Shown here piece after piece: positions 1-64,000 of a stretch of 64,000 nucleotides of DNA. Origin of the DNA: Inhella proteolytica (GTDB lineage: Bacteria; Pseudomonadota; Gammaproteobacteria; Burkholderiales; Burkholderiaceae_C); contig NZ_JAEDAK010000020.1 in the NCBI RefSeq assembly GCF_016093275.1, positions 1 through 64,000 on the forward strand. The letters are read 5' to 3'. A program made the position numbers and the translations under genes. The notes under the pieces are model-generated. The model worked only from the letters and a program-made list of their open reading frames with translations, had not been told where the DNA came from and searched no databases. How positions within the stretch are numbered: the first letter of the stretch is position 1; every line of letters starts with the position of its first letter.

Positions 1-254
1 GCGCGCGGGACACGAGCCGCCGGTGCGGGCGGCAGCGGCGCCGGCGGGGCCGTGGCCAGCGGTGCGGCCGGGCGCGCGGCCGGCACGGTGACGATGCGCA
101 AGCTGGCCGCCGACACGCGCGCCACGGGGGCGGCCGAAGCCCCCAGGCGCAGCAGCCCCAGCCACAGGGCATGGCCGGCCAGGCTGATCAGCAGGGCCAG
201 CAGCCACAGCCCGGTGGGGCGCAGCGCCGCCGGCCAGGGGTTGCGGGCGTGCAT
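1..254 (-). CDS. N-terminal fragment of a membrane-anchored Pro/Ala-rich protein (runs off the window)
   Basis: Reading the minus strand from the ATG at 254 gives an open frame to the window edge (84 codons). It starts MHARNPWPAALRPTGLW, continues into a hydrophobic stretch at about residues 15-42 (signal anchor or signal peptide), then becomes very rich in Ala and Pro. Such a layout is common in Burkholderiales envelope proteins with a TonB-like linker, and DUF3108 proteins often begin this way, but no diagnostic domain lies in this fragment. The 56-bp gap to the DUF4197 gene is divergent, so the two may share a promoter region. The function is not known, and the missing C-terminal part would decide it. 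Confidence 0.5.
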   Translation of the reverse strand, partial: MHARNPWPAALRPTGLWLLALLISLAGHALWLGLLRLGASAAPVARVSAASLRIVTVPAARPAAPLATAPPAPLPPAPAARVPR

Positions 255-310
255 GGCGGCGCACCTTAGCAGGCGCAGAATCGTCGCTCGACCCGCTGCC
301 GCCCTCCACC

Positions 311-973
311 ATGAAGCGCCGCCACTGCCTGCTCCTGCTTGCCCCCCTGCCGGCTCACGCGGCCCTGCTTGAAAGTGACGCCGCCCAGGGCGTGCGCGCC
401 GCACTGGAACGCGGCGCGCTGGCCGCAGTGAGCCAGCTCGGCCGGGTGGACGGCTTCTTTGCCCACCCCGAGCTGAAGATCGAATTGCCAGGCGCGCTGA
501 AGGACGCCGCCAAGCTGCTCAAGGCCACCGGCCAGGGCAAGAAGGTGGACGCCCTGGTGCTGGCGATGAACCGCGCCGCTGAAGCCGCCGTGCCGCAGGC
601 GCGCGATCTGCTGGTGCAGACGGTGAAGAAGATCAGCGTGGAGGACGCCCTGCGCCTGGTGCGCGCGAGCGAAGACGACGCGGTGACGCGCTTCTTCGAG
701 ACCAAGACCCGCGAGCCCCTGACCGAGCGCTTCCTGCCCATCGTCACCAAGGCCACCGAGAAGCAGAGCCTGGCCGACAAGTACAACGCCGTGGCCGGCA
801 AGGCCGCCGGCCTGGGCCTGCTGAAGGGCGAGGACAGCAACATCCAGGCCTACGTGACGCGCAAGGCGCTGGACGGGCTTTACCGTCTGATTGGCGAGGA
901 AGAAAAGAAGATCCGCCAGGACCCGGTGGGCACCGGCAGCGCCATCCTCAAGAAGGTGTTCAAGCTGGGTTGA
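311..973 (+). CDS. DUF4197 family protein, probably exported
   Basis: This 220-residue protein has a short hydrophobic N terminus (MKRRHCLLLLAPLPAHA) that looks like a signal peptide. A helical domain follows that matches the DUF4197 pattern: repeated Ala-rich amphipathic helices, a central LVQTVKKISVEDALRLV segment, and a C-terminal region ending ILKKVFKLG. The family is widespread in Proteobacteria as periplasmic proteins of unknown role. No Shine-Dalgarno is obvious before the ATG, but the signal peptide supports this start. The 3' end overlaps the convergent DUF4304 gene by 14 bp. A perfect 9-bp inverted repeat (984-992 with 1003-1011) just past the stop lies inside that neighbour and could fold in the transcript of either gene. 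Confidence 0.8.
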   Translation: MKRRHCLLLLAPLPAHAALLESDAAQGVRAALERGALAAVSQLGRVDGFFAHPELKIELPGALKDAAKLLKATGQGKKVDALVLAMNRAAEAAVPQARDLLVQTVKKISVEDALRLVRASEDDAVTRFFETKTREPLTERFLPIVTKATEKQSLADKYNAVAGKAAGLGLLKGEDSNIQAYVTRKALDGLYRLIGEEEKKIRQDPVGTGSAILKKVFKLG

Positions 974-3062
974 GCCAAGGCTCGGCCAAGGCCTTTTCGG
1001 CCGCCTTGGCCAGCTGCTTGGCGCCTTTGGCCTTGGCCTGCGCGGCCACCCAGCTAGCGGCGGCTCCGCCCTGACCCGCGAGCAGGCGCAGCGCCAGGCC
1101 ACCCACCGCGGGCGCGCGCACGCCCACATCGGGCAGGCGCTCGAAGGCCGCCGTAGCCACGGCCTGCCAGGGGGCGTCGTGCAGTTCGGGGTCGAGCGCC
1201 GACCACCAGAGCAGGCCCATCAGCAGGTCCTCGCTGCATTCGCCCAGGCGCGCGCCCACGCCGGGGCGGGCGCCGGTCGTGGCCCATTCGGTGCGGCCGC
1301 TGCTATGCGGGAAGGCCGCCAGGCGCGCACGCACCCAGTCGCGCCAGGGCTGCAGCTGCGCCGCGTCAAAGCCTGCGATGTGGGCGCGCAGCTCGCGCAG
1401 CCAGCGCTGGCTGGGCTTGGTGGGCACGCCTTCCAGCCAGTGCTGGATTACGGGCGCGGCGGCGGTCTTCAATACGGGCGGTGCGCTGTCCCAGGCAGCT
1501 TGCGCGGGCCCCCCAAAGTCATCGGGCTCGAAGTGCACCGGCAGCAGGCCCGTCACCGGGTCGCGCCGCAGCCAGCGCCGCCAGCTGCGCACGGCGGCCT
1601 TGTCGGCCGGGGCCAAGACCTGTTCGGGGTACTCGGTGAGGCGGCGGCGGATCGCTTCGGGGTCCACTGGCTCCTGAGCCTCCAACTCGGCCATGCGCTC
1701 GCGGCTCTCCTTCATGAACTCGTACATAGAGTCGTTCGGGTCCAGAGGCTTGGAGCGCTCGGCTGCCAAAAAGGCCACGCCCACTTCCCAGCGCTTCACG
1801 ACAGTGACTGACAAGCGCGCCAACCAAGTCCGAATGCCCTCGGTGAGCGCGGCACTATGCGACTGCCCTTCCAGCCAGGCCGCCAAAACTGAGAAGCCCC
1901 AAGGAAAGCGCGCCGTGACCAGTTCCTGCTTCAGGCGGGTTTGCAGGCAGAGCAAGATATCGAACAGCGGCGTGGTCTGCTCCAATTGCGGAAGGCCTGG
2001 GAGCAAGGCCGCCAGCAAAGGTGGCAGAGCCTCGTCCGCGTCGCATCGGCGCTGCGAATCGTAGAGAGCCGAAGGCGCAAGCCCCCGTTCCCAGTTTGCT
2101 GGCTTCTGGAGCAAAGCAAACAAGGTCTCCTCGCGAGCCCGAGCGTCCATTCGGCCGATCTGTGGTCCGGTCGGCAAATCTCGCAGTGGATCTGGGTCCC
2201 GGTGCCGCAACTTGCGGAATTCGGCAAACCATGCATCGGCGAGCTGCGCCGGCGAATGGTGCGAGGACTCCGCTGGCGACTCAAAGGCTTTGACGACAGG
2301 CTTCGGTTTGGGAGGGCGCTGAGCTGCACTCGATTGATGAGCCGCCGTCGTTGACTTTCGCGCACTTGCGCGTGTCCAGGCGCCCGCATCGACCCCGTGG
2401 ACCTGCAGCCAGGTACTCAGCGCGCGTAGATAGGCGGGCGACCAACGCTTCCAGGGCTCCAAGACCGAGTCGACCAATCGCTGCGCGACCTCCCGGTCCC
2501 TGAGCACCAGGGCCGCGGCGAGGCGGGTTGGAATCGAGGGCTCAATGCCGGAGTCCGCAAAATCGCGTACGGCCTCGACCGAGGCATGTTGATCGAACCA
2601 AGGCAGTACATGCCCAGTAGCGGCAAGCTCATGTGCTTCAGCCAAGGCCAGCAAGTCCGTATCTTTGCCCAACTTGCCCTCGGTCTGAACCAACCAATGA
2701 TCTGCAGGTAGCGCATCTTCGAGGTGGCAACGAATGTGGCCGCGGGCGTCGTCCGGCTTCTCGATGCCTTCGAGGCGCCGTTCCTCACCCGGGCACTGCG
2801 CCCGCATCTGGTCAATGGCCGGGAATTGCAAGGCGAGATTGACATAGAACTCACCTCTCGATCCCTCGTTCCACTCACCCGCCTGCAGATTCACGATCTG
2901 CCAATGCCGCTGCACCCCCTCGCCCTGCTCGCGCCAAAGCGTGCGGCTCTTGCGCTTGAAGCCCAGCGGCGCCAGCACCTGACCCAGGCGCTTGGCCAGG
3001 TAGTCGATCTTGGCGCCGGCCTTGTCCTCAGGCGCGGGGCATTTCAGTTCCTTGCTGGCCAT
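960..3062 (-). CDS. Large DUF4304-containing protein of unknown function
   Basis: This is a 700-residue soluble protein with no signal peptide. Residues about 15-130 match the DUF4304 pattern: a GFKRKSRTLWRE segment, then WQIVNLQAG and EFYVNLALQF, a fold seen in small phage- and neighbour-associated proteins. A middle linker (about 240-280) is polar and Pro-rich. The C-terminal 350 residues are helical, and the last 150 (LLMGLLWWSALDPEL, then DVGVRAPAVGGLAL) resemble the helical region of DUF4132/WGR proteins. I chose the start MASKELKCP because an upstream in-frame start would read through the mobB 3' end with no domain support; even so it overlaps mobB by 35 bp. The middle of the gene is less GC-rich than its neighbours, which may reflect acquisition. 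The biochemical role is unknown. Confidence 0.7.
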   Translation of the reverse strand: MASKELKCPAPEDKAGAKIDYLAKRLGQVLAPLGFKRKSRTLWREQGEGVQRHWQIVNLQAGEWNEGSRGEFYVNLALQFPAIDQMRAQCPGEERRLEGIEKPDDARGHIRCHLEDALPADHWLVQTEGKLGKDTDLLALAEAHELAATGHVLPWFDQHASVEAVRDFADSGIEPSIPTRLAAALVLRDREVAQRLVDSVLEPWKRWSPAYLRALSTWLQVHGVDAGAWTRASARKSTTAAHQSSAAQRPPKPKPVVKAFESPAESSHHSPAQLADAWFAEFRKLRHRDPDPLRDLPTGPQIGRMDARAREETLFALLQKPANWERGLAPSALYDSQRRCDADEALPPLLAALLPGLPQLEQTTPLFDILLCLQTRLKQELVTARFPWGFSVLAAWLEGQSHSAALTEGIRTWLARLSVTVVKRWEVGVAFLAAERSKPLDPNDSMYEFMKESRERMAELEAQEPVDPEAIRRRLTEYPEQVLAPADKAAVRSWRRWLRRDPVTGLLPVHFEPDDFGGPAQAAWDSAPPVLKTAAAPVIQHWLEGVPTKPSQRWLRELRAHIAGFDAAQLQPWRDWVRARLAAFPHSSGRTEWATTGARPGVGARLGECSEDLLMGLLWWSALDPELHDAPWQAVATAAFERLPDVGVRAPAVGGLALRLLAGQGGAAASWVAAQAKAKGAKQLAKAAEKALAEPWLNPA

Positions 3063-3564
3063 GTGCTGCCTCCATGGGGGCCGCATGCTGCCAGACCAAG
3101 TCGGCAATCGCGCCGATGTCCTCCAGCTTGAGCCAGGGCCGCTCGACCGGGGGCGGCGCGTCGGTCGCCAGCGCCACGATGCCCGGCCAATCCGGCCACA
3201 GCATGGGCTTGCCCACCTCGGCGCGCCAGACCTCGAGCTTGGGGAAGTCGCCGCTCTTGAAGCCCTCCACCAGCACCAGGTCGCAGCGCTGGATGCGGCT
3301 GAGCAGGTAGGCCAGCGGCGGCTCCTCGGCGCCGCGCAGCTCGTGCATTAGCGCCCAGCGCGAGGCGCCCAGCAGCAGCACCTCCTGGCAGCCGGCCTCG
3401 CGCAGGCGAAAGCTGTCCTTGCCGGGGCGGTCGACCTCGATGTCCTTGTGGCTGTGCTTGATCAGCGAGACCGAAAGGCCGCGCCGGCCGAATTCCGCCA
3501 CCAGCTTTTCCAGCAGGGTGGTCTTGCCCATGCCGGAGCGCCCGGCGATGCCAAAGACTTTCAT
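3028..3564 (-). CDS. mobB: Molybdopterin-guanine dinucleotide biosynthesis adapter protein MobB
   Basis: This 178-residue protein starts MKVFGIAGRSGMGKTTLLEK, which includes a P-loop (GRSGMGKTT, residues 8-16). LIKHSHKDIEVDRPGKDSFR follows, characteristic of MobB, and later LVLVEGFKSGDFPKLEVWR, the Walker-B-like and GFK motifs of the family. MobB binds GTP and assists MobA in attaching GMP to molybdopterin, giving the bis-MGD cofactor used by NapA encoded about 3.5 kb away. Upstream in-frame codons are low-complexity and include a GC-rich repeat, so the ATG at 3564 is preferred. It is divergent from napF across about 150 bp and overlaps the DUF4304 gene downstream. Confidence 0.9.
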   Translation of the reverse strand: MKVFGIAGRSGMGKTTLLEKLVAEFGRRGLSVSLIKHSHKDIEVDRPGKDSFRLREAGCQEVLLLGASRWALMHELRGAEEPPLAYLLSRIQRCDLVLVEGFKSGDFPKLEVWRAEVGKPMLWPDWPGIVALATDAPPPVERPWLKLEDIGAIADLVWQHAAPMEAAHGQQGTEMPRA

Positions 3565-3715
3565 ATCCGTGACCGAAGGGCCGCCCCGAGGACACGAGGG
3601 CCCCCTTGGGGGGTGGCGACTGAAAGGAGACTGGGGACGTCCATTTCGCGATTGTGGTGGTGCCGGCTTGACGCACTGCAAGCCCGTCGGCCGGGCCTGC
3701 GCCCAGAATGCCGCG

Positions 3716-4192
3716 ATGGATCCGCGCCGCCGCTTCTTCTTCCGTGCCCAGCCCATTGCCGCGACGATTCAGCGCCCACCCGGCGCCCTGCCCGAGGCCG
3801 CCTTCGAGCAAGCCTGCACGCGCTGCGATGCCTGCATCACCGCCTGCCCGCCGCAGGTGATCCGGCGCGGCAGCGGGGGCTTTCCGGCGATGGACTTCAG
3901 CCGCGCCGGCTGCGACTTCTGCGGCGCCTGCCAGCGCGCCTGCGCGCCGGGCGCCTTGGCTGCTGCGCCGGGCTTCGGCCCCTGGAAGGCGCAGATCAGC
4001 AGCAGCTGCCTGGCGCAGCGTGGCGTGGACTGCCGCGTCTGCGGCGACGGCTGCGAGGCACGCGCCCTGCGCTTCCCGCCACGGCGTGGCGGCGCGCCGG
4101 TGCCGGTGCTGGACCTGCAGGCCTGCACCGGTTGCGGGGCCTGCGTGGGCAGCTGCCCGGCGCAGGCCATCAAGCTGGTGGTGCCTGCCTGA
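3716..4192 (+). CDS. napF: NapF-type ferredoxin, four 4Fe-4S cluster motifs
   Basis: This 158-residue protein starts MDPRRRFFFRAQP with no cleavable signal. It carries four Cys clusters in NapF order: CTRCDACITACPP, CDFCGACQRACAP, a looser CRVCGDGC motif preceded by another Cys, and CTGCGACVGSCPA. NapF is a cytoplasmic iron-sulfur protein that interacts with NapA and is thought to help in its maturation or in electron supply. Here it is not in the nap operon: it is on the opposite strand, convergent with napC and divergent from mobB. The ATG at 3716 has no strong Shine-Dalgarno, but upstream codons are not coding in character. Confidence 0.88.
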   Translation: MDPRRRFFFRAQPIAATIQRPPGALPEAAFEQACTRCDACITACPPQVIRRGSGGFPAMDFSRAGCDFCGACQRACAPGALAAAPGFGPWKAQISSSCLAQRGVDCRVCGDGCEARALRFPPRRGGAPVPVLDLQACTGCGACVGSCPAQAIKLVVPA

Positions 4193-4198
4193 AAGAAG

Positions 4199-4233
4199 GC
4201 TGGCCTGCGGGGCTCGCGCCGCCGCAGGCCAGC
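4199..4233. terminator. Bidirectional terminator-like hairpin between napF and napC
   Basis: A perfect 12-bp stem (4199-4210 pairs with 4222-4233) with an 11-nt loop starts six bases after the napF stop. Read from the napC side it is followed by CTTCTTTCA, a partly U-rich tail; on the napF side the tail is weak. The position between two convergent genes fits a shared terminator. Confidence 0.65.
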
Positions 4234-4250
4234 ACCAGACCTTCAGGCCC

Positions 4251-4883
4251 TCAGCGCCCTGGGGCCGAATCGGACGCGGCGTTGCTCGGGGGCAGTTGCA
4301 CCGCCCCTTCCTTGGCTGCGCCGATCGGCTGCTCGATCGGTGGCAGCGTGTGCGCGATGCCTTTGTGGCAGTCGATGCAGGTCTGCCCCGCCGTGAACGC
4401 CACCTGGTGACGCGTGGCCGCGCGGCTGTTCTGCTCGGCGTAGTCCATGTAGCTGAAGTTGTGGCAGTTGCGGCATTCCTGCGAGTCGTTGCGCTTCATG
4501 CGTGCCCACTCGTGCTCGGCCAGGATGGGGCGCTTGGCGTTGAACTTCTCGGGGGTGTTGATGGACCCCAGGATCTTGTGCAGCACCTCGTTCGAGGCCT
4601 GGATCTTGCGGATCATCTTGGGCCCCCACTCCTTGGGAACATGGCAGTCCGGGCAGGTGGCGCGCACGCCGGTACGGTTCTGGTAGTGGATGGTGTTGCG
4701 GTACTCGACGAAGACGTTCTGCTCCATCTCGTGGCAGGAGATGCAGAAGGCTTCGCGGTTGGTCCACTCCATCGCCGTGTTGAAGCCGCCCCAGAAGATG
4801 ATGCCGCCGGCAAAGGCCGCGAACAGGACCCAGAACTGCTTGGTGTGGGCAAAGGCCCAGGCGCGTTGGATGAGGGCTTTCAT
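4251..4883 (-). CDS. napC: Membrane-anchored tetraheme cytochrome c NapC
   Basis: This 210-residue NapC/NirT family protein has one N-terminal membrane anchor (about residues 17-38, FWVLFAAFAGGIIFWGG) followed by four heme motifs: CISCH, CPDCH, CRNCH and CIDCH. NapC takes electrons from quinol and passes them to NapB/NapA in the periplasm. Length and heme spacing are normal. The C-terminal 25 residues after the last heme are an acidic/Pro tail. It is the last gene of the napDAGHBC series, ten bases after napB, and faces napF across the hairpin at 4199-4233. Confidence 0.95.
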   Translation of the reverse strand: MKALIQRAWAFAHTKQFWVLFAAFAGGIIFWGGFNTAMEWTNREAFCISCHEMEQNVFVEYRNTIHYQNRTGVRATCPDCHVPKEWGPKMIRKIQASNEVLHKILGSINTPEKFNAKRPILAEHEWARMKRNDSQECRNCHNFSYMDYAEQNSRAATRHQVAFTAGQTCIDCHKGIAHTLPPIEQPIGAAKEGAVQLPPSNAASDSAPGR

Positions 4884-4893
4884 GGCCGGGACC

Positions 4894-5370
4894 TTACTTC
4901 ATGCCTTTGGCACGTTCGTAGGTGTTGGCCACGAGCGGCTTGGCGTCGCTCTGCGGCACATGGCACTGGGTGCAGAAGTAGCGGCGCGGGCTCACCGTGT
5001 CCAGCTCCACACCCTCGCGGGTCTTGAAGTGGGTGACGCTGATCTTGGTGGCGCCGCTCTCCTTGGTCTTCTGCCAGGCATGGCAGTCCATGCACTTGTT
5101 GAAGTTCTTGGTGATCTGGTAGCCGCTGATGGTGTGCGGAATCAGCGGCGGCATCTGCACGAAGTCGCGGTCGCCCACCGGGTGGTCACGCTCCTGCCGG
5201 TGGTTGGCCGGCGGGTTGTCCTGGTTCAGCGGCGTGCCGCCCCGCAGGCCCTGCAGCTTGACGGGCTCGGCCGGCTTGTCGGCGGCGCGCGCCTGGTCCA
5301 CGCCGATGGCAAAGACGGAGAGCGCCAGCAGTACGGGGCCAAAGCGCTTGAAGAAGCCGGGTACTTTCAT
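4894..5370 (-). CDS. napB: Periplasmic nitrate reductase diheme cytochrome subunit NapB
   Basis: This 158-residue protein has a signal peptide (MKVPGFFKRFGPVLLALSVF, cleavage near ARA-ADK) and two heme-binding motifs, CMDCH and CTQCH. The segment around GTPLNQDNPPANHRQERDHP is typical of NapB. It forms the periplasmic complex with NapA and receives electrons from NapC. The start at 5370 is two bases after the napH stop (5373), so translation is probably coupled. Longer in-frame readings upstream are antisense-like and were rejected. Confidence 0.95.
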   Translation of the reverse strand: MKVPGFFKRFGPVLLALSVFAIGVDQARAADKPAEPVKLQGLRGGTPLNQDNPPANHRQERDHPVGDRDFVQMPPLIPHTISGYQITKNFNKCMDCHAWQKTKESGATKISVTHFKTREGVELDTVSPRRYFCTQCHVPQSDAKPLVANTYERAKGMK

Positions 5371-5372
5371 GG

Positions 5373-6224
5373 TCAGTCCCTTCTTGTGTCGAAACGGTGG
5401 GTGAATCGGAAGACGTCGGTGGTGCAGACATCGGCGCAGCGGCCGCAGGCCGTGCACTCGCGGTCGGTGATGACGGGGCCGTGGCCCTGCTTGCCCTTGA
5501 GCGGCATGACGATGACCTGCGGCTCGGGGCAGACGGCGTAGCAGTCGCCGCAGTCGTTGCAGCGGCTGCTGTGCGTGGCGGCCACGCGCAGCAAGGGCTT
5601 GCTGCCCAGCAGCGCATAGGCCGCGCCATGCGGGCACAGATGGCCGCACCAGCCACGCGGTGCCACCAGCAGCTCGAACAGGAACACCGCGAGCGCGCCG
5701 CCCCAGGCCAGGGAGCCGCCGAAGATCAGCGCGCGCTGGGTGAGCGTGACGGGGTTGACGGCTTCCCACACGGCCTGGCCGCTGAAAAAGGCCGCGCCCA
5801 GCACGGCCGCCAGCAGCCAGTAGCGCAGGTTGCGGCTGGGGCTGCGGCCGGTGCTGATGCGCAGCTTGCGGCGCAGCCAGCCGGCGCTGTCGCTCACCAG
5901 GTTCACCGGGCAGACCCAGGAGCAGTAGACGCGCCCGAACACGGCGTAGAAGGCGAGGACGATGCCCACACCGATCAGCGCGGCCGCTTCGGGCCGGTGC
6001 CCCGCCGCCAGGCTTTGCGCCAGCACGAAGGGGTCGGTCAGCGGCAGCACGCCCAGGGTCAGGCTGCTGGCCAGATTGCCCTTGACGATCCAGAGGCCTG
6101 CCAGCGGACCGAGCAGGAAGAGCGTGAAGAGGCCGAGCTGGCTGAGGCGGCGCAGCAGCAGCCAGCGCTGGCGCTTCCACCAGGGCTTGGCGGCCACGTT
6201 CGGCAGCGGCAGCACGGCGCTCAC
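5373..6224 (-). CDS. napH: Quinol dehydrogenase membrane subunit NapH
   Basis: This 283-residue membrane protein has about four transmembrane helices (near 28-48, 80-100, 135-155 and 175-195). Two cytoplasmic CxxxCP motifs (CSWVCPVN and CGHLCPHG) are characteristic of NapH/NosR-type proteins. The C-terminal ferredoxin domain holds two 4Fe-4S motifs, [12 protein letters not shown] and [11 protein letters not shown]. With NapG it forms an alternative quinol oxidation route to the periplasmic nitrate reductase. Its ATG overlaps the napG stop by four bases (ATGA). Confidence 0.94.
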
Positions 6225-7018
6225 TTCCTGGCCCCGGACGCGGGTTGCGGATAGGCCGGGCTGCCGTCACGCAGCGGCGCAATGTCCCCGCCCTGCTCGG
6301 GCAGGCGCTGGCTGGGCAGGTTGTATTGGGGTTGGTAGCCGCGGTTCTCGGCCTCCCAGCCTTTGCGGTAGTGGCCGCCTAGGCGCCCTTGCGCCAGCTC
6401 GCGCGGCAGCACCTTGATGGCCGCCTCTTCCAGCACGCAGCTCTTCTCGCATTTGCCGCAGCCGGTGCACGCGTCGGCATGCACGGTGGGCAGCAGCATG
6501 GCGTGGCGGTCGCTGCGCGGGTTGCTGATCTTCTCCAGCGTGATGGCCTTGTCCATCACCGGGCAGACGCGGTAGCAGACGTCGCAGCGCAGGCCCAGGA
6601 AGTTCAGGCAGCTCTCGTGGTCGATCAGCACCGCCAGGCCCATCTGGGCCTTTTCAATCTGCCGCAGGGTCGGGTCAAGCGCGCCGGTGGGGCAGGCCTT
6701 GACGCAGGGGATGCCCTCGCACATCTCGCAAGGGATGTCGCGCGCCACAAAGTAGGGCGTGCCGATGGCGACGTCGCGCGCCATGCCGTCGCCGAGCTGG
6801 CTGAGCTTGAGGTTCTGCGGCGGGCAGTCGCGCACGCACAGACCGCAGCGCACGCAGGCGGCCAGGAATTCGGCTTCGTTCAGCGCGCCCGGTGGGCGCA
6901 GGGCCTGAGCCGGCCGCGCCTGCGCCGGGTGTGCGACCAGGGCCGCGCCGCCGGCCGTGAGGCAGGCAGCGGCGGCGCTGGAAGCGCCCTGCAGCAGGTT
7001 GCGGCGGTTCAGGTTCAT
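6221..7018 (-). CDS. napG: Ferredoxin-type protein NapG, Tat-exported
   Basis: This 265-residue protein starts [18 protein letters not shown], a twin-arginine signal, with cleavage likely near AQARPAQA. The mature part carries four 4Fe-4S motifs ([36 protein letters not shown] and [12 protein letters not shown]). NapG is the periplasmic partner of NapH. A longer reading from 7150 would overlap napA in a different frame and lacks a signal peptide at its start, so the ATG at 7018 is chosen; it lies four bases after the napA stop. Confidence 0.95.
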
Positions 7019-7022
7019 GGCC

Positions 7023-9575
7023 TCAAACCTTGATGACCTTGACGGCGCACTTCTTGAAGTCGGTCTCCTTCGAGATCGGGCAGGTGGCGTCCAGCGTGAG
7101 CTTGTTGACCAGCCGGCCTTCGTCGAAGAAGGGCACGAAGACGAGGCCACGCGGCACCTTGTTGCGGCCCTTGGTCTCGACCTGGCACTGGATCTCGCCG
7201 CGGCGCGAGGCCACCTTGACGCGCATGCCGCGTTGCAGGCCCCGCGCCTTGGCGTCGTCGGGGTGCATGAAGAGCAGGGCCTCGGGCACGGCGCGGTGCA
7301 GTTCGGGTACGCGGCGCGTCATCGTGCCGGTATGCCAGTGCTCCAGCACGCGGCCGGTGCACAGCCAGAGGTCAAACTCCTTGTCCGGGCTCTCGGCTGC
7401 CGGCTGGTAGGGCAGCGCATAGATCACCGCCTTGCCGTCCTTGTGGCCGTAGAACTTCACACCCTCGCCGGCCTTCACGTACGGGTCATAGCCCTCGCGG
7501 AAGCGCCACAGGGTTTCCTTGCCGTCCACCACCGGCCAGCGCAGGCCGCGCACCTCGTGGTAGGTGTCGAACGGGGCCAGGTCGTGGCCATGGCCGCGGC
7601 CGAACTCGGCGTACTCCTCGAACAGGCCCTTCTGCAGGTAGTAGCCCAGCTGCTGGCTCTCGTCGTTCTTGTAGTCGGGGATGTACTTGCCGTTGACCTT
7701 GCCCATGTCGGCCAAGGGGAACTTGTTGACCTTGCCGTTCTTGTAGAGCACGTCGAACAGGGTCTTGCCCTTGTACTCGGGCTTCTTGGCCAGCAGCTCG
7801 GCCGGCCACACCTCTTCGATCTTGAAGCGCTTGCTGAATTCGATGAACTGCCACAGATCGCTCTTGGCCTGGCCCGGCGCGCTGACCTGCTGGCGCCAGA
7901 ACTGCGTGCGGCGCTCGGCGTTGCCGAAGGCGCCTTCCTTCTCCACCCACATCGCGGCGGGCAGGATCAAGTCGGCGGCCATCGCACTGGCGGTCGGGTA
8001 GGGGTCGCTCACCACCACGAAGGCCTTGGGGTTGCGCCAGCCCGGCAGGATCTCGCCGTTGATGTTGGGGCCGGCCTGCATGTTGTTGTTGGTGGTGACC
8101 CAGTAGCAGCGCAGCTTGCCGTCCTTGAGCGCGCGGCTCTGTGCCACGGCGTGCAGGCCGATCTTGTCGGGGATGGTGCCGTCGGGCAGGCCCCAGATTT
8201 CTTCGGTGTGCTTGCGGTGCTCGGGGTTGGTGACCACCATGTCCGCCGGCAGGCGGTGCGAGAAGGTGCCGACCTCGCGCGCGGTGCCGCAGGCGCTGGG
8301 CTGGCCCGTCAGGCTGAAGGGGCTGTTGCCGGGCTGGCTGATCTTGCCGGTCAGCAGGTGGATGTTGTAGACCATGTTGTTGGCCCAGGTGCCCCGGGTG
8401 TGCTGGTTGAAGCCCATGGTCCAGAACGAGGTCACCTTGATCTTGGGATCGGCATACAACTTGGCCAGGTCTTCGAGCTGCTTGACGGGCACGCCCGAGA
8501 GCTCGCTGGTCTTCTCGGCGGTGTATTCGCTCACGAACTTCGCGTACTCCTCAAAGCTCATCGGCGTGGAGTCGTTCGGGTTGCCCTTGGGCTTGCCGTC
8601 GGCGCCGGGGTAGCCGTTGCTCTTGGCGTCCTTTTCCAGCGCGTGCACCGGGCGCAGGCCGTAACCGATGTCGTCGGCGCCCTTCTTGAAGTTGACGTGC
8701 TTCTTGATGAACTCCTGGTTCACCTTGCCGTTCTTGATGATGTAGTTGGCGATGTAGTTGAGGATCGCCAGATCGGTCTGCGGCTTGAAGATGATGGGTT
8801 GGTCGGCCAGGTCGAAGCTGCGGTGCTCGAAGGTCGAGAGCACAGCCACCTTGGTCTGCGGGTGCGAAAGCCGGCGGTCGGTGATGCGGGTCCACAGGAT
8901 GGGGTGCATCTCGGCCATGTTGCTGCCCCAGAGCACGAAGGCGTCGGCCTGCTCGATGTCGTCGTAGCAGCCCATCGGCTCGTCGATGCCGAACGTGCGC
9001 ATGAAACCAGCCACGGCGGAGGCCATGCAGTGGCGCGCATTGGGGTCGATGTTGTTGGTGCGGAAGCCCGCCTTCCACAGCTTGGCGGCGGCATAGCCTT
9101 CCCAGATCGTCCACTGGCCCGAGCCGAACATCGCCACCGAGTTAGGACCCTCGGCCTTGATGGCCTCCTTCCACTTGGCGGCCATGATGTCGAAGGCCTC
9201 GTCCCAGCTCACGGGCACGAAGTCGCCTTCCTTGTCGTAGACGCCGTTCTTCTTGCGCAGCAGCGGCGTGGTCAGGCGGTCCTGGCCGTACATGATCTTG
9301 GACAGGAAGTAGCCCTTGATGCAGTTCAGGCCGCGGTTCACCGGCGATTCCGGATCGCCCTGCGTGGCCACCACCTTGCCGTCCTGCACGCCCACCACCA
9401 CCGAGCAGCCGGTGCCGCAGAAGCGGCAGGGCGCCTTGTCCCAGCGCACCGTGCTGGCGGCCGCTGTGGTTGGTGCGGCCTCGGCGCTCTGCATCATCAC
9501 CACCGGCAGGCCGGCGGCCGATGCGGCAGCGGTAGCGGCCTGGGTCTTCAGAAAGTCACGACGGTTGGCGTCCAT
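7023..9575 (-). CDS. napA: Periplasmic nitrate reductase catalytic subunit NapA
   Basis: This 850-residue Mo-bis-MGD enzyme reduces nitrate to nitrite in the periplasm. A Tat signal ([11 protein letters not shown]) spans about residues 1-34. The 4Fe-4S ligands are Cys50, Cys53, Cys57 and Cys85 (CRFCGTGC and NCIKGYF). The Mo ligand is Cys183 in RHCMASAV. Further family segments include [10 protein letters not shown] and the C-terminal molybdopterin dinucleotide-binding domain with [16 protein letters not shown]. Length is slightly above the usual 830 or so. It is the second gene of the operon, 84 bp after napD, and no key residue is missing. Confidence 0.98.
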
Positions 9576-9659
9576 GGGGTTCGCTCCTGCTGCGGCCGGT
9601 GGCCGGGTTCGTTCTGCGGGAATCCTCGGGGGAAGGGGTGTCGGCTGCCTTGAACCGGT

Positions 9660-9971
9660 TCAAGGACGCACACCATCCAGATCGCTGAGGTTGCGGCGCC
9701 AGTCGAGCTGGCCGGATTGATGCGCCTCGGGGGCCGGGGCATCGGGCCCCGAGTACTCGTACACCAGGGTGCTGGACCAGACCTGGGGCATCTGGGCGAT
9801 CTCACCCAGCGTGGCGGCGGCGGAGCGCTCGGCCACGTCCTCGATCACCAGCACCAGGCGGCCATCGCCGGGGTTGTGGGTCACGTCCACACCGGGCAGG
9901 GCCAGCACCTGGGCCTGCACTTCGGCCACAGCCTGCGCCGGCACCCGCAACACCACTCCCAGAATCGACAT
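9660..9971 (-). CDS. napD: NapA signal-peptide-binding chaperone NapD
   Basis: This 103-residue cytoplasmic protein (MSILGVVLRVPAQAV) has the ferredoxin-like NapD fold pattern: LPGVDVTHNPGDGRLVLVIED, then QMPQVWSSTLVYEY. NapD binds the Tat signal of NapA and delays export until the cofactor is inserted. The start at 9971 is supported by GGGAGG seven bases upstream on the minus strand. It is the first gene of the napDAGHBC operon and lies behind the two FNR-type sites at 10030 and 10060. There is no napE. Confidence 0.92.
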   Translation of the reverse strand: MSILGVVLRVPAQAVAEVQAQVLALPGVDVTHNPGDGRLVLVIEDVAERSAAATLGEIAQMPQVWSSTLVYEYSGPDAPAPEAHQSGQLDWRRNLSDLDGVRP

Positions 9972-10029
9972 CGATGCCTCCCGCACCAAATTGGTGAAAG
10001 CAGTGTCCGGGCCGATGCTGCACCTGGGT

Positions 10030-10043
10030 TTGACCGAGATCAA
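10030..10043 (-). promoter_or_regulatory. FNR/Anr-type box upstream of napD (TTGATCTCGGTCAA on minus strand)
   Basis: The sequence matches the Crp/FNR consensus TTGAT-N4-ATCAA with one substitution (GTCAA). Its centre lies 65 bases before the napD ATG. A class II position (-41.5) would put the transcript start near 9995, with a GACACT element where a -10 would fall. This fits anaerobic control of nap genes as known in other bacteria; the protein bound here is an inference. Confidence 0.6.
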
Positions 10044-10059
10044 GTAGGGCGGGCTCGGG

Positions 10060-10077
10060 ATCTGATGCGCATCAGAT
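10060..10077. promoter_or_regulatory. Perfect 18-bp palindrome, second Crp/FNR-like site
   Basis: ATCTGATGCGCATCAGAT is its own reverse complement. Its core, CTGAT-GCGC-ATCAG, differs from the FNR/Dnr consensus only at the outermost symmetric pair. The centre is 32 bp (about three helical turns) upstream of the centre of the site at 10030-10043. It could bind the same regulator or a second Crp/FNR member, for example a nitric-oxide sensor, or be an operator of the adjacent LuxR-type protein. Confidence 0.5.
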
Positions 10078-10104
10078 TCCAAGGCCTTACCGGCGCCCGC
10101 TCTC

Positions 10105-11166
10105 TCAGCCCCTGGATGAGCCGCCCTGCATTTGCTGGTTCACCCAGCGCGCGAAGGCCGCACGGTCAGCCACCCCCGTGCGGCCGTACAGCGAGCGGCA
10201 ATGGGTCTTGATCGATGTCGTGGCAATGCCCAGGGCGCGGGCGATGGCCTCCAGGCTGTCTCCTTCCAGCAGCCGCCAGGCGATCTGCAGCTCTCGTCGG
10301 CTCCAGCCGTGGCGGCGCGCCAGCGTCAGCAGCGGCAACTGGGGACTGAGCAGCCGGGTCAACTCGACCGCCACCAGCCCGGCCCCGCCGTCCTGCAGCG
10401 GCGTCAGCGCACGCAGCTGCGCCAGGTAGCGGCCTTCGCTGAGCTGGAACACCAGGTCTTGAGCGTCGCCCGGGCGTTCCGCGGTCAACAGGGCCTGATG
10501 CAGGCGCACCCGCAGCTCCTGCCAGGGGCGGCCCTGATCGGTTCCCTGCAGAAGGGCCAGCAGCCGCTGACCCAGGCTGCAGGCCTGGACCACTTCGCCA
10601 TCCGTGCGCAGCAGCAGCAGGCCGGCGCCGTGCTGCTCCAGCGGGGCGGCTTCCGTTCCGGCCTGGGCGGCCGCGTTGGCAGCCAGCAGGGCCTCCAGCG
10701 CGGGACGCAGGCGTTCCATGTGGCGCAGCTCCGCCGCCCCGAACGGCCGTTGGCCGCTGCGCGCGCAACCCAGGATGGCACGCAGACCCGGGGCACTCAA
10801 GGGCAGGTTCAGCACCGCATCCAGGCCGAGCGGGCGCAGCACGCTTTCATGCACGGGCCGCCGCTCCAACTCGCGCGCCTGCAAGGCAAACGGACGCGGA
10901 TCCGCCAGGCGCTCCAGGGCACTGCGCTGGTAGGCAGGGCGGTGGTGTTCGTAGTCGGCCAGGTAGCCGCGCACGGCGGGGGCCGCCCAGCCGGCATCGG
11001 CGTAGAAGTCACGCATGCCGCCGTCCGGCCCGTACCAATGCACCACCAGGGAGTCCAGCCCGATGCAGGCGTCCAGATGGCGTTGCAGCTCCCCCATCAG
11101 ATCGGGCAGGGGGGCCCGGATGGCATCCAGGCGCTGGAAGTCGGCAAAGGGGCGAAGCGTGGCCAT
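10105..11166 (-). CDS. LuxR-type transcriptional regulator
   Basis: This 353-residue protein starts MATLRPFADFQRLDAIRA. The N-terminal 200 residues look like a sensory (GAF/PAS-like) module with no membrane segment. The C terminus carries a LuxR-family helix-turn-helix: LARRHGWSRRELQIAWRLLEG, then IARALGIATTSIKTHCRSLYGRTGV. The upstream reading to 11247 crosses the palindrome at 11194-11209 and is low-complexity, so the ATG at 11166 is chosen. It lies just upstream of the nap operon on the same strand, with the FNR-type palindromes between, so it could regulate nap or simply be a neighbour. The ligand is unknown. Confidence 0.8.
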   Translation of the reverse strand: MATLRPFADFQRLDAIRAPLPDLMGELQRHLDACIGLDSLVVHWYGPDGGMRDFYADAGWAAPAVRGYLADYEHHRPAYQRSALERLADPRPFALQARELERRPVHESVLRPLGLDAVLNLPLSAPGLRAILGCARSGQRPFGAAELRHMERLRPALEALLAANAAAQAGTEAAPLEQHGAGLLLLRTDGEVVQACSLGQRLLALLQGTDQGRPWQELRVRLHQALLTAERPGDAQDLVFQLSEGRYLAQLRALTPLQDGGAGLVAVELTRLLSPQLPLLTLARRHGWSRRELQIAWRLLEGDSLEAIARALGIATTSIKTHCRSLYGRTGVADRAAFARWVNQQMQGGSSRG

Positions 11167-11193
11167 GCGTTTGAGGGGCCGCAGCCCCCCGGA

Positions 11194-11209
11194 TCCTCCC
11201 CGGGGAGGA
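11194..11209. repeat. 16-bp palindrome TCCTCCCCGGGGAGGA, copy 1
   Basis: This perfect palindrome sits in the divergent region between the LuxR-type gene and the DUF4189 gene. A copy with one base changed lies at 13272-13287, at the other end of the small-gene cluster. It could be an operator or a dispersed GC-rich repeat of the genome. Confidence 0.5.
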
Positions 11210-11292
11210 AGCAGCGTTGCCAGGGTCGAGCCAGCATCAAGGGGCAATCACAACGCCCTCGATTGTGCGGGCGCAACCCTTGGAGAACACAC

Positions 11293-11646
11293 ATGAAAGC
11301 CCTGTGGACCCTGCTGCTGGCCAGCAGCCTGAGCGGCATGGCCGCCGCCCAAACCGGCGCATACGGCGCCATCGCCATGAACAAGAACAACGGCCACTTC
11401 GGGTGGTCCGTGGGACAGGTTTCCTCGCAGGCGGCCGAGCAGGTGGCGCTGCAGAACTGCAGCGGCCCCTGCAACCCGATGGTGTGGTGGGCACACGGAT
11501 GTGGAGCCCTGGTACGCGGCGGCAATCGCTCCTACGCCACCGGCATCGCCCCCAGCCGCAGCGCGGCCGAGCGTCAGGCACTGGGCCGCTGCCCGGCCGG
11601 CCCCTGTGTGGTCGTGCTGAGCCGCTGCAGCGGCAACGCCCGCTGA
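11293..11646 (+). CDS. Secreted DUF4189 domain protein
   Basis: This 117-residue protein has a signal peptide (MKALWTLLLASSLSGMAAAQ) and a small DUF4189-like domain. GAYGAIAMNKNNGHFGWSVG is followed by a pattern of paired cysteines (CSGPC, HGCG, RCPAGPC, SRC) that probably form disulfides in the periplasm or outside the cell. DUF4189 proteins are common in Proteobacteria, often near secreted or effector genes, with no known activity. The start has GGAG upstream (TTGGAGAACACAC before ATG). It is convergent with the 162-residue protein downstream, leaving 13 bp between stops. Confidence 0.8.
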   Translation: MKALWTLLLASSLSGMAAAQTGAYGAIAMNKNNGHFGWSVGQVSSQAAEQVALQNCSGPCNPMVWWAHGCGALVRGGNRSYATGIAPSRSAAERQALGRCPAGPCVVVLSRCSGNAR

Positions 11647-11659
11647 GTCGCCCCGGCGC

Positions 11660-12148
11660 TCAGCGGGCCACGCCGGTCAGCGTGGCGTGCTTTAGCAACC
11701 GCATCCAGCGCAGCGCCTGTTGCTGCGCCGGCGGCTCGCGAAAGGCCACCTGCACCAGATAGGAGGCCTCGCGGCCCTGGATGGCCTTGAACCAGGTGAT
11801 CTCGCGCGGCTGGTCGCACTCCAGGGTCCACAAGGCAAAGGGATGGCCCTGCTCCCGCCCCTCCACCACGGAATCCAGGCGCGCATGGCGGCAGCGCTTC
11901 TGCCAGGCCTCATGCAGGCGCGCCCGCCACACCTGAGGGGGCACCGCCCCGGCCTGGGGAAAGACTTGCGTGGTGAGCAGTTCGGTCCACTGCTGCAAGG
12001 TTTCCCCGGCGGCCAGCCACTCGGTCATCACCACGGTGGCACTGCGCTGGCGACTGGCCACCGCATAGCCGGGTGGCAGGTCCATGCTGAGGCCTTCGGT
12101 CGAACCCAGCAGACCCACGACCAGGGGCCCGACCCAGGCCAGGCTCAT
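11660..12148 (-). CDS. Exported hypothetical protein
   Basis: This is a 162-residue protein with a hydrophobic N terminus (MSLAWVGPLVVGLLGSTEG) that can act as a signal peptide. The mature part has LPPGYAVASRQRSATVVMTEWL, two cysteines and an alternating beta-like C terminus (ASYLVQVAFREPP). I do not recognise the family. Its ATG overlaps the stop of the upstream gene by four bases, so it is the last of a three-gene translationally coupled set (13202 down to 11660). Confidence 0.65.
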   Translation of the reverse strand: MSLAWVGPLVVGLLGSTEGLSMDLPPGYAVASRQRSATVVMTEWLAAGETLQQWTELLTTQVFPQAGAVPPQVWRARLHEAWQKRCRHARLDSVVEGREQGHPFALWTLECDQPREITWFKAIQGREASYLVQVAFREPPAQQQALRWMRLLKHATLTGVAR

Positions 12149-12852
12149 TCCACGCCCCCACAGTCCGGCCAGGCGCGGATCTTGGCCACTTCCAATCCCA
12201 TCGGATTGGGCAAGGAGCGGCGCGAGAACGGCGTCCCTGCGCCCGCAGCGAGGCGGTCTTCGTGCAAGCCGGGCAGGCGCACCACTTCGCTCTCCAGCAA
12301 CTTGTCCTGCGCGTCAAACAGGCCCAGCACGATCAATGGCTTCAGGCAGTGACCCGGCCCGGCGTTGCGCACTTGGCCTTCCACCTGGTGGAAGCCGGTC
12401 TTCGAGGTCTGGTGGGTCAGCCCCGCCATTTCCAAGCGGGGCTGCGGTCGGGCGCAGGCCCGTGCACTCGCGGTGATGCGGTGGCCCGCCGGCGTGCCGT
12501 TGATCTTGCGCAGGTCACGCCGGTAGGTGAATACCGCCGCTTCACCCGGCGGCAGGTAGCGCCGCTGGGCCATCACCCCATCGGCTTGGGCACGGCCGAG
12601 CTCGCTTTGTGCCAGTGTCACGACCGAGCGCACCCCCAGAGGTTTGCCCGCGGCATCCAACCACTGCACCTGAACCTGGGGAGCACACACCGGCTCCGAA
12701 CCGGTGTTTTGAATGAGACCGGCCACGCGGGCCATGTCCAAGTGCTTGTAGCTGACATGCCCTTCGAGCACTTCCAATCCCGCTCGAGCAGGTTGACTGA
12801 GAGTCAAGGCGGTGGCCATGGCCACCATCAGGGCGAACTCACGCATCTTCAT
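12145..12852 (-). CDS. Exported protein with FxLYD-like beta domain
   Basis: This 235-residue protein has a clear signal peptide (MKMREFALMVAMATALTLSQPARA). The mature part has two similar beta-rich units. Each has a pattern in which a modified or lost interaction is measured (YKHLDMARVAGLIQNTGSE, and FHQVEGQVRNAGPGHC), reminiscent of FxLYD or DUF3426-type domains. Cysteines in SEPVCAP, ARACARP, GHCLKP and WPDCGG may form disulfides. It is the middle gene of a coupled trio and probably works with the membrane protein before it and the exported protein after it. The function is unknown. Confidence 0.65.
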   Translation of the reverse strand: MKMREFALMVAMATALTLSQPARAGLEVLEGHVSYKHLDMARVAGLIQNTGSEPVCAPQVQVQWLDAAGKPLGVRSVVTLAQSELGRAQADGVMAQRRYLPPGEAAVFTYRRDLRKINGTPAGHRITASARACARPQPRLEMAGLTHQTSKTGFHQVEGQVRNAGPGHCLKPLIVLGLFDAQDKLLESEVVRLPGLHEDRLAAGAGTPFSRRSLPNPMGLEVAKIRAWPDCGGVE

Positions 12853-13202
12853 TTCGATCCTTTCTGCAACAAGGCCATGTCGGCACGGCGGCGGCGCCCC
12901 CCCGCGATCACCAGGACGACGGCAACCGCCATCACGCCGTGCAGGCTGGCAAACAACCAGGGCCGATCACTCGGTCGACCCAACGGCCAGCAACGGGCGT
13001 AGCGCTGCCCACGCCGCCAAGGCAGCACGAACATCACTTCGCAGCGCGCCTGCGGCTGCCAGGCAGGGGCCAGGCGAAGGGCTTCCTGGCGTGGGTGGCT
13101 GTTCATCCAGGCCAACCACATTCCGCTGCACATCAGCAGCAGGCCAACACCGATCCACTGCCAAACCGCCGCCAGAGCGCTCCGCTGCGTGCTCTTCACC
13201 AT
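12849..13202 (-). CDS. Small membrane protein with two transmembrane helices
   Basis: This 117-residue protein (from MVKSTQRSALAAVW) has two hydrophobic segments, at about residues 12-34 (WIGVGLLLMCSGMWLAW) and 82-100 (LHGVMAVAVVLVIAG). A roughly 45-residue loop between them holds two cysteines (ARCEVMF and YARCWPL). The topology suggests a periplasmic loop with a disulfide. An alternative start nine codons upstream exists. It is the first gene of the coupled trio, with a four-base overlap to the next gene. I do not recognise the family. Confidence 0.55.
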   Translation of the reverse strand: MVKSTQRSALAAVWQWIGVGLLLMCSGMWLAWMNSHPRQEALRLAPAWQPQARCEVMFVLPWRRGQRYARCWPLGRPSDRPWLFASLHGVMAVAVVLVIAGGRRRRADMALLQKGSK

Positions 13203-13271
13203 GCTCGGCCACCTCTCGCGGGGCGACATTCCAAGAAGGCCTCAGCTTAGGAAGTGCGGCCCTGCAACGCC

Positions 13272-13287
13272 TCCTCCCTGGGGAGGA
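13272..13287. repeat. 16-bp near-palindrome TCCTCCCTGGGGAGGA, copy 2
   Basis: Identical to the 11194-11209 element except for one central base. It lies about 70 bp upstream of the trio of small genes read on the minus strand and about 290 bp upstream of the RTX gene. Confidence 0.45.
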
Positions 13288-13487
13288 ATACGTCGTTCAG
13301 AGGGCTGGCGCACAAGCGTCGCGGTAGACAAGCCGTCCGAGCGAAGTCCCTGCCGCTCGTTCGAAGGTCGGATTGGCGCCAGACGCCCGCAAGGTTGACG
13401 CAGCCAGGGCGCAGCGTCTCGGGGGATAACTCGCTCGGGTCTCCGCGTCATCAGCCTCCCTGAAACCAATGCAACAGATCCCGAAAC

Positions 13488-13508
13488 GGGCCTGCAACGG
13501 GCCCTTTT
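13488..13508 (+). terminator. Short hairpin with T tail upstream of RTX gene
   Basis: A GGGCC/GGCCC stem (13488-13492 with 13500-13504) is followed by TTTT. It lies about 70 bp before the RTX start, so it could be a weak terminator or a leader attenuator. No plus-strand gene reads into it from close by, so the assignment is tentative. Confidence 0.3.
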
Positions 13509-13579
13509 GAAACTGACGTCACTTCGAACCGCACTGCAAGAGACAAGCTCAGCGCAGGCGAAATGCAAAGGATCTCAAC

Positions 13580-15532
13580 GTGGCGACTTACACCGGCAAC
13601 AACCTCAACAACGTCATCAAGGGCGGCAGCAACGCCGACAAGATCTACGGGCTGGGTGGCGATGACGAGCTGTGGGGCATGGACGGCAATGACTGGATCT
13701 ATGGCGGCGAGGGCAACGACCTGATCCGCGGCAACGACGGCGACGACACCCTGCTGGGCGAGGCCGGCAACGACCAGCTGATCGGCCACGAAGGCAATGA
13801 CAAGCTCTACGGCGGCGAGGGCAATGATTCGGCCTTCGGTGGTGACGACGACGACTGGTTCTCGGGCGGCAATGGCGACGACCACCTGGCCGGCGACAAC
13901 GGCGACGACGTGATCTGGGGTGAGGCCGGCAACGACTACCTGGAAGGCGGCGACGGCGACGACAAGCTCTACGGCGGCTATGGCAACGACAAGCTCGAGG
14001 GCGGCTACGGCGACGACCGCCTGGAAGGCGGCGACGGCGACGATGCGCTCTACGCCGGCGGCGGCAACAACGTGCTGGTGGGCGGCACCGGCCACGACAT
14101 CCTCTCCACCGCTGGCTTCGGCGCCTGGCTGGGCCCGACCAAGCTGTATGGCGGCACCGGCAACGACACCTACTACGTCACCCGTGTGTCCTCCTCCGTG
14201 CTGGTGGACGACGCAGTGCCTGAGGTAATCGAGTACGAATTCGAAGGCCACGACACCCTGCACCTGGACTCGTCCTTCTTCAACGAGATGAGCACGTACA
14301 ACCTGCCCGCCTTCATCGAAGACTTTGTGGCGCACCGCAACCCGGCGGCCGGCCTGTGGACCGAGTCCGACGAGCACATGAAGGTGGTCGGCAATGCGCT
14401 GGACAACCGCATGACCGGCACCAACGAGGACGACACCCTGATCGGCGGGGGCGGCAACGACACGATCTACAGCCGCAACCCCGCCTACGCCAGCCAGCCC
14501 CGCGTGGACAACGGCATCGGCCAGGATCAACTCGAGGGCGGCAGCGGCAATGACAAGTTGATCGAGGTCCAGGGCGACCTGGCCCGCATGTACGGTGGCA
14601 CCGGCGACGACACCTACACCCTGAGCGACAGCGGCTATGCCGGCACCGACAAGGCCACCTTCCGCGGCTGGGGCGTGCTGGAAGCCGCCAATGAAGGCTA
14701 CGACACCGTTTATTCCGCCACCGCCAGCACGCTGCTGCACACAAACGTCGAAGCCCTGATCTACACCGGCAACGCGGCGCAGACGCACCTCTGGGGCAAC
14801 GCCAGCGCCAACACCATCTACGGTGGCGGCAACTCGAACGACGACATCCGCGGCGAGGACGGCGACGACCGCCTCGACGGCGGCTGGGGCGAAGGCGCCG
14901 ACACCCTCCAGGGCGGCGCCGGCAACGACACCCTCACCGGTTGGGGCGGCAGCGATTTGCTGCGCGGCGGCACGGGCAACGACAGCCTGAACGGCGGCAG
15001 CGGCCCCGACAACCTGTTCGGCGACGACGGCGACGATCAGATGTGGGGCGACGACGGCGTGGACTTCCTCTACGGCGGCGCCGGCAAGGACGCCCTGCTG
15101 GGCGGCAACGGCGGTGACCGCCTGGAAGGCGAGGCGGGCGACGACCAGCTCTGGGGCAACGACGGCGACGACTATTTGGTGGGCGGCGCGGGCGTGGACC
15201 GCCTGACCGGCGGCAATGGCGCCGACCTGTTCATCTTCCAGGCCCTGAGCGATTCCCCCGGCTCGACCTTCGACTACATCAACGACTTTCAGCCCGGGGT
15301 GGACAAGATCGACCTCTGCGGCATCGACGCCCGCCCCACGATCGCAGGTGATCAGGCCTTCGGCTTCACGGGCTTCGACGCCCCGCAGGTCGGCCAGCCC
15401 GGCCAGGTTTGGGTGCTGCACGGGGGCGGTAGCACGTATGTGCAGGCCGACATCAACGGTGACGCGGTGGGCGACTTCATGGTCGTGCTGACGGGCATCC
15501 TGCCGCTCACCGAAGCCGATTTCCTGTTCTGA
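13580..15532 (+). CDS. RTX calcium-binding protein with serralysin-type C terminus
   Basis: This 650-residue protein starts at a GTG (ATYTGNNLNNVIKGG) with AAGGA upstream. It has no Sec signal. Two large blocks of nonapeptide GGxGxDxLx repeats (about residues 15-175 and 400-540) plus a short group near 275-300 form calcium-binding parallel beta-rolls. The final 100 residues (GADLFIFQALSDSPGS, then a DFQPGVDKIDL-type motif and ADINGDAVGDFMV) match the peptidase M10 serralysin C-terminal domain that precedes type I secretion signals; the protein ends ADFLF. No catalytic domain is visible, so it is more likely an adhesin, surface layer or matrix protein. No ABC transporter or membrane-fusion gene for type I export lies in the window. 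The stop is seven bases from the convergent VOC gene stop. Confidence 0.88.
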   Translation: MATYTGNNLNNVIKGGSNADKIYGLGGDDELWGMDGNDWIYGGEGNDLIRGNDGDDTLLGEAGNDQLIGHEGNDKLYGGEGNDSAFGGDDDDWFSGGNGDDHLAGDNGDDVIWGEAGNDYLEGGDGDDKLYGGYGNDKLEGGYGDDRLEGGDGDDALYAGGGNNVLVGGTGHDILSTAGFGAWLGPTKLYGGTGNDTYYVTRVSSSVLVDDAVPEVIEYEFEGHDTLHLDSSFFNEMSTYNLPAFIEDFVAHRNPAAGLWTESDEHMKVVGNALDNRMTGTNEDDTLIGGGGNDTIYSRNPAYASQPRVDNGIGQDQLEGGSGNDKLIEVQGDLARMYGGTGDDTYTLSDSGYAGTDKATFRGWGVLEAANEGYDTVYSATASTLLHTNVEALIYTGNAAQTHLWGNASANTIYGGGNSNDDIRGEDGDDRLDGGWGEGADTLQGGAGNDTLTGWGGSDLLRGGTGNDSLNGGSGPDNLFGDDGDDQMWGDDGVDFLYGGAGKDALLGGNGGDRLEGEAGDDQLWGNDGDDYLVGGAGVDRLTGGNGADLFIFQALSDSPGSTFDYINDFQPGVDKIDLCGIDARPTIAGDQAFGFTGFDAPQVGQPGQVWVLHGGGSTYVQADINGDAVGDFMVVLTGILPLTEADFLF

Positions 15533-15539
15533 GGCCGCG

Positions 15540-15926
15540 CTAGCGGTGCTGATCGATCAAGATGGCATTGCCGTCCGGGTCGGTCAGCGTGAAGAAGGCC
15601 GGGCCGCTGACCGCGGTGGGGTTGACGCGTTCGGTGGGCGTGATGCCGGCAGCCTCGATCTGGCCCTGCAGGGTGCGCACGTCGGTGAAGTCGGGCAGGT
15701 TCTCGCAGCGCGGACCCCAGCCGGGGTTGAAGGTCAGCAGGTTCTTCTCCAACATGCCCTGGAAGAGGCCAAGGGTGATGTCATCGGCATTGCGCAGGAT
15801 CAGCCAGCCCTGGGCGGCATCGCCAGCCACCGGGTTGAAGCCGAGCTTTTCGTAGAAAGCCTGGGAGATGGCCAGGTCCTTGACGGCCAGGCTGACGGAG
15901 AAGGCTCCTAGACGGATGGCGGACAT
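15540..15926 (-). CDS. VOC (glyoxalase/bleomycin resistance) family protein
   Basis: This 128-residue cytoplasmic protein has two beta-alpha-beta-beta-beta halves typical of the vicinal oxygen chelate fold. The first half is [22 protein letters not shown], in two pieces around VKDL; the C-terminal half ends [18 protein letters not shown], with the DPDGN signature. Metal-binding residues cannot be assigned with certainty. The family covers glyoxalase I-like isomerases, dioxygenases and drug-binding proteins, so the substrate is unknown. It lies 35 bp downstream of the rlhA start side and may be a single-gene unit. Confidence 0.88.
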
Positions 15927-15961
15927 GGCGGGCTCCCGTGCGGTGGAGCCCGCAGCCTACG

Positions 15962-17923
15962 TCAGGGCCGGGCTTTGTAGAACGTGACGGGCTCGGCCTT
16001 GAGCTGCTTGAGGACGTTCTTGCGCATCGCCCCCACCACATGCATCTCGCAGGGCTTGCAGTCGAAGCGCAAGGTCAGGGTGTCCTCGCCATGTTGCAGG
16101 GTCAGCGGCTCGGCGCGCACCGTGCCCTGAACGCCCGTCACGCCCTTGGCCTGCTTGGGGCACAGGCTCAAGCTCCAGCGCACGCAGTGCTTGGTGATCA
16201 TCAGGCTCACCTCGCCCAGCTCCTCGTGGCTTTCGTAAGCAGCGCCCACCACCTTCACGCCATGGCGGGCGTAGAACTGCGCCGCCTTGCTGTTGTAGAC
16301 GTTGGCCAGGTAGCTCAGCGTGTCCTCGGGGTAGGGCACGGGGGGCTGCACCTCGGCATCGCGCGGCAGCTTTTCAAAGGCGGCGGCGCGCGCGGCTTCC
16401 AGCGCGGCCACGCCCTCGCGGCGCAGGGCGTTGAGCTTGGCGGCCGGCAGGAACAGGGGCTCTCTCAAACTCAGGCGCACGCGGCGCGCTTCGAAGATCG
16501 TGTCGCCCAGCTTGGCCAGGCCGTCCTTCAGCTGCGCCTCGGCCTGGGCGGCGTCGCGCGCCGGCTCGTGCGCGAGCGGGAGGCGCACGGCGGCCTTCAC
16601 GCCGGTCTCGTCCTTCAGGCTGAGCTCCAGGCCGTCGGCGGTTTGCGCCAGGTTCAGATCCACGGCGATGCGGCGCTCGCTGCTGGGCTTGGCGAGCAGG
16701 CGCTCCCAGGCCATGTCGCGGTTGCGGCTGACGGCCGTGTTGGGGAACAGGTCCTTCAAGTCGCTGAACTGCGTGCTGCGGTTCAGGTTCGGGTCGATGC
16801 GCCAGCGCGTGCCCTCGATGTGCGTGGCCACGTTCACCGGCACGCCCTGCAGCTCGCCTTGGCGGTCCCACCAGGTCAACGCGTCGCCATTGTTGAGCTG
16901 GATGGCGGCGTCGCCGGTGTCGATCTCGAAGTAGTCGGCACCCACCTTGCCGATGTGGCCGATCGGCATGCCGGCGTGCTTGGGGGTGTCGAAGGCGCCG
17001 ATGTCGATCTTGCGGCCATTGACGAAGTAATCCGTGCCGCCACGGTTGAAGCCCTGCTCGGGTTCGGGCGTGAAGGTGAAGCGGCAGTGGCCGTGGCTGC
17101 TGGGTTCGTAGTCGCGGCCGCGGCGTTCCATCAGGCTGTCGAGCAGCTGGCGGTAGTGGGCGGTCACGTTCTTGACCGTCGCCATGTCCTTGTAGCGGCC
17201 CTCGATCTTGAAGCTGCGGATGCCCGCATCGGCCAGCAGCTCGATGTTGGCGCTCTGGTCGTTGTCCTTCAGGCTCAGCACATGCTTGTCGTGGGCAATG
17301 ATGCGGCCCTGCGCGTCCTTCACCGTGTAAGGCAGCCGGCATTCCTGGCTGCAGCTGCCGCGGTTGGCGCTGCGCCCGGTGTGCGCATGGCTGATGAAGC
17401 ATTGCCCGCTGTAGGCCACGCAGAGCGCGCCGTGCACGAAGAACTCCAGCTTGGCCTGCTGCACCTGGGCGCGGATGGCCTGGATCTGGCCCAGATCGAG
17501 CTCGCGCGCCAGCACCATCTGGCTGAAGCCCACGTCCTGCAGGAAGCGCGCCTTTTCGGGCGTGCGGATGTCGGTCTGCGTGCTGGCATGCAGCTGGATC
17601 GGTGGCAGGTCCAGTTCCAGCAGACCCATGTCCTGCACGATCAGCGCGTCCACGCCGGCGTCGTAGAGCTGCCAGGCCTGCTGGCGCGCGCCCTCGAGCT
17701 CGTCGTCGCGCAGGATGGTGTTCATCGTCACGAAGATGCGCGCGTGGAAGCGGTGCGCATGCGCGGCCAGGCGGGCGATGTCTTCGATCGGGTTGGACGC
17801 CTTGTCGCGCGCGCCGAAGCCGGGGCCGCCGATGTAGACGGCGTCGGCGCCATGGTTGATGGCCTCGATGCCGATATCGGCATCGCGGGCGGGTGCAAGG
17901 AGTTCGAGCGGGGCGCGGGACAT
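15962..17923 (-). CDS. rlhA: U32 family protein RlhA (23S rRNA C2501 hydroxylation)
   Basis: This 653-residue protein has the same length as E. coli RlhA (YdcP) and strong family signatures: LELLAPARDADIGIEAI, HGADAVYIGGPGFGARD, FVTMNTILRDDE, ELHAST-like QLHASTQTDIRT, FFVHGALCVAYSGQC, GRSANRGSCSQECRLPY and SFKIEGRYKDM. The C-terminal DUF3656-type part contains LCPKQAKG and CKPCEMHV. RlhA acts with prephenate-dependent chemistry to make 5-hydroxycytidine at 23S rRNA position 2501; the cysteines fit the iron-sulfur site of U32 proteins. I chose the start MSRAPLELL over one 23 codons upstream because homologues begin near there. It is divergent from the YciI gene. Confidence 0.92.
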   Translation of the reverse strand: MSRAPLELLAPARDADIGIEAINHGADAVYIGGPGFGARDKASNPIEDIARLAAHAHRFHARIFVTMNTILRDDELEGARQQAWQLYDAGVDALIVQDMGLLELDLPPIQLHASTQTDIRTPEKARFLQDVGFSQMVLARELDLGQIQAIRAQVQQAKLEFFVHGALCVAYSGQCFISHAHTGRSANRGSCSQECRLPYTVKDAQGRIIAHDKHVLSLKDNDQSANIELLADAGIRSFKIEGRYKDMATVKNVTAHYRQLLDSLMERRGRDYEPSSHGHCRFTFTPEPEQGFNRGGTDYFVNGRKIDIGAFDTPKHAGMPIGHIGKVGADYFEIDTGDAAIQLNNGDALTWWDRQGELQGVPVNVATHIEGTRWRIDPNLNRSTQFSDLKDLFPNTAVSRNRDMAWERLLAKPSSERRIAVDLNLAQTADGLELSLKDETGVKAAVRLPLAHEPARDAAQAEAQLKDGLAKLGDTIFEARRVRLSLREPLFLPAAKLNALRREGVAALEAARAAAFEKLPRDAEVQPPVPYPEDTLSYLANVYNSKAAQFYARHGVKVVGAAYESHEELGEVSLMITKHCVRWSLSLCPKQAKGVTGVQGTVRAEPLTLQHGEDTLTLRFDCKPCEMHVVGAMRKNVLKQLKAEPVTFYKARP

Positions 17924-17983
17924 GCCGAATTTTAGGAAGCCAGGCGTAGGCTCGGGGTTTTTCGCTCGCGCCACCGAACCGCC

Positions 17984-18457
17984 ATGCGCCATCTATTGCA
18001 CGCCCTGGCCCTCAGCCTGCCCCTGCTGGCGAGCGCCCAAACTGCGGCCCAGACCGCCCCCCCGCCCCCGCCGGGCTACGACGAAGCGCTGGCGCAGCGC
18101 GTGGGCGCCAATGAGAACGGCATGCGCGCCTACGTGCTGGTGATCCTGAAGTCCAGCGGCACGCCGGTGCCCAAGGGCGAGGCGCGCGACGCCATGTTCA
18201 AGGGCCACTTCGCCAACATGAAGCGCCTGGCCGATGCCGGCGTGCTGGCCCTGGCCGGCCCGCTGGATGGCGTGGACGGCTGGCGCGGCCTGTTCGTGCT
18301 GGCCGTGCCGGACATCGAGACCGCCAAGCAGCATGTGGCCACCGACCCGGTGATCGCCCAGGGCGAGATGGTGGCCGAGTACCACCGCTACTTCGGCTCG
18401 GCGGCGCTGATGCTGGTGAACGAGCACCACGCCAAAGTGGCGAAGAAGCCGTTCTGA
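17984..18457 (+). CDS. Exported YciI-like protein
   Basis: This 157-residue protein has a signal peptide (MRHLLHALALSLPLLASAQT) and a single YciI/ferredoxin-like domain: YVLVILKSSG, then GHFANMKRLADAGVLALAGPL, GLFVLAVPDIETAKQHVATDP and EYHRYFGS. The His and Asp positions of the YciI fold appear present (GHF and DP). YciI proteins are usually cytoplasmic, so export is a variation. The substrate is unknown. It is divergent from rlhA over 60 bp and convergent with the cyclase-like gene, eight bases apart. Confidence 0.8.
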   Translation: MRHLLHALALSLPLLASAQTAAQTAPPPPPGYDEALAQRVGANENGMRAYVLVILKSSGTPVPKGEARDAMFKGHFANMKRLADAGVLALAGPLDGVDGWRGLFVLAVPDIETAKQHVATDPVIAQGEMVAEYHRYFGSAALMLVNEHHAKVAKKPF

Positions 18458-18464
18458 GCCTGGC

Positions 18465-19388
18465 TCAGCCCCAGCTGGCAAACGGCAAAGCCCCCGGGGC
18501 GAACATGCCCTGTGGGCCGAAATGGAACATGCGTGAGCGGTCGGCCGCGTAGTCGTGGCCCTTGGTGGCCAGTACGCTGCGGTTGAGCTGCTCGTACCAG
18601 CGCTGCACCGTCACGGCATCGTTCAGAACCACGAAGGTCCAATTCGGAAAGGCCACGGTGATGGGCTCATCGCCATGCCAGGCGAACTGAGCCTCGGCGC
18701 CGTGCTGGACCATGTCGGCGCCGATCAGCTGGTTGAGCTGCTCACGCACGCGCTCGAAGTTGCCCCGCTCCAGCACCGGGGTGTAGTTCTTGACGCCGTG
18801 CAGCTTGCCTTCGGCGCGCTGGTTGAGCGTTTCCCGGCCCGGCACGATCACGTCCTTGAGGTCGTAATCGCCGTGGATGTAGGCCCAGTCCAGGCCGGCG
18901 CGCATCAGCTGCAGGCAGCCGAAGTGGCTGGAAGCCGGATCGACGTCGACCCGCCAGCGCCAGTCGGACGAACAGGTCGCCACGCGCCCCACGCCCCAGG
19001 CCGCCCAGCTCTCCAGCTTCAGCGGGTCGCCGGCTGCGGGCAGGTTGGCGCCGGCCAGCAGCTTCATGCCGTCTTCCCAGGCCTGCAGGGCCTTGGCCAG
19101 CTTGGCGGGCTTGTAGGCCCCCGGGTGCATGCCCGGGTGCACCACCAGGCCGGCGATGCGGTAGCTCTGCGCCACCATGCGCCCGGCCACGCTGCGCGTC
19201 ACGGCCGGCGGGTCCAGGTCGGCGGTCTTGGCCTTCAGCAGGGCCGGCTTGGCGTAGTAGCCCGGCTTGCCCACGTAGACGAGCGAGTCCTCATTCGTGT
19301 GCCGCACCAGCAGGATGACGTTCTGATCGCGCGCCACCATCAGGAACTTCTGCAGATCCTTGCCGCGCATGCCGGTGCTGGTGCCCAT
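18465..19388 (-). CDS. Putative edema factor/CyaA/ExoY-type nucleotidyl cyclase domain protein
   Basis: This 307-residue protein lacks signal peptide and membrane segments. From memory of the anthrax edema factor (EF), the layout matches its catalytic residues. Arg29 (VRHTNEDSL), Lys47 and Lys54 (GYYAKPALLKAKTADLDP) have spacings of 18 and 7, against 17 and 7 for EF Arg329, Lys346 and Lys353. KTADLDP aligns with the family KSSxWGP. Asp174 and Asp176 (HGDYDL) match the metal-binding DYDLF pair, and His229 (VQHGAE) matches EF His577. The segment DEPITVAFPNWTFVV resembles the strand after that His. The Asn six residues after the His in EF is not conserved. In ExoY and CyaA this fold makes cyclic nucleotides from NTPs. 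A good Shine-Dalgarno (GGGAGG) precedes the ATG. It follows an XRE regulator gene on the same strand. Assignment by motif only, not by search. Confidence 0.6.
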   Translation of the reverse strand: MGTSTGMRGKDLQKFLMVARDQNVILLVRHTNEDSLVYVGKPGYYAKPALLKAKTADLDPPAVTRSVAGRMVAQSYRIAGLVVHPGMHPGAYKPAKLAKALQAWEDGMKLLAGANLPAAGDPLKLESWAAWGVGRVATCSSDWRWRVDVDPASSHFGCLQLMRAGLDWAYIHGDYDLKDVIVPGRETLNQRAEGKLHGVKNYTPVLERGNFERVREQLNQLIGADMVQHGAEAQFAWHGDEPITVAFPNWTFVVLNDAVTVQRWYEQLNRSVLATKGHDYAADRSRMFHFGPQGMFAPGALPFASWG

Positions 19389-19437
19389 GCTGCCTCCCTG
19401 GTTTTGATGGGCAGGATCCTAGGTGCCCGGGCCGGGA

Positions 19438-20190
19438 TCAGCCAATCCCCAGCGCCTGCGCGGTCGGCGCATCGGCCGGGAACAGATGCTCGATGCGCAG
19501 CGAGGCCAGCGTCACGTCCAGCGGCGCGCCAAAGCTGCTGAAGATCGAGAACAGGCTCAACACCTGCCCGTCCTGCGCGCGCAGCCGGGTGAAGAGCAGC
19601 GGCGCCTGCACCTGCGGCAGCGGCCAGTCTGGCAGCGGGCCCAGGGCCTGCAGGCGGGCGGCCAGGGCGGGCACGTGCAGGGCCTCGCGGCGGGCGCGAT
19701 GCAGCACCTCGCCACACACTTCCGCCTCGTTCAGCACGCAGCCGCGCAAGCCCTGGGGGCCGAGCAGGAAGTCGAGCAGATTGGGTTGGCCGGCTGGGAA
19801 GGGAATGCCCAGCAGCTCCAGCAGGCGCTGCACGCCGGCGTTGGCCATCAGCAGGTTCCACTCGGCATCGATCACCAGGGCCGGCGCCGCGCCGGGGGCG
19901 TGCAGCAGCCGCTCCAGTGCCTGGCGCGCCGGGGCCAGGGGTTCGGCGTCCAGCGCGTGCCGGCTGTACTGCGGCGCCAGGCCGGCGGCCAGCAGGGCGG
20001 TGTTGCGCGCCTCCAGTGGGGCATCCAGCGCATCCAGCAGCGCCAGCAGGGTGGCGCGGCCGGGTTGGGCGCGGCCGGTTTCGATGCAGCTCAGGTGCCG
20101 CTGCGACACCCCGGCGCGCAGGCCCAGTTCGAGCTGGCTGATGCGGCGCTGGCGGCGCAGGGCGGTGATCGGGTGGGGCGCGGTCTGCAT
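19438..20190 (-). CDS. XRE-family regulator with MmyB-like ligand-binding domain
   Basis: This is a 250-residue protein. Residues about 8-65 form a helix-turn-helix of the XRE type (ITALRRQRRISQLELGLRAG, then VSQRHLSCIETGRAQPG). Residues 90-245 match the MmyB-like ligand-binding domain (VIDAEWNLLMANAGVQRLL, PNLLDFLLGPQGLR, and FSSFGAPLDVTLASLRIEHLFPAD). Members bind small hydrophobic ligands and usually repress nearby genes. The ATG at 20190 is preferred over in-frame codons upstream that run through the divergent promoter. It lies 49 bp before the cyclase-like gene on the same strand and 112 bp from the divergent DUF2834 gene, so it may control either. Confidence 0.88.
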   Translation of the reverse strand: MQTAPHPITALRRQRRISQLELGLRAGVSQRHLSCIETGRAQPGRATLLALLDALDAPLEARNTALLAAGLAPQYSRHALDAEPLAPARQALERLLHAPGAAPALVIDAEWNLLMANAGVQRLLELLGIPFPAGQPNLLDFLLGPQGLRGCVLNEAEVCGEVLHRARREALHVPALAARLQALGPLPDWPLPQVQAPLLFTRLRAQDGQVLSLFSIFSSFGAPLDVTLASLRIEHLFPADAPTAQALGIG

Positions 20191-20302
20191 GGGGGCGCAG
20201 CCTACGCGGCCGGACCGCTGGCGGCCATGACCTCGCAGGTCATTGCGGCCCCGCCGGGCGGCGCAAACACTGGCGCCGCCTTCAACCCCCCAGGAGATCA
20301 CC

Positions 20303-20629
20303 ATGCCCCGCCCCCTGCTCTGGATCGTCACGCTCGCCTTCGGCGCCTACTCGCTCTGGGCCCTGGCCCAGGTCGGCTACCTCGGGCTCTGGCAAGGCGG
20401 TTTCGCCAACCCGGGCAGCACGCAGATCACCTTCGATCTGATCGTCAGCTGCCTGCTGCTGCTGGGCTTCGTGGCGCAGGATGCCAAGGCCAGCGGTCGC
20501 CGCTTCTGGCCCTGGGCCCTGGCCACGCTGGCGCTGGGTTCGCTGGGCGTGCTGGGCTATCTGCTCTGGCCCGGCGCCCGCCGCGCGGTGACACGGCCGT
20601 CATCTCGCGCCGATACATTGGCCGCGTGA
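20303..20629 (+). CDS. DUF2834-like small membrane protein
   Basis: This 108-residue protein starts MPRPLLWIVTLAFGAYS and has three hydrophobic segments, about residues 5-28, 45-60 and 70-90. The GFANPGSTQITFDLIVSCLL motif is typical of DUF2834. A good Shine-Dalgarno (AGGAGATCACC) precedes the ATG. The stop overlaps the GTG start of chrA (GTGA), so the two are translationally coupled. It is divergent from the XRE/MmyB gene, a frequent arrangement for a regulator and its target. The function is unknown. Confidence 0.8.
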   Translation: MPRPLLWIVTLAFGAYSLWALAQVGYLGLWQGGFANPGSTQITFDLIVSCLLLLGFVAQDAKASGRRFWPWALATLALGSLGVLGYLLWPGARRAVTRPSSRADTLAA

Positions 20630-21975
20630 CGACCGCGCCCCAGACCCGCCCCGCCCCCGTCGGTTTTGCCGAAGCCCTGCGCTTCTGGCTCCAGCTCGGA
20701 TTCATCAGCTTCGGCGGCCCGGCAGGGCAGATCGCCATCATGCACACCGAGCTGGTGGAGCGGCGGCGCTGGATCAGCGAACAGCGCTTTCTGCACGCCC
20801 TCAACTACTGCATGCTGCTGCCCGGGCCGGAGGCGCAGCAGCTCGCCACCTACCTCGGCTGGCTGCTGCACCGGACTTGGGGCGGCATCGTGGCGGGGGC
20901 GCTGTTCGTGCTGCCCTCGCTCTTCATCCTGGTGGGCCTGAGCTGGGTCTACCTGCGCTTCGGCCACCTGCCCGTGGTGGCCGGCCTGTTCTACGGCCTC
21001 AAGCCGGCCGTCACGGCCCTGGTGCTGCATGCCGCGCACCGCATCGGCACCCGGGCGCTGAGGAACCGCTGGATGTGGGCCCTCGCCGCCGCCTCCTTCC
21101 TGGCCCTGTTCGCGTTCGACACGCCCTTCCCCGCCATCGTGCTGGCGGCGGGCCTGATCGGCCACTTCGGCGCGCGCCGCTGGCCGCAGGTGTTCACGCT
21201 GGGCGGCGGGCAGGGCAGCGCGAAGGCGAGCTACGGGCCGGCACTGATCGACGACGACACCCCGACGCCCGCGCATGCGCGCTTCTCGCGCCGCCGCCTG
21301 GCCCAGGTGCTGGGCATCGGGCTGGGCCTGTGGCTGGCAGCGCTCGGGCTGTTGACGATCCAGTACGGCTGGCAGGGCGCGCTCACGCAGATGGGCTGGT
21401 TCTTCACCAAGGCCGCGCTGCTGACCTTCGGCGGCGCCTACGCGGTACTGCCCTACGTCTACCAGGGCGCGGTGGAGCAGTACCAATGGCTCAGCGGCGG
21501 GCAGATGGTGGACGGCCTGGCGCTGGGCGAGACCACGCCAGGGCCGCTGATCATGGTGGTGGCCTTCGTCGGCTTCGTGGGCGGCTGGGGCCAGCAGGTG
21601 CTGGGGCCGGAGGCGCTCTTCCTCGGCGGCGCCCTGGCCGCGGCCGTGGTCACCTTCTTCACCTTCCTGCCCAGCTTCGTGTTCATCCTGGCCGGCGGGC
21701 CGCTGGTGGAGGCCACGCATGGCCGGCTCGGCTTCACGGCGCCGCTGTCGGCCATCACTGCCGCGGTGGTGGGCGTGATCCTCAATCTGGCGCTGTTCTT
21801 CGCCTGGCATGTGTTCTGGCCGCAGGGCTTTGCCGGGCGCTTCGACCTGGGCGCCTGCGCCATCGCCCTGGCTACCGGTGTCGCGCTGTTCCGCTTCAAG
21901 CTGGGTGTGCTGCCGCTGCTGGCGGGCTGCGCCGGCGCCGGGCTGCTGCTCAGCTCGCTGCCCGGCCTGCGCTGA
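20626..21975 (+). CDS. chrA: Chromate efflux transporter ChrA (long-chain type)
   Basis: This 449-residue membrane protein is built of two CHR domains, as in long-chain ChrA proteins. The first has FWLQLGFISFGGPAGQIAIMH, MLLPGPEAQQLATYLGW and IVAGALFVLPS. The second has FFTKAALLTFGGAYAVLPY and LGETTPGPLIMVVAFVGF. About ten to twelve transmembrane helices are predicted by eye. The family exports chromate by proton coupling. The GTG at 20626 is chosen because it overlaps the previous stop and yields the usual N terminus (TTAPQTRPAPVGFAEALRFW). Long readings upstream of this point are antisense to the regulator gene. Confidence 0.93.
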   Translation: MTTAPQTRPAPVGFAEALRFWLQLGFISFGGPAGQIAIMHTELVERRRWISEQRFLHALNYCMLLPGPEAQQLATYLGWLLHRTWGGIVAGALFVLPSLFILVGLSWVYLRFGHLPVVAGLFYGLKPAVTALVLHAAHRIGTRALRNRWMWALAAASFLALFAFDTPFPAIVLAAGLIGHFGARRWPQVFTLGGGQGSAKASYGPALIDDDTPTPAHARFSRRRLAQVLGIGLGLWLAALGLLTIQYGWQGALTQMGWFFTKAALLTFGGAYAVLPYVYQGAVEQYQWLSGGQMVDGLALGETTPGPLIMVVAFVGFVGGWGQQVLGPEALFLGGALAAAVVTFFTFLPSFVFILAGGPLVEATHGRLGFTAPLSAITAAVVGVILNLALFFAWHVFWPQGFAGRFDLGACAIALATGVALFRFKLGVLPLLAGCAGAGLLLSSLPGLR

Positions 21976-22006
21976 GCCTACAGTGCCAGGCCTTCTGGAG
22001 CCCCGT

Positions 22007-22477
22007 ATGAAGACCCTCACCCGCTTGGCCCTTTGCAGCCTGCTCGCCACCCCGGCTCTGGCCGAGAACGTCGGCGAGGTCTCGACCGCCTTCAAGCTGA
22101 TTGGCCCCAACCACAAGGTGGTGGTGGAGGCCTACGACGACCCCAAGGTGGCCGGCGTGGCCTGCTACGTCTCGCGCGCCAAGACCGGCGGCCTCTCCGG
22201 CGCTTTCGGCCTGGCCGAGGACAAGGCCGAGGCCTCGATCGCCTGCCGCCAGGTGGGCGAGATCAGCTTCCCCAAGGGCGCGCTGCCGCAGCAGGAAGAG
22301 GTGTTCAGCGAACGCGCCTCCATCCTCTTCAAGCGCGTGCGCGTGGTGCGCATGGTCGACAAGGCGCGCAACACCCTGGTCTACCTGACCTACACCGACC
22401 GACTGATCGACGGCTCGCCGCAGAACAGCGTCACCGCGGTGCCGGTGCCGCGCGAGACCGTGGTGCCGCTGAAGTAA
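22007..22477 (+). CDS. creA: CreA family exported protein
   Basis: This 156-residue protein has a signal peptide (MKTLTRLALCSLLATPALA). A domain follows with the CreA pattern: VGEVSTAFKLIGPNHKVVVEAYDDPKVAGVACYVSRA in several parts, KAEASIACRQVG, and a C-terminal VRVVRMVDKARNTLVYLTYTDRLIDGSPQNS region. CreA proteins are periplasmic and of unknown activity. It lies 31 bp after chrA on the same strand. The last 47 bp overlap, antiparallel, the end of the rhombosortase-like gene. Confidence 0.9.
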   Translation: MKTLTRLALCSLLATPALAENVGEVSTAFKLIGPNHKVVVEAYDDPKVAGVACYVSRAKTGGLSGAFGLAEDKAEASIACRQVGEISFPKGALPQQEEVFSERASILFKRVRVVRMVDKARNTLVYLTYTDRLIDGSPQNSVTAVPVPRETVVPLK

Positions 22478-23036
22478 GGCGGCGCAGCAGCAACCAGGCC
22501 GGCAATGCGCTGGCCGCGCCCAGCGCGTGCGCCAGTGGCACCGTGGCCATGCCGCCCCAGAAGGGCTCGTGGCGCAGGGCCGGCCCCCAGGGTTGCTCCA
22601 GGCCCAGCTTGAGCACCAACCCGGCCAGCAGGGCCGCACCCACGGCGCGTGCGCGGCCCGGCTGCTGCAGCAGCCGCAGGCCGATGAGCGCCGCCGCGCC
22701 GTGCAGCAGGCCGGAGGCGCCGAAGTAGACCGGCAGATCGGGGCGCAGCGCCAGCAGCGCATGCGTCAGTGGCCAGGCCAGCAGCAGGGCCAGCAGCTCG
22801 CGCCGGCCGGCCTGGGCGCGCGCCGCCAGGGCGGCCAGCAGCAAGGCGCCGACGCAGTTGCCGGCCGCATGCAGCACCGAGCCGTGCACGGCCACGCAGG
22901 TCCACAGGCGCCAGGGTTCGGTGAGCCAGCGCCCGGCCTGCCAGTTCCAGGCCTCGGGCCGCAGCGCCAGGCCGGCCGCACAGCCGGCGGCCAAGCCCAG
23001 CAGCAGCCAGCTCAGGCCGGGAAGACGGCCGCCCAC
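22431..23036 (-). CDS. rrtA: Rhombosortase-like rhomboid-family intramembrane protease
   Basis: This 201-residue membrane protein starts at a GTG (GGRLPGLSWLLLGLAAG). Rhomboid features seen are RLWTCVAVHGSVLHAAGNCVG (the HxxxN motif of helix 2), GASGLLHG (nucleophile Ser in GxSG) and a later His in PLAHALGAAS that fits the catalytic His. The length and the WRLWT/HGSVLHAAGN layout fit rhombosortases, which cleave GlyGly-CTERM tails. No such substrate is seen in the window. The start overlaps the glnE stop by 25 bp, so it is probably co-translated with glnE; the 3' end overlaps creA on the other strand. Confidence 0.7.
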   Translation of the reverse strand: MGGRLPGLSWLLLGLAAGCAAGLALRPEAWNWQAGRWLTEPWRLWTCVAVHGSVLHAAGNCVGALLLAALAARAQAGRRELLALLLAWPLTHALLALRPDLPVYFGASGLLHGAAALIGLRLLQQPGRARAVGAALLAGLVLKLGLEQPWGPALRHEPFWGGMATVPLAHALGAASALPAWLLLRRLTSAAPRSRAAPAPR

Positions 23037-25801
23037 AGTGCGCGCACGGCGTCGCGGTGGCCGGCCAGCTCGCCCAGCGCGGCCTCGTCCAGGTGGGTGG
23101 GCTGCTCGTCCAGGCGCAGGCGGTGCTGGGCGCGGCGCAGTTCGCGGTAGGCGTCGGCCGCAGCGCGGCCGATGCCCGGGCCCAGCAGGCCGGCGGCTTC
23201 GGCCCGCTGCAGCAGGGCGATCAGGCCCTTGTTGGGGATCAGCTCGGGGTGGGCGGCGCTGTGCAGCAGCTGCAGGGCCTGCAGCGCGAACTCGGCGTCC
23301 AGCATGCCGCCGGGGCTGTGCTTGAGGTCGAAGCGGCCGGCGCGCACCGGGTGGGCCTGGCGCAACTTCTCGCGCATGGCCAGCACCTCGGCTTTCAACG
23401 CCGCGGGTTCGCGCGCGGCCTGCATCACCCCCTGGCGTACGGCCTCGAAGGGGGCTTCGAGCGCGGCGTCGCCGGCGCACCAGCGCGCCCGGGTGATGGC
23501 CTGGTGTTCCCAGGTCCAGGCGGTGTTGCTGCCGCGGCCTTCCTGGTAGGCGGCAAAGCTCTTCAGGCTGCTGACGAGCAGGCCGCTGTTGCCGTTCGGG
23601 CGCAGCGCGGTGTCGATGTCGAAGAGGCCGCCGGCGCGGGTCTGCAGCGTCAGCCAGGGCACCAGCTTGCGCACGAAATTCCCATACGCCTCGGGCGCGG
23701 CTTCGTCCTCGTCGTCGTAGAGGAACACGACGTCCAGATCGGAGCCGTAGCCGAGCTCCTTGCCACCGAGCTTGCCGTAGGCGATGACGGCAAAGCGCGG
23801 CTGCGCGCGGTGCGCCTTGCCGAGCTTCAACTGGCGCGCCCAGCACCAGTCGATCGCCGTTTGCAGCAGGGCGTCGGCCAGGGCGCTGAGGTCGTCGGCC
23901 ACCTCTTCCACGGTGATGCAGCCCTCGACGTCGCGCACCAGGGTGCGGAACACCTCGGCATGGTGGGCGCGGCGCAGCGCGTCCAGCAGGGATTCCTCGT
24001 CGTCCTCGCCGGCGCGCACCCAGGCCTCGTGGCGCTCGGCCAGCTCCTGGCGGAAGGCGGCGGGCTCGAAACGTTCGTGCAGCAGGCGCACATCGGCCAG
24101 CTCGTCGATGACGCCGGGGTGCTGCATCAGGTAGCGCATCGGCCAGCGGGCGAGACCCAGCAGGCGCAGCAATCGCGTCAGCACGGCCGGGCGTTCGATC
24201 AGCAGGGCCAGGTAGGCCTCGCGGCGCAGCAGGGGTTCGACCCAGTCGACGAAGCGCGCCGCCGCCGCGGCCTCGCAATGGCCCTGCGCCACCTGCTGGG
24301 CAGCGCGCTGGAACAACTGGGCCAGGCGCTGCTGGGCGGTTTCCTTCAGGCCCTGCACGCGCGGCTGCTGCGCAAAGGCGCGCACCGCCGCCTGCAGGGG
24401 TTCGGGCAGGGCGGCCAGGAAGTCTTCGCTGGTCAGACTGGCCGGGGCGCCGCAGCTGCCGGGTTTGCAGGGCCCGCCGGGCGCGCGACCCTCGTGCAGC
24501 AGGGCGTCGAACTCGGCCGCCACGCGCTCGCGGGTTTCGCACAGGCGCTCGAACAGCGGGCAGCTGGCGTGCTCCTCGAAGCCCTGGCAGGGCTTGGCCT
24601 CGGTGCGCTGCAGGCCCAGGGTCTGGGCGATCCAGCGCAGGTCCTCGATGGCGCCAGGCAGGCAGTGGGTCTGCTGATCGTCCAGGTACTGGATGCGGTG
24701 CTCGACCTGGCGCAGGAACTCGTAGTCGCCCGCCAGCAGGCGCGCGGCCTCGGGTTTCATCAGGCCGGCGGCGGCCAGGCGGTCCAGGGCTTTCAGCGTG
24801 GAGCGGGTGCGGATCTCGGGGAACTGGCCGCCGCGAACCACCTGCAGCAGCTGGACGATGAACTCGATCTCGCGGATGCCGCCGCGGCTGAGCTTGACGT
24901 CATTGGCGCGCTCGGGCCGGCCGGCGGCGCGGCGCTGCGCCTCCTCGCGGATCATGCGGTGGATCTGGCGCAGGCCCTCGAACACCGAGTAATCGAGGTA
25001 CCGGCGGTACACAAAGGGCGTGACGAGCTGGCTGAGCTGCTGCGCGCGCTTCAAGGTGTCGGGGTCGCGCGGCGCCACCACCCGGCTCTTCAGCCAGGCC
25101 AGGCGTTCCCACTCGCGGCCCTGGGCGTAGAAGTAGGTTTCCAGCGCGGCCAGGCTGCAGGCCGGCGGGCCGCTGTTGCCGTTGGGGCGCAGCGCCAGGT
25201 CCATGCGGAAGACCTGGCCGTCCTCGGTCACGTCACCGATCAGGGTGGTCAGGCGCTTGGCCACGCGGCCGAAGTACTCGGCGGCGCTCAAGCTCACCGG
25301 GCCGTCGCTGTCGCCGTCTTCCTCGTACACATAGATGAGGTCGATGTCGGACGAGACGTTCAGCTCGCGCGCGCCCAGCTTGCCCATGCCCAGCACCCAG
25401 AAGGCGACCTCCTGGCCCTCGGCATTGCGCAGCCGGCCGTGGCGCTCGGCCAGCTCGGTGCGGGCGGCCTGCACGGCGATGTCCAGCGTCACCTCGGCCA
25501 GCAGGGTCATGGCGCTGGTCACCCCGGCCAGCGGCAGCTGGCCCGCGCAATCCAGCGTGGCCAGGCGCTCCAGCCAGAGCTGGCGCGCCACGCGCAGCGC
25601 GGCGGGCAGGGGGCGGCCCTGGCGTTCCAGCGTGCGGACGAGGGCGCGCAGCGCGGCCTCATCCGGCGCGCCGGGCGGCAGCAGGGCCAATTCGGCCGCA
25701 TAACGGCGCCGGATGCGCTGCACGAACCGGCTGTGCGCGGCGGCGTCCTCGCACTCGGCTGCGCCAGCGTTCAGCGGCGACACTTCGGCCCCTGACCCCA
25801 T
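23012..25801 (-). CDS. glnE: Bifunctional glutamine synthetase adenylyltransferase/deadenylylase GlnE
   Basis: This 929-residue protein is close to the usual length of about 945. Two nucleotidyltransferase domains each carry the metal-binding motif: NVSSDIDLIYVYEEDG near residue 150 and GYGSDLDVVFLYDDEDE in the second half. FWVLGMGKLGARELN precedes the first, and GLFDIDTALRPNGNSG and a GlnD-UTase-like helical region follow. It adds or removes AMP on glutamine synthetase according to PII signals. The ATG at 25801 is chosen because upstream in-frame codons are low-complexity. This ATG shares bases with the ATG of the divergent yhdP gene. Confidence 0.94.
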   Translation of the reverse strand: MGSGAEVSPLNAGAAECEDAAAHSRFVQRIRRRYAAELALLPPGAPDEAALRALVRTLERQGRPLPAALRVARQLWLERLATLDCAGQLPLAGVTSAMTLLAEVTLDIAVQAARTELAERHGRLRNAEGQEVAFWVLGMGKLGARELNVSSDIDLIYVYEEDGDSDGPVSLSAAEYFGRVAKRLTTLIGDVTEDGQVFRMDLALRPNGNSGPPACSLAALETYFYAQGREWERLAWLKSRVVAPRDPDTLKRAQQLSQLVTPFVYRRYLDYSVFEGLRQIHRMIREEAQRRAAGRPERANDVKLSRGGIREIEFIVQLLQVVRGGQFPEIRTRSTLKALDRLAAAGLMKPEAARLLAGDYEFLRQVEHRIQYLDDQQTHCLPGAIEDLRWIAQTLGLQRTEAKPCQGFEEHASCPLFERLCETRERVAAEFDALLHEGRAPGGPCKPGSCGAPASLTSEDFLAALPEPLQAAVRAFAQQPRVQGLKETAQQRLAQLFQRAAQQVAQGHCEAAAAARFVDWVEPLLRREAYLALLIERPAVLTRLLRLLGLARWPMRYLMQHPGVIDELADVRLLHERFEPAAFRQELAERHEAWVRAGEDDEESLLDALRRAHHAEVFRTLVRDVEGCITVEEVADDLSALADALLQTAIDWCWARQLKLGKAHRAQPRFAVIAYGKLGGKELGYGSDLDVVFLYDDEDEAAPEAYGNFVRKLVPWLTLQTRAGGLFDIDTALRPNGNSGLLVSSLKSFAAYQEGRGSNTAWTWEHQAITRARWCAGDAALEAPFEAVRQGVMQAAREPAALKAEVLAMREKLRQAHPVRAGRFDLKHSPGGMLDAEFALQALQLLHSAAHPELIPNKGLIALLQRAEAAGLLGPGIGRAAADAYRELRRAQHRLRLDEQPTHLDEAALGELAGHRDAVRALWAAVFPA

Positions 25802-28800
25802 GTCCTCTGTCCTGTCCAAGATTGCTGCGGCCTCGCATCGCCCCGCCCGCTGGCTGCGCCGCGGCCTGCGGGCATTGCTGTGGGCGGTGCTGGGTCTGTG
25901 GTTTGTCTTGCTCAGCCTGTGGCTGATCCTGCACTGGGCGATTCTGCCGAACGTGGACCGCTGGCGCCCCGAGCTGGAACAGCGCGCCACAAGCTGGTTG
26001 GGGTCTTCGGTGCGCATTGGGGCGATCGAGGTGCGCACGGCCGGTTGGATCCCGGCGCTCGATCTACGCGAGGTGCAGCTGCTGGACGCCGCCGGCCGGC
26101 CGGCGCTGCGCCTGCCGCGCGTCACCGCCGCGCTCTCGGCGCGCTCGCTGCTGACCTTCACGCCGCGCCTGGAGCAGCTCTACCTGCATGAACCCGAGCT
26201 GGAGCTGCGCCGCGACGCGCAGGGCCAGATCTGGGTGGCCGGCCAGCGCCTGCGCACCGAAGGCGCCGCCGAGGACACCCGCCTGGCCGACTGGCTGCTG
26301 CGCCAGCACGAGTTCGCCATCCAAGGCGGCCGCCTGCGCTGGGTGGACGAAACCCGCGCTGCCGAGCCCCTGGTGCTGCAGGGCGTGGACCTGCTGTGGC
26401 GCAACGGCCTGCGCCGCCACGAGCTGCGCATCGACGCCGTGCCCCCGCCCGGCTGGGGCGAGCGCCTGAGCCTGCGCGCCCGCGTGACGCAACCCTTCCT
26501 GGCCCGGCCGAGCGACTGGAAGCGCTGGAACGGCCTGTTCTACGCCGAGCTGCCGCGCGCCCGCGTGGCCGAGCTGCGCCGCCACCTCAGCCTGCCCTTC
26601 GACCTGAACGAGGGCGACGGCGCCCTGCGCTTCTGGGCCGAGCTGAAGCAAGGCAGCCTGCACAGCGCCGACCTGGACCTGGCCCTGCGCGCCGTGGCCC
26701 TGCGGCTGACGCCGCGCGTGCAGCCGCTGCAGCTGGCCGATCTGCAAACCCGCATCAGCTGGAGCCAGCAGCCCCAGGGCACGCGCTGGCAGCTGCGCGG
26801 CCTGCGCTTTCAGCTGCAGGATGGGGAGGGCCCGGCGCAGCACTGGGCGCCCAGCCAGCTCACCCTGAGCCTGCAGCATCCGGCCAGTCGCGGCCTGTGG
26901 CAGCCGCTGGCCCCCGGCAGCCTGCAGGGCGGCCAGCTGCAGGCTGACCGCCTGGACCTGGGCCTGCTGGCCGCCTTGGCCGAACGCCTGCCCCTGGGCG
27001 AGGCCCTGCACCGGGAGCTGCAGAGCCGCCAGCCGCAGGGTCGCGTGAACCAGCTGCTGGCGGAGTGGCAGGGCAGCCTGGACGCCCCCACGCAGTGGCG
27101 CGTGGATGCCAGCGCCGAGGGCCTGGCCTGGGCCGCGCTGCCCGCCAGCGCCGCACCCGACGGCAGGCCCGGCCTGGGCCAGCCCGGCCTGCAGGGCGCG
27201 GCGCTGAGCCTGAACGCCAGCGAGCAGGGCGGGCAGGCACGCATCAGCCTGCGCGAGGGCCATGTGGCCTGGCCCGGCCTGCTGGCCGACGAGCAACTGC
27301 CGCTGGAGCAGGCGCAGCTGCAGCTGCAATGGCAACGCCAGGCCGACAGCTGGGACGTTCAGCTGCGCCAGGCCAAGCTGCGCACCGCCGACGGCCACCT
27401 CGAACTGGACGGCCGCTGGCGCAGCGCGGGCCCGAACGACCCCAAGCGCCACGGCCACTTGGAGCTGAACGCCAAGCTGCCGCGGCTGGACGTGCGCGCT
27501 CTGCCACGCTACCTGCCGCTGCCGCTGGACGCCGGCGTGCGCCGCTACCTGGCCGAATCCCTGCAGGCCGGCGAGGCCCGCCAGGTGCAGCTCACGCTCA
27601 AGGGCGCGCTGGACGACTTCCCCTTCGAACACGGCGGCGGCGTGTTCAAGGTCACGGCCAAGGCCCAGGGCCTGCGCTACGCCTTCGTGCCCAGCCATGG
27701 CGCCGACGAGCGCGGCCCCGCCTACCAATCTCCCTGGCCGGCGCTGGAGGAGCTCAATGGCGAGCTGAGCTTCGAAGGCCCGGGCATGCGCATCAAGAAC
27801 GCCCGCACCAAGGTGGGCAATCTGGAAGCGCAGGTGACGCAGGCCGTGGTAGCCCACCTGGGGCGCGAGCCGGTGATGAAGATCGACGGCAGCTGGAAGG
27901 GCCCGGCCCAGGACGCGCTGCAGTTCATGCGCAACACTCCCATCGGCGGCTGGACCGGCCACGCGCTCGGCCTGGCCCAGGCCAGCGGCCCCGTGGCCGG
28001 CAAGCTGGCGCTGCAGATCCCCCTGCAGCACCCCGAGCGCACCACCGTTCAGGGCAATGTGCAGCTGGCCGGCAACGAGCTGCGCCTGCGCCCCGACCTG
28101 CCGCCCTTCCAGAACGTGCGCGCCCGGGCCGAGTTCACCGAAGGCGGGCTGCAGATCCCCAGCGCCCAGGCGCGCTGGCTGGGCGGCGAGCTGAAGGTCG
28201 AGGGCGGCAGCCAGGCGGACCGCAGCCTGCTGCTGCGCGCGCAAGGCAGCGCCAGCGCCGAAGGCCTGAAGGCCGCCACCGAGTTCGGCCCCATGGTCAG
28301 CGGCCTGGCCGCCAAGCTGAACGGGCTCACGCCCTTCCAGTTCCAGGGCGTGTGGAACGCCCAGGGCAGCGAGCTCAGCCTGCAAAGCCCCCTCACCGGC
28401 CTGGGCGCCAGCCTGCCCGAGCCCTTCGCCAAGCCGGCCGAAGCCAGCTGGCCGCTGCAGCTGAGCTGGCGCACCGACGTGCAGCGGGTGGACCGCCTGC
28501 GCATCGCCCTGGGCCCGCACCAGGGCCTGCTGGAACGCGCGCCCGGCCAGGCCCTGCGCGGCAGCCTGCGCGTGGGCTCCGGGCCCGAACCCAGCCTGCC
28601 CGAGCAGGGCCTGTGGCTGAACCTGAACCTGCCGCGCATCGACCTGGACGCCTGGCGCGCCGTGCTGCACGGCCTGGGCCCGCAGGGCGCCGGCGCCGGC
28701 GTGGCGCCCAGCCGCATCGCGCTCAACACCCCCGAGCTGCGCGTGGCCGGCCGCGTGCTGCGCGACATCAGCGCCGCCGCCAGCCGCGAGATGGAAGTGG

Positions 28801-29852
28801 CCGGGCGGCCGGTGTGGCGCTTCACGCTGCAGTCGCAGCCCATCAGCGGCTATGCGGAATGGCAGGAAGGCGGCAGCGCCGGCCAGCCCGGCCAGCTGCT
28901 GGCGCGCCTGGCGCGGCTTTCGCTGCCCAAGAGCGAGGCCGCGCGCGCCGACCAGGCGCTGGACGAAGCCAGCGGCCCCCTGCCCGGCCTGGACCTGGTG
29001 GTGGACGACTTCGAGCTGCGCGGCATGAAGCTGGGCCGGCTGGAGGTCAAGGCCACCGGCGCGCCAGCCGGCCAGCCCTGGTCGCTCGCCCATCTGGGGC
29101 TGCAGCACCCGGACGCCACCCTCAAGGCCCAGGGCGCCTGGCGCCCGCAGAGCCACCGCACCGAGCTGGACTGGCAGCTGGAGCTGGCCAACAGCGGCAG
29201 CTGGCTGGCCAATCTGGGCCTGCCCGACACCGTGCGCGGCGGCCAGGGCGAGCTCAAGGGGCGCCTGAGCTGGCGCGGCTCGCCGCTCAGCTTCGACATC
29301 CCCAACCTCGACGGCCAGTTCAGCGTGCAGCTGGGCGCCGGCCAGTTCCTGAAGGCCCAGCCGGGCGCGGCGCGCCTGCTCGGCGTGCTCAGCCTGCAAT
29401 CCCTGCCGCGCCGCCTGCTGTTCGACTGGCGCGACGTCTTCGCCGACGGCTTCGCCTTCGACGACTTCGGCGGCGACGTGCAGATCGAGCGCGGCATCGC
29501 GCGCAGCAGCAACTTGCGCATGCGCGGCCCGCAGGCCAGCGTGCTGATGGACGGCAAGGCCGACCTGCTGCGCGAAACCGCCGACTTCAAGGTGCTGATG
29601 GTGCCGGACGTCAATGCCGGCGGCGCCTCGCTGGCCTATGCCGCCATCAACCCCGCTGTGGGCCTGACCACCTTCCTGGCCCAGCTGATCCTGCGCCGGC
29701 CCATCGCCGCCGCCGGCACCCAGCAGTTCCACATCACCGGCCCCTGGGCCGACCCGAAGGTGGAGAAGCTCGACAAGCCCGAGATCCCGGGCGCGCCGAC
29801 GCCGCCCGCCGCCGCCCCAGCAGCCTCTGCCACCGCCTCCGCCCCGAAGTGA
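25800..29852 (+). CDS. yhdP: YhdP family AsmA-like lipid-transport protein
   Basis: This 1350-residue protein has one N-terminal transmembrane helix (about residues 28-50, LWAVLGLWFVLLSLWLILHW) and a very long periplasmic part of repeated beta-strand units, the YhdP/TIGR02099 layout. The C-terminal DUF3971/AsmA-like region has FQVQLGAGQFLKAQPGAARLLGVL with FSVQ, then LLFDWRDVFADGFAFDDFGGD and ADFKVLMVPDVNAGGASL. YhdP-type proteins span the periplasm as bridges that move phospholipids to the outer membrane. Its ATG overlaps the divergent glnE start. A nitrilase-family gene follows after five bases. The glnE-yhdP-nit order is common in betaproteobacteria. Confidence 0.93.
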   Translation: MSSVLSKIAAASHRPARWLRRGLRALLWAVLGLWFVLLSLWLILHWAILPNVDRWRPELEQRATSWLGSSVRIGAIEVRTAGWIPALDLREVQLLDAAGRPALRLPRVTAALSARSLLTFTPRLEQLYLHEPELELRRDAQGQIWVAGQRLRTEGAAEDTRLADWLLRQHEFAIQGGRLRWVDETRAAEPLVLQGVDLLWRNGLRRHELRIDAVPPPGWGERLSLRARVTQPFLARPSDWKRWNGLFYAELPRARVAELRRHLSLPFDLNEGDGALRFWAELKQGSLHSADLDLALRAVALRLTPRVQPLQLADLQTRISWSQQPQGTRWQLRGLRFQLQDGEGPAQHWAPSQLTLSLQHPASRGLWQPLAPGSLQGGQLQADRLDLGLLAALAERLPLGEALHRELQSRQPQGRVNQLLAEWQGSLDAPTQWRVDASAEGLAWAALPASAAPDGRPGLGQPGLQGAALSLNASEQGGQARISLREGHVAWPGLLADEQLPLEQAQLQLQWQRQADSWDVQLRQAKLRTADGHLELDGRWRSAGPNDPKRHGHLELNAKLPRLDVRALPRYLPLPLDAGVRRYLAESLQAGEARQVQLTLKGALDDFPFEHGGGVFKVTAKAQGLRYAFVPSHGADERGPAYQSPWPALEELNGELSFEGPGMRIKNARTKVGNLEAQVTQAVVAHLGREPVMKIDGSWKGPAQDALQFMRNTPIGGWTGHALGLAQASGPVAGKLALQIPLQHPERTTVQGNVQLAGNELRLRPDLPPFQNVRARAEFTEGGLQIPSAQARWLGGELKVEGGSQADRSLLLRAQGSASAEGLKAATEFGPMVSGLAAKLNGLTPFQFQGVWNAQGSELSLQSPLTGLGASLPEPFAKPAEASWPLQLSWRTDVQRVDRLRIALGPHQGLLERAPGQALRGSLRVGSGPEPSLPEQGLWLNLNLPRIDLDAWRAVLHGLGPQGAGAGVAPSRIALNTPELRVAGRVLRDISAAASREMEVAGRPVWRFTLQSQPISGYAEWQEGGSAGQPGQLLARLARLSLPKSEAARADQALDEASGPLPGLDLVVDDFELRGMKLGRLEVKATGAPAGQPWSLAHLGLQHPDATLKAQGAWRPQSHRTELDWQLELANSGSWLANLGLPDTVRGGQGELKGRLSWRGSPLSFDIPNLDGQFSVQLGAGQFLKAQPGAARLLGVLSLQSLPRRLLFDWRDVFADGFAFDDFGGDVQIERGIARSSNLRMRGPQASVLMDGKADLLRETADFKVLMVPDVNAGGASLAYAAINPAVGLTTFLAQLILRRPIAAAGTQQFHITGPWADPKVEKLDKPEIPGAPTPPAAAPAASATASAPK

Positions 29853-29857
29853 ACGCC

Positions 29858-30652
29858 ATGAAAGTCGCCGCCATTCAGCTCGTCTCCACCCCGCGCGCTG
29901 CCGACAACCTGGCCCGCGCCGCCCACTGGGTCGGCGAGGCCGCCGCCGCCGGCGCCCAGTTCGTGGCCCTGCCCGAATACTTCTGCCTGATGGGCCAGCA
30001 GGACGAGGACAAGCTCGGCATCGCCGAGACCCTGGACACCCCCGGCGTCATCCAGCACACCCTGCGCGACCTCGCGCGCGGCCACGGCATCTGGCTGCTC
30101 GGCGGCACCCTGCCGCTGCGCGCCGCCAGCGGCAAGGTCACTAACACCAGCCTCGCCTACGCCCCCGACGGCCACCTCGCCGCCCGCTACGACAAGATCC
30201 ACCTCTTCAGCTTCAACAGCGGCCTGGGCGAGAGCTACGACGAAGGCCGCGTGCAGCAGGCCGGCCAGCAACCCGTCGCCTTCGACCTGGGCGGCTGGCG
30301 CACCGGGCTGTCGATCTGCTACGACCTGCGCTTCCCCGAGCTCTACCGCGCCCTCGCCCCCGAACTGATCTGCGCCCCTTCCGCCTTCACCCACACCACC
30401 GGCAAAGCCCATTGGGAGCTGCTGCTGCGCGCCCGCGCGGTAGAGAACCTGGCCTATGTGGTGGCCCCGGCCCAGGGCGGCACGCACGAGAACGGCCGCA
30501 AGACCTGGGGGCACACGATGATCGTGGACCCCTGGGGTGAAGTGCTGGCTGATGTGCCGGAAGGGGAAGGGATGGCGGTGGCGACGTTGGAGCGGCGGCG
30601 GCTGGAGGCGGTGCGCAAGGCGCTGCCTTGTTTGCAGCATCGGCGGCTTTGA
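29858..30652 (+). CDS. Nitrilase-superfamily amidase (Nit1-like, probable deaminated glutathione amidase)
   Basis: This 264-residue cytoplasmic enzyme carries the catalytic triad of the carbon-nitrogen hydrolase family: Glu40 (FVALPEYF), Lys113 (YDKIHLF) and Cys154 (LSICYDLRFPELY). Segments such as GHTMIVDPWGEVL and RARAVENLAYVVAPAQGG are typical of Nit1, which removes the amide of deaminated glutathione as a repair reaction. Close relatives with other omega-amidase substrates cannot be excluded. It starts five bases after yhdP, probably as part of the same transcript. Confidence 0.9.
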   Translation: MKVAAIQLVSTPRAADNLARAAHWVGEAAAAGAQFVALPEYFCLMGQQDEDKLGIAETLDTPGVIQHTLRDLARGHGIWLLGGTLPLRAASGKVTNTSLAYAPDGHLAARYDKIHLFSFNSGLGESYDEGRVQQAGQQPVAFDLGGWRTGLSICYDLRFPELYRALAPELICAPSAFTHTTGKAHWELLLRARAVENLAYVVAPAQGGTHENGRKTWGHTMIVDPWGEVLADVPEGEGMAVATLERRRLEAVRKALPCLQHRRL

Positions 30653-30710
30653 AGGCAGCCGCGAAGCGGCGTGTGGGCTGACACGCCGGGTGCGTTGGCA
30701 CGCTTTGGTT

Positions 30711-31631
30711 TTAACCCCCGCCTGGGCCGAGTAGCTCGGCCCAGCGTTGCTCACGCATCAAGCGCTCGAGTTGTGCCACGCGGGCCAGAGCCTGCTCTCG
30801 CTCAGCATCAGAAAGCACCATGGTGCTTGGACACACATACTCGACAGCGCAGCGTCGCAGCGTGCGCAAAGACTGAGGTTCGTTGGGAAATCCGGTCAAG
30901 CGCTGATAGAGCTCGTTTCGCACGAGCGCAAGCTGTGCAGACGTCAAGCCCTGCAGTTGCGGCAGCCTGCTCTCAGCGACCCGATCCAACCAGGCGTCAA
31001 AGGCAGCCGAGTACTTGGGCGGATTGGCCAACACCTGCCGGATGGCGGACCGGTAGTAATCGATGTAGCGCTCTTTCGGCCGGTCGCGAACCCATGCCGC
31101 CAGATTCCCTTTCAGCTTGACATGCTGTTTCAGAAAGGCAGTTGGGTCGGCGATCTGGCTTTGATTGCAGTAGCCCAACAGACTCTGCTTCGCCTGCTTC
31201 ATTTCAAGTTGCAGCTGTTCCGCCCGGCTCTTATCACCATCGAAAAAGCCCGCCAACGCCAAGTCCTCAGCAGAGAGCGAAGGACTCTCCTTTCCAACCG
31301 AGCAGGCGACTACAGCCACCAGCGCGATGTAGTTGTTGTCTGGGTCGCTCGACGCGGCCGCCTTCCTCAGCAGCTCATCAAGCGGGATACGCGTACTGGC
31401 GGCACTGCCATCGAGATTGAACTGCAGCTCGATCGCCGGCGTCGCAGAACTCGGGGCCGGCCTCTCATCCAATTGACGGACGGTTTCGGCCGCCATCGGT
31501 CCGGATTGGACAGCCGGCGGCTTCGTAATGACGACGCTAGGTTGAGGCTGGGCCCGCCACAACAACCATCCAACCAAGAAAATGCAGGCGCCACCGAATA
31601 GCGCTCTAGCAATTCTCATTCGCCACCGCAC
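30711..31631 (-). CDS. Membrane-anchored hypothetical protein, cysteine paralogue A
   Basis: This 306-residue protein has one N-terminal membrane segment (about residues 8-26, ALFGGACIFLVGWLLW), a Pro/Ser linker, and a periplasmic domain of mostly helical character. Conserved-looking cysteines are at VAVVACS, LLGYCNQS and the pair RRCAVEYVC (C-x5-C). The start is taken as the GTG at 31631 because the next gene's product also begins xRWR; an ATG four codons later is possible. The gene is less GC-rich than its neighbours. No family is recognised. It is the last gene of a three-gene minus-strand block, 183 bp from the next gene. A 10-bp hairpin stem (30722-30744) lies in its last codons. Confidence 0.65.
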   Translation of the reverse strand: MRWRMRIARALFGGACIFLVGWLLWRAQPQPSVVITKPPAVQSGPMAAETVRQLDERPAPSSATPAIELQFNLDGSAASTRIPLDELLRKAAASSDPDNNYIALVAVVACSVGKESPSLSAEDLALAGFFDGDKSRAEQLQLEMKQAKQSLLGYCNQSQIADPTAFLKQHVKLKGNLAAWVRDRPKERYIDYYRSAIRQVLANPPKYSAAFDAWLDRVAESRLPQLQGLTSAQLALVRNELYQRLTGFPNEPQSLRTLRRCAVEYVCPSTMVLSDAEREQALARVAQLERLMREQRWAELLGPGGG

Positions 31632-31814
31632 ATATCACCCATGCACGGATCTCGTGCCTTGGTTGGCTGGTCGGCTTGCTGACCGAGGCGCAATGATCAT
31701 CGCGTGAACAAGTATCCAATCGGAATCAAGCCTCCATCGGAGGCCTGCCTGATCAATCAGTCGCCGCAATTTAGGCGTCAGTCAGAAGACGAATTGCGTC
31801 TTGCTGAAGATGTT

Positions 31815-32738
31815 TCATCGACCTTTCCTTTCACGCAAAATCGGACGAACATCTCCACTGCGAAATGCTGCTTCCATTTCTGCAGCCAAAACCAATATCT
31901 GTTGACGCGTCTTTTCGTCAAAATCCCTCGGACTGACCGCAGCTATAGCATATTCAGCGCCGCAAGATCCGAATAGAAAGCAGGAGCGCATCAATCGGAC
32001 ATCCTCCGATGCCATTTCGGGTGTCGATGTGGCCCTCAATATCGCCAACGATACTGCTGTATCAAATACTTCGGATTGCTCACCCCAATAAACGCCATCC
32101 CACGTTCTTGAAATAAGAAGAGGCCTAGCAGCTAGATTTGCAAGGTGTCCTTGCGAAGCCGCCTCTTCAAGCGCCGACTGAAACGATCTAGAGTCGCGCA
32201 TGGCACTTACGGTGATCGCTGCGTCTTGAAAGGACTTGCCGTAAGCATCATCAGCCAACGGATCTTTGGCCACCCCATTCAATGCGCCACACTTTTGTTG
32301 AATTCGATCGCGCGCCTGCAGTCTGATTCCGAAATCAGGGGAGTTCTCCTGACCGAGCAGTGGATTCTCCTTCGAATTGTCTTGCGCAAGCTGGACCGCA
32401 AAGTTTGCCTCCATGCAGTACATGTAAATTGCACGCGCTGCCGCGTAGCCGCCCATCTGCCGAGAGTTACGGAAGGCTTCAGCTATCGGATACAAGTTGG
32501 GTTCGGCGAGCGCTATAAACCAGTCCGGTTTCATCCGCTGCTCGGGCAGCTCAATGCGCGAGGATTCTCTGAGCGATGTCTGCTCGCTCGGAGTCGAGGA
32601 GGCGGCCGGCGAGTGCAGTTTCGGGGGGGCCTGCTCAAGTTGAAGGCGTGGCGCTTCTCCTGGGCGGAGCAAGAAATAAATTGCAACTACCGCAACAACT
32701 GCGCCGGCAACCAGCCAATTAAATAAACGCCACCTCAT
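31815..32738 (-). CDS. Membrane-anchored hypothetical protein, cysteine paralogue B
   Basis: This 307-residue protein starts MRWRLFNWLVAGAVVAVVAIYF, a single anchor followed by a Pro/Ser-rich linker to about residue 65 and a helical periplasmic domain. Cysteines occur at AIYMYCMEANFA, RIQQKCGAL and the pair RSCFLFGSC (C-x5-C), the same order and last spacing as in the 30711-31631 protein. The C-terminal helix pattern (DEKTRQQILVLAAEMEAAFR) also resembles that protein's (DAEREQALARVAQLERLMRE). I therefore read the two as distant paralogues. Base composition is clearly AT-richer than the chromosome around it. Its ATG overlaps the stop of the upstream gene by four bases. The function is unknown. 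Confidence 0.65.
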   Translation of the reverse strand: MRWRLFNWLVAGAVVAVVAIYFLLRPGEAPRLQLEQAPPKLHSPAASSTPSEQTSLRESSRIELPEQRMKPDWFIALAEPNLYPIAEAFRNSRQMGGYAAARAIYMYCMEANFAVQLAQDNSKENPLLGQENSPDFGIRLQARDRIQQKCGALNGVAKDPLADDAYGKSFQDAAITVSAMRDSRSFQSALEEAASQGHLANLAARPLLISRTWDGVYWGEQSEVFDTAVSLAILRATSTPEMASEDVRLMRSCFLFGSCGAEYAIAAVSPRDFDEKTRQQILVLAAEMEAAFRSGDVRPILRERKGR

Positions 32739-33451
32739 TCAGAGCAGGGGGTCTCTGATGGATCTGCGAAACCAACCGGCCAGATCACCATGGCTTTAGT
32801 GGTGTAGTCAAACCTCTCGATAACAAAGGTAACCGGGAGGCCAGTTGGATACTTGACATCCACTCGATTTCCAATACGGATAAGGCTAGTCTGCCCCGCG
32901 TAGGAACTCAAGATGGATTGCTTTGCCTGGTAATAGTCATAGCCCAGGTCCCTGTCCAGTGTATTTATCGGGGAAACTGACGACGTAGGGGCGCACTTTG
33001 GCAGCTTTTCCAAGAGCACCCCAACGACCATTTTAACGGTATCGTCAGAAATCTTCTGAAAACCAAGCCCTCTTAAGCGCATAGCTTGATCCCGAGCATT
33101 TCTTGTTACTGTCTCGCAATCCGCCCCGCGACAAATGGTCGTATCTCGCAAGCCTTTACCGCGGATCTCAACCTTCTCAAGGAGGTGGGTGAAAGAATTC
33201 CGCTCCCACCCGCTTAGCAGGATGTTGGAGCCCGTACCACAGTCGAGCGCCGTCAGTTGACCCTTAGGCAGCTCTTGAACTTGATAGGTTGAACCGCCAG
33301 CTTCCCCATCTATATGGGATTCGCTTCCAAGCTTGTTGTTCGATGCCGGAATTTTGAGTGGCTCATAAGAGCCGCAAAACGCTTTAGCTTGACCTGATAG
33401 AACTACAAGCAAGGTCAGTCCAAACACTTTTGAAAGAAAATTCTTTTGCAT
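32735..33451 (-). CDS. Exported cysteine-rich hypothetical protein
   Basis: This is a 238-residue protein with a clear signal peptide (MQKNFLSKVFGLTLLVVLSG, cleavage near AKA-FCG). The mature part has seven cysteines (FCGSYE, ALDCGTG, TICRGADCE, KCAPT, TPCSE), probably in disulfides, and a polar mid-region. The start at 33451 has GGGAG upstream and a sharp signal peptide; a longer reading from 33517 is less likely. AT-rich sequence upstream (around 33480-33510) could carry the promoter for this three-gene block. No family is recognised. The gene is first in the block and overlaps the next by four bases. Confidence 0.65.
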   Translation of the reverse strand: MQKNFLSKVFGLTLLVVLSGQAKAFCGSYEPLKIPASNNKLGSESHIDGEAGGSTYQVQELPKGQLTALDCGTGSNILLSGWERNSFTHLLEKVEIRGKGLRDTTICRGADCETVTRNARDQAMRLRGLGFQKISDDTVKMVVGVLLEKLPKCAPTSSVSPINTLDRDLGYDYYQAKQSILSSYAGQTSLIRIGNRVDVKYPTGLPVTFVIERFDYTTKAMVIWPVGFADPSETPCSE

Positions 33452-33729
33452 ATGCGCTCCCAAAAAGCTGAAGGGCCGCGATTCTGATTTTGTATATTTT
33501 GAAATGCACAAGGGCATACCCCCGGTTGCCTCATGAAGAAGCCGTCTGAAGGTGCCTCTGGCAGCTCAGCTATCAGCGCGGGCGTTCTGGATCACTGACA
33601 GTGGGGCCCTCGAGGCCAGCGACTTTGAGCCTAGGACTGCTGAACACCAGCCTGTTGCCAGGCAACTGACCGGCGAAACCGGCCTTGATGCCCGCTTGGT
33701 GCGCAGCGCCTGCTGCCTAGACTGGCCCC
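33452..33729. other. Divergent intergenic region between accessory block and lipoprotein gene
   Basis: This 278-bp gap shifts from AT-rich (33452-33530) to GC-rich near the lipoprotein gene. This marks the right edge of the AT-richer block. A TATA-like run (TGTATATTTTG, 33491-33501) is a possible promoter element for the minus-strand genes. No gene was seen in it. Confidence 0.4.
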
Positions 33730-34305
33730 ATGTCCGTCTCGCGCCGCACCCTGCTCGCTGCCCTGCCCCTGCTGGCAGCCGGCTGCAGCACGCCGCTGCG
33801 CACCCCGCCGCTGGCCATCACGCCGCGCCAGGCCTTGCAATGGCGCAGCTTTGTGGACGAGCAGTTGCGCGGCCAGATTGCGCTGGGTGAGGTGCAGGGA
33901 GCGGATGAGCCCGCCGTGGGCTTCCTGCAGCAGGCGCTGGCCTTTGTGTGGGGCAGCCCGGTGGCGGGCCAGGTGGTGCTGGATGCGCTGGAAGACCAGC
34001 TGCGCGCGCTGCGCCTGCTGGCCAGTGCGGCCGAGCCCGGGCGCTACCGGCTGGACGCCAAGCTGATCCAGCTGGAGGTGGGCGGACTGATTGGCGGCGC
34101 CGAGGCGCAGGCGCGCGTGGAGTACACGGTGCGCGAGCGCGAGGAGGGCGGCCGGCTGATCTACCAGCGGCAGGTGCGCAGCGAAGGCAAGGCCGGCTGG
34201 CTGGACCACGCCTTCACGGCCGACCGGCAGCGCCTGGCCAAGGAGGCGGCGCTGCGCGCCGGGTTGGTGCTGCTGGCGCAGGATCTGGTGGCGCTACGGG
34301 TCTGA
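33730..34305 (+). CDS. Putative outer-membrane lipoprotein
   Basis: This 191-residue protein has a lipoprotein signal: RRTLLAALPLLAAGCSTPLR, with the lipobox Cys at residue 19. The N-terminal Arg pair also resembles a Tat signal. The mature part is alpha/beta with a mid-segment GRYRLDAKLIQLEVGGLIGGAEAQ-like stretch and an antiparallel ending (ARVEYTVRERE, then RLIYQRQVRSEGKAG), which resembles small lipoproteins that bind partner membrane proteins. I could not match it to PqiC, YajG or LptE with confidence. It stands alone, with a repeat-bearing gap after it. Confidence 0.65.
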   Translation: MSVSRRTLLAALPLLAAGCSTPLRTPPLAITPRQALQWRSFVDEQLRGQIALGEVQGADEPAVGFLQQALAFVWGSPVAGQVVLDALEDQLRALRLLASAAEPGRYRLDAKLIQLEVGGLIGGAEAQARVEYTVREREEGGRLIYQRQVRSEGKAGWLDHAFTADRQRLAKEAALRAGLVLLAQDLVALRV

Positions 34306-34395
34306 AATTGCGACCTGACCTGCATTCCTGCTGGACCTTGTGGCCGCCCAGGCCAGAGCCCTGACGCGAGTTCGGCGGACCCTGTGAGAGCGCTC

Positions 34396-34470
34396 GGGGG
34401 CTTCACCCCCGAACCCCGACCCGCATTTCTTTGCTGCGCCAAAGAAACGCGGGGCAAAGAAAGGCGCCAA
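34396..34470 (+). repeat. 75-bp structured repeat, copy 1 (two hairpins)
   Basis: This copy folds by eye into a 5-bp hairpin (GGGGG-CTTCA-CCCCC) and an 8-bp hairpin (TTTCTTTG, loop CTGCGC, CAAAGAAA), followed by CGGGGCAAAGAAAGGCGCC. It is 67/75 identical to the reverse complement of 34827-34901. Two of the eight differences form a compensatory pair in the first stem, four fall in the second loop and two in the spacer. This pattern points to selection for structure. Confidence 0.8.
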
Positions 34471-34826
34471 CCCACACAGTCGCCCTAGGGGCGAACTGTG
34501 ATGGCGGTGCTTGGGCTCACACTGACACGAGCCCCCATCTGACTGCGACGGTCAGGACGACGAAGGCGCCCGGAGTACCGGTCGTCCCGGGCACCGCACA
34601 CCATCACCCTCGACGCTCCGAAGAACAAACCCCCAACCAGCGCAATACCTGCAAGGACGCTCATTGGGGGTCCCTTCATCACAGAAAGCCCGCGATGGTT
34701 TGCAGTGGTCTAGTCGGCCGGTACTCCGGCCAGCTTAGCGGGCAGGTTTTCGCAGTCCCAGGAGGGGTGTGGGAGCCATGTGCGCCAGCCGTGCAGTCGC
34801 GGCCGACCCGAGGTCGGCTGCGTACA
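34471..34826. other. Gene-free interior between the two inverted repeat copies
   Basis: This 356-bp segment has no convincing gene and no transposase. It carries a nested inverted repeat: CCGGAGTACCGG at 34570-34581 and its reverse complement at 34718-34729. Each 75-bp copy is also followed on its inner side by a short palindrome (near 34480-34493 and 34802-34818). Open frames here are short and look incidental. With the flanking copies it forms a nested symmetric unit of about 506 bp. Confidence 0.55.
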
Positions 34827-34901
34827 TTGGCGCCTTTCTTTGCCCCGCGTTTCTTTGGCAAGACAAAGAAATGCGGGTCGGGGTGTGGGGTTGAAGACCC
34901 C
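34827..34901 (-). repeat. 75-bp structured repeat, copy 2 (inverted)
   Basis: On the minus strand this reads GGGGT-CTTCA-ACCCC, then TTTCTTTG, loop TCTTGC, CAAAGAAA, and the same 19-bp tail as copy 1. Stem pairing is kept despite base changes relative to copy 1. It ends 51 bp before the stop of the chemoreceptor gene and could act as its transcription end. Confidence 0.8.
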
Positions 34902-34952
34902 ACAGGCTCTGACGCACACCCACACCAGGGCCAAACAGCCCCCATCACCGCC

Positions 34953-36827
34953 CTAGTCGGTCCGGAACGCCCCCATCACCCCGATGAGCTGCTGCGCCTG
35001 ATCCTTCAGGCTCATGGCCGCCGCGCTGCTTTGCTCCACCAGGGCGGCGTTCTGCTGGGTGGCGTTGTCCAGCTCGGTGACGGCCTGGCCGACTTCCTGG
35101 ATGCCGCGGCTTTGCTCGTTGGTGGCCAGGCTGATGGCGCGCACCGTTTCGGTGACCTCGGCGACGACACGCAGCAGCTCGTCCATGCCCTGGCCGGCCT
35201 CGCGCACCCGGGTGGCGCCGGCCTGCACCTGCTCGCTGCTGGCCTGGATGAGGCTGCGCACCTCACGCGCGGCGGTGGCGCTGCGTTGTGCCAGGCTGCG
35301 CACTTCGGCCGCGACGACGGCAAAGCCGCGGCCCATCTCGCCGGCGCGCGCCGCCTCGACAGCAGCGTTCAGGGCCAGGATGTTGGTCTGGAAGGCGATG
35401 CCGTCGATGACGCCAATGATGTCGGCGATCTTGCGGCTGCTGCCCTCGATGCCCTGCATCAGCTGCACCACCTCGCCCACCATGGCACCGTTGCGGGTGG
35501 CAGCGCCACTGGCCTGTTCGGCCAGGCGGCTGGCGTTGCCGGCGGCCTCGGCATTGCTGCGCACCGATTCGCTCAGTTCCGTCATGGCCGAGGCGGTCTC
35601 CTCCAGGCTGGAGGCGGTCTGCTCGGTGCGGTGGCTCAGGTCAGCACTGCCCTGCGAGACCTCGGCGCTGGCGGTGGCGATCGAATCGGAGGTGGCGCGC
35701 ACCTGCTGCACCAAGTGCGCCAGGCTGCCGACGAACTGGTTGAAGCTCTCGGCCAGGTGGCCGATCTCGTCGCTGCTCTCGACCTTCATGCGCCGGGTCA
35801 GATCCCCCTGGCCGTTGGCGATCTCGCCCAGCAGCTGCGCGGCGCGGCCCACCGGCGCGGCCACCGCGCGCGAGGCCATCAGCACCAGGCCGAGCGAGAG
35901 CAGGCCGCCGATGAGGATGCCGGCCAGCGCCGCCACCTGCACGGCGCGCGTCACCGGGCCCACCAGCTCGGCCTGCGGCACCTCGGCCACTACGTAGCCC
36001 TCCAGCTCGGGCACATAGGAGCTGGCCAGGAAGCGCGCGCCCTCGTGCTCGTGCTGCAGCACGGCGAAGGGCTTCTTGTCCAGCAGCACGCGGGCGGCGG
36101 CGTCGTCCAGCTTGAACAGGCCTTGCAGCTTGTGCTTGCCCTCGATGGTGAGCTTGGGGTCGCGGTGGATCAGCACGCTGCCGTCACCGCGCACCAGGAA
36201 CACCGAGCCGGTCTGGCCGATGGTGTAGGCCTTGATGCTCTGCGCCATCGCGTCCACCGAGAGCGCCACGCCGGTGGCGCCGCGCTGCGTGGGGCTGGCC
36301 TCAAAGCGCGCGTTGATGAACATCATGTAGGCCTTGCTGGTGGGGTCCTGGTCGATCTCCACCGAGTAGGGCTTGCCCGAGTTCAGCATCGCGGGCAGCC
36401 AGGTATCGCGCTCGGCCAGCATGCGCGAAAGGCCCGCCTCATTGAAGTACTTGCCGGTCGCCTGCGAGACCCAGAACACCTGCGCGGTGGCCTGCTGCTG
36501 CTTGACGGCGCCGGCCAGGGCCTTCCAGTCGGCCACGCCTTCGTCGGGCAGGCCGGCGGCCTCCCACTTCAGCAGAAAGGGGTCGTGCGCGACCTGCAGC
36601 GAGGCCGAGAGCGGCACGGCGATGCGGCGCTGGATGTCGGCGCGGATGCCGGTCACCAGGGCCGGCAGCTCGTCGTTGACGATGCGTCCACGCACCGTGC
36701 TGCCGATCATCCAGGTGCTGATGACACCGCTGACCGCGCTGAACAGCAGCAGGCAGGCCGCCATGCAGGTGATCAGCTTGCGCTGGATGGACCAGCGCGC
36801 CCACTGCCGCTTCATGAATCCGAGCAT
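34953..36827 (-). CDS. Methyl-accepting chemotaxis protein with Cache sensor domain
   Basis: This 624-residue chemoreceptor has a first transmembrane helix near residues 17-40 ([19 protein letters not shown]) and a periplasmic Cache-type sensor of about 260 residues containing [29 protein letters not shown] and [16 protein letters not shown] second helix lies near 303-325 and is followed by HAMP. The cytoplasmic signalling hairpin contains [19 protein letters not shown] and [12 protein letters not shown]. Cache receptors of this type usually sense small organic ligands such as carboxylates or amino acids. The ATG at 36827 has GGAG six bases before it, better than the GTG four codons upstream. 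It lies 50 bp downstream of the HTH gene of the secretion locus and could be co-transcribed. Confidence 0.92.
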
Positions 36828-36889
36828 CGTCGTCTCCACTGGGGGTGAGCAACGATTTCACGCGCGCCCCTCGGGGGGCGTCATGGGAA

Positions 36890-37666
36890 TTACCCTTCTT
36901 TTGCAGGAGGGTTGAGCGAGCGCGGCGGCGCCTCGCGCCGCAGCTTCGCAAACGGCCCGAACAGCCAGGAGCGCACGGCGATCACCATGGTGTAGGGGCG
37001 CTTCTGGTCCGGGGGCAGGCGCTGGTCGGCCAGGTGTTGCTGGGCGAAGTCTTGCGCCACGCGCTGCAGGCGTTCGTTGAAGGCGGTGATCAGGGCCGGG
37101 CTGATCTGGCCGTGCACCAGCAGCAGCTTCTCGCCCTCGCCATCGAAGTCGCTGGCGAAGAACTCGTCCACCGCGTGTTCGCGGAAGAAGCGCATCACCG
37201 GCCCGCCCGGGCGCCAGCGGAAGGTCTTGGCCACCAGCAGGCGGTAGCGGTTCAGCGGCCGCAGCTCGATGAAGCCCAGCCGGTCCAGCTGCGTGAGGCA
37301 GCGGATGCCCTCGGCCTCGTCGTAGCGGTAGGTGGCCAGCACCTGCTCGAAGGGCCATTGCGAGAGGCAGCAGATCGCCATCAGCAGCAGCTTGGGGTCG
37401 CCCACCACCGCCTGCTCCTGCTCCACCGAGAGCTCGCGGCGCAGCGGCTGGGCGTCGGCCACGCGGCGCGCCAGGTCGGCGAAGTCCATCTTCAGCACGC
37501 GCAGCACCTCGTCGATGCGCGAGAGCGGCAGATCACCCTCGGCCGCGAACATGCGCTTGACGCTGCTCTCGGCCAGATCCAGGTGCTGCGCCAGTTCGGC
37601 GTAGGTGATGCCGGCGAGCTTGAGCTCGGCCTTCAGGGCGTTGATGAGGTCGCGCGTGCTAGACAT
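36890..37666 (-). CDS. XRE-type helix-turn-helix regulator next to the two-partner secretion genes
   Basis: This 258-residue cytoplasmic protein begins MSSTRDLINALKAELKLAGI. A helix-turn-helix at residues 20-65 has TYAELAQHLDLAESSVKRMF and SRIDEVLRVLKMDFADLAR. The rest is a roughly 190-residue effector part with LLLMAICCLSQWPFEQVL and RFFREHAVDEFFASDFDGEG, not recognised by family name; similar proteins occur in Burkholderiales as stand-alone regulators. The start is 11 bases after the stop of the TpsA-caspase gene on the same strand, so it is probably in the tps transcript and may control it. Confidence 0.8.
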   Translation of the reverse strand: MSSTRDLINALKAELKLAGITYAELAQHLDLAESSVKRMFAAEGDLPLSRIDEVLRVLKMDFADLARRVADAQPLRRELSVEQEQAVVGDPKLLLMAICCLSQWPFEQVLATYRYDEAEGIRCLTQLDRLGFIELRPLNRYRLLVAKTFRWRPGGPVMRFFREHAVDEFFASDFDGEGEKLLLVHGQISPALITAFNERLQRVAQDFAQQHLADQRLPPDQKRPYTMVIAVRSWLFGPFAKLRREAPPRSLNPPAKEG

Positions 37667-37677
37667 CCCGGCAGTAT

Positions 37678-40600
37678 CTATTTCTCCAGGCTGCGCTTTT
37701 CGAACAGGTAGTCAGTGTTGTCCTGGTGCCCGGCCGCGCGTGCGGCGCCGTAGCGCGGGGTCTGCGGGAACTCGCGCGCCACCTCGAAGCGCACACGCTC
37801 GTAGAGCTGGTTGCCGATCTGCCAGGCGCTGAGCTGCTTGAGCCGCTCCATCAGATGCCAGGCGAACACGGAGTGGCCGTCGCGCCCGGTGTCGGCCACG
37901 GGTTCGTTGCCGCCGGAGGAGAGCACCACCACGGCCTTGCGGCTGAGCAGGCTGTCGGGGGCGGCGCTGCGGTCCACTTGCACCTTCTCGCTGCCGGCCA
38001 GGGTGCCGGAGTAGCAACTGTCTGAGACCAGCAGGGTCTGGCGCGCGCCGATCAGACCCACCAGGCGGGCGATGTCGGCATTGCTGAGCCAGCTCTGCGG
38101 CTGGTCGGCACGGCTGTCGGCGGGCAGCCAGTAGCCCATGTTGGCGCTGGGTTCGACGACGCCGTGGCCGGCGTAGTAGATCAGCACGGAGTCGTTGCCG
38201 TCGGTCTCGAGCGCGAGCTGGTTGAGCGCGCGCACCATGGCTTCCTTGCTGGCGTTTTCCAGCGTCAGGGTCTCGTAGCCGAGCTGCTCTTCGAGCAGGC
38301 GCTGCATGGCGCGCACGTCGTCGAGCGCGCCGCTCAGGTCGGCCACGCGGTCGTCCTGGTAGTCGTTGACGCCGATCAGCAGCGCCACCTTGCGCGCGAT
38401 GGTGGGCAGCGCGGCCTCGCGCACCTTGCGCGCCTGGGCGCGGCGCAGGCGCTCCAGCCCGGTCTGGGTCTTGGCGGCGGGCGCGGCCTGGGGCGTCGTG
38501 CTGGCCAGGCGGGCGGCCTGGATCTGCGCCTTCAGCGCCTCGGTGATCAGGCACTGGCCGCTGGCCAGTTCGGGCTCGCTGGTGCAGGGACGTACATCCG
38601 CCAGGGCCGGGTCCAGCTGCAGGCGGTGCAGGGCGTCGGCGAAGACCTTCTTCTTGTAGTTGTCGCGCGCGGCCAGCAGGGTGATGAGCTCGGCGCGCGA
38701 CATCTGGCTGCTGTTGATGGGCGTGAAGCTGGTGCCACCGCTGCCCTGGGCCACGCCGGGCAGGGCGTCGAGGGTGCGGCCCTCGCTGGGGGTGGAGAGT
38801 TGCACCAGCGGCGCGCTCTGCGTCAGCGCCGTGCCCAGGGCCACCTGGGTGTCCACCGCCGCGGGCGCCACGCTGGCGCTGGTGCTGGGCGGGCCGGAAC
38901 GGTAGAAGGCGCCGCTGCCGGCGGCACCGACGACGAGGTTGCCGCTGGCATCGCGGCTGAAGGCGGCGGGGCTGACGCTGTACTGCGTGAAGCTGGGGCT
39001 CAGCGCCCCCAGGCTGCCGGTGCTGCCCTGGTCCATGAAGACGAGCCAGCGGCCATTCGGCGTTTGCAGGGCATCCGCCCCGGCCTCGTTGCTGAAGCGC
39101 TGCATAGGGCTGCTGCCGTCGGCGCCGAGCAGGGTGATGGCGTCGCCGGGGGCGGTGGAGCGCAGGGCGGCACCGGGCAGCAGGGTGAAGTCATCGATCG
39201 CCAGTTGCAGGCGCGAGGGAATGCCCAGCACCCCTGCAAAGCTCACCAGCTGCCCTTCAATGGTGATGCGCGTGACCGCAGCGCTGGGCATGTCGCGCAG
39301 GTTCTCGCCGAGTTGACGAAGTTCGGCGCTGCTCACCACCGCGTTCGGGGCGCGCTCGGTGAGCTTGAGGTGGAGCAGGCTGCCGGCGGACAGCTGCGGG
39401 GTCCCTGCGCCCTGGGTGTCGTTCTCCAGCCCGACGCTGTTACCCGTGCCATCCAGCAAGAGGGTGCTGCCCGCGCTCAGGCGCCACGGGCCGGCAACTT
39501 CGATGGTGGCGGAGGTCCCGAGGGATTCGCGGCCGGTCAGGATCAAGTCCTTGGTGGCGGTGACGGTGCCGGCGTTGTTGGCAAGGCGCACGCCAAAGTC
39601 GTCGGCGCCGGTTCCGGTGAGCCGAATGGTGCCGCCGCTCAAGGTGCTGCGCTCGTACACCGCCACACCCATGCCGCTGTGCCCGGCGCCATTGCGCGAG
39701 CTGCCGGTCAGCTCGATGGTCTCGGCCTGCAGATTGCTGTTGAGCAAGGCCACGCCCACCAGGGCGAGACTCTGGCCGGCCAGTTCCGGGCTGGCGGGGT
39801 CGGGCGCCACACCGCTCATCTCGATGCGGCCGGTGGGGCCCGGGGCGCTCAGCTGGCTGTCGCGCACCTGGATGCCGAAGGCGTGATCGCCGTACTCGCC
39901 CGGCAACTCTCCAAAGCCACCCAGGGCACGCAGGCCGATCGCTCCGCCCCCAGCCGCCAGGCGGCTGTCAAACACTGCCAGGCGCGAATCCCGGCTTTCC
40001 AGGTTGATGTTGAGCGGGGCGCCACTGGACACGATTTCCGAACCCGTCAGGAGCATGCGGCCCGCGCTGGCGCTGAAGCGCCCACCGGCCTGCACGGTGG
40101 CGTCGATGATCTGCACGAAGCCGCTGTTGGCAACTTGCGGGCCGACCAGTTCGAACACGCCGTTGCTCGGGCCGCGCAGGATGCCCGCGCCCAGGCTCAC
40201 GCCGCGGTTGGTGCCTTCCAGGCGCACCAGGCTGGCCGCCGCGGCGTCGAGCAGTTGCTCATCGGCCGCACTGCCGCTAATGAAGCTGCTGCGGTTGGAG
40301 ACAAGGGTCACTGTGCCCCCGGTGGCGGTAATCAAGGCCGGCCCGCTGTACGCATTGGCCGACACGCCGGCGCCACCAAACTCAGCCAGCTGGTTGATCT
40401 GCCCATCGATCCGCAGTTCAGCACTGGAGGAGCTGGCGTTGAGCGTGAGGCGCGCGTTGTTGCCGCGCACCCCGCTGCCACCGAAGCCGCGCAACCACAG
40501 GCGATCGGTGGCGATCAGATGCGTGTTGGCGCGCAGATCGATGCCACGCTCCGGCAAAACGGTTCCCGCCACCAGGGGGCCGCTGCCCGCGGCACCCACC

Positions 40601-42447
40601 ATGTTGATGACCCGGGCGCGAATTTCCATGGGGTTGACGCCCGTGCCGTCGACGCGGATGGCGGTGGCCCGGCCGCCCACGCTGGTGGCGGTTCCGGCCT
40701 GGGCCGAGAACGTGCCGCTTCCCAGGTCGAAGAGGCTGCCGTTGAGGTAGATCCCGATGCGGGACGCGGGTGCGAACGGAGCGCTCGTGAGATCGGCGAG
40801 CGCCGCGGCGTAGGCGTCGGGGGTGAAGCCGCCCTCGAACTCCAGCTGGCGCGAGGTCTGGCTGCCGATCGTCACGTTGCCGCCGCGCGTGTCGATCACC
40901 GAGTCCACGATGGCAATGGCACCGGAGCTGCCACGGGCCGCCTGCACGAAGAGGTTGAGCGGGTTGCCGGTCGTTTGCACGCGGCTGTTGCGCATGCCGA
41001 TGTGGCGGTGGGCGTCGAAGGTGAGCGACACCCCGGCTGGCGGCGCCACCACCAGGTTCATGCCATCCACGGTGATGTCGCCAGCCTGGCTGTTGGCGCC
41101 CGCGCTGGCCGTGGCGATGGTGACGGAATTGCCCGCATTCAGCGCCGCCGCGATGGTGGCGGTGGCGATCGTGGAGTCGTCGCCCGTGCTGGTGAAGAGC
41201 GGGCCGGCGCTGATGTTGGTGTTGCTGGCGGTGTCCGACACCAGGATGTTGTTCGGATCGATCAGCCAGTTGCCGGCTCGGCCGCCCGGCGCCTGCAGGT
41301 TCAGGCCGGCGGGCCGCGCATCCAACCAGCCGCCCGAGGTCTCCACGAAGCCGCCGTTGCCGCCCTGCGGTCCGCCCTGGGCGCTGAAGTGCCCGTAGGC
41401 GCGCGTGGCCTCGTTGCTCCACAGCCAGATCGAGCCGCCGTCGCCGGCCTGCGTGGCGTCGGCGCGCAGTTCGGCCTGCGGGCCCATGTAGACGGCGCGG
41501 GCGTTGGGCAGTGCCGCATCGCGACCGCCGGCCCCGCCACCCACATAGATGCGCCCGCCGCCCGCGGGCGCCGAGGTGTCCGCGCGGGTGCCATCGAGCA
41601 GGGCCACTTCCTGGCCCAGCAGCTGGATCTCGCCGCCGGCGGCGGCGGTGACGCTGCCCGCGCCCAGGCTCAGGCGCTGGCTGGCCTGCAGCACGATGCG
41701 GCCCTGGGCGTCGGTGCCGAGCGAGTCGGCCTGCACCAGACCCTGCTGGTTGACGCTGGCGGCATGCACGTCGATGCGGCCGCCCGGCGCGCTCAAGGCG
41801 CCCAGGTTCAGCACCTCGCCAGCGGGCACGTCGACGCGCACGGCGAGGTTGGGCGCGCCGCTGTCCACCAACTCCACCTGACGCGCCGCGGCCAGCTGCA
41901 CCTGGCCAGCCTCGATCGAACCCGTGTTCTCCACCCGGCCGCCTAACAGCACGATCTGCCCGCCCAGGCTGCCGCGCAGCTGGCCCTCGTTGCGCAGGCT
42001 GGCGCCCTGGTCGGCGCTGAAGCGGTAGCGGCCGCTGATGAAGTCGGCGTCGCTGAGACTCAGCGTAGACGTGACGAGGCTGGCCACATCCACGCGCGCG
42101 CCGGCACCGAACAGCACGCCGTGCGGGTTCAGCAGCCAGACCTGGCCGTTCGAGCCCAGGCTGCCGAGGATCTGCGAGGGGTCGCTGCCGACCACGCGGT
42201 TCAGCACCTTGGAGCTGGCATTGGCCTGCTCGAAGTACACGCCGGCGCCGGGGCCGATCGAGAAGCTCTGCCAGTTCAGGATGGCGTTCGGGCTGTTGCG
42301 CACCGTCAGCTGGTTGCCCTGCTGCTGCAACTGGGCCTGGCCCTGCTGCACCTGCAGACCGGCGGGCAGGGTGGCGGCCAAGGCGGGCGTGCAGCACAGC
42401 GCGATCAGGGCGCGGGCGAGCGGGCGAAGCGTCGGAAAGCGGTTCAT
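37678..42447 (-). CDS. Two-partner secretion exoprotein (TpsA) with C-terminal caspase-like protease domain
   Basis: This is a 1589-residue protein. Residues 1-24 are a Sec signal (ALCCTPALA). Residues 25 to about 280 form the TPS (filamentous hemagglutinin N-terminal) secretion domain, with NSPNAILNWQSFSIG and LLNPHGVLFGAGARVDVAS (NPHG at 107-110). A long repeat-rich beta-helix runs to about 1180. A Ser/Thr/Pro linker and a helical segment (AARDNYKKKVFADAL) follow. Residues about 1350-1585 are a C14 caspase-like domain: KVALLIGVNDYQDD, catalytic His1428 in LIYYAGHG, catalytic Cys1478 in VSDSCYSG, then KAVVVLSSGGNEPV and GHSVFAWHLM. The His-Cys spacing of 50 is normal for caspase-type enzymes. 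TpsB (42464-44053) is the likely export pore. The predicted product is a surface or secreted protein carrying its own cysteine protease; substrate and processing are unknown. Confidence 0.9.
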   Translation of the reverse strand: MNRFPTLRPLARALIALCCTPALAATLPAGLQVQQGQAQLQQQGNQLTVRNSPNAILNWQSFSIGPGAGVYFEQANASSKVLNRVVGSDPSQILGSLGSNGQVWLLNPHGVLFGAGARVDVASLVTSTLSLSDADFISGRYRFSADQGASLRNEGQLRGSLGGQIVLLGGRVENTGSIEAGQVQLAAARQVELVDSGAPNLAVRVDVPAGEVLNLGALSAPGGRIDVHAASVNQQGLVQADSLGTDAQGRIVLQASQRLSLGAGSVTAAAGGEIQLLGQEVALLDGTRADTSAPAGGGRIYVGGGAGGRDAALPNARAVYMGPQAELRADATQAGDGGSIWLWSNEATRAYGHFSAQGGPQGGNGGFVETSGGWLDARPAGLNLQAPGGRAGNWLIDPNNILVSDTASNTNISAGPLFTSTGDDSTIATATIAAALNAGNSVTIATASAGANSQAGDITVDGMNLVVAPPAGVSLTFDAHRHIGMRNSRVQTTGNPLNLFVQAARGSSGAIAIVDSVIDTRGGNVTIGSQTSRQLEFEGGFTPDAYAAALADLTSAPFAPASRIGIYLNGSLFDLGSGTFSAQAGTATSVGGRATAIRVDGTGVNPMEIRARVINMVGAAGSGPLVAGTVLPERGIDLRANTHLIATDRLWLRGFGGSGVRGNNARLTLNASSSSAELRIDGQINQLAEFGGAGVSANAYSGPALITATGGTVTLVSNRSSFISGSAADEQLLDAAAASLVRLEGTNRGVSLGAGILRGPSNGVFELVGPQVANSGFVQIIDATVQAGGRFSASAGRMLLTGSEIVSSGAPLNINLESRDSRLAVFDSRLAAGGGAIGLRALGGFGELPGEYGDHAFGIQVRDSQLSAPGPTGRIEMSGVAPDPASPELAGQSLALVGVALLNSNLQAETIELTGSSRNGAGHSGMGVAVYERSTLSGGTIRLTGTGADDFGVRLANNAGTVTATKDLILTGRESLGTSATIEVAGPWRLSAGSTLLLDGTGNSVGLENDTQGAGTPQLSAGSLLHLKLTERAPNAVVSSAELRQLGENLRDMPSAAVTRITIEGQLVSFAGVLGIPSRLQLAIDDFTLLPGAALRSTAPGDAITLLGADGSSPMQRFSNEAGADALQTPNGRWLVFMDQGSTGSLGALSPSFTQYSVSPAAFSRDASGNLVVGAAGSGAFYRSGPPSTSASVAPAAVDTQVALGTALTQSAPLVQLSTPSEGRTLDALPGVAQGSGGTSFTPINSSQMSRAELITLLAARDNYKKKVFADALHRLQLDPALADVRPCTSEPELASGQCLITEALKAQIQAARLASTTPQAAPAAKTQTGLERLRRAQARKVREAALPTIARKVALLIGVNDYQDDRVADLSGALDDVRAMQRLLEEQLGYETLTLENASKEAMVRALNQLALETDGNDSVLIYYAGHGVVEPSANMGYWLPADSRADQPQSWLSNADIARLVGLIGARQTLLVSDSCYSGTLAGSEKVQVDRSAAPDSLLSRKAVVVLSSGGNEPVADTGRDGHSVFAWHLMERLKQLSAWQIGNQLYERVRFEVAREFPQTPRYGAARAAGHQDNTDYLFEKRSLEK

Positions 42448-42463
42448 GTCGACTCTCCCGGCC

Positions 42464-44053
42464 TTAGAAGCGGTGTTGGAGGCTGAAGTGGGCGTGGACG
42501 TCGTCGCGCCGGGTCTGCAGCGCGTCTTTCAGCGCCACGCCCACATCCAGGCGCAGCTGGGTGTCGCCCTGGCCCGCGCGCAGGCCCAGGCCCAGGCTGG
42601 CCAGCTCGCAGTGGCGGCGCGTGTTCACGCAGGGTGTGCTGCCGCGGTTGCGCGCCCAGCCCAGGTCGGCGAACACGATGCCCTGCAGGCGCCAGCGTTC
42701 GCTGAAGCGCGCCCCCCAGTTCGGGCTCCACCACTCCAGGCTGGCCTGCAGGCCGGAGTCGCCATTGAGCTCGCGCTCCTCGTAGCCGCGCACGCTGAAC
42801 TGGCCGCCCAGGCCGAAGGCCTCGGCGGGCACCAGGGCGTCGGGGCTGAGCTGGCCGTTCAGCTGCAGCTCCAGGCTGCCCCAGTCGTCCAGCGGCAGAC
42901 CCAGGTTGCTGCCGAAGCGCAGCAAGGCATAGCGGCGCTTGGCGTCGGGGCGGACGGCCTCGAAGTCGGCCTGGCGGCCGTCGCCCCCGCCCAGGGCCAG
43001 ATTGGTCTGCAGGCTGGCATGCAGGCCCCAGCGGATGCGCTCCACCGCCTGCGCGGTGTAGCCCAGGCTGAGCGGCTGCAGGCGCACGCTGGCGCCGGCC
43101 GAGCCGCAGGCGCCGGGCGGCAGCCCGGCAATCGAGCAGTCGTTCAGGTAGTGGCGCTGCTCCAGCGCCACTTGCAGGCGCTGGTCCACATTGCCGACGC
43201 GCTCCAGGTAGCGGCTCAGGCGCAGGCCCATCACGCGGCCGCGGCCGGAAAAGGCCAGGTCACCCGCGGCCGTCTGGCTGGTGCCGCCGTCCACATCGGA
43301 CCAGGCACCGTAGGCATCCAGTGCCAGCAGGCTGGCATAGAAGGGCTGGCGCAGGCCGGCGCTGAAGACCTTGACGGCCGAAGGCTCCTCGGGCGCGGTC
43401 TGGAACTCGGTGCTGAGCACGCGGTCGCCGCCGGCGAAGTTGGCGTGCTGCCAGCCCAGCGCGGCACGCCAGCGGCCGGTGCGCTCGCCGCCGCTGTTGT
43501 CCAGCCGCGCGTGCCAGCGACTGGGGGGCTGCTGCTGCACCGTCAGCACCGCGCCCACCTGGCCCGGCTGCGCGCCGGGCTGCAGCAGCACCTGGGTCTG
43601 GTGGGCGGGGTTTTCGTTGGCCAGCTGGATTTGCGCGTCCAGCCGGCGCACCTCGGGCGTGCGGCCGATCTGCAGCGCGGGCAGGCGCGCGCGCACCGCC
43701 TCGTGCTGCGCGGCCGGCACACCGCGCACCTCGACGGCGCTGAGCTGCCCCTCCACCACGCGCAGCTGCACCACGCCGCCGCTCAGGGTCTGCTCGGGCA
43801 CGAATGCCACCACGCCGCCGTAACCGGCCTCGCGGTACAGCGCCTGCAGCGCCGCCGCCGCCTCGCGCAAGCGGGCCACGCTGCTGCTGCCCTGGAAGGG
43901 CGCCAAGCGCGCCTGGATGCGCTCGGCCGGCAACAGGGTGTTGCCCTGCACCTCGAAGCGCTGCACCTGCAAAGGCGGGCTGTCGGCCGCGTGCGCGGCT
44001 GGGCGTACCGCCAGCAGACAGAGCAATACCAGGGGCAGGACGGTTCCACGCAT
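42464..44053 (-). CDS. TpsB-type outer membrane transporter (ShlB/FhaC/HecB family)
   Basis: This 529-residue protein has a signal peptide (MRGTVLPLVLLCLLAV, cleavage near AHAA-DSP). A POTRA domain begins QRFEVQGNTLLPAERIQARL and includes LREAAAALQALYREAGYGG and LRVVEGQLSAVEVRG. A 16-strand ShlB-type barrel follows, with the conserved VRGY motif at about 421-424 (GGQFSVRGYEERE). It recognises the TPS domain of its TpsA partner and exports it. The ATG at 44053 has GAGG nine bases before it; ATGs further upstream give a weaker signal peptide. It is 16 bp before the TpsA-caspase gene, so the pair is an operon. Confidence 0.93.
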   Translation of the reverse strand: MRGTVLPLVLLCLLAVRPAAHAADSPPLQVQRFEVQGNTLLPAERIQARLAPFQGSSSVARLREAAAALQALYREAGYGGVVAFVPEQTLSGGVVQLRVVEGQLSAVEVRGVPAAQHEAVRARLPALQIGRTPEVRRLDAQIQLANENPAHQTQVLLQPGAQPGQVGAVLTVQQQPPSRWHARLDNSGGERTGRWRAALGWQHANFAGGDRVLSTEFQTAPEEPSAVKVFSAGLRQPFYASLLALDAYGAWSDVDGGTSQTAAGDLAFSGRGRVMGLRLSRYLERVGNVDQRLQVALEQRHYLNDCSIAGLPPGACGSAGASVRLQPLSLGYTAQAVERIRWGLHASLQTNLALGGGDGRQADFEAVRPDAKRRYALLRFGSNLGLPLDDWGSLELQLNGQLSPDALVPAEAFGLGGQFSVRGYEERELNGDSGLQASLEWWSPNWGARFSERWRLQGIVFADLGWARNRGSTPCVNTRRHCELASLGLGLRAGQGDTQLRLDVGVALKDALQTRRDDVHAHFSLQHRF

Positions 44054-44315
44054 GGTCTGGGGCCTCATCGCTTGCCGGCTGCGGGCAGCCCCGCGCCAGG
44101 TTCTTGGAAGGCCCGCCCGTGGGCCGGCCACCTGATCGTGACAAGTTGTTGTACGCCTGCGCTGCGGCAGCGTCCTCCGGGAAGGTGCGGAGAGACAAAG
44201 CGCGCTCGGGCGCGCATGGCGATACCGGGCGAAGCATCAGATCGGCCCGACCGACTGGACGCTGGTCAAGCCCTGGCGGGTTCGCCAGCATCGCGGCCTC
44301 TACAGAGCCACGACC

Positions 44316-45539
44316 ATGCAAAGACGACGACTCCTCTGCTGCGGTGCACTGGCCGCGGCCGGCCTGTTCTCCGAGCTGGCGGCCGCCACGTCCACCGCGC
44401 CGAATGGCGCCCATGCTTTGGCCCATCAGGCGCTGGATGGGCTGGACGCCCGCCAGCTGTGGGACGCGCATTGCCATTTGCTCGGCACTGGCGACTCGGG
44501 CTCCGGATGCACCCTGCACCCTTCGCTGGACCAGTGGTGGCACCCCGTGGAGTACGCCCGCAAACGCGCCATCCTGCACGGCGCGGGGGTACCGGCCCAC
44601 GCGCCTTCAGTGGACCGCGCCTATGTGCAGCGCCTGCTGCAACTGGCTGAGGGCTTCCCACCCGGCGCGCGCTGGTTGCTCTACGCCTTTGAGCAGGCCC
44701 ATGACGCCAGCGGCCAGGCCTGTGCGGGCGGCACCACCTTTCATGTGCCCAATGCCTATGCAGCACAAGTTGCGGCCGCGCACCCGGAGCGCTTCGGTTT
44801 CGTCGCCTCCATCCACCCCTACCGTGCCGATGCGCTGGAAGCCCTGGAGCAGGCCTTGACCCAGGGCGCGCTGGCCATCAAATGGCTGCCCAGCAGCATG
44901 GGCATCGACCCCGCCGATCCGGCCTGCAGTCCCTTCTACGAACGCCTGGCGCGCAGCCGCACGCAACTGATCATTCACTGCGGCGACGAACACGCCGTGC
45001 CCGGCATGGGCCGGCAGGACTTCGGCAACCCGCTGCGCGTGCGCGCCGCGCTGCGCCAGGGGGTGCGCGTCATCGTGGCGCATTGCGCTTCGCTCGGCTA
45101 TGCCGAAGACCTGGACCGGCGCAGCACACCGAAGCGCCCGGCCTTCGAGCTGTTCGCGCGCCTGATGGACGAGCCGGGTTGGGAGGATCTGCTGCTCGGC
45201 GATGTGTCCGCCGTCACGCAGGTCAATCGATCACCCGAGGTGCTGCGTACCCTGCTGACGCGGCGTGACTGGCAGCCCCGCCTGCTGCATGGCTCCGACC
45301 ACCCCCTGCCCGGCCTGGCCCCGTTGGTGCGCTTGCCTGCCCTGGTGCGCGCCGGCTTGCTGGAGCAGCAGCAGGTGGCCGGCCTGCAGGCCCTGCGCGC
45401 CCACAACCCGCTGCTCTTCGATCTGGCGCTCAAGCGCAGCCTGCGTTGGCAGGACCAGGCCTTCGATACCGCGGTCTTCCATACCGCCCGCCACTTCGCC
45501 TCGGCATCGCGCCGCGATACCGAATGGCGCAACAACTGA
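44316..45539 (+). CDS. Exported amidohydrolase-family (amidohydro_2) metal enzyme
   Basis: This 407-residue protein has an N-terminal signal with a triple Arg (MQRRRLLCCGALAAAGLF), possibly Tat. The TIM-barrel metal-site pattern is present: DAHCH (first His pair), an HPYRADALEAL region, IKWLPSSMG with the strand-4 Lys, LIIHCGDEH, VIVAHCAS and the late Asp in HGSDHPLPG. Amidohydro_2 enzymes act as decarboxylases or hydrolases; the substrate cannot be told. It is divergent from tpsB across 262 bp and is followed by the YiaA/B gene after 74 bp on the same strand. Confidence 0.85.
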   Translation: MQRRRLLCCGALAAAGLFSELAAATSTAPNGAHALAHQALDGLDARQLWDAHCHLLGTGDSGSGCTLHPSLDQWWHPVEYARKRAILHGAGVPAHAPSVDRAYVQRLLQLAEGFPPGARWLLYAFEQAHDASGQACAGGTTFHVPNAYAAQVAAAHPERFGFVASIHPYRADALEALEQALTQGALAIKWLPSSMGIDPADPACSPFYERLARSRTQLIIHCGDEHAVPGMGRQDFGNPLRVRAALRQGVRVIVAHCASLGYAEDLDRRSTPKRPAFELFARLMDEPGWEDLLLGDVSAVTQVNRSPEVLRTLLTRRDWQPRLLHGSDHPLPGLAPLVRLPALVRAGLLEQQQVAGLQALRAHNPLLFDLALKRSLRWQDQAFDTAVFHTARHFASASRRDTEWRNN

Positions 45540-45613
45540 AACCGTTCCTGAAGGCTTTGACCCCGTGGAGGCGCGCAGACACTATGCGCCCCACAACGAA
45601 CCCGGAGCCCCTG

Positions 45614-46042
45614 ATGAACACCCCTCGCGCCCCACGTGACACCAAGGCCTGGCAGCTGCAGGTTTGGATCTCGTTCGGCATCGCCGTGCTGCTGTGTGGC
45701 ACGGGCCTGGCCTATTTGCCCGTCTCGCCGATCGAGCGTGCCTTCATGGTGATGGCCTATGTGTTCTGCCTCTGCGCCGTGTTCGTGCTGGCCAAGCATG
45801 TGCGCGACCGCCATGCCGGCATGCCCGAGACCCCGGGCTGGAGCTTTGTGGTCTGGGGCAGCTTCGCAGCGGCCATGGGCCTCACCGGCTGGGGCCTGTG
45901 GGAGCTGGAGATCAGCCCGCCCTATGCCGCTTTCATGCTGGTGAGCTGGCTGTTCCTGATCTCTTCCACCTTCACCCTGGCCAAGACCCTGCGGGACGCC
46001 TACGAGGACCGTCGTGTGCGTCCGCATCACCCGAGCGAATAA
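45614..46042 (+). CDS. YiaA/YiaB family inner membrane protein
   Basis: This 142-residue membrane protein has four hydrophobic segments in two repeats. Each repeat pairs a helix like WISFGIAVLLCGTGLAYL or VVWGSFAAAMGLTGWGLW with a helix like MVMAYVFCLCAVFVLAKHVRD or MLVSWLFLISSTFTLAKTLRD. This internal duplication is the YiaA/YiaB layout. GGAG lies eight bases before the ATG at 45614. The role is unknown. It begins a run of closely spaced plus-strand genes that reaches the ynb-type genes. Confidence 0.85.
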   Translation: MNTPRAPRDTKAWQLQVWISFGIAVLLCGTGLAYLPVSPIERAFMVMAYVFCLCAVFVLAKHVRDRHAGMPETPGWSFVVWGSFAAAMGLTGWGLWELEISPPYAAFMLVSWLFLISSTFTLAKTLRDAYEDRRVRPHHPSE

Positions 46043-46052
46043 GGAGTTCTTC

Positions 46053-46460
46053 ATGCGCACCTCTCTTGTCTGCCTGAGTCTGCTGCTGTGCCTTGCCAGC
46101 CCGGTGGCCCGGGCGCACGGCGATCCGTCCGAGGCCAGCGCCCTCTCGGCCCTGCCGGTGGCGGTGTCGGTGGCGGCGCCGGTGGTCGTGCTGTCCGGCG
46201 GCGTGGTGCTGACGGTCGTTGCGGTCCAAGCCAGCGCCGTCGGCACCGTCTGGGTGGTGGAGCGCGCCAGCGACGGCGTGCGTGCCAGCATCCGCTTCAG
46301 CGGCCAGCTCGCGCAGTCCTCGCTGCTGGCAGCCGGCACGGTCATCACCGTCACGGCGATCTCTGCCGGGCATGTGCTCTCGGCCGCCGGCCAGGCCATC
46401 GCCTTCGTGCCCAGCGCCATCGGCGAGGCCCTGCTGCACCACGAACCGATCACGCGCTGA
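46053..46460 (+). CDS. Small exported protein (resembles STM0539-type proteins)
   Basis: This 135-residue protein has a signal peptide (MRTSLVCLSLLLCLASPVARA). It is very rich in Val, Ser and Ala, with a repetitive beta-like sequence (VAVSVAAPVVVLSGGVVLTVVAVQAS, here split at SGG), and no cysteines in the mature part. It resembles the short STM0539 family found near DUF2145 genes, an assignment from memory that I hold weakly. AAGGAG precedes the ATG by seven bases. The next gene (DUF2145) begins five bases after its stop. Confidence 0.65.
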   Translation: MRTSLVCLSLLLCLASPVARAHGDPSEASALSALPVAVSVAAPVVVLSGGVVLTVVAVQASAVGTVWVVERASDGVRASIRFSGQLAQSSLLAAGTVITVTAISAGHVLSAAGQAIAFVPSAIGEALLHHEPITR

Positions 46461-46465
46461 TCACC

Positions 46466-47263
46466 ATGCTCAAAGCCCTGGTTCTGACCTTGGCCCTGCT
46501 GGCGGGCGCGGCGCAGGCCGGCCGCAGCTGCGACACCCAGCCCCCGAAGGTCGAGACCGTGACGCGCGGCCTGGAACTGGCCGAGCGCACCGCCCGTGCG
46601 CTGGACGCCAGCGGCGCCGAGGTGGTGGTGCTGGCCCGTGCCGGGCAAGACCTGAGCGCCTACGGCCTGCGCTGGTCGCACCTGGGCTTTGCCTACCGCC
46701 TCAAGCCGCCGGCTGCGGGTGGTGCGGGCGATGCGCCCGGCACCTGGCGCGTGGTGCACAAGCTCAACGACTGCGGCAGCGACCGCGCCGGCCTGTACCG
46801 CCAGGGCCTGGGCGAGTTCTTCCTGGACAGCCCGCACCGCTACGAGGCCGCCTTCGTGCCCCTGCAAGGCCAGGCCGCCGAGCAGCTGGCGCCGCTGCTG
46901 CGCGACAGCCGCGCCGTGCAGCGCCTGCACCAGCCGCGCTACAGCATGGTCAGCTACGCCTGGGGCACGCGCTACCAGCAGAGCAACCAGTGGCTGCTGG
47001 AAACCTTTGCGCTCATCGAACCCGGCGTGCGCGACCGCGAGACGGCGCAGGCCTGGCTCAAGCTCAAGGGCTTCCAGCCGAGCCGGCTGCACATCAATGC
47101 GATGACGCGGCTGGGTGCGCGCGCCACCCGCGCCAATGTGGCCTTTGACGACCACCCCAATGCCCAGCGCTTCGCCGGCCGCATCGACACCGTCGGCGCC
47201 GACGCGGTGCTGACCTGGCTGCAACAGAACCGCTTCGGCGGCGCTCCCGTCTACATCCGCTAG
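46466..47263 (+). CDS. Exported DUF2145 family protein
   Basis: This 265-residue protein has a signal peptide (MLKALVLTLALLAGAAQAG). Its domain contains VVVLARAGQDLSAYGLRWSH, FAYRL, WRVVHKLNDCGSDRAGLYRQGL and the C-terminal GARATRANVAFDDHPNAQRFAGRIDTVG in parts. DUF2145 is a family of secreted bacterial proteins, possibly NlpC/P60-like hydrolases given the LRWSHLGF and CGSDRAGL regions, but no activity is established. It is five bases after the previous gene and 26 before the ynbA-like gene. Confidence 0.85.
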   Translation: MLKALVLTLALLAGAAQAGRSCDTQPPKVETVTRGLELAERTARALDASGAEVVVLARAGQDLSAYGLRWSHLGFAYRLKPPAAGGAGDAPGTWRVVHKLNDCGSDRAGLYRQGLGEFFLDSPHRYEAAFVPLQGQAAEQLAPLLRDSRAVQRLHQPRYSMVSYAWGTRYQQSNQWLLETFALIEPGVRDRETAQAWLKLKGFQPSRLHINAMTRLGARATRANVAFDDHPNAQRFAGRIDTVGADAVLTWLQQNRFGGAPVYIR

Positions 47264-47289
47264 ACCCAGCCGCTGAGCGGCTCCCCACC

Positions 47290-47880
47290 ATGACGCTCTA
47301 TGCCCTCAAACCCCGCTTCCAGCGGGGGTTGCGCCCCGCCGTGCGCCGTTTGGCCGCGGCCGGTGTCACCGCCAACCAGGTCACCGTGCTGGCGGCCCTG
47401 CTTTCCGTGGCCCTCGGTCTGGCCCTGTGCGTGCTGCCGCGCGCCGCCTTTGCGCTGCTGCCCCTCTGGCTGCTGCTGCGCATGGCGCTGAACGCGGTGG
47501 ACGGCATGTTGGCGCGCGAGCACGGCCAGCAGAGCCGCCTGGGCGCCTACCTGAACGAGCTGGGCGATGTGCTCAGCGACGCCGCGTTGGCCCTGCCACT
47601 GGCCTTCGTCGCGCCGTTCGACCCGCGGTGGGTCGCGGCCTTCATCTTCCTGGGCCTGCTGAGCGAATTTGCCGGCGTGCTGGGCCCGGCGCGCCGCTAT
47701 GAGGGCCCGCTGGGCAAGAGCGACCGCGCGCTCGTGCTCGGGGCCCTGGGACTTTGGATTGCACTGAGCCCGGAGCTGCCGGGCTGGCTGGCGGGCCTGA
47801 TGCCGCTGCTCTGCGCCCTGTTGCTGCTGACCACCGTGAACCGTGTGCACCAAGGCCTGAAGGCCACGAAGGGAGCTTGA
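47290..47880 (+). CDS. ynbA: YnbA-like CDP-alcohol phosphatidyltransferase with Asn-substituted motif
   Basis: This is a 196-residue membrane protein with about six transmembrane helices. The start (MTLYALKPRFQRGLRP) and RMALNAVDGMLARE closely follow E. coli YnbA as I recall it. The CDP-alcohol phosphotransferase motif D1-x2-D2-G-x2-A-R-x8-G-x3-D3-x3-D4 is present, but D1 is Asn68 and D3 is Asn89, while D2 (Asp71), Ala75-Arg76, Gly85 and D4 (Asp93) are kept. The usual reaction replaces CMP on a CDP-lipid by an alcohol. Two metal ligands are changed, apparently as a subfamily trait. It starts the ynb-type run and is two bases before the ynbC-like gene. Confidence 0.88.
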   Translation: MTLYALKPRFQRGLRPAVRRLAAAGVTANQVTVLAALLSVALGLALCVLPRAAFALLPLWLLLRMALNAVDGMLAREHGQQSRLGAYLNELGDVLSDAALALPLAFVAPFDPRWVAAFIFLGLLSEFAGVLGPARRYEGPLGKSDRALVLGALGLWIALSPELPGWLAGLMPLLCALLLLTTVNRVHQGLKATKGA

Positions 47881-47882
47881 CC

Positions 47883-49652
47883 ATGGACTACCCCACCACC
47901 CGGCCCGAACACCCGGGCCAATTCCAGACCCATGACGGCCAGAGCCTGTTCTACCGGCACTGGCCCGCGCAGGGGCCGCGCCAGGGCGCGCTGCTGCTGC
48001 TGCACCGCGGCCACGAGCATTCGGGCCGCATGGCGCACCTGGCCGACGAGCTGAACCTGCCCGGCTTCGACGTGTTCGCCTGGGACGCCCGCGGCCATGG
48101 CCGCTCGCCCGGCGCGCGCGGCTACAGCCCGGGCGTGGCCTGCTCGGTGCGCGATCTGCAGGACTTCGTGCAGCACCTGCAGCAGGCGCACGGCGTGGCG
48201 GCGAGCGAGCTGGTGGTGGTGGCGCAGTCGGTGGGTGCCGTGCTGGCCGCCACCTGGGTGCATGACTACGCGCCCCCGCTGCGCGGCCTGGTGCTGGCCG
48301 CGCCGGCCTTCAAGGTCAAGCTCTACGTGCCCTTCGCGCGCCCCGGCCTGCGCCTGCTGCAGAAGCTGCGCGGCGAGTTCTTCGTCACCAGCTATGTGCA
48401 GGCCAGCCAGCTGAGCCAGGACGCGCAGCGCGTGGCGAGCTACCAGGCCGACCCGCTGATCACCCGCCCGATCGCCGTGGGCATGCTGCTGGGCCTGTAC
48501 GAGGCCGCCGAGCGCGTGGTGGCCGATGCCGCCGCCATCCAGGTGCCCACGCAGCTGCTGGTGGCCGGGCGCGACTGGGTGGTGCACGAAAAGCCGCAGC
48601 GCCGCTTCTTCGAGCGCCTGGGCAGCCCGGTGAAGGAGCTGCGCGTGCTCGATGGCTTCCGCCACGACCTGCTGGGCGAACGCGAACGCGAGCGCGCGCT
48701 GGCCGAAGTGCGCCGCTTCGTGCTGGCCCGCTTTGCCGCCCCCCTGCAGCCGCCCTGCCTGCGCCGGGCCGACCGCCAGGGCCCCAGCCATGCCGAGGCC
48801 CTGGCCCTGGCGCAGCCGCTACCGCTGGCCAGCCCGCGCGGCGCCTGGTGGGCGCTGGTGCGCGCGAACCTGCGCCTGGGTGCCTGGCTGTCCGAAGGCC
48901 TGCGCCTGGGCCGCCGCACCGGCTTCGATTCCGGCTCCACGCTCGACTACGTCTACCGCAATCAACCCCAGGGCCGCAGCGGGCTCGGCCGCCTGATCGA
49001 CCGCGTCTACCTGAACTCGATCGGCTGGCGCGGCATCCGCCAGCGCAAGCGCCATGTCGAAGAGCTGCTGCGCCAGGCGATGGCGCGCCTGCAAGGCCAG
49101 GGCGAGGGCGTGCGCCTGCTTGACGTGGCCGCCGGCCATGGCCGTTATGTGCTGGATGCACTGGAGGCCCTGCCCGCGCAGCCACGCCCCGAGGCCGTCC
49201 TGCTGCGCGACTACTCGGCGCTGAACGTGCAGGCGGGCACGGAGCTGATTCGCACGCGCGGCCTGCAGGACATCGCACGCTTCGAGCAGGCCGATGCCTT
49301 CGACCCCGCCAGCCTGGCGCAGGCGCAGCCGCGTCCCAACCTGGCGGTGGTCTCGGGCCTGTACGAGCTGTTCCCCTGCAACGAGCAGGTCGGCCGTTCG
49401 CTGGCCGGCATCGCGCAGGCGGTGCCGCCGGGCGGCTACCTCGTCTACACCGGCCAGCCCTGGCACCCGCAGCTGGAGCTGATCGCACGCGCGCTCACCA
49501 GCCACCGCCAGGGCCAGGCCTGGGTGATGCGCCGGCGCAGCCAGGCCGAGATGGACCAGCTGGTGCGCGAGGCCGGCTTCGAGAAGCTGGACCAGCGCGT
49601 GGACGAGTGGGGCATCTTCACCGTCGCGCTGGCGCGCCGGGTGGCCGCATGA
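47883..49652 (+). CDS. ynbC: YnbC-like fusion of alpha/beta hydrolase and SAM-dependent methyltransferase
   Basis: This 589-residue protein is cytoplasmic or peripheral. Residues about 10-285 are a serine hydrolase with AWDARGHGRSPG, nucleophile Ser116 (VVAQSVGAV), Asp231 (AGRDWVVHE) and His261 (GFRHDLLGE) as the triad, similar to monoglyceride lipases. Residues about 370-589 are a class I methyltransferase, with motif I LLDVAAGHGRYVLDAL at 412-427 and LVYTGQPWHPQ near a late strand. The same fusion occurs in E. coli YnbC. The ATG lies two bases after the ynbA-like stop, and the stop overlaps the next start by four bases, so expression is coupled. A lipid substrate is likely. Confidence 0.88.
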   Translation: MDYPTTRPEHPGQFQTHDGQSLFYRHWPAQGPRQGALLLLHRGHEHSGRMAHLADELNLPGFDVFAWDARGHGRSPGARGYSPGVACSVRDLQDFVQHLQQAHGVAASELVVVAQSVGAVLAATWVHDYAPPLRGLVLAAPAFKVKLYVPFARPGLRLLQKLRGEFFVTSYVQASQLSQDAQRVASYQADPLITRPIAVGMLLGLYEAAERVVADAAAIQVPTQLLVAGRDWVVHEKPQRRFFERLGSPVKELRVLDGFRHDLLGERERERALAEVRRFVLARFAAPLQPPCLRRADRQGPSHAEALALAQPLPLASPRGAWWALVRANLRLGAWLSEGLRLGRRTGFDSGSTLDYVYRNQPQGRSGLGRLIDRVYLNSIGWRGIRQRKRHVEELLRQAMARLQGQGEGVRLLDVAAGHGRYVLDALEALPAQPRPEAVLLRDYSALNVQAGTELIRTRGLQDIARFEQADAFDPASLAQAQPRPNLAVVSGLYELFPCNEQVGRSLAGIAQAVPPGGYLVYTGQPWHPQLELIARALTSHRQGQAWVMRRRSQAEMDQLVREAGFEKLDQRVDEWGIFTVALARRVAA

Positions 49653-50986
49653 AGTTGGGCGCGCTGCAGCGCCGCGCGCTGCTCTGGCTGGCCTTTCTGG
49701 GGCCCTTCTTCTACGCCAGCTATGGCCTGGCCAACCACCTGGCCAGCCGGCGTGGCGCCGTGCCCACGCTGGCCTTCGCCTGGGAAGCCCAGATCCCCTT
49801 CCTGGCCTGGACCATCCTGCCCTACTGGAGCCTGAACCTCTTCTACGCCGCCTCGCCCTTCCTGTTCCGGCGCGCACAGGCGCTCGACGCGCATGGCCGC
49901 CGCCTGCTGCTGGCGCAGGTTCTGGCGGTGGCCTGCTTCCTGATCTGGCCGCTGCGCTTCGGCTTCGAGCGCCCCGCCGCCGAGGGCTGGGCCGGGGCGC
50001 TGTTCGCCGCGCTGATGAGCTTCGACCAGCCCTACAACCAGGCGCCCTCGCTGCACATCGCGCTGCTGCTGATCCTCTGGCAGCCGTACGCACAACGTCT
50101 GCAGGGCCTGGCGCGCTGGGCCCTGCATGCGTGGTTCGCGCTGATCGGCGTTTCGGTGCTGACGACCTACCAGCACCACTTCATCGACATCCCCGCCGGC
50201 GCTGCGCTGGGCCTGCTGTGCATGAGCCTGCTGCCGCTGGAGGGGCGCGCACCCGCCGCGGGGGCGGAACAAGCGGGGCAGTTGGGGCGGCGGCTGGCGC
50301 GTCGCTATGCCCTGGGCGCGGCCGCGGCGCTGGCGGCCGGCTTGGGGCTGGTCGCCCTGGGTCTGCGCCAGCCGGGGCCCGGGGCCGGTGCGCTGATCGG
50401 TGCGGCCGGTCTGCTGCTGGCCTGGACCGCGCTGGCGCTGGCCGGCGTGGCCTGGATCTACCGCGGCGCCCGTGGCGAGGGCTTCCAGAAGCGCGCCGAT
50501 GGCCAGTTCCCGATCGGCCCGCGCCTGCTGCTCGCGCCCTACCGCCTGGGCGCCTGGCTGAACAGCCGCTGGCACACGCGCGGCGGGCGGGCGCGCACCG
50601 AGGTCTGGCCGGGCGTGTGGTTGTCGCGCCAGCCCAGTGCCGCCGAGCTGCGGCGCGCCCGGCCGGCCGGGCTCATCGATGCCGCGCCCGAGCTGGCGCT
50701 GCGCCATGGCGCGGCCGAGCGCCTGCCGCTGCTGGACCTGCTGGTGCCCAGCCCGCAGCAGCTGCGCCGGGGCGCCGAGGCCATCGAGGCCGCGCGCCCG
50801 CGCGGGGCTGTCTGGGTGTGCTGCGCACTGGGCTATTCGCGCAGTGCCGCCATCGTGGCCACCTGGCTGCTGCGCAGCGGCGCGGCACGCGATGCAGCGG
50901 CCGCAGCCAGATTGCTGCAGCGGCTTCGCCCCGGCGTGGCGCTGAGTGCCGCGCATTGGCAGGCCATCGCGGCCGCGGCGCAATGA
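49649..50986 (+). CDS. ynbD: YnbD-like fusion of PAP2 phosphatase and dual-specificity phosphatase
   Basis: This is a 445-residue protein. The N-terminal membrane part has about six helices and PAP2-type signatures: APSLHIALLL (PSLH, residues 133-136) and HHFIDIPAGAALG (His177, Asp180). The C-terminal cytoplasmic part is a dual-specificity phosphatase with the P-loop CCALGYSRSA: Cys392, then x5, Arg398. The residue before the nucleophile Cys is another Cys rather than His. Asp-containing loops around PRGAVWVCC follow the family. Both phosphatase types fit a lipid phosphate substrate, parallel to YnbD of E. coli. It overlaps the ynbC-like stop and the start of the small membrane gene. Confidence 0.87.
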   Translation: MKLGALQRRALLWLAFLGPFFYASYGLANHLASRRGAVPTLAFAWEAQIPFLAWTILPYWSLNLFYAASPFLFRRAQALDAHGRRLLLAQVLAVACFLIWPLRFGFERPAAEGWAGALFAALMSFDQPYNQAPSLHIALLLILWQPYAQRLQGLARWALHAWFALIGVSVLTTYQHHFIDIPAGAALGLLCMSLLPLEGRAPAAGAEQAGQLGRRLARRYALGAAAALAAGLGLVALGLRQPGPGAGALIGAAGLLLAWTALALAGVAWIYRGARGEGFQKRADGQFPIGPRLLLAPYRLGAWLNSRWHTRGGRARTEVWPGVWLSRQPSAAELRRARPAGLIDAAPELALRHGAAERLPLLDLLVPSPQQLRRGAEAIEAARPRGAVWVCCALGYSRSAAIVATWLLRSGAARDAAAAARLLQRLRPGVALSAAHWQAIAAAAQ

Positions 50987-51366
50987 AGGCCGAGCTGCAA
51001 CAGGCCTTGCGCGGCCTGCGCATCGAGCTGCTGCTGCTCGGACTGGCCCTGGCCCTCGGCCTGCTGCTGCTGCCTCAGCTGGGGGCCGGTGCGCGTGCCG
51101 CCGTGTTGCTCAGCGCCCTGCTGCTCGCCTACCTGGCCTTGCGCCTGGGGCTGGACGCCTGGGTGCTGCGGCGCTGGCTGCGCGCGCCGGATCTGCCGCA
51201 GGCCATGCAGGCCTTTGACCAGCGCCTGGCCCGGCTGCGCCTGCGCCCGGCCAGCGGACGCAACCTGGCCGAACGCCTGCAGGGCCTGGCGCGCTGGCGC
51301 CTGCGCGCGCTGTGTGCGCTGGCCCTGCACTGCGCCCTGCTTGGTCTCTTCTTCGGGAGTGCGTGA
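50983..51366 (+). CDS. Small membrane protein inside the ynb-type gene set
   Basis: This 127-residue protein has two Leu-rich transmembrane helices, at about residues 15-58 (LLLLGLALALGLLLLP, then AVLLSALLLAYLALRLG), and a third hydrophobic stretch near the C terminus (ALCALALHCALLGLF). A basic helical region lies between. ATG and stop overlap both neighbours (ATGA before, TGATG after), strong evidence for a real coupled gene. I do not recognise it; E. coli ynb genes as I recall them have no such member. It may be a small subunit of the CDP-diglyceride synthase-like protein. Confidence 0.7.
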   Translation: MKAELQQALRGLRIELLLLGLALALGLLLLPQLGAGARAAVLLSALLLAYLALRLGLDAWVLRRWLRAPDLPQAMQAFDQRLARLRLRPASGRNLAERLQGLARWRLRALCALALHCALLGLFFGSA

Positions 51367-52307
51367 TGGCCCTGTCCTCCTTCAGTCAACAGCTCTTCAC
51401 CGGCCTGGCCCTGACCCTCTGCCTGGCTTCGGGCACCGCCCGGCTCATCAAGTGGCGCGTGGCCGGCGGCCGCCCGCACGCGGTAATCGACAACCTGAAC
51501 GCCCGCATCAACGCCTGGTGGGTGATGGTGGGCGTGCTGGCCTTCAGCTTCTGGTTCGAGCGCTTCGGCCTGCTGCTGCTGTTCGCCGCCCTATCCGCCC
51601 TGGCGCTGCGCGAGTACGCGCGGGTGGCCGGCCTGCAGGCGCAGGACGGGCGCCTGCTGCGCTACCTGTGCTGGCTGTTCCTGCCGGTGCAGTACGGGCT
51701 GATCGCGATCGACTGGTACGGTCTGTACGCCATCTTCATCCCCGTCTACGCCTTCCTGGTGCTGCCCATTCTGGCCACGCAGTGCGGCGACACGCGCAAC
51801 TTCCTGGCCCGCTGCGCCTGTGCGCAATGGGGGCTGATGGCCTGCGTCTACTGCCTCTCGCACGTGCCGGCGCTGCAGACCCTGGCCATCCCCGGCTGGA
51901 GCGGCAGCGGCCTGCAACTGGTGGCCTTCCTGCTGCTGGTGGCGCAAGGCAGCGATGTGCTGCAGTACATCTGGGGCAAGCTGCTGGGCCGCACGCCGGT
52001 CGCGCCGCGGCTCTCGCCGTCGAAGACGGTGGAGGGCCTGCTCGGTGGCGTGGCCAGCGCCACCCTGCTGGGCGCGGCCCTGCACCCCATCACCCCCTTC
52101 AGCCCGCTGCAGGCGGCAGCCCTGGCCTTCACCATCTGCGTGATGGGCTTTCTGGGCGGGCTGGTGATGTCGGCCATCAAGCGCGGCGCCGGCGTCAAGG
52201 ATTGGGGCCAGCTGATCGAGGGCCATGGCGGCCTGCTGGACCGGCTGGACTCGGTGGCCTTCGCGGCGCCTGTGTTCTTTCACTTCGTGCGGTACTGGTG
52301 GACCTGA
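51366..52307 (+). CDS. ynbB: YnbB-like phosphatidate cytidylyltransferase (CdsA family)
   Basis: This is a 313-residue membrane protein with about eight helices. The CdsA signature is clear: SPSKTVEGLLGGVAS and, near the end, GVKDWGQLIEGHGGLLDRLDS. FLLLVAQGSDVLQYIWGK matches the region before it. The family makes CDP-diacylglycerol from CTP and phosphatidic acid; the YnbB branch sits with lipid-modifying partners. It overlaps the previous stop by one base. It is the last gene of the run that starts at the ynbA-like gene. Confidence 0.9.
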   Translation: MALSSFSQQLFTGLALTLCLASGTARLIKWRVAGGRPHAVIDNLNARINAWWVMVGVLAFSFWFERFGLLLLFAALSALALREYARVAGLQAQDGRLLRYLCWLFLPVQYGLIAIDWYGLYAIFIPVYAFLVLPILATQCGDTRNFLARCACAQWGLMACVYCLSHVPALQTLAIPGWSGSGLQLVAFLLLVAQGSDVLQYIWGKLLGRTPVAPRLSPSKTVEGLLGGVASATLLGAALHPITPFSPLQAAALAFTICVMGFLGGLVMSAIKRGAGVKDWGQLIEGHGGLLDRLDSVAFAAPVFFHFVRYWWT

Positions 52308-52444
52308 AGGGGTGGCTGGCGTTCCAAGCCCCCTGAAACAAGTCGTTGCTCCTTGACCCTCCGAACATGGGGGACTGCCCGCGGTGAGTGGATCAAGCCC
52401 TCTCCAATCGCTGCCTGACGTCCCATCCACTGTCCTCGGCACGA

Positions 52445-53473
52445 ATGAAAGACCTTCCGCGGTTGTCGCATTCCCCCATCCAGCGAACGGCGATGCGAGC
52501 GGGGCTCTGGCTGGCCCTGACCCTGGTCCTGGCTGGGCTGGGCTGGTGGATGCGCGCGGGGGGCACCCCAGCCTCACCCGAGGCAACAGCCCCCGCAGAG
52601 GCCCGCACCGCTCCTCCGGGGGCTCCCATCGACGCCAAGTTGCTGCTGGGCCAAGTCATGCAGATTGAGTTCGGCCCGTACTCCGAAATGGGGAAGGCCT
52701 GGATGCAGCCCAGCACGGATGGCAGCCCCTACGCGATGCGGGTGATTCAGCAAGCGCTGGTGACGGACGCGCAAGGACAGCAGACGCTGTTCTTCGCCGC
52801 ATCCGGCCAGACATCCGACTCCTTCCCTCACCACAAGAGCGCCGTCTTCGTCGTGCCGGTCAGTCGAGTTGCCCAGTCCGGCGTTCTGCAGTACCGCAAG
52901 ATGCCTCTGGAAGATGAACTGGAGCGCGGCATGGGGTTGGACGCGCATGACCTCGAGCTGGTTTCGCTCGGGGCCGGCGTGCAGGCCTGGCTGGTCAACG
53001 TGCAGCAGGCTTTTCATGGCGAGGAGCTCACGGAGCAACGCACCGATGTCTGGGTCCTGGCCTTCTTTGGCGGAGAGATCCACCGGCTCGCAAGCATCCC
53101 CACCCTGGTAGAGGGTGACGGCAATTGCCAGGACTTGGATGCCGAGTTTGCGCATTGGCAGGCACGCCGGACAGACCCAGCGAATCGACCGGATCCGGCT
53201 CACCCAGCCACAACAGCGCCCGCAGCAGATCCCTCCAGCCAAAGCCCGGAAGCCCCTGCCAGGGAAGACGGTCCGCCACCGCGTTGCTACCGTGTTCAGG
53301 TGGACTACCGCTTCGCCCCCGGCGCTGCCGGCTCTCTGGCCAGCCTTGAGCTGGTCCAGCGCGGCTGGCGGGGCCAGGAACTGCTGCCCGCGCAACAGTG
53401 GACGGTTCGTTTCAACCCCCGCAGCCTCACCTACCCCCTGCCCGCAGGTGTGGGGAACCCAGTGGACGATTGA
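52445..53473 (+). CDS. Hypothetical membrane-anchored protein
   Basis: This is about 342 residues (from MKDLPRLSHSPIQ) with one N-terminal anchor (AGLWLALTLVLAGLGWWM) and a Pro/Ala-rich linker. Its periplasmic domain includes LLLGQVMQIEFGPYSEMG, QTLFFAASGQTSD and DVWVLAFFGGEIHRLASIP, then a Ser/Pro linker and an end unit RCYRVQVDYRFAPG. Only two cysteines are seen. Alternative starts are a GTG at 52388 and an ATG at 52493; none has a strong Shine-Dalgarno. No family is recognised. It is separated from ynbB by about 140 bp with no obvious terminator. Confidence 0.6.
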   Translation: MKDLPRLSHSPIQRTAMRAGLWLALTLVLAGLGWWMRAGGTPASPEATAPAEARTAPPGAPIDAKLLLGQVMQIEFGPYSEMGKAWMQPSTDGSPYAMRVIQQALVTDAQGQQTLFFAASGQTSDSFPHHKSAVFVVPVSRVAQSGVLQYRKMPLEDELERGMGLDAHDLELVSLGAGVQAWLVNVQQAFHGEELTEQRTDVWVLAFFGGEIHRLASIPTLVEGDGNCQDLDAEFAHWQARRTDPANRPDPAHPATTAPAADPSSQSPEAPAREDGPPPRCYRVQVDYRFAPGAAGSLASLELVQRGWRGQELLPAQQWTVRFNPRSLTYPLPAGVGNPVDD

Positions 53474-53638
53474 GCGTCGGGCGCGCGGCCTCGGCGCGTC
53501 TGCGGCGGCAGGATCAGCCGATTCGAGCGGTGCTGGCTGGCGATACCGATCGCCCCCTGGATCCGTACTGGGGCAGGCGAGTCCAGGCCGAGCCACTCCC
53601 AGGCCCTAGCATCCCGGCCACTCTGCAGGAGACCTCAG

Positions 53639-55528
53639 TTGAGCGCATCCCATTCCAGCCAGTTCGCCCTGATGGCCCAGCGCCGCTTCGCGCCCTTTTT
53701 CTGGACCCAGTTCCTGGGCGCGGCGAACGACAACCTGTTCAAGTTCGCGTTCACGGTGCTGGTGACCTACCAGCTCTCCATCAGCTGGATGCCGCCGGCG
53801 CAGGCCGGGCTGGTGATCGGGGCGGTGTTCATCCTGCCCTTCGTGCTGTTCAGCGCCACCTCGGGTCAGCTGGCCGACAAGTTCGACAAGCGCGCGCTGA
53901 TGCGGGGCATCAAGTCGCTCGAAGTGGCCATCATGGTGCTGGCCGCCTGGGGGCTTTACACCAGCACGGTGCCGGCGCTGCTGGCCTGCATCTTCCTGCT
54001 CGGCCTGCACAGCACCCTGTTCGGCCCGGTCAAGTACGCCTACCTGCCGCAGCATCTGGCGCCCAACGAGCTGACGGGCGGCAACGGCATGGTGGAGATG
54101 GGCACCTTCGTCTCCATCCTGATCGGCAACATCGTCGGCGGCATCCTGATCGCCATGCCCGGCGTGGGCCCGCATTACGTGGCCTGGGCCTGCCTGGGCC
54201 TGGCGCTGGCCGGGCGGCTCACCGCCCAGGCGCTGCCGCCCACGCCGGCCTCCGACCCGCAACTGAAGATCAACTGGAACCCGGTCAGCGAGACCTGGTT
54301 CAACTTGCAGCTCGCACGTCAGCAGCTGGCGGTGTTCCGCTCGCTGCTGGGCATTTCCTGGATGTGGTTCGTCGGCGCAGTGTTCCTGGGCAACTTCCCG
54401 GTCTTCGCGAAGAACGTGCTGCAGGGCGACCCGAACGTGGCCTCGCTGCTGCTGGCGGTGTTCTCGGTCGGCATCGCCATCGGCTCGCTGGCCTGCGAGA
54501 TGCTGAGCCGGCGCATGGTGGAAATCGGCCTGGTGCCACTGGGCGCGCTGGGCATGACGGTGTTCGCGGTGGACCTGTACTTCGCCTGCACCGCCCTGAG
54601 CCCCCACAGCGGCCCGGCCCACACCCTGGCCAGCTTCGTGGCCGCCCCGGGCCATCTGCGCGTGATGCTGGACCTGGCCCTGCTGGCCCTGTGCGCGGGC
54701 CTGTACAGCGTGCCGATGTATGCGCTGATCCAGCTGCGCGCCCAGGCCACGCACCGTGCGCGCATCATTGCCGCCAACAACATCCTGAACGCGCTCTTCA
54801 TGATCGCGGCCAGCGTGAGCGCCGGCCTGCTGCTGGGCGCGGGCTTCACGGTGCCCGAGCTGTTCCTGTGCATCGGCCTGCTGAACGCGGTGGTGGGCAG
54901 CTACATCTTCCTGGTGGTGCCCGAGTACCTGCTGCGCTTCATCGCCTTCGTGCTCTCGCACACCTTCTATCGCCTGAAGCTGCAGGGCGCCGAGCACATC
55001 CCCACCGAGGGCGCGGCGCTGCTGGTGTGCAACCACGTCAGCTTCATCGACGCGGTGCTGCTGATGGCCGTGAGCCCGCGCCCGCTGCGCTTCGTGATGG
55101 ACCACCGCATCTTCAAGATCCCGGTGCTGGGCTGGATGTTCAAGCTGGCCAAGGCGATCCCGATCGCGCCGCAGAAGGAAGACCCGGCCACCTATGCACG
55201 CGCGTTCGAGCAAGCCAGCGCCGTGCTGCGCGACGGCGAGCTGCTGGCGATCTTCCCGGAGGGCGGCATCACCCGCGACGGCACGCTGCAGACCTTCAAG
55301 GGCGGCGTGATGAAGATCTTGGAGGCCGACCCGGTGCCGGTGATCCCGATGGCGCTGAAGAACCTCTGGGGCAGTTTCTTCAGCCGCGTGGAGCATGGCA
55401 AGGCGATGGTGCGGCCCTTCCGCCGCGGCCTGTTCAGCCGCGTGGAGGTGGTGGTGGGCGAGCCGGTGCCGGCGGCCCAGGTCAGCCCGCAGGGCCTGCA
55501 GCAGCGGGTGGCGGAGTTGCTGGCCTGA
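53639..55528 (+). CDS. Lysophospholipid transporter-acyltransferase fusion (LplT-PlsC type)
   Basis: This 629-residue protein starts at a TTG (SASHSSQFALMAQRRF) with GGAG upstream (CAGGAGACCTCAG before TTG). Residues 1 to about 430 form a 12-helix MFS transporter of the LplT type (FLGAANDNLFKFAFTVL, RGIKSLEVAIMVLAAWGLY). Residues about 440-629 are a PlsC acyltransferase with the HX4D motif (VCNHVSFIDA), FVMDHRIFKIP and FPEGGITRDGTLQ. The combination imports lyso-phospholipid and re-acylates it, as Aas and LplT do in E. coli, but here without the acyl-ACP ligase domain of Aas. Confidence 0.92.
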   Translation: MSASHSSQFALMAQRRFAPFFWTQFLGAANDNLFKFAFTVLVTYQLSISWMPPAQAGLVIGAVFILPFVLFSATSGQLADKFDKRALMRGIKSLEVAIMVLAAWGLYTSTVPALLACIFLLGLHSTLFGPVKYAYLPQHLAPNELTGGNGMVEMGTFVSILIGNIVGGILIAMPGVGPHYVAWACLGLALAGRLTAQALPPTPASDPQLKINWNPVSETWFNLQLARQQLAVFRSLLGISWMWFVGAVFLGNFPVFAKNVLQGDPNVASLLLAVFSVGIAIGSLACEMLSRRMVEIGLVPLGALGMTVFAVDLYFACTALSPHSGPAHTLASFVAAPGHLRVMLDLALLALCAGLYSVPMYALIQLRAQATHRARIIAANNILNALFMIAASVSAGLLLGAGFTVPELFLCIGLLNAVVGSYIFLVVPEYLLRFIAFVLSHTFYRLKLQGAEHIPTEGAALLVCNHVSFIDAVLLMAVSPRPLRFVMDHRIFKIPVLGWMFKLAKAIPIAPQKEDPATYARAFEQASAVLRDGELLAIFPEGGITRDGTLQTFKGGVMKILEADPVPVIPMALKNLWGSFFSRVEHGKAMVRPFRRGLFSRVEVVVGEPVPAAQVSPQGLQQRVAELLA

Positions 55529-55614
55529 GGGCCAGTGGCCCGGCCGCCTCCGCAGGACGGCGGCGGCTCTTCGCACGCCGTCACCGGGTGCTCAGGACCC
55601 GGTTCGGTGCGTGC

Positions 55615-58131
<2,517 letters not shown>

Positions 58132-58176
58132 CTCCGCTGTGCGTCCCTGAATGGCCTGTTTCGGCCTGATGCGAGC

Positions 58177-58986
58177 TTAGGGCAGCCCGGTGCCGTCTGG
58201 CAGGAAGGGCTTGTAGAGCTTGTGCGCGGCGCCGCTGGCATGCAGCTCGCTCAGGGCCTGATCCAGACGGCGCAGCAGCTCCTCGGCACGCGGGGAGCCG
58301 CGCCCCACCAGCAGGTGCTGGCTCACCGGTTCGCGCCCCGGGTAGGGCAGGAACTCGAAGTCCTCGGGCAGGCTGACGAAGCCGAGCTGGGCGGCCCCGC
58401 GCACCGGCTCGCGCGAAGACAGCACCAGCTCGCAGCGCCCGCGCGCCAGTTTGTCGAGCACCGCCTTGAGCGAGAGCGCGCCGCTGTCCACACCGCTCAC
58501 GCCGCGCTCGCTCAGCCAGCCGTAGTTGTAGCCATGGATGCCGCACAGACGGTACTGACCCAGGTCCTCCAGGCGCTCCAGCCGCGGGCCCTGCGGATAG
58601 CTGCGGCGCGAGTACCAGACGCCGCCGGTGACGCGGTGCAGCGGCTGGGTGAACAGGAACTGGCGCTCGCGCTCCTGGTTGCGGCTGCCGTAGATCAGCA
58701 GCTCGATCTCGCCGCGCTGCGCCACCTCCTGGACCTCGCGCAGGCAGCGCGGCCAGGGCATGGGCCGCCACTGCACGGCCAGGCCGGCGCGGTCCAGCAC
58801 GGCGCGCGTCAGCGCCAGCGTGGCGCCCTGCCAGCGGCCCTGGGCATCGCGGTACAGATAAGGGGTGTGGTCGGCCTCGTCGAAGCAGACCTGAACCGGC
58901 GGGTCGGCCGCCCGGGCGCACCCCGCCGCCAGGGCGAAGCACAGGGCCAGCGCCGCGCGCCAGCGAAACAAGCGGAGGATCTGCAT
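58177..58986 (-). CDS. Orphan amino-acid-type solute-binding protein (SBP family 3)
   Basis: This 269-residue periplasmic protein has a signal peptide (RWRAALALCFALAAGCARAADP, with a possible lipobox Cys). The two-lobe SBP family 3 pattern is present: VQVCFDEADHTPYLYRDAQG, TLALTRAVLDRAGLAVQWRPMPWPRCL in parts, and a second lobe with CGIHGYNYGWLSERGV. No permease or ATPase gene is nearby. The divergent neighbour is a chemoreceptor, so it may present a ligand to signalling proteins rather than to a transporter. The upstream gap holds an FNR-type site (59058-59071). Confidence 0.85.
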   Translation of the reverse strand: MQILRLFRWRAALALCFALAAGCARAADPPVQVCFDEADHTPYLYRDAQGRWQGATLALTRAVLDRAGLAVQWRPMPWPRCLREVQEVAQRGEIELLIYGSRNQERERQFLFTQPLHRVTGGVWYSRRSYPQGPRLERLEDLGQYRLCGIHGYNYGWLSERGVSGVDSGALSLKAVLDKLARGRCELVLSSREPVRGAAQLGFVSLPEDFEFLPYPGREPVSQHLLVGRGSPRAEELLRRLDQALSELHASGAAHKLYKPFLPDGTGLP

Positions 58987-59057
58987 GGGCGGCGCAGCTT
59001 AGGGCAAGGCGCTATGTCCCTACGGTCTCCTCGGCGGCAGTTCCGCACGGGTGGGCC

Positions 59058-59071
59058 TTGATGCCGGTCAA
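59058..59071 (+). promoter_or_regulatory. FNR-type box TTGATGCCGGTCAA between SBP and chemoreceptor genes
   Basis: This fits TTGAT-N4-GTCAA, the same half-site pair as the nap site read on the minus strand (TTGATCTCGGTCAA). Its centre is about 84 bases before the chemoreceptor ATG. With TACAGT at 59113-59118 as -10, the site lies near -60.5, a class I position. It could also serve the divergent SBP gene. Confidence 0.45.
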
Positions 59072-59148
59072 GCCGCTCCGGAGCGCCCCCGCGCTTGCAG
59101 GGGGGTGGCCGTTACAGTCCCCCGGCTGCATTCAGGAGGAGAACAGGC

Positions 59149-60672
59149 ATGCGAGACCTCAGCATTCGCGCGCGGCTCTGGTCGGTGATCGCCGGCTTCG
59201 TGGTGGTGATCCTGGTCGGCTCCGCGGTCGGCCTGTACGGCACCCAGCAGGGCACGGCCGCGGCGGGCGCCATCTACGAACAACGTGCCCTGCCCATCGC
59301 GCAGCTGGGCCGCATCGAGGCCCAGCTGATGGACACCCGGCTGGCCGTGGACGCCGCACTGACCCAACTCAACGCCATGGCCACGCTGGAGGCGCAGGTG
59401 GGCAAGCTGGACAAGGACCTCAAGAGCTACCAGGCCCAACCCAAGCCGGCCAAGCTCAAGGCCGCCGACGACAGCCTGGCCCAGGCCTACGCCAGCTTTC
59501 AGAAGGCCGGCCTGGAGCCGCTGCTGGTGGCGCTGAAGGCCGACGACGGCGAGAAGGCGCGCGCCCATGCCGAAGGGGCGCTGGCCGAGCAGTTCAAGGC
59601 CTTGCGCGGCCGCATCGCCGAGACCAGCCAGCAGCTGGTGGACGATGTGCGCGGCGCGCATGAAGAGGCGCAGTGGCGCTGGCGCACCATGATCTGGGTG
59701 GTCATCGTCGGCGTCAGCTTTGCCTTCGCCGCCGTGGGCCTGTATGGCCGCTGGCTGGTGGTCTCCATCACCCGGCCGCTGAACGAGGCGGTCAAGGTGG
59801 CCGAGCGCGTGGCCGCCGGCGACCTGACGGCCGACGTGGACGCCCAGGGCCGCAACGAGCTGGCCAAGCTGATGCAGGCGCTGCAGACCATGAACCAGAA
59901 CCTCTCGGCCATCGTGGCGCGGGTGCGCGGCGTGGCGGATTCCATTGCCACCGGTTCAAGCGAGATCGCCAGCGGCAACACCGATCTCTCGCAGCGCACC
60001 GAGGCGCAGGCCAGCAATCTGCAGCGCACCGCCTCGGCGATGGAGCAGCTCTCCGCCACCGTGCGCCAGAACGCCGAGACCTCACGCGAGGCCAACACCC
60101 TCTCGGGCACCGCCAGCAGCGCGGCCAGCGCTGGCGGCGAGGTGGTGGCGCGCGTGGTCGACACCATGCAGGGCATCAGCGAGAGCTCGCGCCGCATCGC
60201 CGACATCGTCGGCCTGATCGACTCGATCGCCTTCCAGACCAACATCCTGGCGCTGAATGCGGCCGTGGAGGCCGCGCGCGCCGGCGAGGCCGGGCGCGGC
60301 TTTGCCGTGGTGGCCGGCGAGGTGCGTGCGCTGGCGCAGCGCAGCGCCACGGCGGCGCGCGAGATCAAGACCCTGATCGAGCAGTCGGTCGAGAAGGTCG
60401 AATCGGGCAGCCGCCAGGCGCACGAGGCCGGGCAGTCGATGCAGCAGATCGTCGAACGCGTGCAGAAGGTCAGCAGCCTGATCGGCGAGGTCTCGCATGC
60501 CTCGTCTGAGCAGAACGCCGGCATCGCCAGCGTCAGCCAGTCGGTCGTCGAGTTGGACCATGTGACGCAGGCCAACGCGGCGCTGGTGGAAGAGTCCGCC
60601 GCCGCCGCCGAGAGCCTGCGCCAGCAGGCCGGCCAGCTGGTCGAGCTGGTCAGCTCCTTCAAGCTGCGCTGA
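59149..60672 (+). CDS. Methyl-accepting chemotaxis protein with four-helix sensor domain
   Basis: This 507-residue chemoreceptor starts [17 protein letters not shown] with AGGAGGAGAAC upstream. Transmembrane helices lie at about residues 12-32 and 184-206. The periplasmic part of about 150 residues is helical (Tar-like four-helix bundle), with [19 protein letters not shown] and repeated [10 protein letters not shown]-type helices. HAMP follows ([21 protein letters not shown]), then the signalling hairpin with [19 protein letters not shown] and [17 protein letters not shown]. An FNR-type site lies upstream. It is followed by the DUF1275 gene after ten bases. Confidence 0.92.
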
Positions 60673-60682
60673 AGGAACCCGC

Positions 60683-61441
60683 TTGCCACTGCACTTCGCG
60701 CGCCAGCTCACCGGCCCGGCGCGCACGCTGCAAGGCAACCGCCGGCTCGGGCTCACGCTGGCCTTCGTGGCCGGCGCCATGAACGCCGGCGGCTTCCTGG
60801 CCGTGCAGCAGTACACCTCGCATGTCACCGGCACGGTGTCCTCGGTGGCCGATCAGTTCGTGCTCGGCCGCTTCGACCTGGTGCTGGACGGCATCGTCGG
60901 CGTGCTGGCCTTCCTGTTCGGCGCCATGGTGTGCGCGCTGCTGGTGAACTACGCACGGCGGCGCCGCCTGCACAGCGAGTACGCGCTGCCCCTGCTACTG
61001 GAGGCCGCGCTGATCCTGGCCTTCGGCCTGCTGGGCTCGCAGCTGGCGCACTGGGAGGGCCTGCTGGTGCCCGCCACCGTGGTGCTGCTGTGCTTCATCA
61101 TGGGCCTGCAGAACGCCGTCATCACCAAGCTGTCGAACGCTGTCATCCGCACCACGCACATGACGGGCATCGTCACCGACCTGGGCATCGAGCTGGGCAA
61201 GCTCGTTTACTGGAACCGCGCGGAGACGGAGCAGGCGCCGGTGCTGGCCGACCGCGCGCGCATGGCCGTGCTGGCCAGCCTGCTGGCCAGCTTCCTGGGC
61301 GGCGGCCTGGCCGGGGCCTATGGATTCAAGGCCTTCGGCTACCGCTCCACCTTGCCGCTGGCCCTGCTGCTGGCCGCGCTGGCGGCCGTGCCGGCGATGG
61401 ACGATCTGCGTCAGCGCTGGCGCGACCCCGGGGCCACATAG
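60683..61441 (+). CDS. DUF1275 (YoaK) family membrane protein
   Basis: This 252-residue protein starts at a TTG (PLHFARQLTGPAR), with GAAGGAA as a weak ribosome site nine bases before it. It has about six transmembrane helices. Signatures are FVAGAMNAGGFLAVQQYTSHVTGT and IMGLQNAVITKLSNAVIRTTHMTGIVTDLG in parts, both typical of DUF1275. Such proteins are widespread and of unknown transport or enzyme role. It is ten bases downstream of the chemoreceptor and 13 bp before the next solute-binding gene. Confidence 0.88.
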   Translation: MPLHFARQLTGPARTLQGNRRLGLTLAFVAGAMNAGGFLAVQQYTSHVTGTVSSVADQFVLGRFDLVLDGIVGVLAFLFGAMVCALLVNYARRRRLHSEYALPLLLEAALILAFGLLGSQLAHWEGLLVPATVVLLCFIMGLQNAVITKLSNAVIRTTHMTGIVTDLGIELGKLVYWNRAETEQAPVLADRARMAVLASLLASFLGGGLAGAYGFKAFGYRSTLPLALLLAALAAVPAMDDLRQRWRDPGAT

Positions 61442-61454
61442 ACTGCGCGCTCCC

Positions 61455-62249
61455 ATGCGGCGCCGTCTCCTCTCCCTGTTCCTGACCTTGCTGGCCTGCG
61501 GCCCCGCCCAGGCCCAGACTGCGGCGGCCCCCGTGCGCCTGTGCGACGACGTCAACGAGTGGCCGCCCTACACCTACTTCCGCCGCGTGGACGGCCAGCG
61601 AAGCGGCGAGTTGACCGGCTACACCGTTGAGCTGCTGCGCCTGATCGGGCAGCGCCGCGGCCTGGAGCTGCGCATCGAGATGCTGCCCTGGAAGCGCTGC
61701 GTGGAAGCGGTGCGCCATGGCGAGATCCTGGGCTTTCTGAACGCCATCGTCACGCCCGAGCGCAAGGTCGACTTCCTGATCTCGGACCTGCTCTATGAGA
61801 CCCGGCTGCTGGCGCTGTGGAGCCGCCAGCAGCACCCGAATGGCCTGCGCGTGAACAGCCAGGCGGACCTGGCCACACTGCGCATCGGCGGCGTGCATGG
61901 CTACAGCTACTCGCAGCTGTCGGAGGCCGAGCAGGCGCGCCTGCAGCGCGCGCCACATTACGAATCCCTGGTGCAGATGCTGCACCGCGGCCGCGTCGAC
62001 GTGGCGCTGGTGAACGAGGGCGTGATGCTGGGCCACGCAGCCCTGGGCAGCCCGGCCTTCGCGGCCAGCGCGAGCCTGGGCCAGGTGGCGCTGCAGGACC
62101 GCCAACCGAGCCGCTTCCACCTCATGTTCACCCGCGCCAAGCCCGAGGGCGCGCGCCTGCAGGCCCTGGTGAACGAGGAACTGGCGGCGCTGCAGCGCAG
62201 CGGCGAGCTGGCGAAGCTGCGCGCGCAGTTCCTCAGTCCGGCACCTTGA
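61455..62249 (+). CDS. Orphan solute-binding protein (SBP family 3), second copy
   Basis: This 264-residue protein has a signal peptide (MRRRLLSLFLTLLACGPAQA). The two-lobe SBP pattern is present: VRLCDDVNEWPPYTYF, TGYTVELLRLIGQRRGLELRI in parts, GFLNAIVTPERKVDFLISD and a second lobe GGVHGYSYSQLSEAE. It resembles the 58177-58986 protein in size and start. No ABC permease or ATPase is near. It is convergent with, and overlaps by 17 bp, a GGDEF-EAL gene, so it could serve as a periplasmic sensor input to second-messenger signalling. Confidence 0.85.
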   Translation: MRRRLLSLFLTLLACGPAQAQTAAAPVRLCDDVNEWPPYTYFRRVDGQRSGELTGYTVELLRLIGQRRGLELRIEMLPWKRCVEAVRHGEILGFLNAIVTPERKVDFLISDLLYETRLLALWSRQQHPNGLRVNSQADLATLRIGGVHGYSYSQLSEAEQARLQRAPHYESLVQMLHRGRVDVALVNEGVMLGHAALGSPAFAASASLGQVALQDRQPSRFHLMFTRAKPEGARLQALVNEELAALQRSGELAKLRAQFLSPAP

Positions 62250-64000
62250 TCAGGGTACGGGCGCCGGCGGCCTGGGCCTGCAGCAACGCCAGCGCCTGCG
62301 GCGCCTCCAGCGGCCGCGCCAGCCCGAAGCCCTGGTAGAGGTCGCAGCCCAGCTCGCGCAGGCAGTGCCAGTCAGTCGCCGCTTCCACGCCCTCAGCCAC
62401 CACCTGCATGGCCAGGCCCTGGGAGACGCGGATGATGGCCTCGATCAGCAAGCGTGCCTCGCTGCTGCGCGCCACGCCGTGCACGAACAGGCGGTCGATC
62501 TTGAGCTTGCGGCAGCGGAGACGGCGCAGGTAGGAGAGCGAGCTGTAGCCGGTGCCGAAGTCGTCAATGGCGAGCGCATAGCCGCGCTGCTGCAGCAGGG
62601 CCACCATCGAGTCCGGCGCCTCCAGGTCTTCAAACAGCGTGCCCTCGGTCAGCTCGAACTCCAGCTGCTGCGGGCCCAGGCCCAAGCGCTGCAGGGTGTC
62701 GAGCAGGCGCTGGCGCTGCTGCGGCTGACGGCATTGGCGCGAGGACAGATTGATCGCCACCGGCGGCGCCTCCAGACCCTGGGCGCGCCAGCCTTGCAGG
62801 TCCTGGGCCAGCAGGCCCAGGGTGTGTAGGCCCAGCTCGACGATCAGGCCGGAGCTCTCGGCCACGGTGACGAACTCAGCCGGTGCCACGGCACCGCGCT
62901 GCGGGTGCTGCCAGCGCGCCAGCGCCTCCAGGCTCTGCACCCGGCCTTCGGCGTCGAACAGAGGCTGGTAGACCAGGCGCAACTGCCCGCTGCCAAGCGC
63001 GGCGCGCAGGTCCTGCTCCAGACGCAGGCGCGCGTCCTGGGCGGCGCCCAGCTCGGCGCTGTACAGCTGGAAGCCATCCTTGCCCTGGCGCTTCGCCTGC
63101 ACCAGGGCGGCATCGGCGCAGCGCAGTGCCGCACTGGCATCGCGGGCATGCTGGGGCAGCAGCACCACGCCCACCGAGACATGGGTGGGCAGCAGTTCTC
63201 CCACCGGCACCGGCAGCAGGGCCACCAGCTGCGCCGCCAGGTTGCGCGCCGCCGCCTCGTCGATGGGGGCTGCCAGCAGCAGCGCGAACTCGTCGCCGCC
63301 CAGGCGCGCGGCCAGGTCCTGCGGTCGCAGCAGGCCGCGCAGGCGCTGCGCCAGCTCGCAGAGCAGGCGGTCGCCCACCGCATGGCCGTGGTTCTCGTTG
63401 ATCTGCTTGAAGTTGTCGACGTTGATGACGAGCACCGCGACCGGCTGCGCAGCGCTGTGCTCGGCGGCCTGCTCCAACGCGGCGCGGAAGGTCTCGCGGT
63501 TGGGCAAGTCGGTCAGGGTGTCGTAATGGGCCAGGTACTCGGTGCGGCGCTCGGCCCGGCGCACTTCGCGGCGCAAGCCCCAGCTGGCCAGCCAAGCCAG
63601 CAGCAGAGCGGCCGCCAACATGGCGGTGGCGGTGCCGACGAAGCGCAGCAGGTCGGCCCAGATGCCGGCGCGGCTGGCGCGCACGCGCAGCTGGCCCACG
63701 GTGTCGCGCTGGGCGCGCACCGGTACGGCCAGCTCGGTCTCGCCGGCCCAGCGCTCCAGCAGGGTGGGCGGCCCCTCGTCGGCGCGCTGGTACAGGGCCA
63801 GGCGGCGCTGTGCACCGACGCGCAGCTCGGCCTCGACGATGGCCGGCGAGGCCCGTAGCGCGCCAAGGATGTCGCGCGCCTCGGCCGCTGTCTCGAACAC
63901 CACAGTAGCGGCAGCGTTGTCGGCCACGATGCGCGCCTGCACCTCCAGATCGGTCTGGAAGCGTTGGTCCAACTGCGCGTGCTGCACCACCCCCAGCACG
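62233..64000 (-). CDS. CHASE8-GGDEF-EAL cyclic-di-GMP protein (N terminus outside window)
   Basis: 589 codons are seen and the frame stays open to the window end, so the first transmembrane helix and true start are missing. The visible N-terminal part is a CHASE8-like periplasmic domain (QARIVADNAAATVVFETAAEA, then RDILGALRASPAIVEAELR), followed by a transmembrane helix near residues 118-140. The GGDEF domain is intact (ARLGGDEFALLL), with an inhibitory RxxD site (RPQD) five residues before it. The EAL domain has SLEALARWQHP, AIDDFGTGYSSL, KIDRLFVHG and VAEGVE, also intact. It can therefore make and break cyclic-di-GMP. It overlaps the convergent SBP gene by 17 bp. Confidence 0.9.
   Translation of the reverse strand, partial: VLGVVQHAQLDQRFQTDLEVQARIVADNAAATVVFETAAEARDILGALRASPAIVEAELRVGAQRRLALYQRADEGPPTLLERWAGETELAVPVRAQRDTVGQLRVRASRAGIWADLLRFVGTATAMLAAALLLAWLASWGLRREVRRAERRTEYLAHYDTLTDLPNRETFRAALEQAAEHSAAQPVAVLVINVDNFKQINENHGHAVGDRLLCELAQRLRGLLRPQDLAARLGGDEFALLLAAPIDEAAARNLAAQLVALLPVPVGELLPTHVSVGVVLLPQHARDASAALRCADAALVQAKRQGKDGFQLYSAELGAAQDARLRLEQDLRAALGSGQLRLVYQPLFDAEGRVQSLEALARWQHPQRGAVAPAEFVTVAESSGLIVELGLHTLGLLAQDLQGWRAQGLEAPPVAINLSSRQCRQPQQRQRLLDTLQRLGLGPQQLEFELTEGTLFEDLEAPDSMVALLQQRGYALAIDDFGTGYSSLSYLRRLRCRKLKIDRLFVHGVARSSEARLLIEAIIRVSQGLAMQVVAEGVEAATDWHCLRELGCDLYQGFGLARPLEAPQALALLQAQAAGARTLIKVPD

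Follow-up and report, generated by a model that had tools for sequence, protein, structure and literature searches.

Cell death is the usual context in which bacterial caspase homologues are discussed, often as cytoplasmic enzymes. A locus of Inhella proteolytica raises the question of what a caspase-like protease does at the end of an exoprotein of two-partner secretion (TPS), and on which side of the outer membrane it works. The window, meaning the whole stretch of DNA analysed, covers 64 kb, and the features concerned are as follows.

37678..42447, minus strand: tpsA-caspase, 1589 aa, ATG start
42464..44053, minus strand: tpsB, outer-membrane TpsB transporter (ShlB 2.7e-24, POTRA_2 1.3e-16)
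41623..42369, minus strand: TPS secretion domain, residues 27-275 (Pfam PF05860), NPHG at 107-110
38500..38697, minus strand: helical/cysteine segment, residues 1251-1316, with Arg1261 and Cys1288/Cys1299 (C-X10-C)
37753..38394, minus strand: C14 caspase domain, residues 1352-1565 (Pfam PF00656)
38164-38166 and 38014-38016, minus strand: catalytic codons of His1428 and Cys1478, respectively
36890-37666: XRE-type ORF (HTH_26 8.5e-6), starting 11 bp past the tpsA stop

TpsA consists of a signal-peptide-like N-terminus (judged by eye), the TPS domain, a variable passenger, the helical segment with its cysteine pair, and the caspase. PF05860 matches at 3.8e-30 (106.1 bits against a curated cut-off of 33.5) and Peptidase_C14 at 9.3e-25 (88.1 bits against 21.4), while the NCBIfam model caspase_w_EACC1 reaches 85.2 bits and stays below its curated cut-off of 140. 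A preliminary description of this DNA had reported the 1589-residue TpsA with NPHG, a C-terminal C14 domain in which YYAGHG (His1428) and SDSCYSG (Cys1478) are 50 residues apart, and tpsB 16 bp ahead of tpsA. All of this agrees with the motif positions, the profile matches and the spacing; the open frame of tpsB would also permit a GTG start at 44131. Both domains score above their curated cut-offs and occur in the same order in 50 distinct frames, and the fusion is thus not a chance event. By its sequence, the product is a type Vb (two-partner) exoprotein with an orthocaspase-like C-terminal end. The inserted block has a GC content of 0.71 against 0.70 and shows no contrast. The same genome bears a second TpsA-caspase copy, which lies near a type VI secretion system (T6SS) gene cluster.

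The XRE-type regulator had also been counted as part of the system. Its position is correct, but its membership is rejected on distribution and neighbourhood. The gene occurs in 31 of 60 family genomes, including one of the same genus that has no TPS-domain match and a caspase match of only 71 bits (G021). In three relatives it is nearest to a yiaA-like gene, from which some 8 kb separate it in the window. One search, counted with duplicates, left the remaining 92 loci without a match to it.

A survey of TpsA proteins with this C terminus and of their TpsB partners yields the 50 distinct TPS and caspase frames, mostly betaproteobacterial, with tpsB directly upstream in 48 and the remaining two beginning at a contig end. 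Judged from these sequences, the fusion is a recurring family and not a one-off. It is a minority trait, present in 17 of 299 family genomes, and short versions exist, for example in Rhodocyclus purpureus DSM 168 (L103) or a Massilia isolate. The 5' end is missing from L095 and L137, two of the 50 frames, and contig ends cut many frames, so that the absence of TPS in L092, L094, L136, L141, L144 and others is no evidence. Across the phylum, the C-terminal module matches in 33 of 398 genomes at E 1e-25; among 20 such regions with strong matches, the TPS domain is in the caspase frame in only two (L240, L258), and four of those checked among the rest are DUF4347 giants. Only 4 of 72,556 plasmid records match the module at E 1e-30, all from Azospirillum, and two copies examined there have no annotated tpsB beside them in an incomplete gene table. 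In phages, the module has no match at 1e-10.

The predicted structure of the C-terminal module contains the caspase fold, with a pTM of 0.92 for the whole module. Across the alignment, 68/68 rows agree in the catalytic His and Cys and in the two aspartates predicted for S1 (Asp1377 and Asp1476), as expected for a working protease. Alignment with metacaspases makes the two aspartates equivalents of Asp95 and Asp211 of TbMC2; an acidic S1 pocket is accordingly predicted, and with it cleavage after Arg or Lys. The caspase is the last domain in 50/50 TPS and caspase frames, with 0-21 residues to the C terminus.

For the segment ahead of it, helices are predicted over residues 7-24 and 26-34 of the model. 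Arg1261 and the first cysteine are conserved in 68/68 rows and the second cysteine in 64/68 in its column, values that are partly a matter of choice because the rows were preselected by a match to the helix/cysteine profile. Free of that preselection is the finding that a cysteine pair lies 27-144 residues ahead of the caspase in 49 of the 50 frames, the exception being Terasakiella L157. Moreover, the exported part has an odd number of cysteines (the catalytic Cys in addition to pairs) in 49/50 fusions versus 9/33 caspase-less TpsAs with a TPS match of at least 80 bits, drawn from 35 complete frames (Fisher 1.8e-12, with rows that are not phylogenetically independent), which fits transit through the oxidising periplasm.

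Another idea was that the cysteine pair is an anchor in its own right, which TpsAs without a caspase would share. This is rejected, since its profile gives 22 matches in 17 of 299 family genomes and all 22 precede a caspase; the sequence itself thus marks the caspase unit. Caspase-less TpsAs share a like layout only, with a pair within the last 100 residues in 7 of the 35 complete frames, and four of them (L200, L211, L213, L214) end in a helix and cysteine tail by eye. These 35 frames come from 60 regions picked mostly by rank, without the fusions already known and without certain further rows; 12 have no TPS match by a custom profile and 13 are cut at the 3' end. In the tree, L152 and L241, which are sister to the TPS group, have the helical/cysteine segment but no TPS domain, and DUF4347 giant proteins and Azospirillum show, by eye, a similar helix ahead of the caspase but lack the pair. 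The segment is therefore part of the caspase unit and perhaps not a plug of TpsB. The pTM of the whole module likewise suggests a segment packed against the caspase and not one that runs through the TpsB barrel. Helix and pair are conserved but away from the extreme C terminus, unlike the HMW/HxuA anchor.

A Comamonas-like clade bears on the place of the protease. In its loci L148, L150 (the same as L055) and L263, a full TpsB (ShlB and POTRA_2) adjoins an exported-looking caspase protein with a signal-peptide-like start (by eye), a Pro-rich stretch, the cysteine pair and the caspase. The PF05860 profile has no match anywhere in these three genomes; draft genomes can miss genes, and that of L263 (G270) is a single contig. 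The same profile is silent in the named control genomes and matches 62 of 120 family genomes and also G240, the latter in one of the very searches that gave the negative result. Since the TPS-less loci nest within a clade in which the remaining rows either have TPS or are contig-cut, the domain was probably lost, and once. Together with the cysteine pair, the TPS-less clade speaks for a caspase that is coupled to TpsB in the periplasm rather than for one released to the outside.

The reading preferred here, with a probability of roughly 0.4, is that the caspase stays periplasmic under TpsB with the passenger outside, and acts locally. TpsB would move the TPS domain and the passenger outward, N-terminus first, while the helical segment, the disulfide pair and the caspase fold would remain in the periplasm beneath TpsB. 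The protein would then span the outer membrane with its passenger outside and its protease inside, and the predicted Arg/Lys cutter could cleave its own stalk, by which the passenger would be released or re-set; neighbouring envelope proteins would be an alternative target. For this scheme we infer the disulfide, the periplasmic retention, the Arg/Lys specificity, the activity and the substrate.

The preliminary description had placed the protease at the surface or outside. The protein probably does cross the inner membrane, and to this extent the proposal stands, but the cysteine pair and the TPS-less clade leave the surface location as one of two readings. In that other reading, TpsB exports the whole chain and the caspase folds outside, where it would cut surface proteins, matrix or neighbouring cells, perhaps once released. 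TPS proteases are known, such as LepA (passages of PMC5422565), small disulfide loops need not stop translocation (passages of PMC8151025), and the caspases of Azospirillum and Terasakiella are C-terminal without an adjacent cysteine pair. The near-constant pair in the fusions (49/50), and a clade in which TpsB and caspase persist although a TPS domain that could guide export is missing, make it the less likely of the two. Release by cleavage in the linker, put forward with it, is possible, though the Ser/Thr/Pro linker is not conserved. A C-terminal domain on a TpsA with its TpsB could also be the warhead of a CDI-like toxin sent into other cells, which is very improbable given that a VENN or [QE]LYN motif is found in 0/50 and that no immunity-like gene is recognised among the 14 largest flank clusters, whose identifiable genes are OmpA-like, kinase, FHA and T6SS, with some antisense frames. 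It is scarcely more credible that the domain has no catalytic role and acts as a folding brake, which would stall translocation and so retain the passenger: export could be halted by a compact domain at the C terminus, as with the FhaB prodomain, which stays inside (by a title cited in PMC5422565), but such a role leaves the invariant His, Cys and S1 aspartates unexplained.

The neighbourhood raises a further explanation, in which the protein is an accessory to T6SS contact: the passenger would bind or sense a neighbour, and the periplasmic caspase would feed Ser/Thr kinase, FHA and OmpA-like proteins encoded next to T6SS genes. Of 78 loci, L154 among them, nine have T6SS core genes in their flanks, namely the second copy and eight others (two of the nine have TssA alone), and kinase and OmpA-like genes flank 18/78 and 33/78, respectively; 27 of the 78 cover less than 15 kb of DNA. 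Ramlibacter sp. WS9 (L112) is an example of the linked layout. In 150 genomes drawn, TssC is present in 8/10 with strong module matches versus 35/140 others (Fisher 0.00076, uncorrected for relatedness, one of the ten being a TPS-less version), and in 6/18 genomes TssC and TpsA-caspase share a contig, at a distance of 1.9-18.3 kb. On the other hand, 69/78 loci have no core gene in the DNA covered, and the window copy has none of seven T6SS profiles within 64 kb. Moreover, G011, G206 and G296 carry the fusion without TssC, and in G183 TssC is 1.7 Mb from the fusion on the same contig. This explanation is unlikely. An extension of the periplasmic reading into an outside-in proteolytic relay is about as improbable; the passenger would report contact or adhesion, and the caspase under TpsB would cut its own stalk, an OmpA-like protein or the DUF4384 part of a membrane Ser/Thr kinase, and would in this way switch adhesion and, in linked loci, T6SS attack.

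Databases already carry such proteins, named as TPS. Among the matches listed, as far as their text was available, open-licence PMC papers on TPS or haemagglutinin and caspase give no account of a TPS-caspase fusion, and the available text of a 2012 survey (PMC3501461) holds no haemagg- or hemagg- word. The closest prior hint of the link, in the portion available, is a supplementary legend of PMC539331 (also its section 14), which mentions weak metacaspase matches near Campylobacter TPS loci. A conserved caspase lineage on exported giants with TpsB, partly near T6SS and kinase genes, would mean an envelope role, and two-partner secretion would gain a built-in protease.

With orthocaspases, the domain shares the p20 fold, the His/Cys dyad and the acidic pocket. 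The difference is that p20 here forms the C-terminal end of a giant exported protein, while elsewhere other domains are commonly C-terminal to p20 (passages of PMC5756287). Contig C11 of the same genome has TpsB, TpsA and CHAT genes, where the caspase-like CHAT is a separate protein and not fused. CdiA differs by the VENN or (Q/E)LYN junction, which is absent from 50/50 fusions. LepA is not known to be a caspase-fold enzyme. Its likeness is that of a two-partner-secreted protease (PMC5422565, in part). In the TpsA anchor of HxuA, a helix sits inside the TpsB barrel and the C-terminal disulfide lies on the periplasmic side (passages of PMC4873976), HMW1 and HxuA have the same kind of C-terminal anchor (PMC5422565), and CdrA has a cysteine hook (passages of PMC11898600); the tails of all three are thought to remain periplasmic, according to the sections seen of these sources. 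TpsA-caspase resembles them in the TPS domain, TpsB, large passenger, and helix and cysteine pair near the end. Unlike them, it has 290 more residues after the pair, with a complete caspase domain. LapG is a cysteine protease of family C93, and the genome also has one C93 match. A likeness to what is proposed here is CdrA with LapG, where a protease works on a TpsA from the periplasmic side (passages of PMC5422565 and PMC11898600). Known TpsA-processing proteases are, in the portions of the literature consulted, separate ones, LapG on CdrA and SphB1 on FHA, whereas here the C14 protease is part of TpsA.

The locus in the window holds a single open frame in which a TpsA exoprotein ends in a C14 caspase, together with a transporter gene and two flanking genes:

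42464-44053, minus strand: tpsB, open frame with ShlB and POTRA_2 by Pfam
37678-42447, minus strand: tpsA, 1589 aa, TPS and Peptidase_C14 in one open frame by Pfam
36890-37666, minus strand: XRE-type open reading frame, HTH_26 by Pfam
45446-46042: frame that we take to be a yiaA-like gene

The layout and spacings of tpsB, tpsA and the XRE gene claimed in the preliminary description are reproduced in these coordinates. The Pfam matches of TpsA are TPS (3.8e-30, residues 27-275) and Peptidase_C14 (9.3e-25, residues 1352-1565), and its translation shows His1428, Cys1478, Asp1377, Asp1476, Arg1261, Cys1288, and Cys1299. Cys18 and Cys19 lie within a signal-peptide-like start, and the rest of the protein has three cysteines only, the pair and the catalytic one.

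The XRE gene is common in the family (31/60 genomes). Its match starts 64 bp from the yiaA-like match in genome G005 and 134 bp from it in G058, and the two genes are 2.9 kb apart in G021. At 36890-46042 of the window, ~8 kb comprising an amidohydrolase gene, tpsB, and tpsA separates them. This block was therefore either inserted beside the XRE gene in the window or lost in the others.

The C-terminal 341 residues gave 12 matches of at least 228 bits in 10 of 150 family genomes, with the next at 130 bits, and a cysteine-pair profile matched 17 of 299; the C-terminal unit, and with it the fusion, is thus a minority trait in the family. A scan of named genomes met 168 related stretches, of which the best 80 were taken; they yielded 79 loci, in Rubrivivax, Roseateles, Massilia, Ramlibacter, Rhodocyclus, Nitrosomonas, Nitrosospira, Gallionella, and others. 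Distinct frames with both TPS and caspase number 50 (drawn from the window, L012, L046-L057, and L080-L158). TpsB lies upstream on the same strand, <600 bp from the TPS domain, in 48 of them, and the remaining two (L095, L137) begin at a contig end. TpsA-caspase with its TpsB is a recurrent combination. Length from the TPS domain on ranges from 1138 to 3515 residues with both ends conserved; the passenger is the variable part of these proteins and the ends are constant. Both domains also occur outside the main group, in Terasakiella (L157), in L258, and, by annotated name (TPS) plus a caspase match, in Azospirillum plasmid proteins. Two of the latter (L280 4408-9714, L281 4501-9732) are annotated 'filamentous hemagglutinin N-terminal domain-containing' and have the caspase at the end, with no annotated TpsB beside either gene.

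Among 68 aligned rows, preselected by their match to the helical/cysteine segment, only two residues upstream of the caspase are identical throughout (68/68): Arg1261 (window 38665-38667), in the helical stretch, and the first cysteine of the pair. The arginine could be where an Arg/Lys protease cuts, or it could serve a structural role. The pair is spaced C-X10-C in 62 rows, C-X7-C in 4, and C-X6-C in 2, and a variable stretch leads from it to the caspase. In full frames taken without this preselection, a pair lies 27-144 residues ahead of the caspase in 49/50. The number of cysteines from the TPS domain on is odd in 49/50 fusions (34 with three) versus 9/33 caspase-less TpsAs. The paired cysteines would form a disulfide, and a pair plus a single free catalytic thiol fits the expected outcome of export through an oxidising periplasm. 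Giant DUF4347 proteins (L242, L244, L251, L253) also carry a C-terminal caspase, without the cysteine pair; three of the four have cadherin-like matches (one below cut-off) and one has Ig-like (Big_5) domains. On a tree of 64 caspase domains, their branch falls immediately outside the group that has the pair.

On the same tree, three loci with TpsB and a caspase protein lacking TPS form a single clade (100/100), nested in a 22-row clade (99/98). Their coordinates are:

L148 7538-10891: Comamonas record
L150 7617-10729: Comamonas record, the same locus as L055
L263 4823-8017: from a one-contig genome

Each has a complete TpsB (ShlB and POTRA_2). The protein encoded next begins with a signal-peptide-like sequence and continues through a Pro-rich stretch and the cysteine-pair segment to the caspase; a PF05860 profile search of the three genomes gave zero matches. 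Since the other rows of the 22-row clade are TPS-bearing or cut by a contig end, this lineage probably dropped the passenger and kept TpsB and caspase together. The TPS-less version represents one event, not three.

The I. proteolytica genome contains 11 C14 matches (three in one frame) and 3 TPS matches. Its second fusion, of ~2095 aa, is on contig C43 (L012 5003-11344 and L282 1237-8325, both minus strand) and has TPS, seven YDG repeats, the same C-terminal unit, and an adjoining TpsB. The C43 stretch also encodes TssA, B, C, E, F, Hcp, ImpE, an FHA protein (T6SS_FHA_C above cut-off), a Ser/Thr kinase, and an OmpA-like protein; in the wider flanks covered for this copy, TssC lies at 17.7 kb, with the FHA, kinase, and OmpA-like genes between. 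On contig C11 (L013 2291-9260, minus strand), a TpsB-like frame, identified by eye, adjoins genes for a TPS-domain protein and a CHAT-domain protein, another caspase-like protein, here unfused. Two more caspases (L014 1862-4570, L015 1359-4121) sit one behind a stretch resembling a polysaccharide deacetylase and the other behind repeat-like sequence.

Flanks of 78 distinct caspase loci were clustered and single-seed profiles then tested; the identity of the seeds and of example matches was checked against Pfam and NCBIfam. OmpA-like proteins occur at 33/78 loci, Ser/Thr kinases at 18/78, and T6SS genes at 9/78; the window copy lacks all three as neighbours. TssC is found in 8/10 genomes with strong module matches versus 35/140 others of the 150 (Fisher 0.00076, uncorrected for relatedness). 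All four neighbour kinases checked contain DUF4384, which may be periplasmic because the most hydrophobic 19-residue window lies >250 residues past the glycine loop in 18/20 kinase frames showing that loop (one a duplicate). A further neighbour family recurs at 16 loci, and its members L099 12409-13449 and L012 3809-4915 match nothing in Pfam or NCBIfam at 0.001.

Each component of the TpsA-caspase is of an already known kind. In the accessible parts of the open-licence literature on TPS/haemagglutinin and caspase, no description of the fusion was found, the nearest hint being a Campylobacter supplementary legend (PMC539331). What is new, as far as searched, is the combination of these components, how far it has spread, the TPS-less version, and the partial link to T6SS.

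The anatomy of the fusion, its conservation, and its pairing with TpsB are direct observations, and the preliminary claim of a caspase fused to TpsA beside TpsB stands (Pfam, 48/50 frames). Its second claim, a protease at the surface or outside, is not favoured and stays a serious rival. The pTM of the predicted module points to docking of the helical part on the caspase, and the helical/cysteine segment is also found without TPS (L152, L241); both count against a strict reading of the helix as a plug. Retention in the periplasm is favoured by analogy with known anchors, and the helix may or may not plug the TpsB barrel. With the caspase retained, TpsA would span the outer membrane with its orthocaspase on the periplasmic side, where the enzyme would cut the TpsA stalk itself or envelope proteins close by; this retention, the cleavage specificity, and the substrate are what we infer. 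I. proteolytica may in addition have a stand-alone periplasmic protease for adhesins, because one Peptidase_C93 (LapG-type) match was seen (G000, contig C22 15056-15376, L159).

In HxuA, according to passages of PMC4873976, a helix is proposed to lie within the HxuB barrel, and the disulfide and extreme C terminus are placed in the periplasm; passages of a 2017 review (PMC5422565) give the same account of HMW1 and HxuA. CdrA carries a cysteine hook, and periplasmic LapG cleaves it (passages of PMC5422565 and PMC11898600). Four caspase-less family TpsAs (L200, L211, L213, L214) likewise end, by eye, in a helix-like stretch and cysteine pair. By analogy with HxuA, HMW1, and CdrA, the caspase of the fusion would hang below TpsB, in the periplasm.
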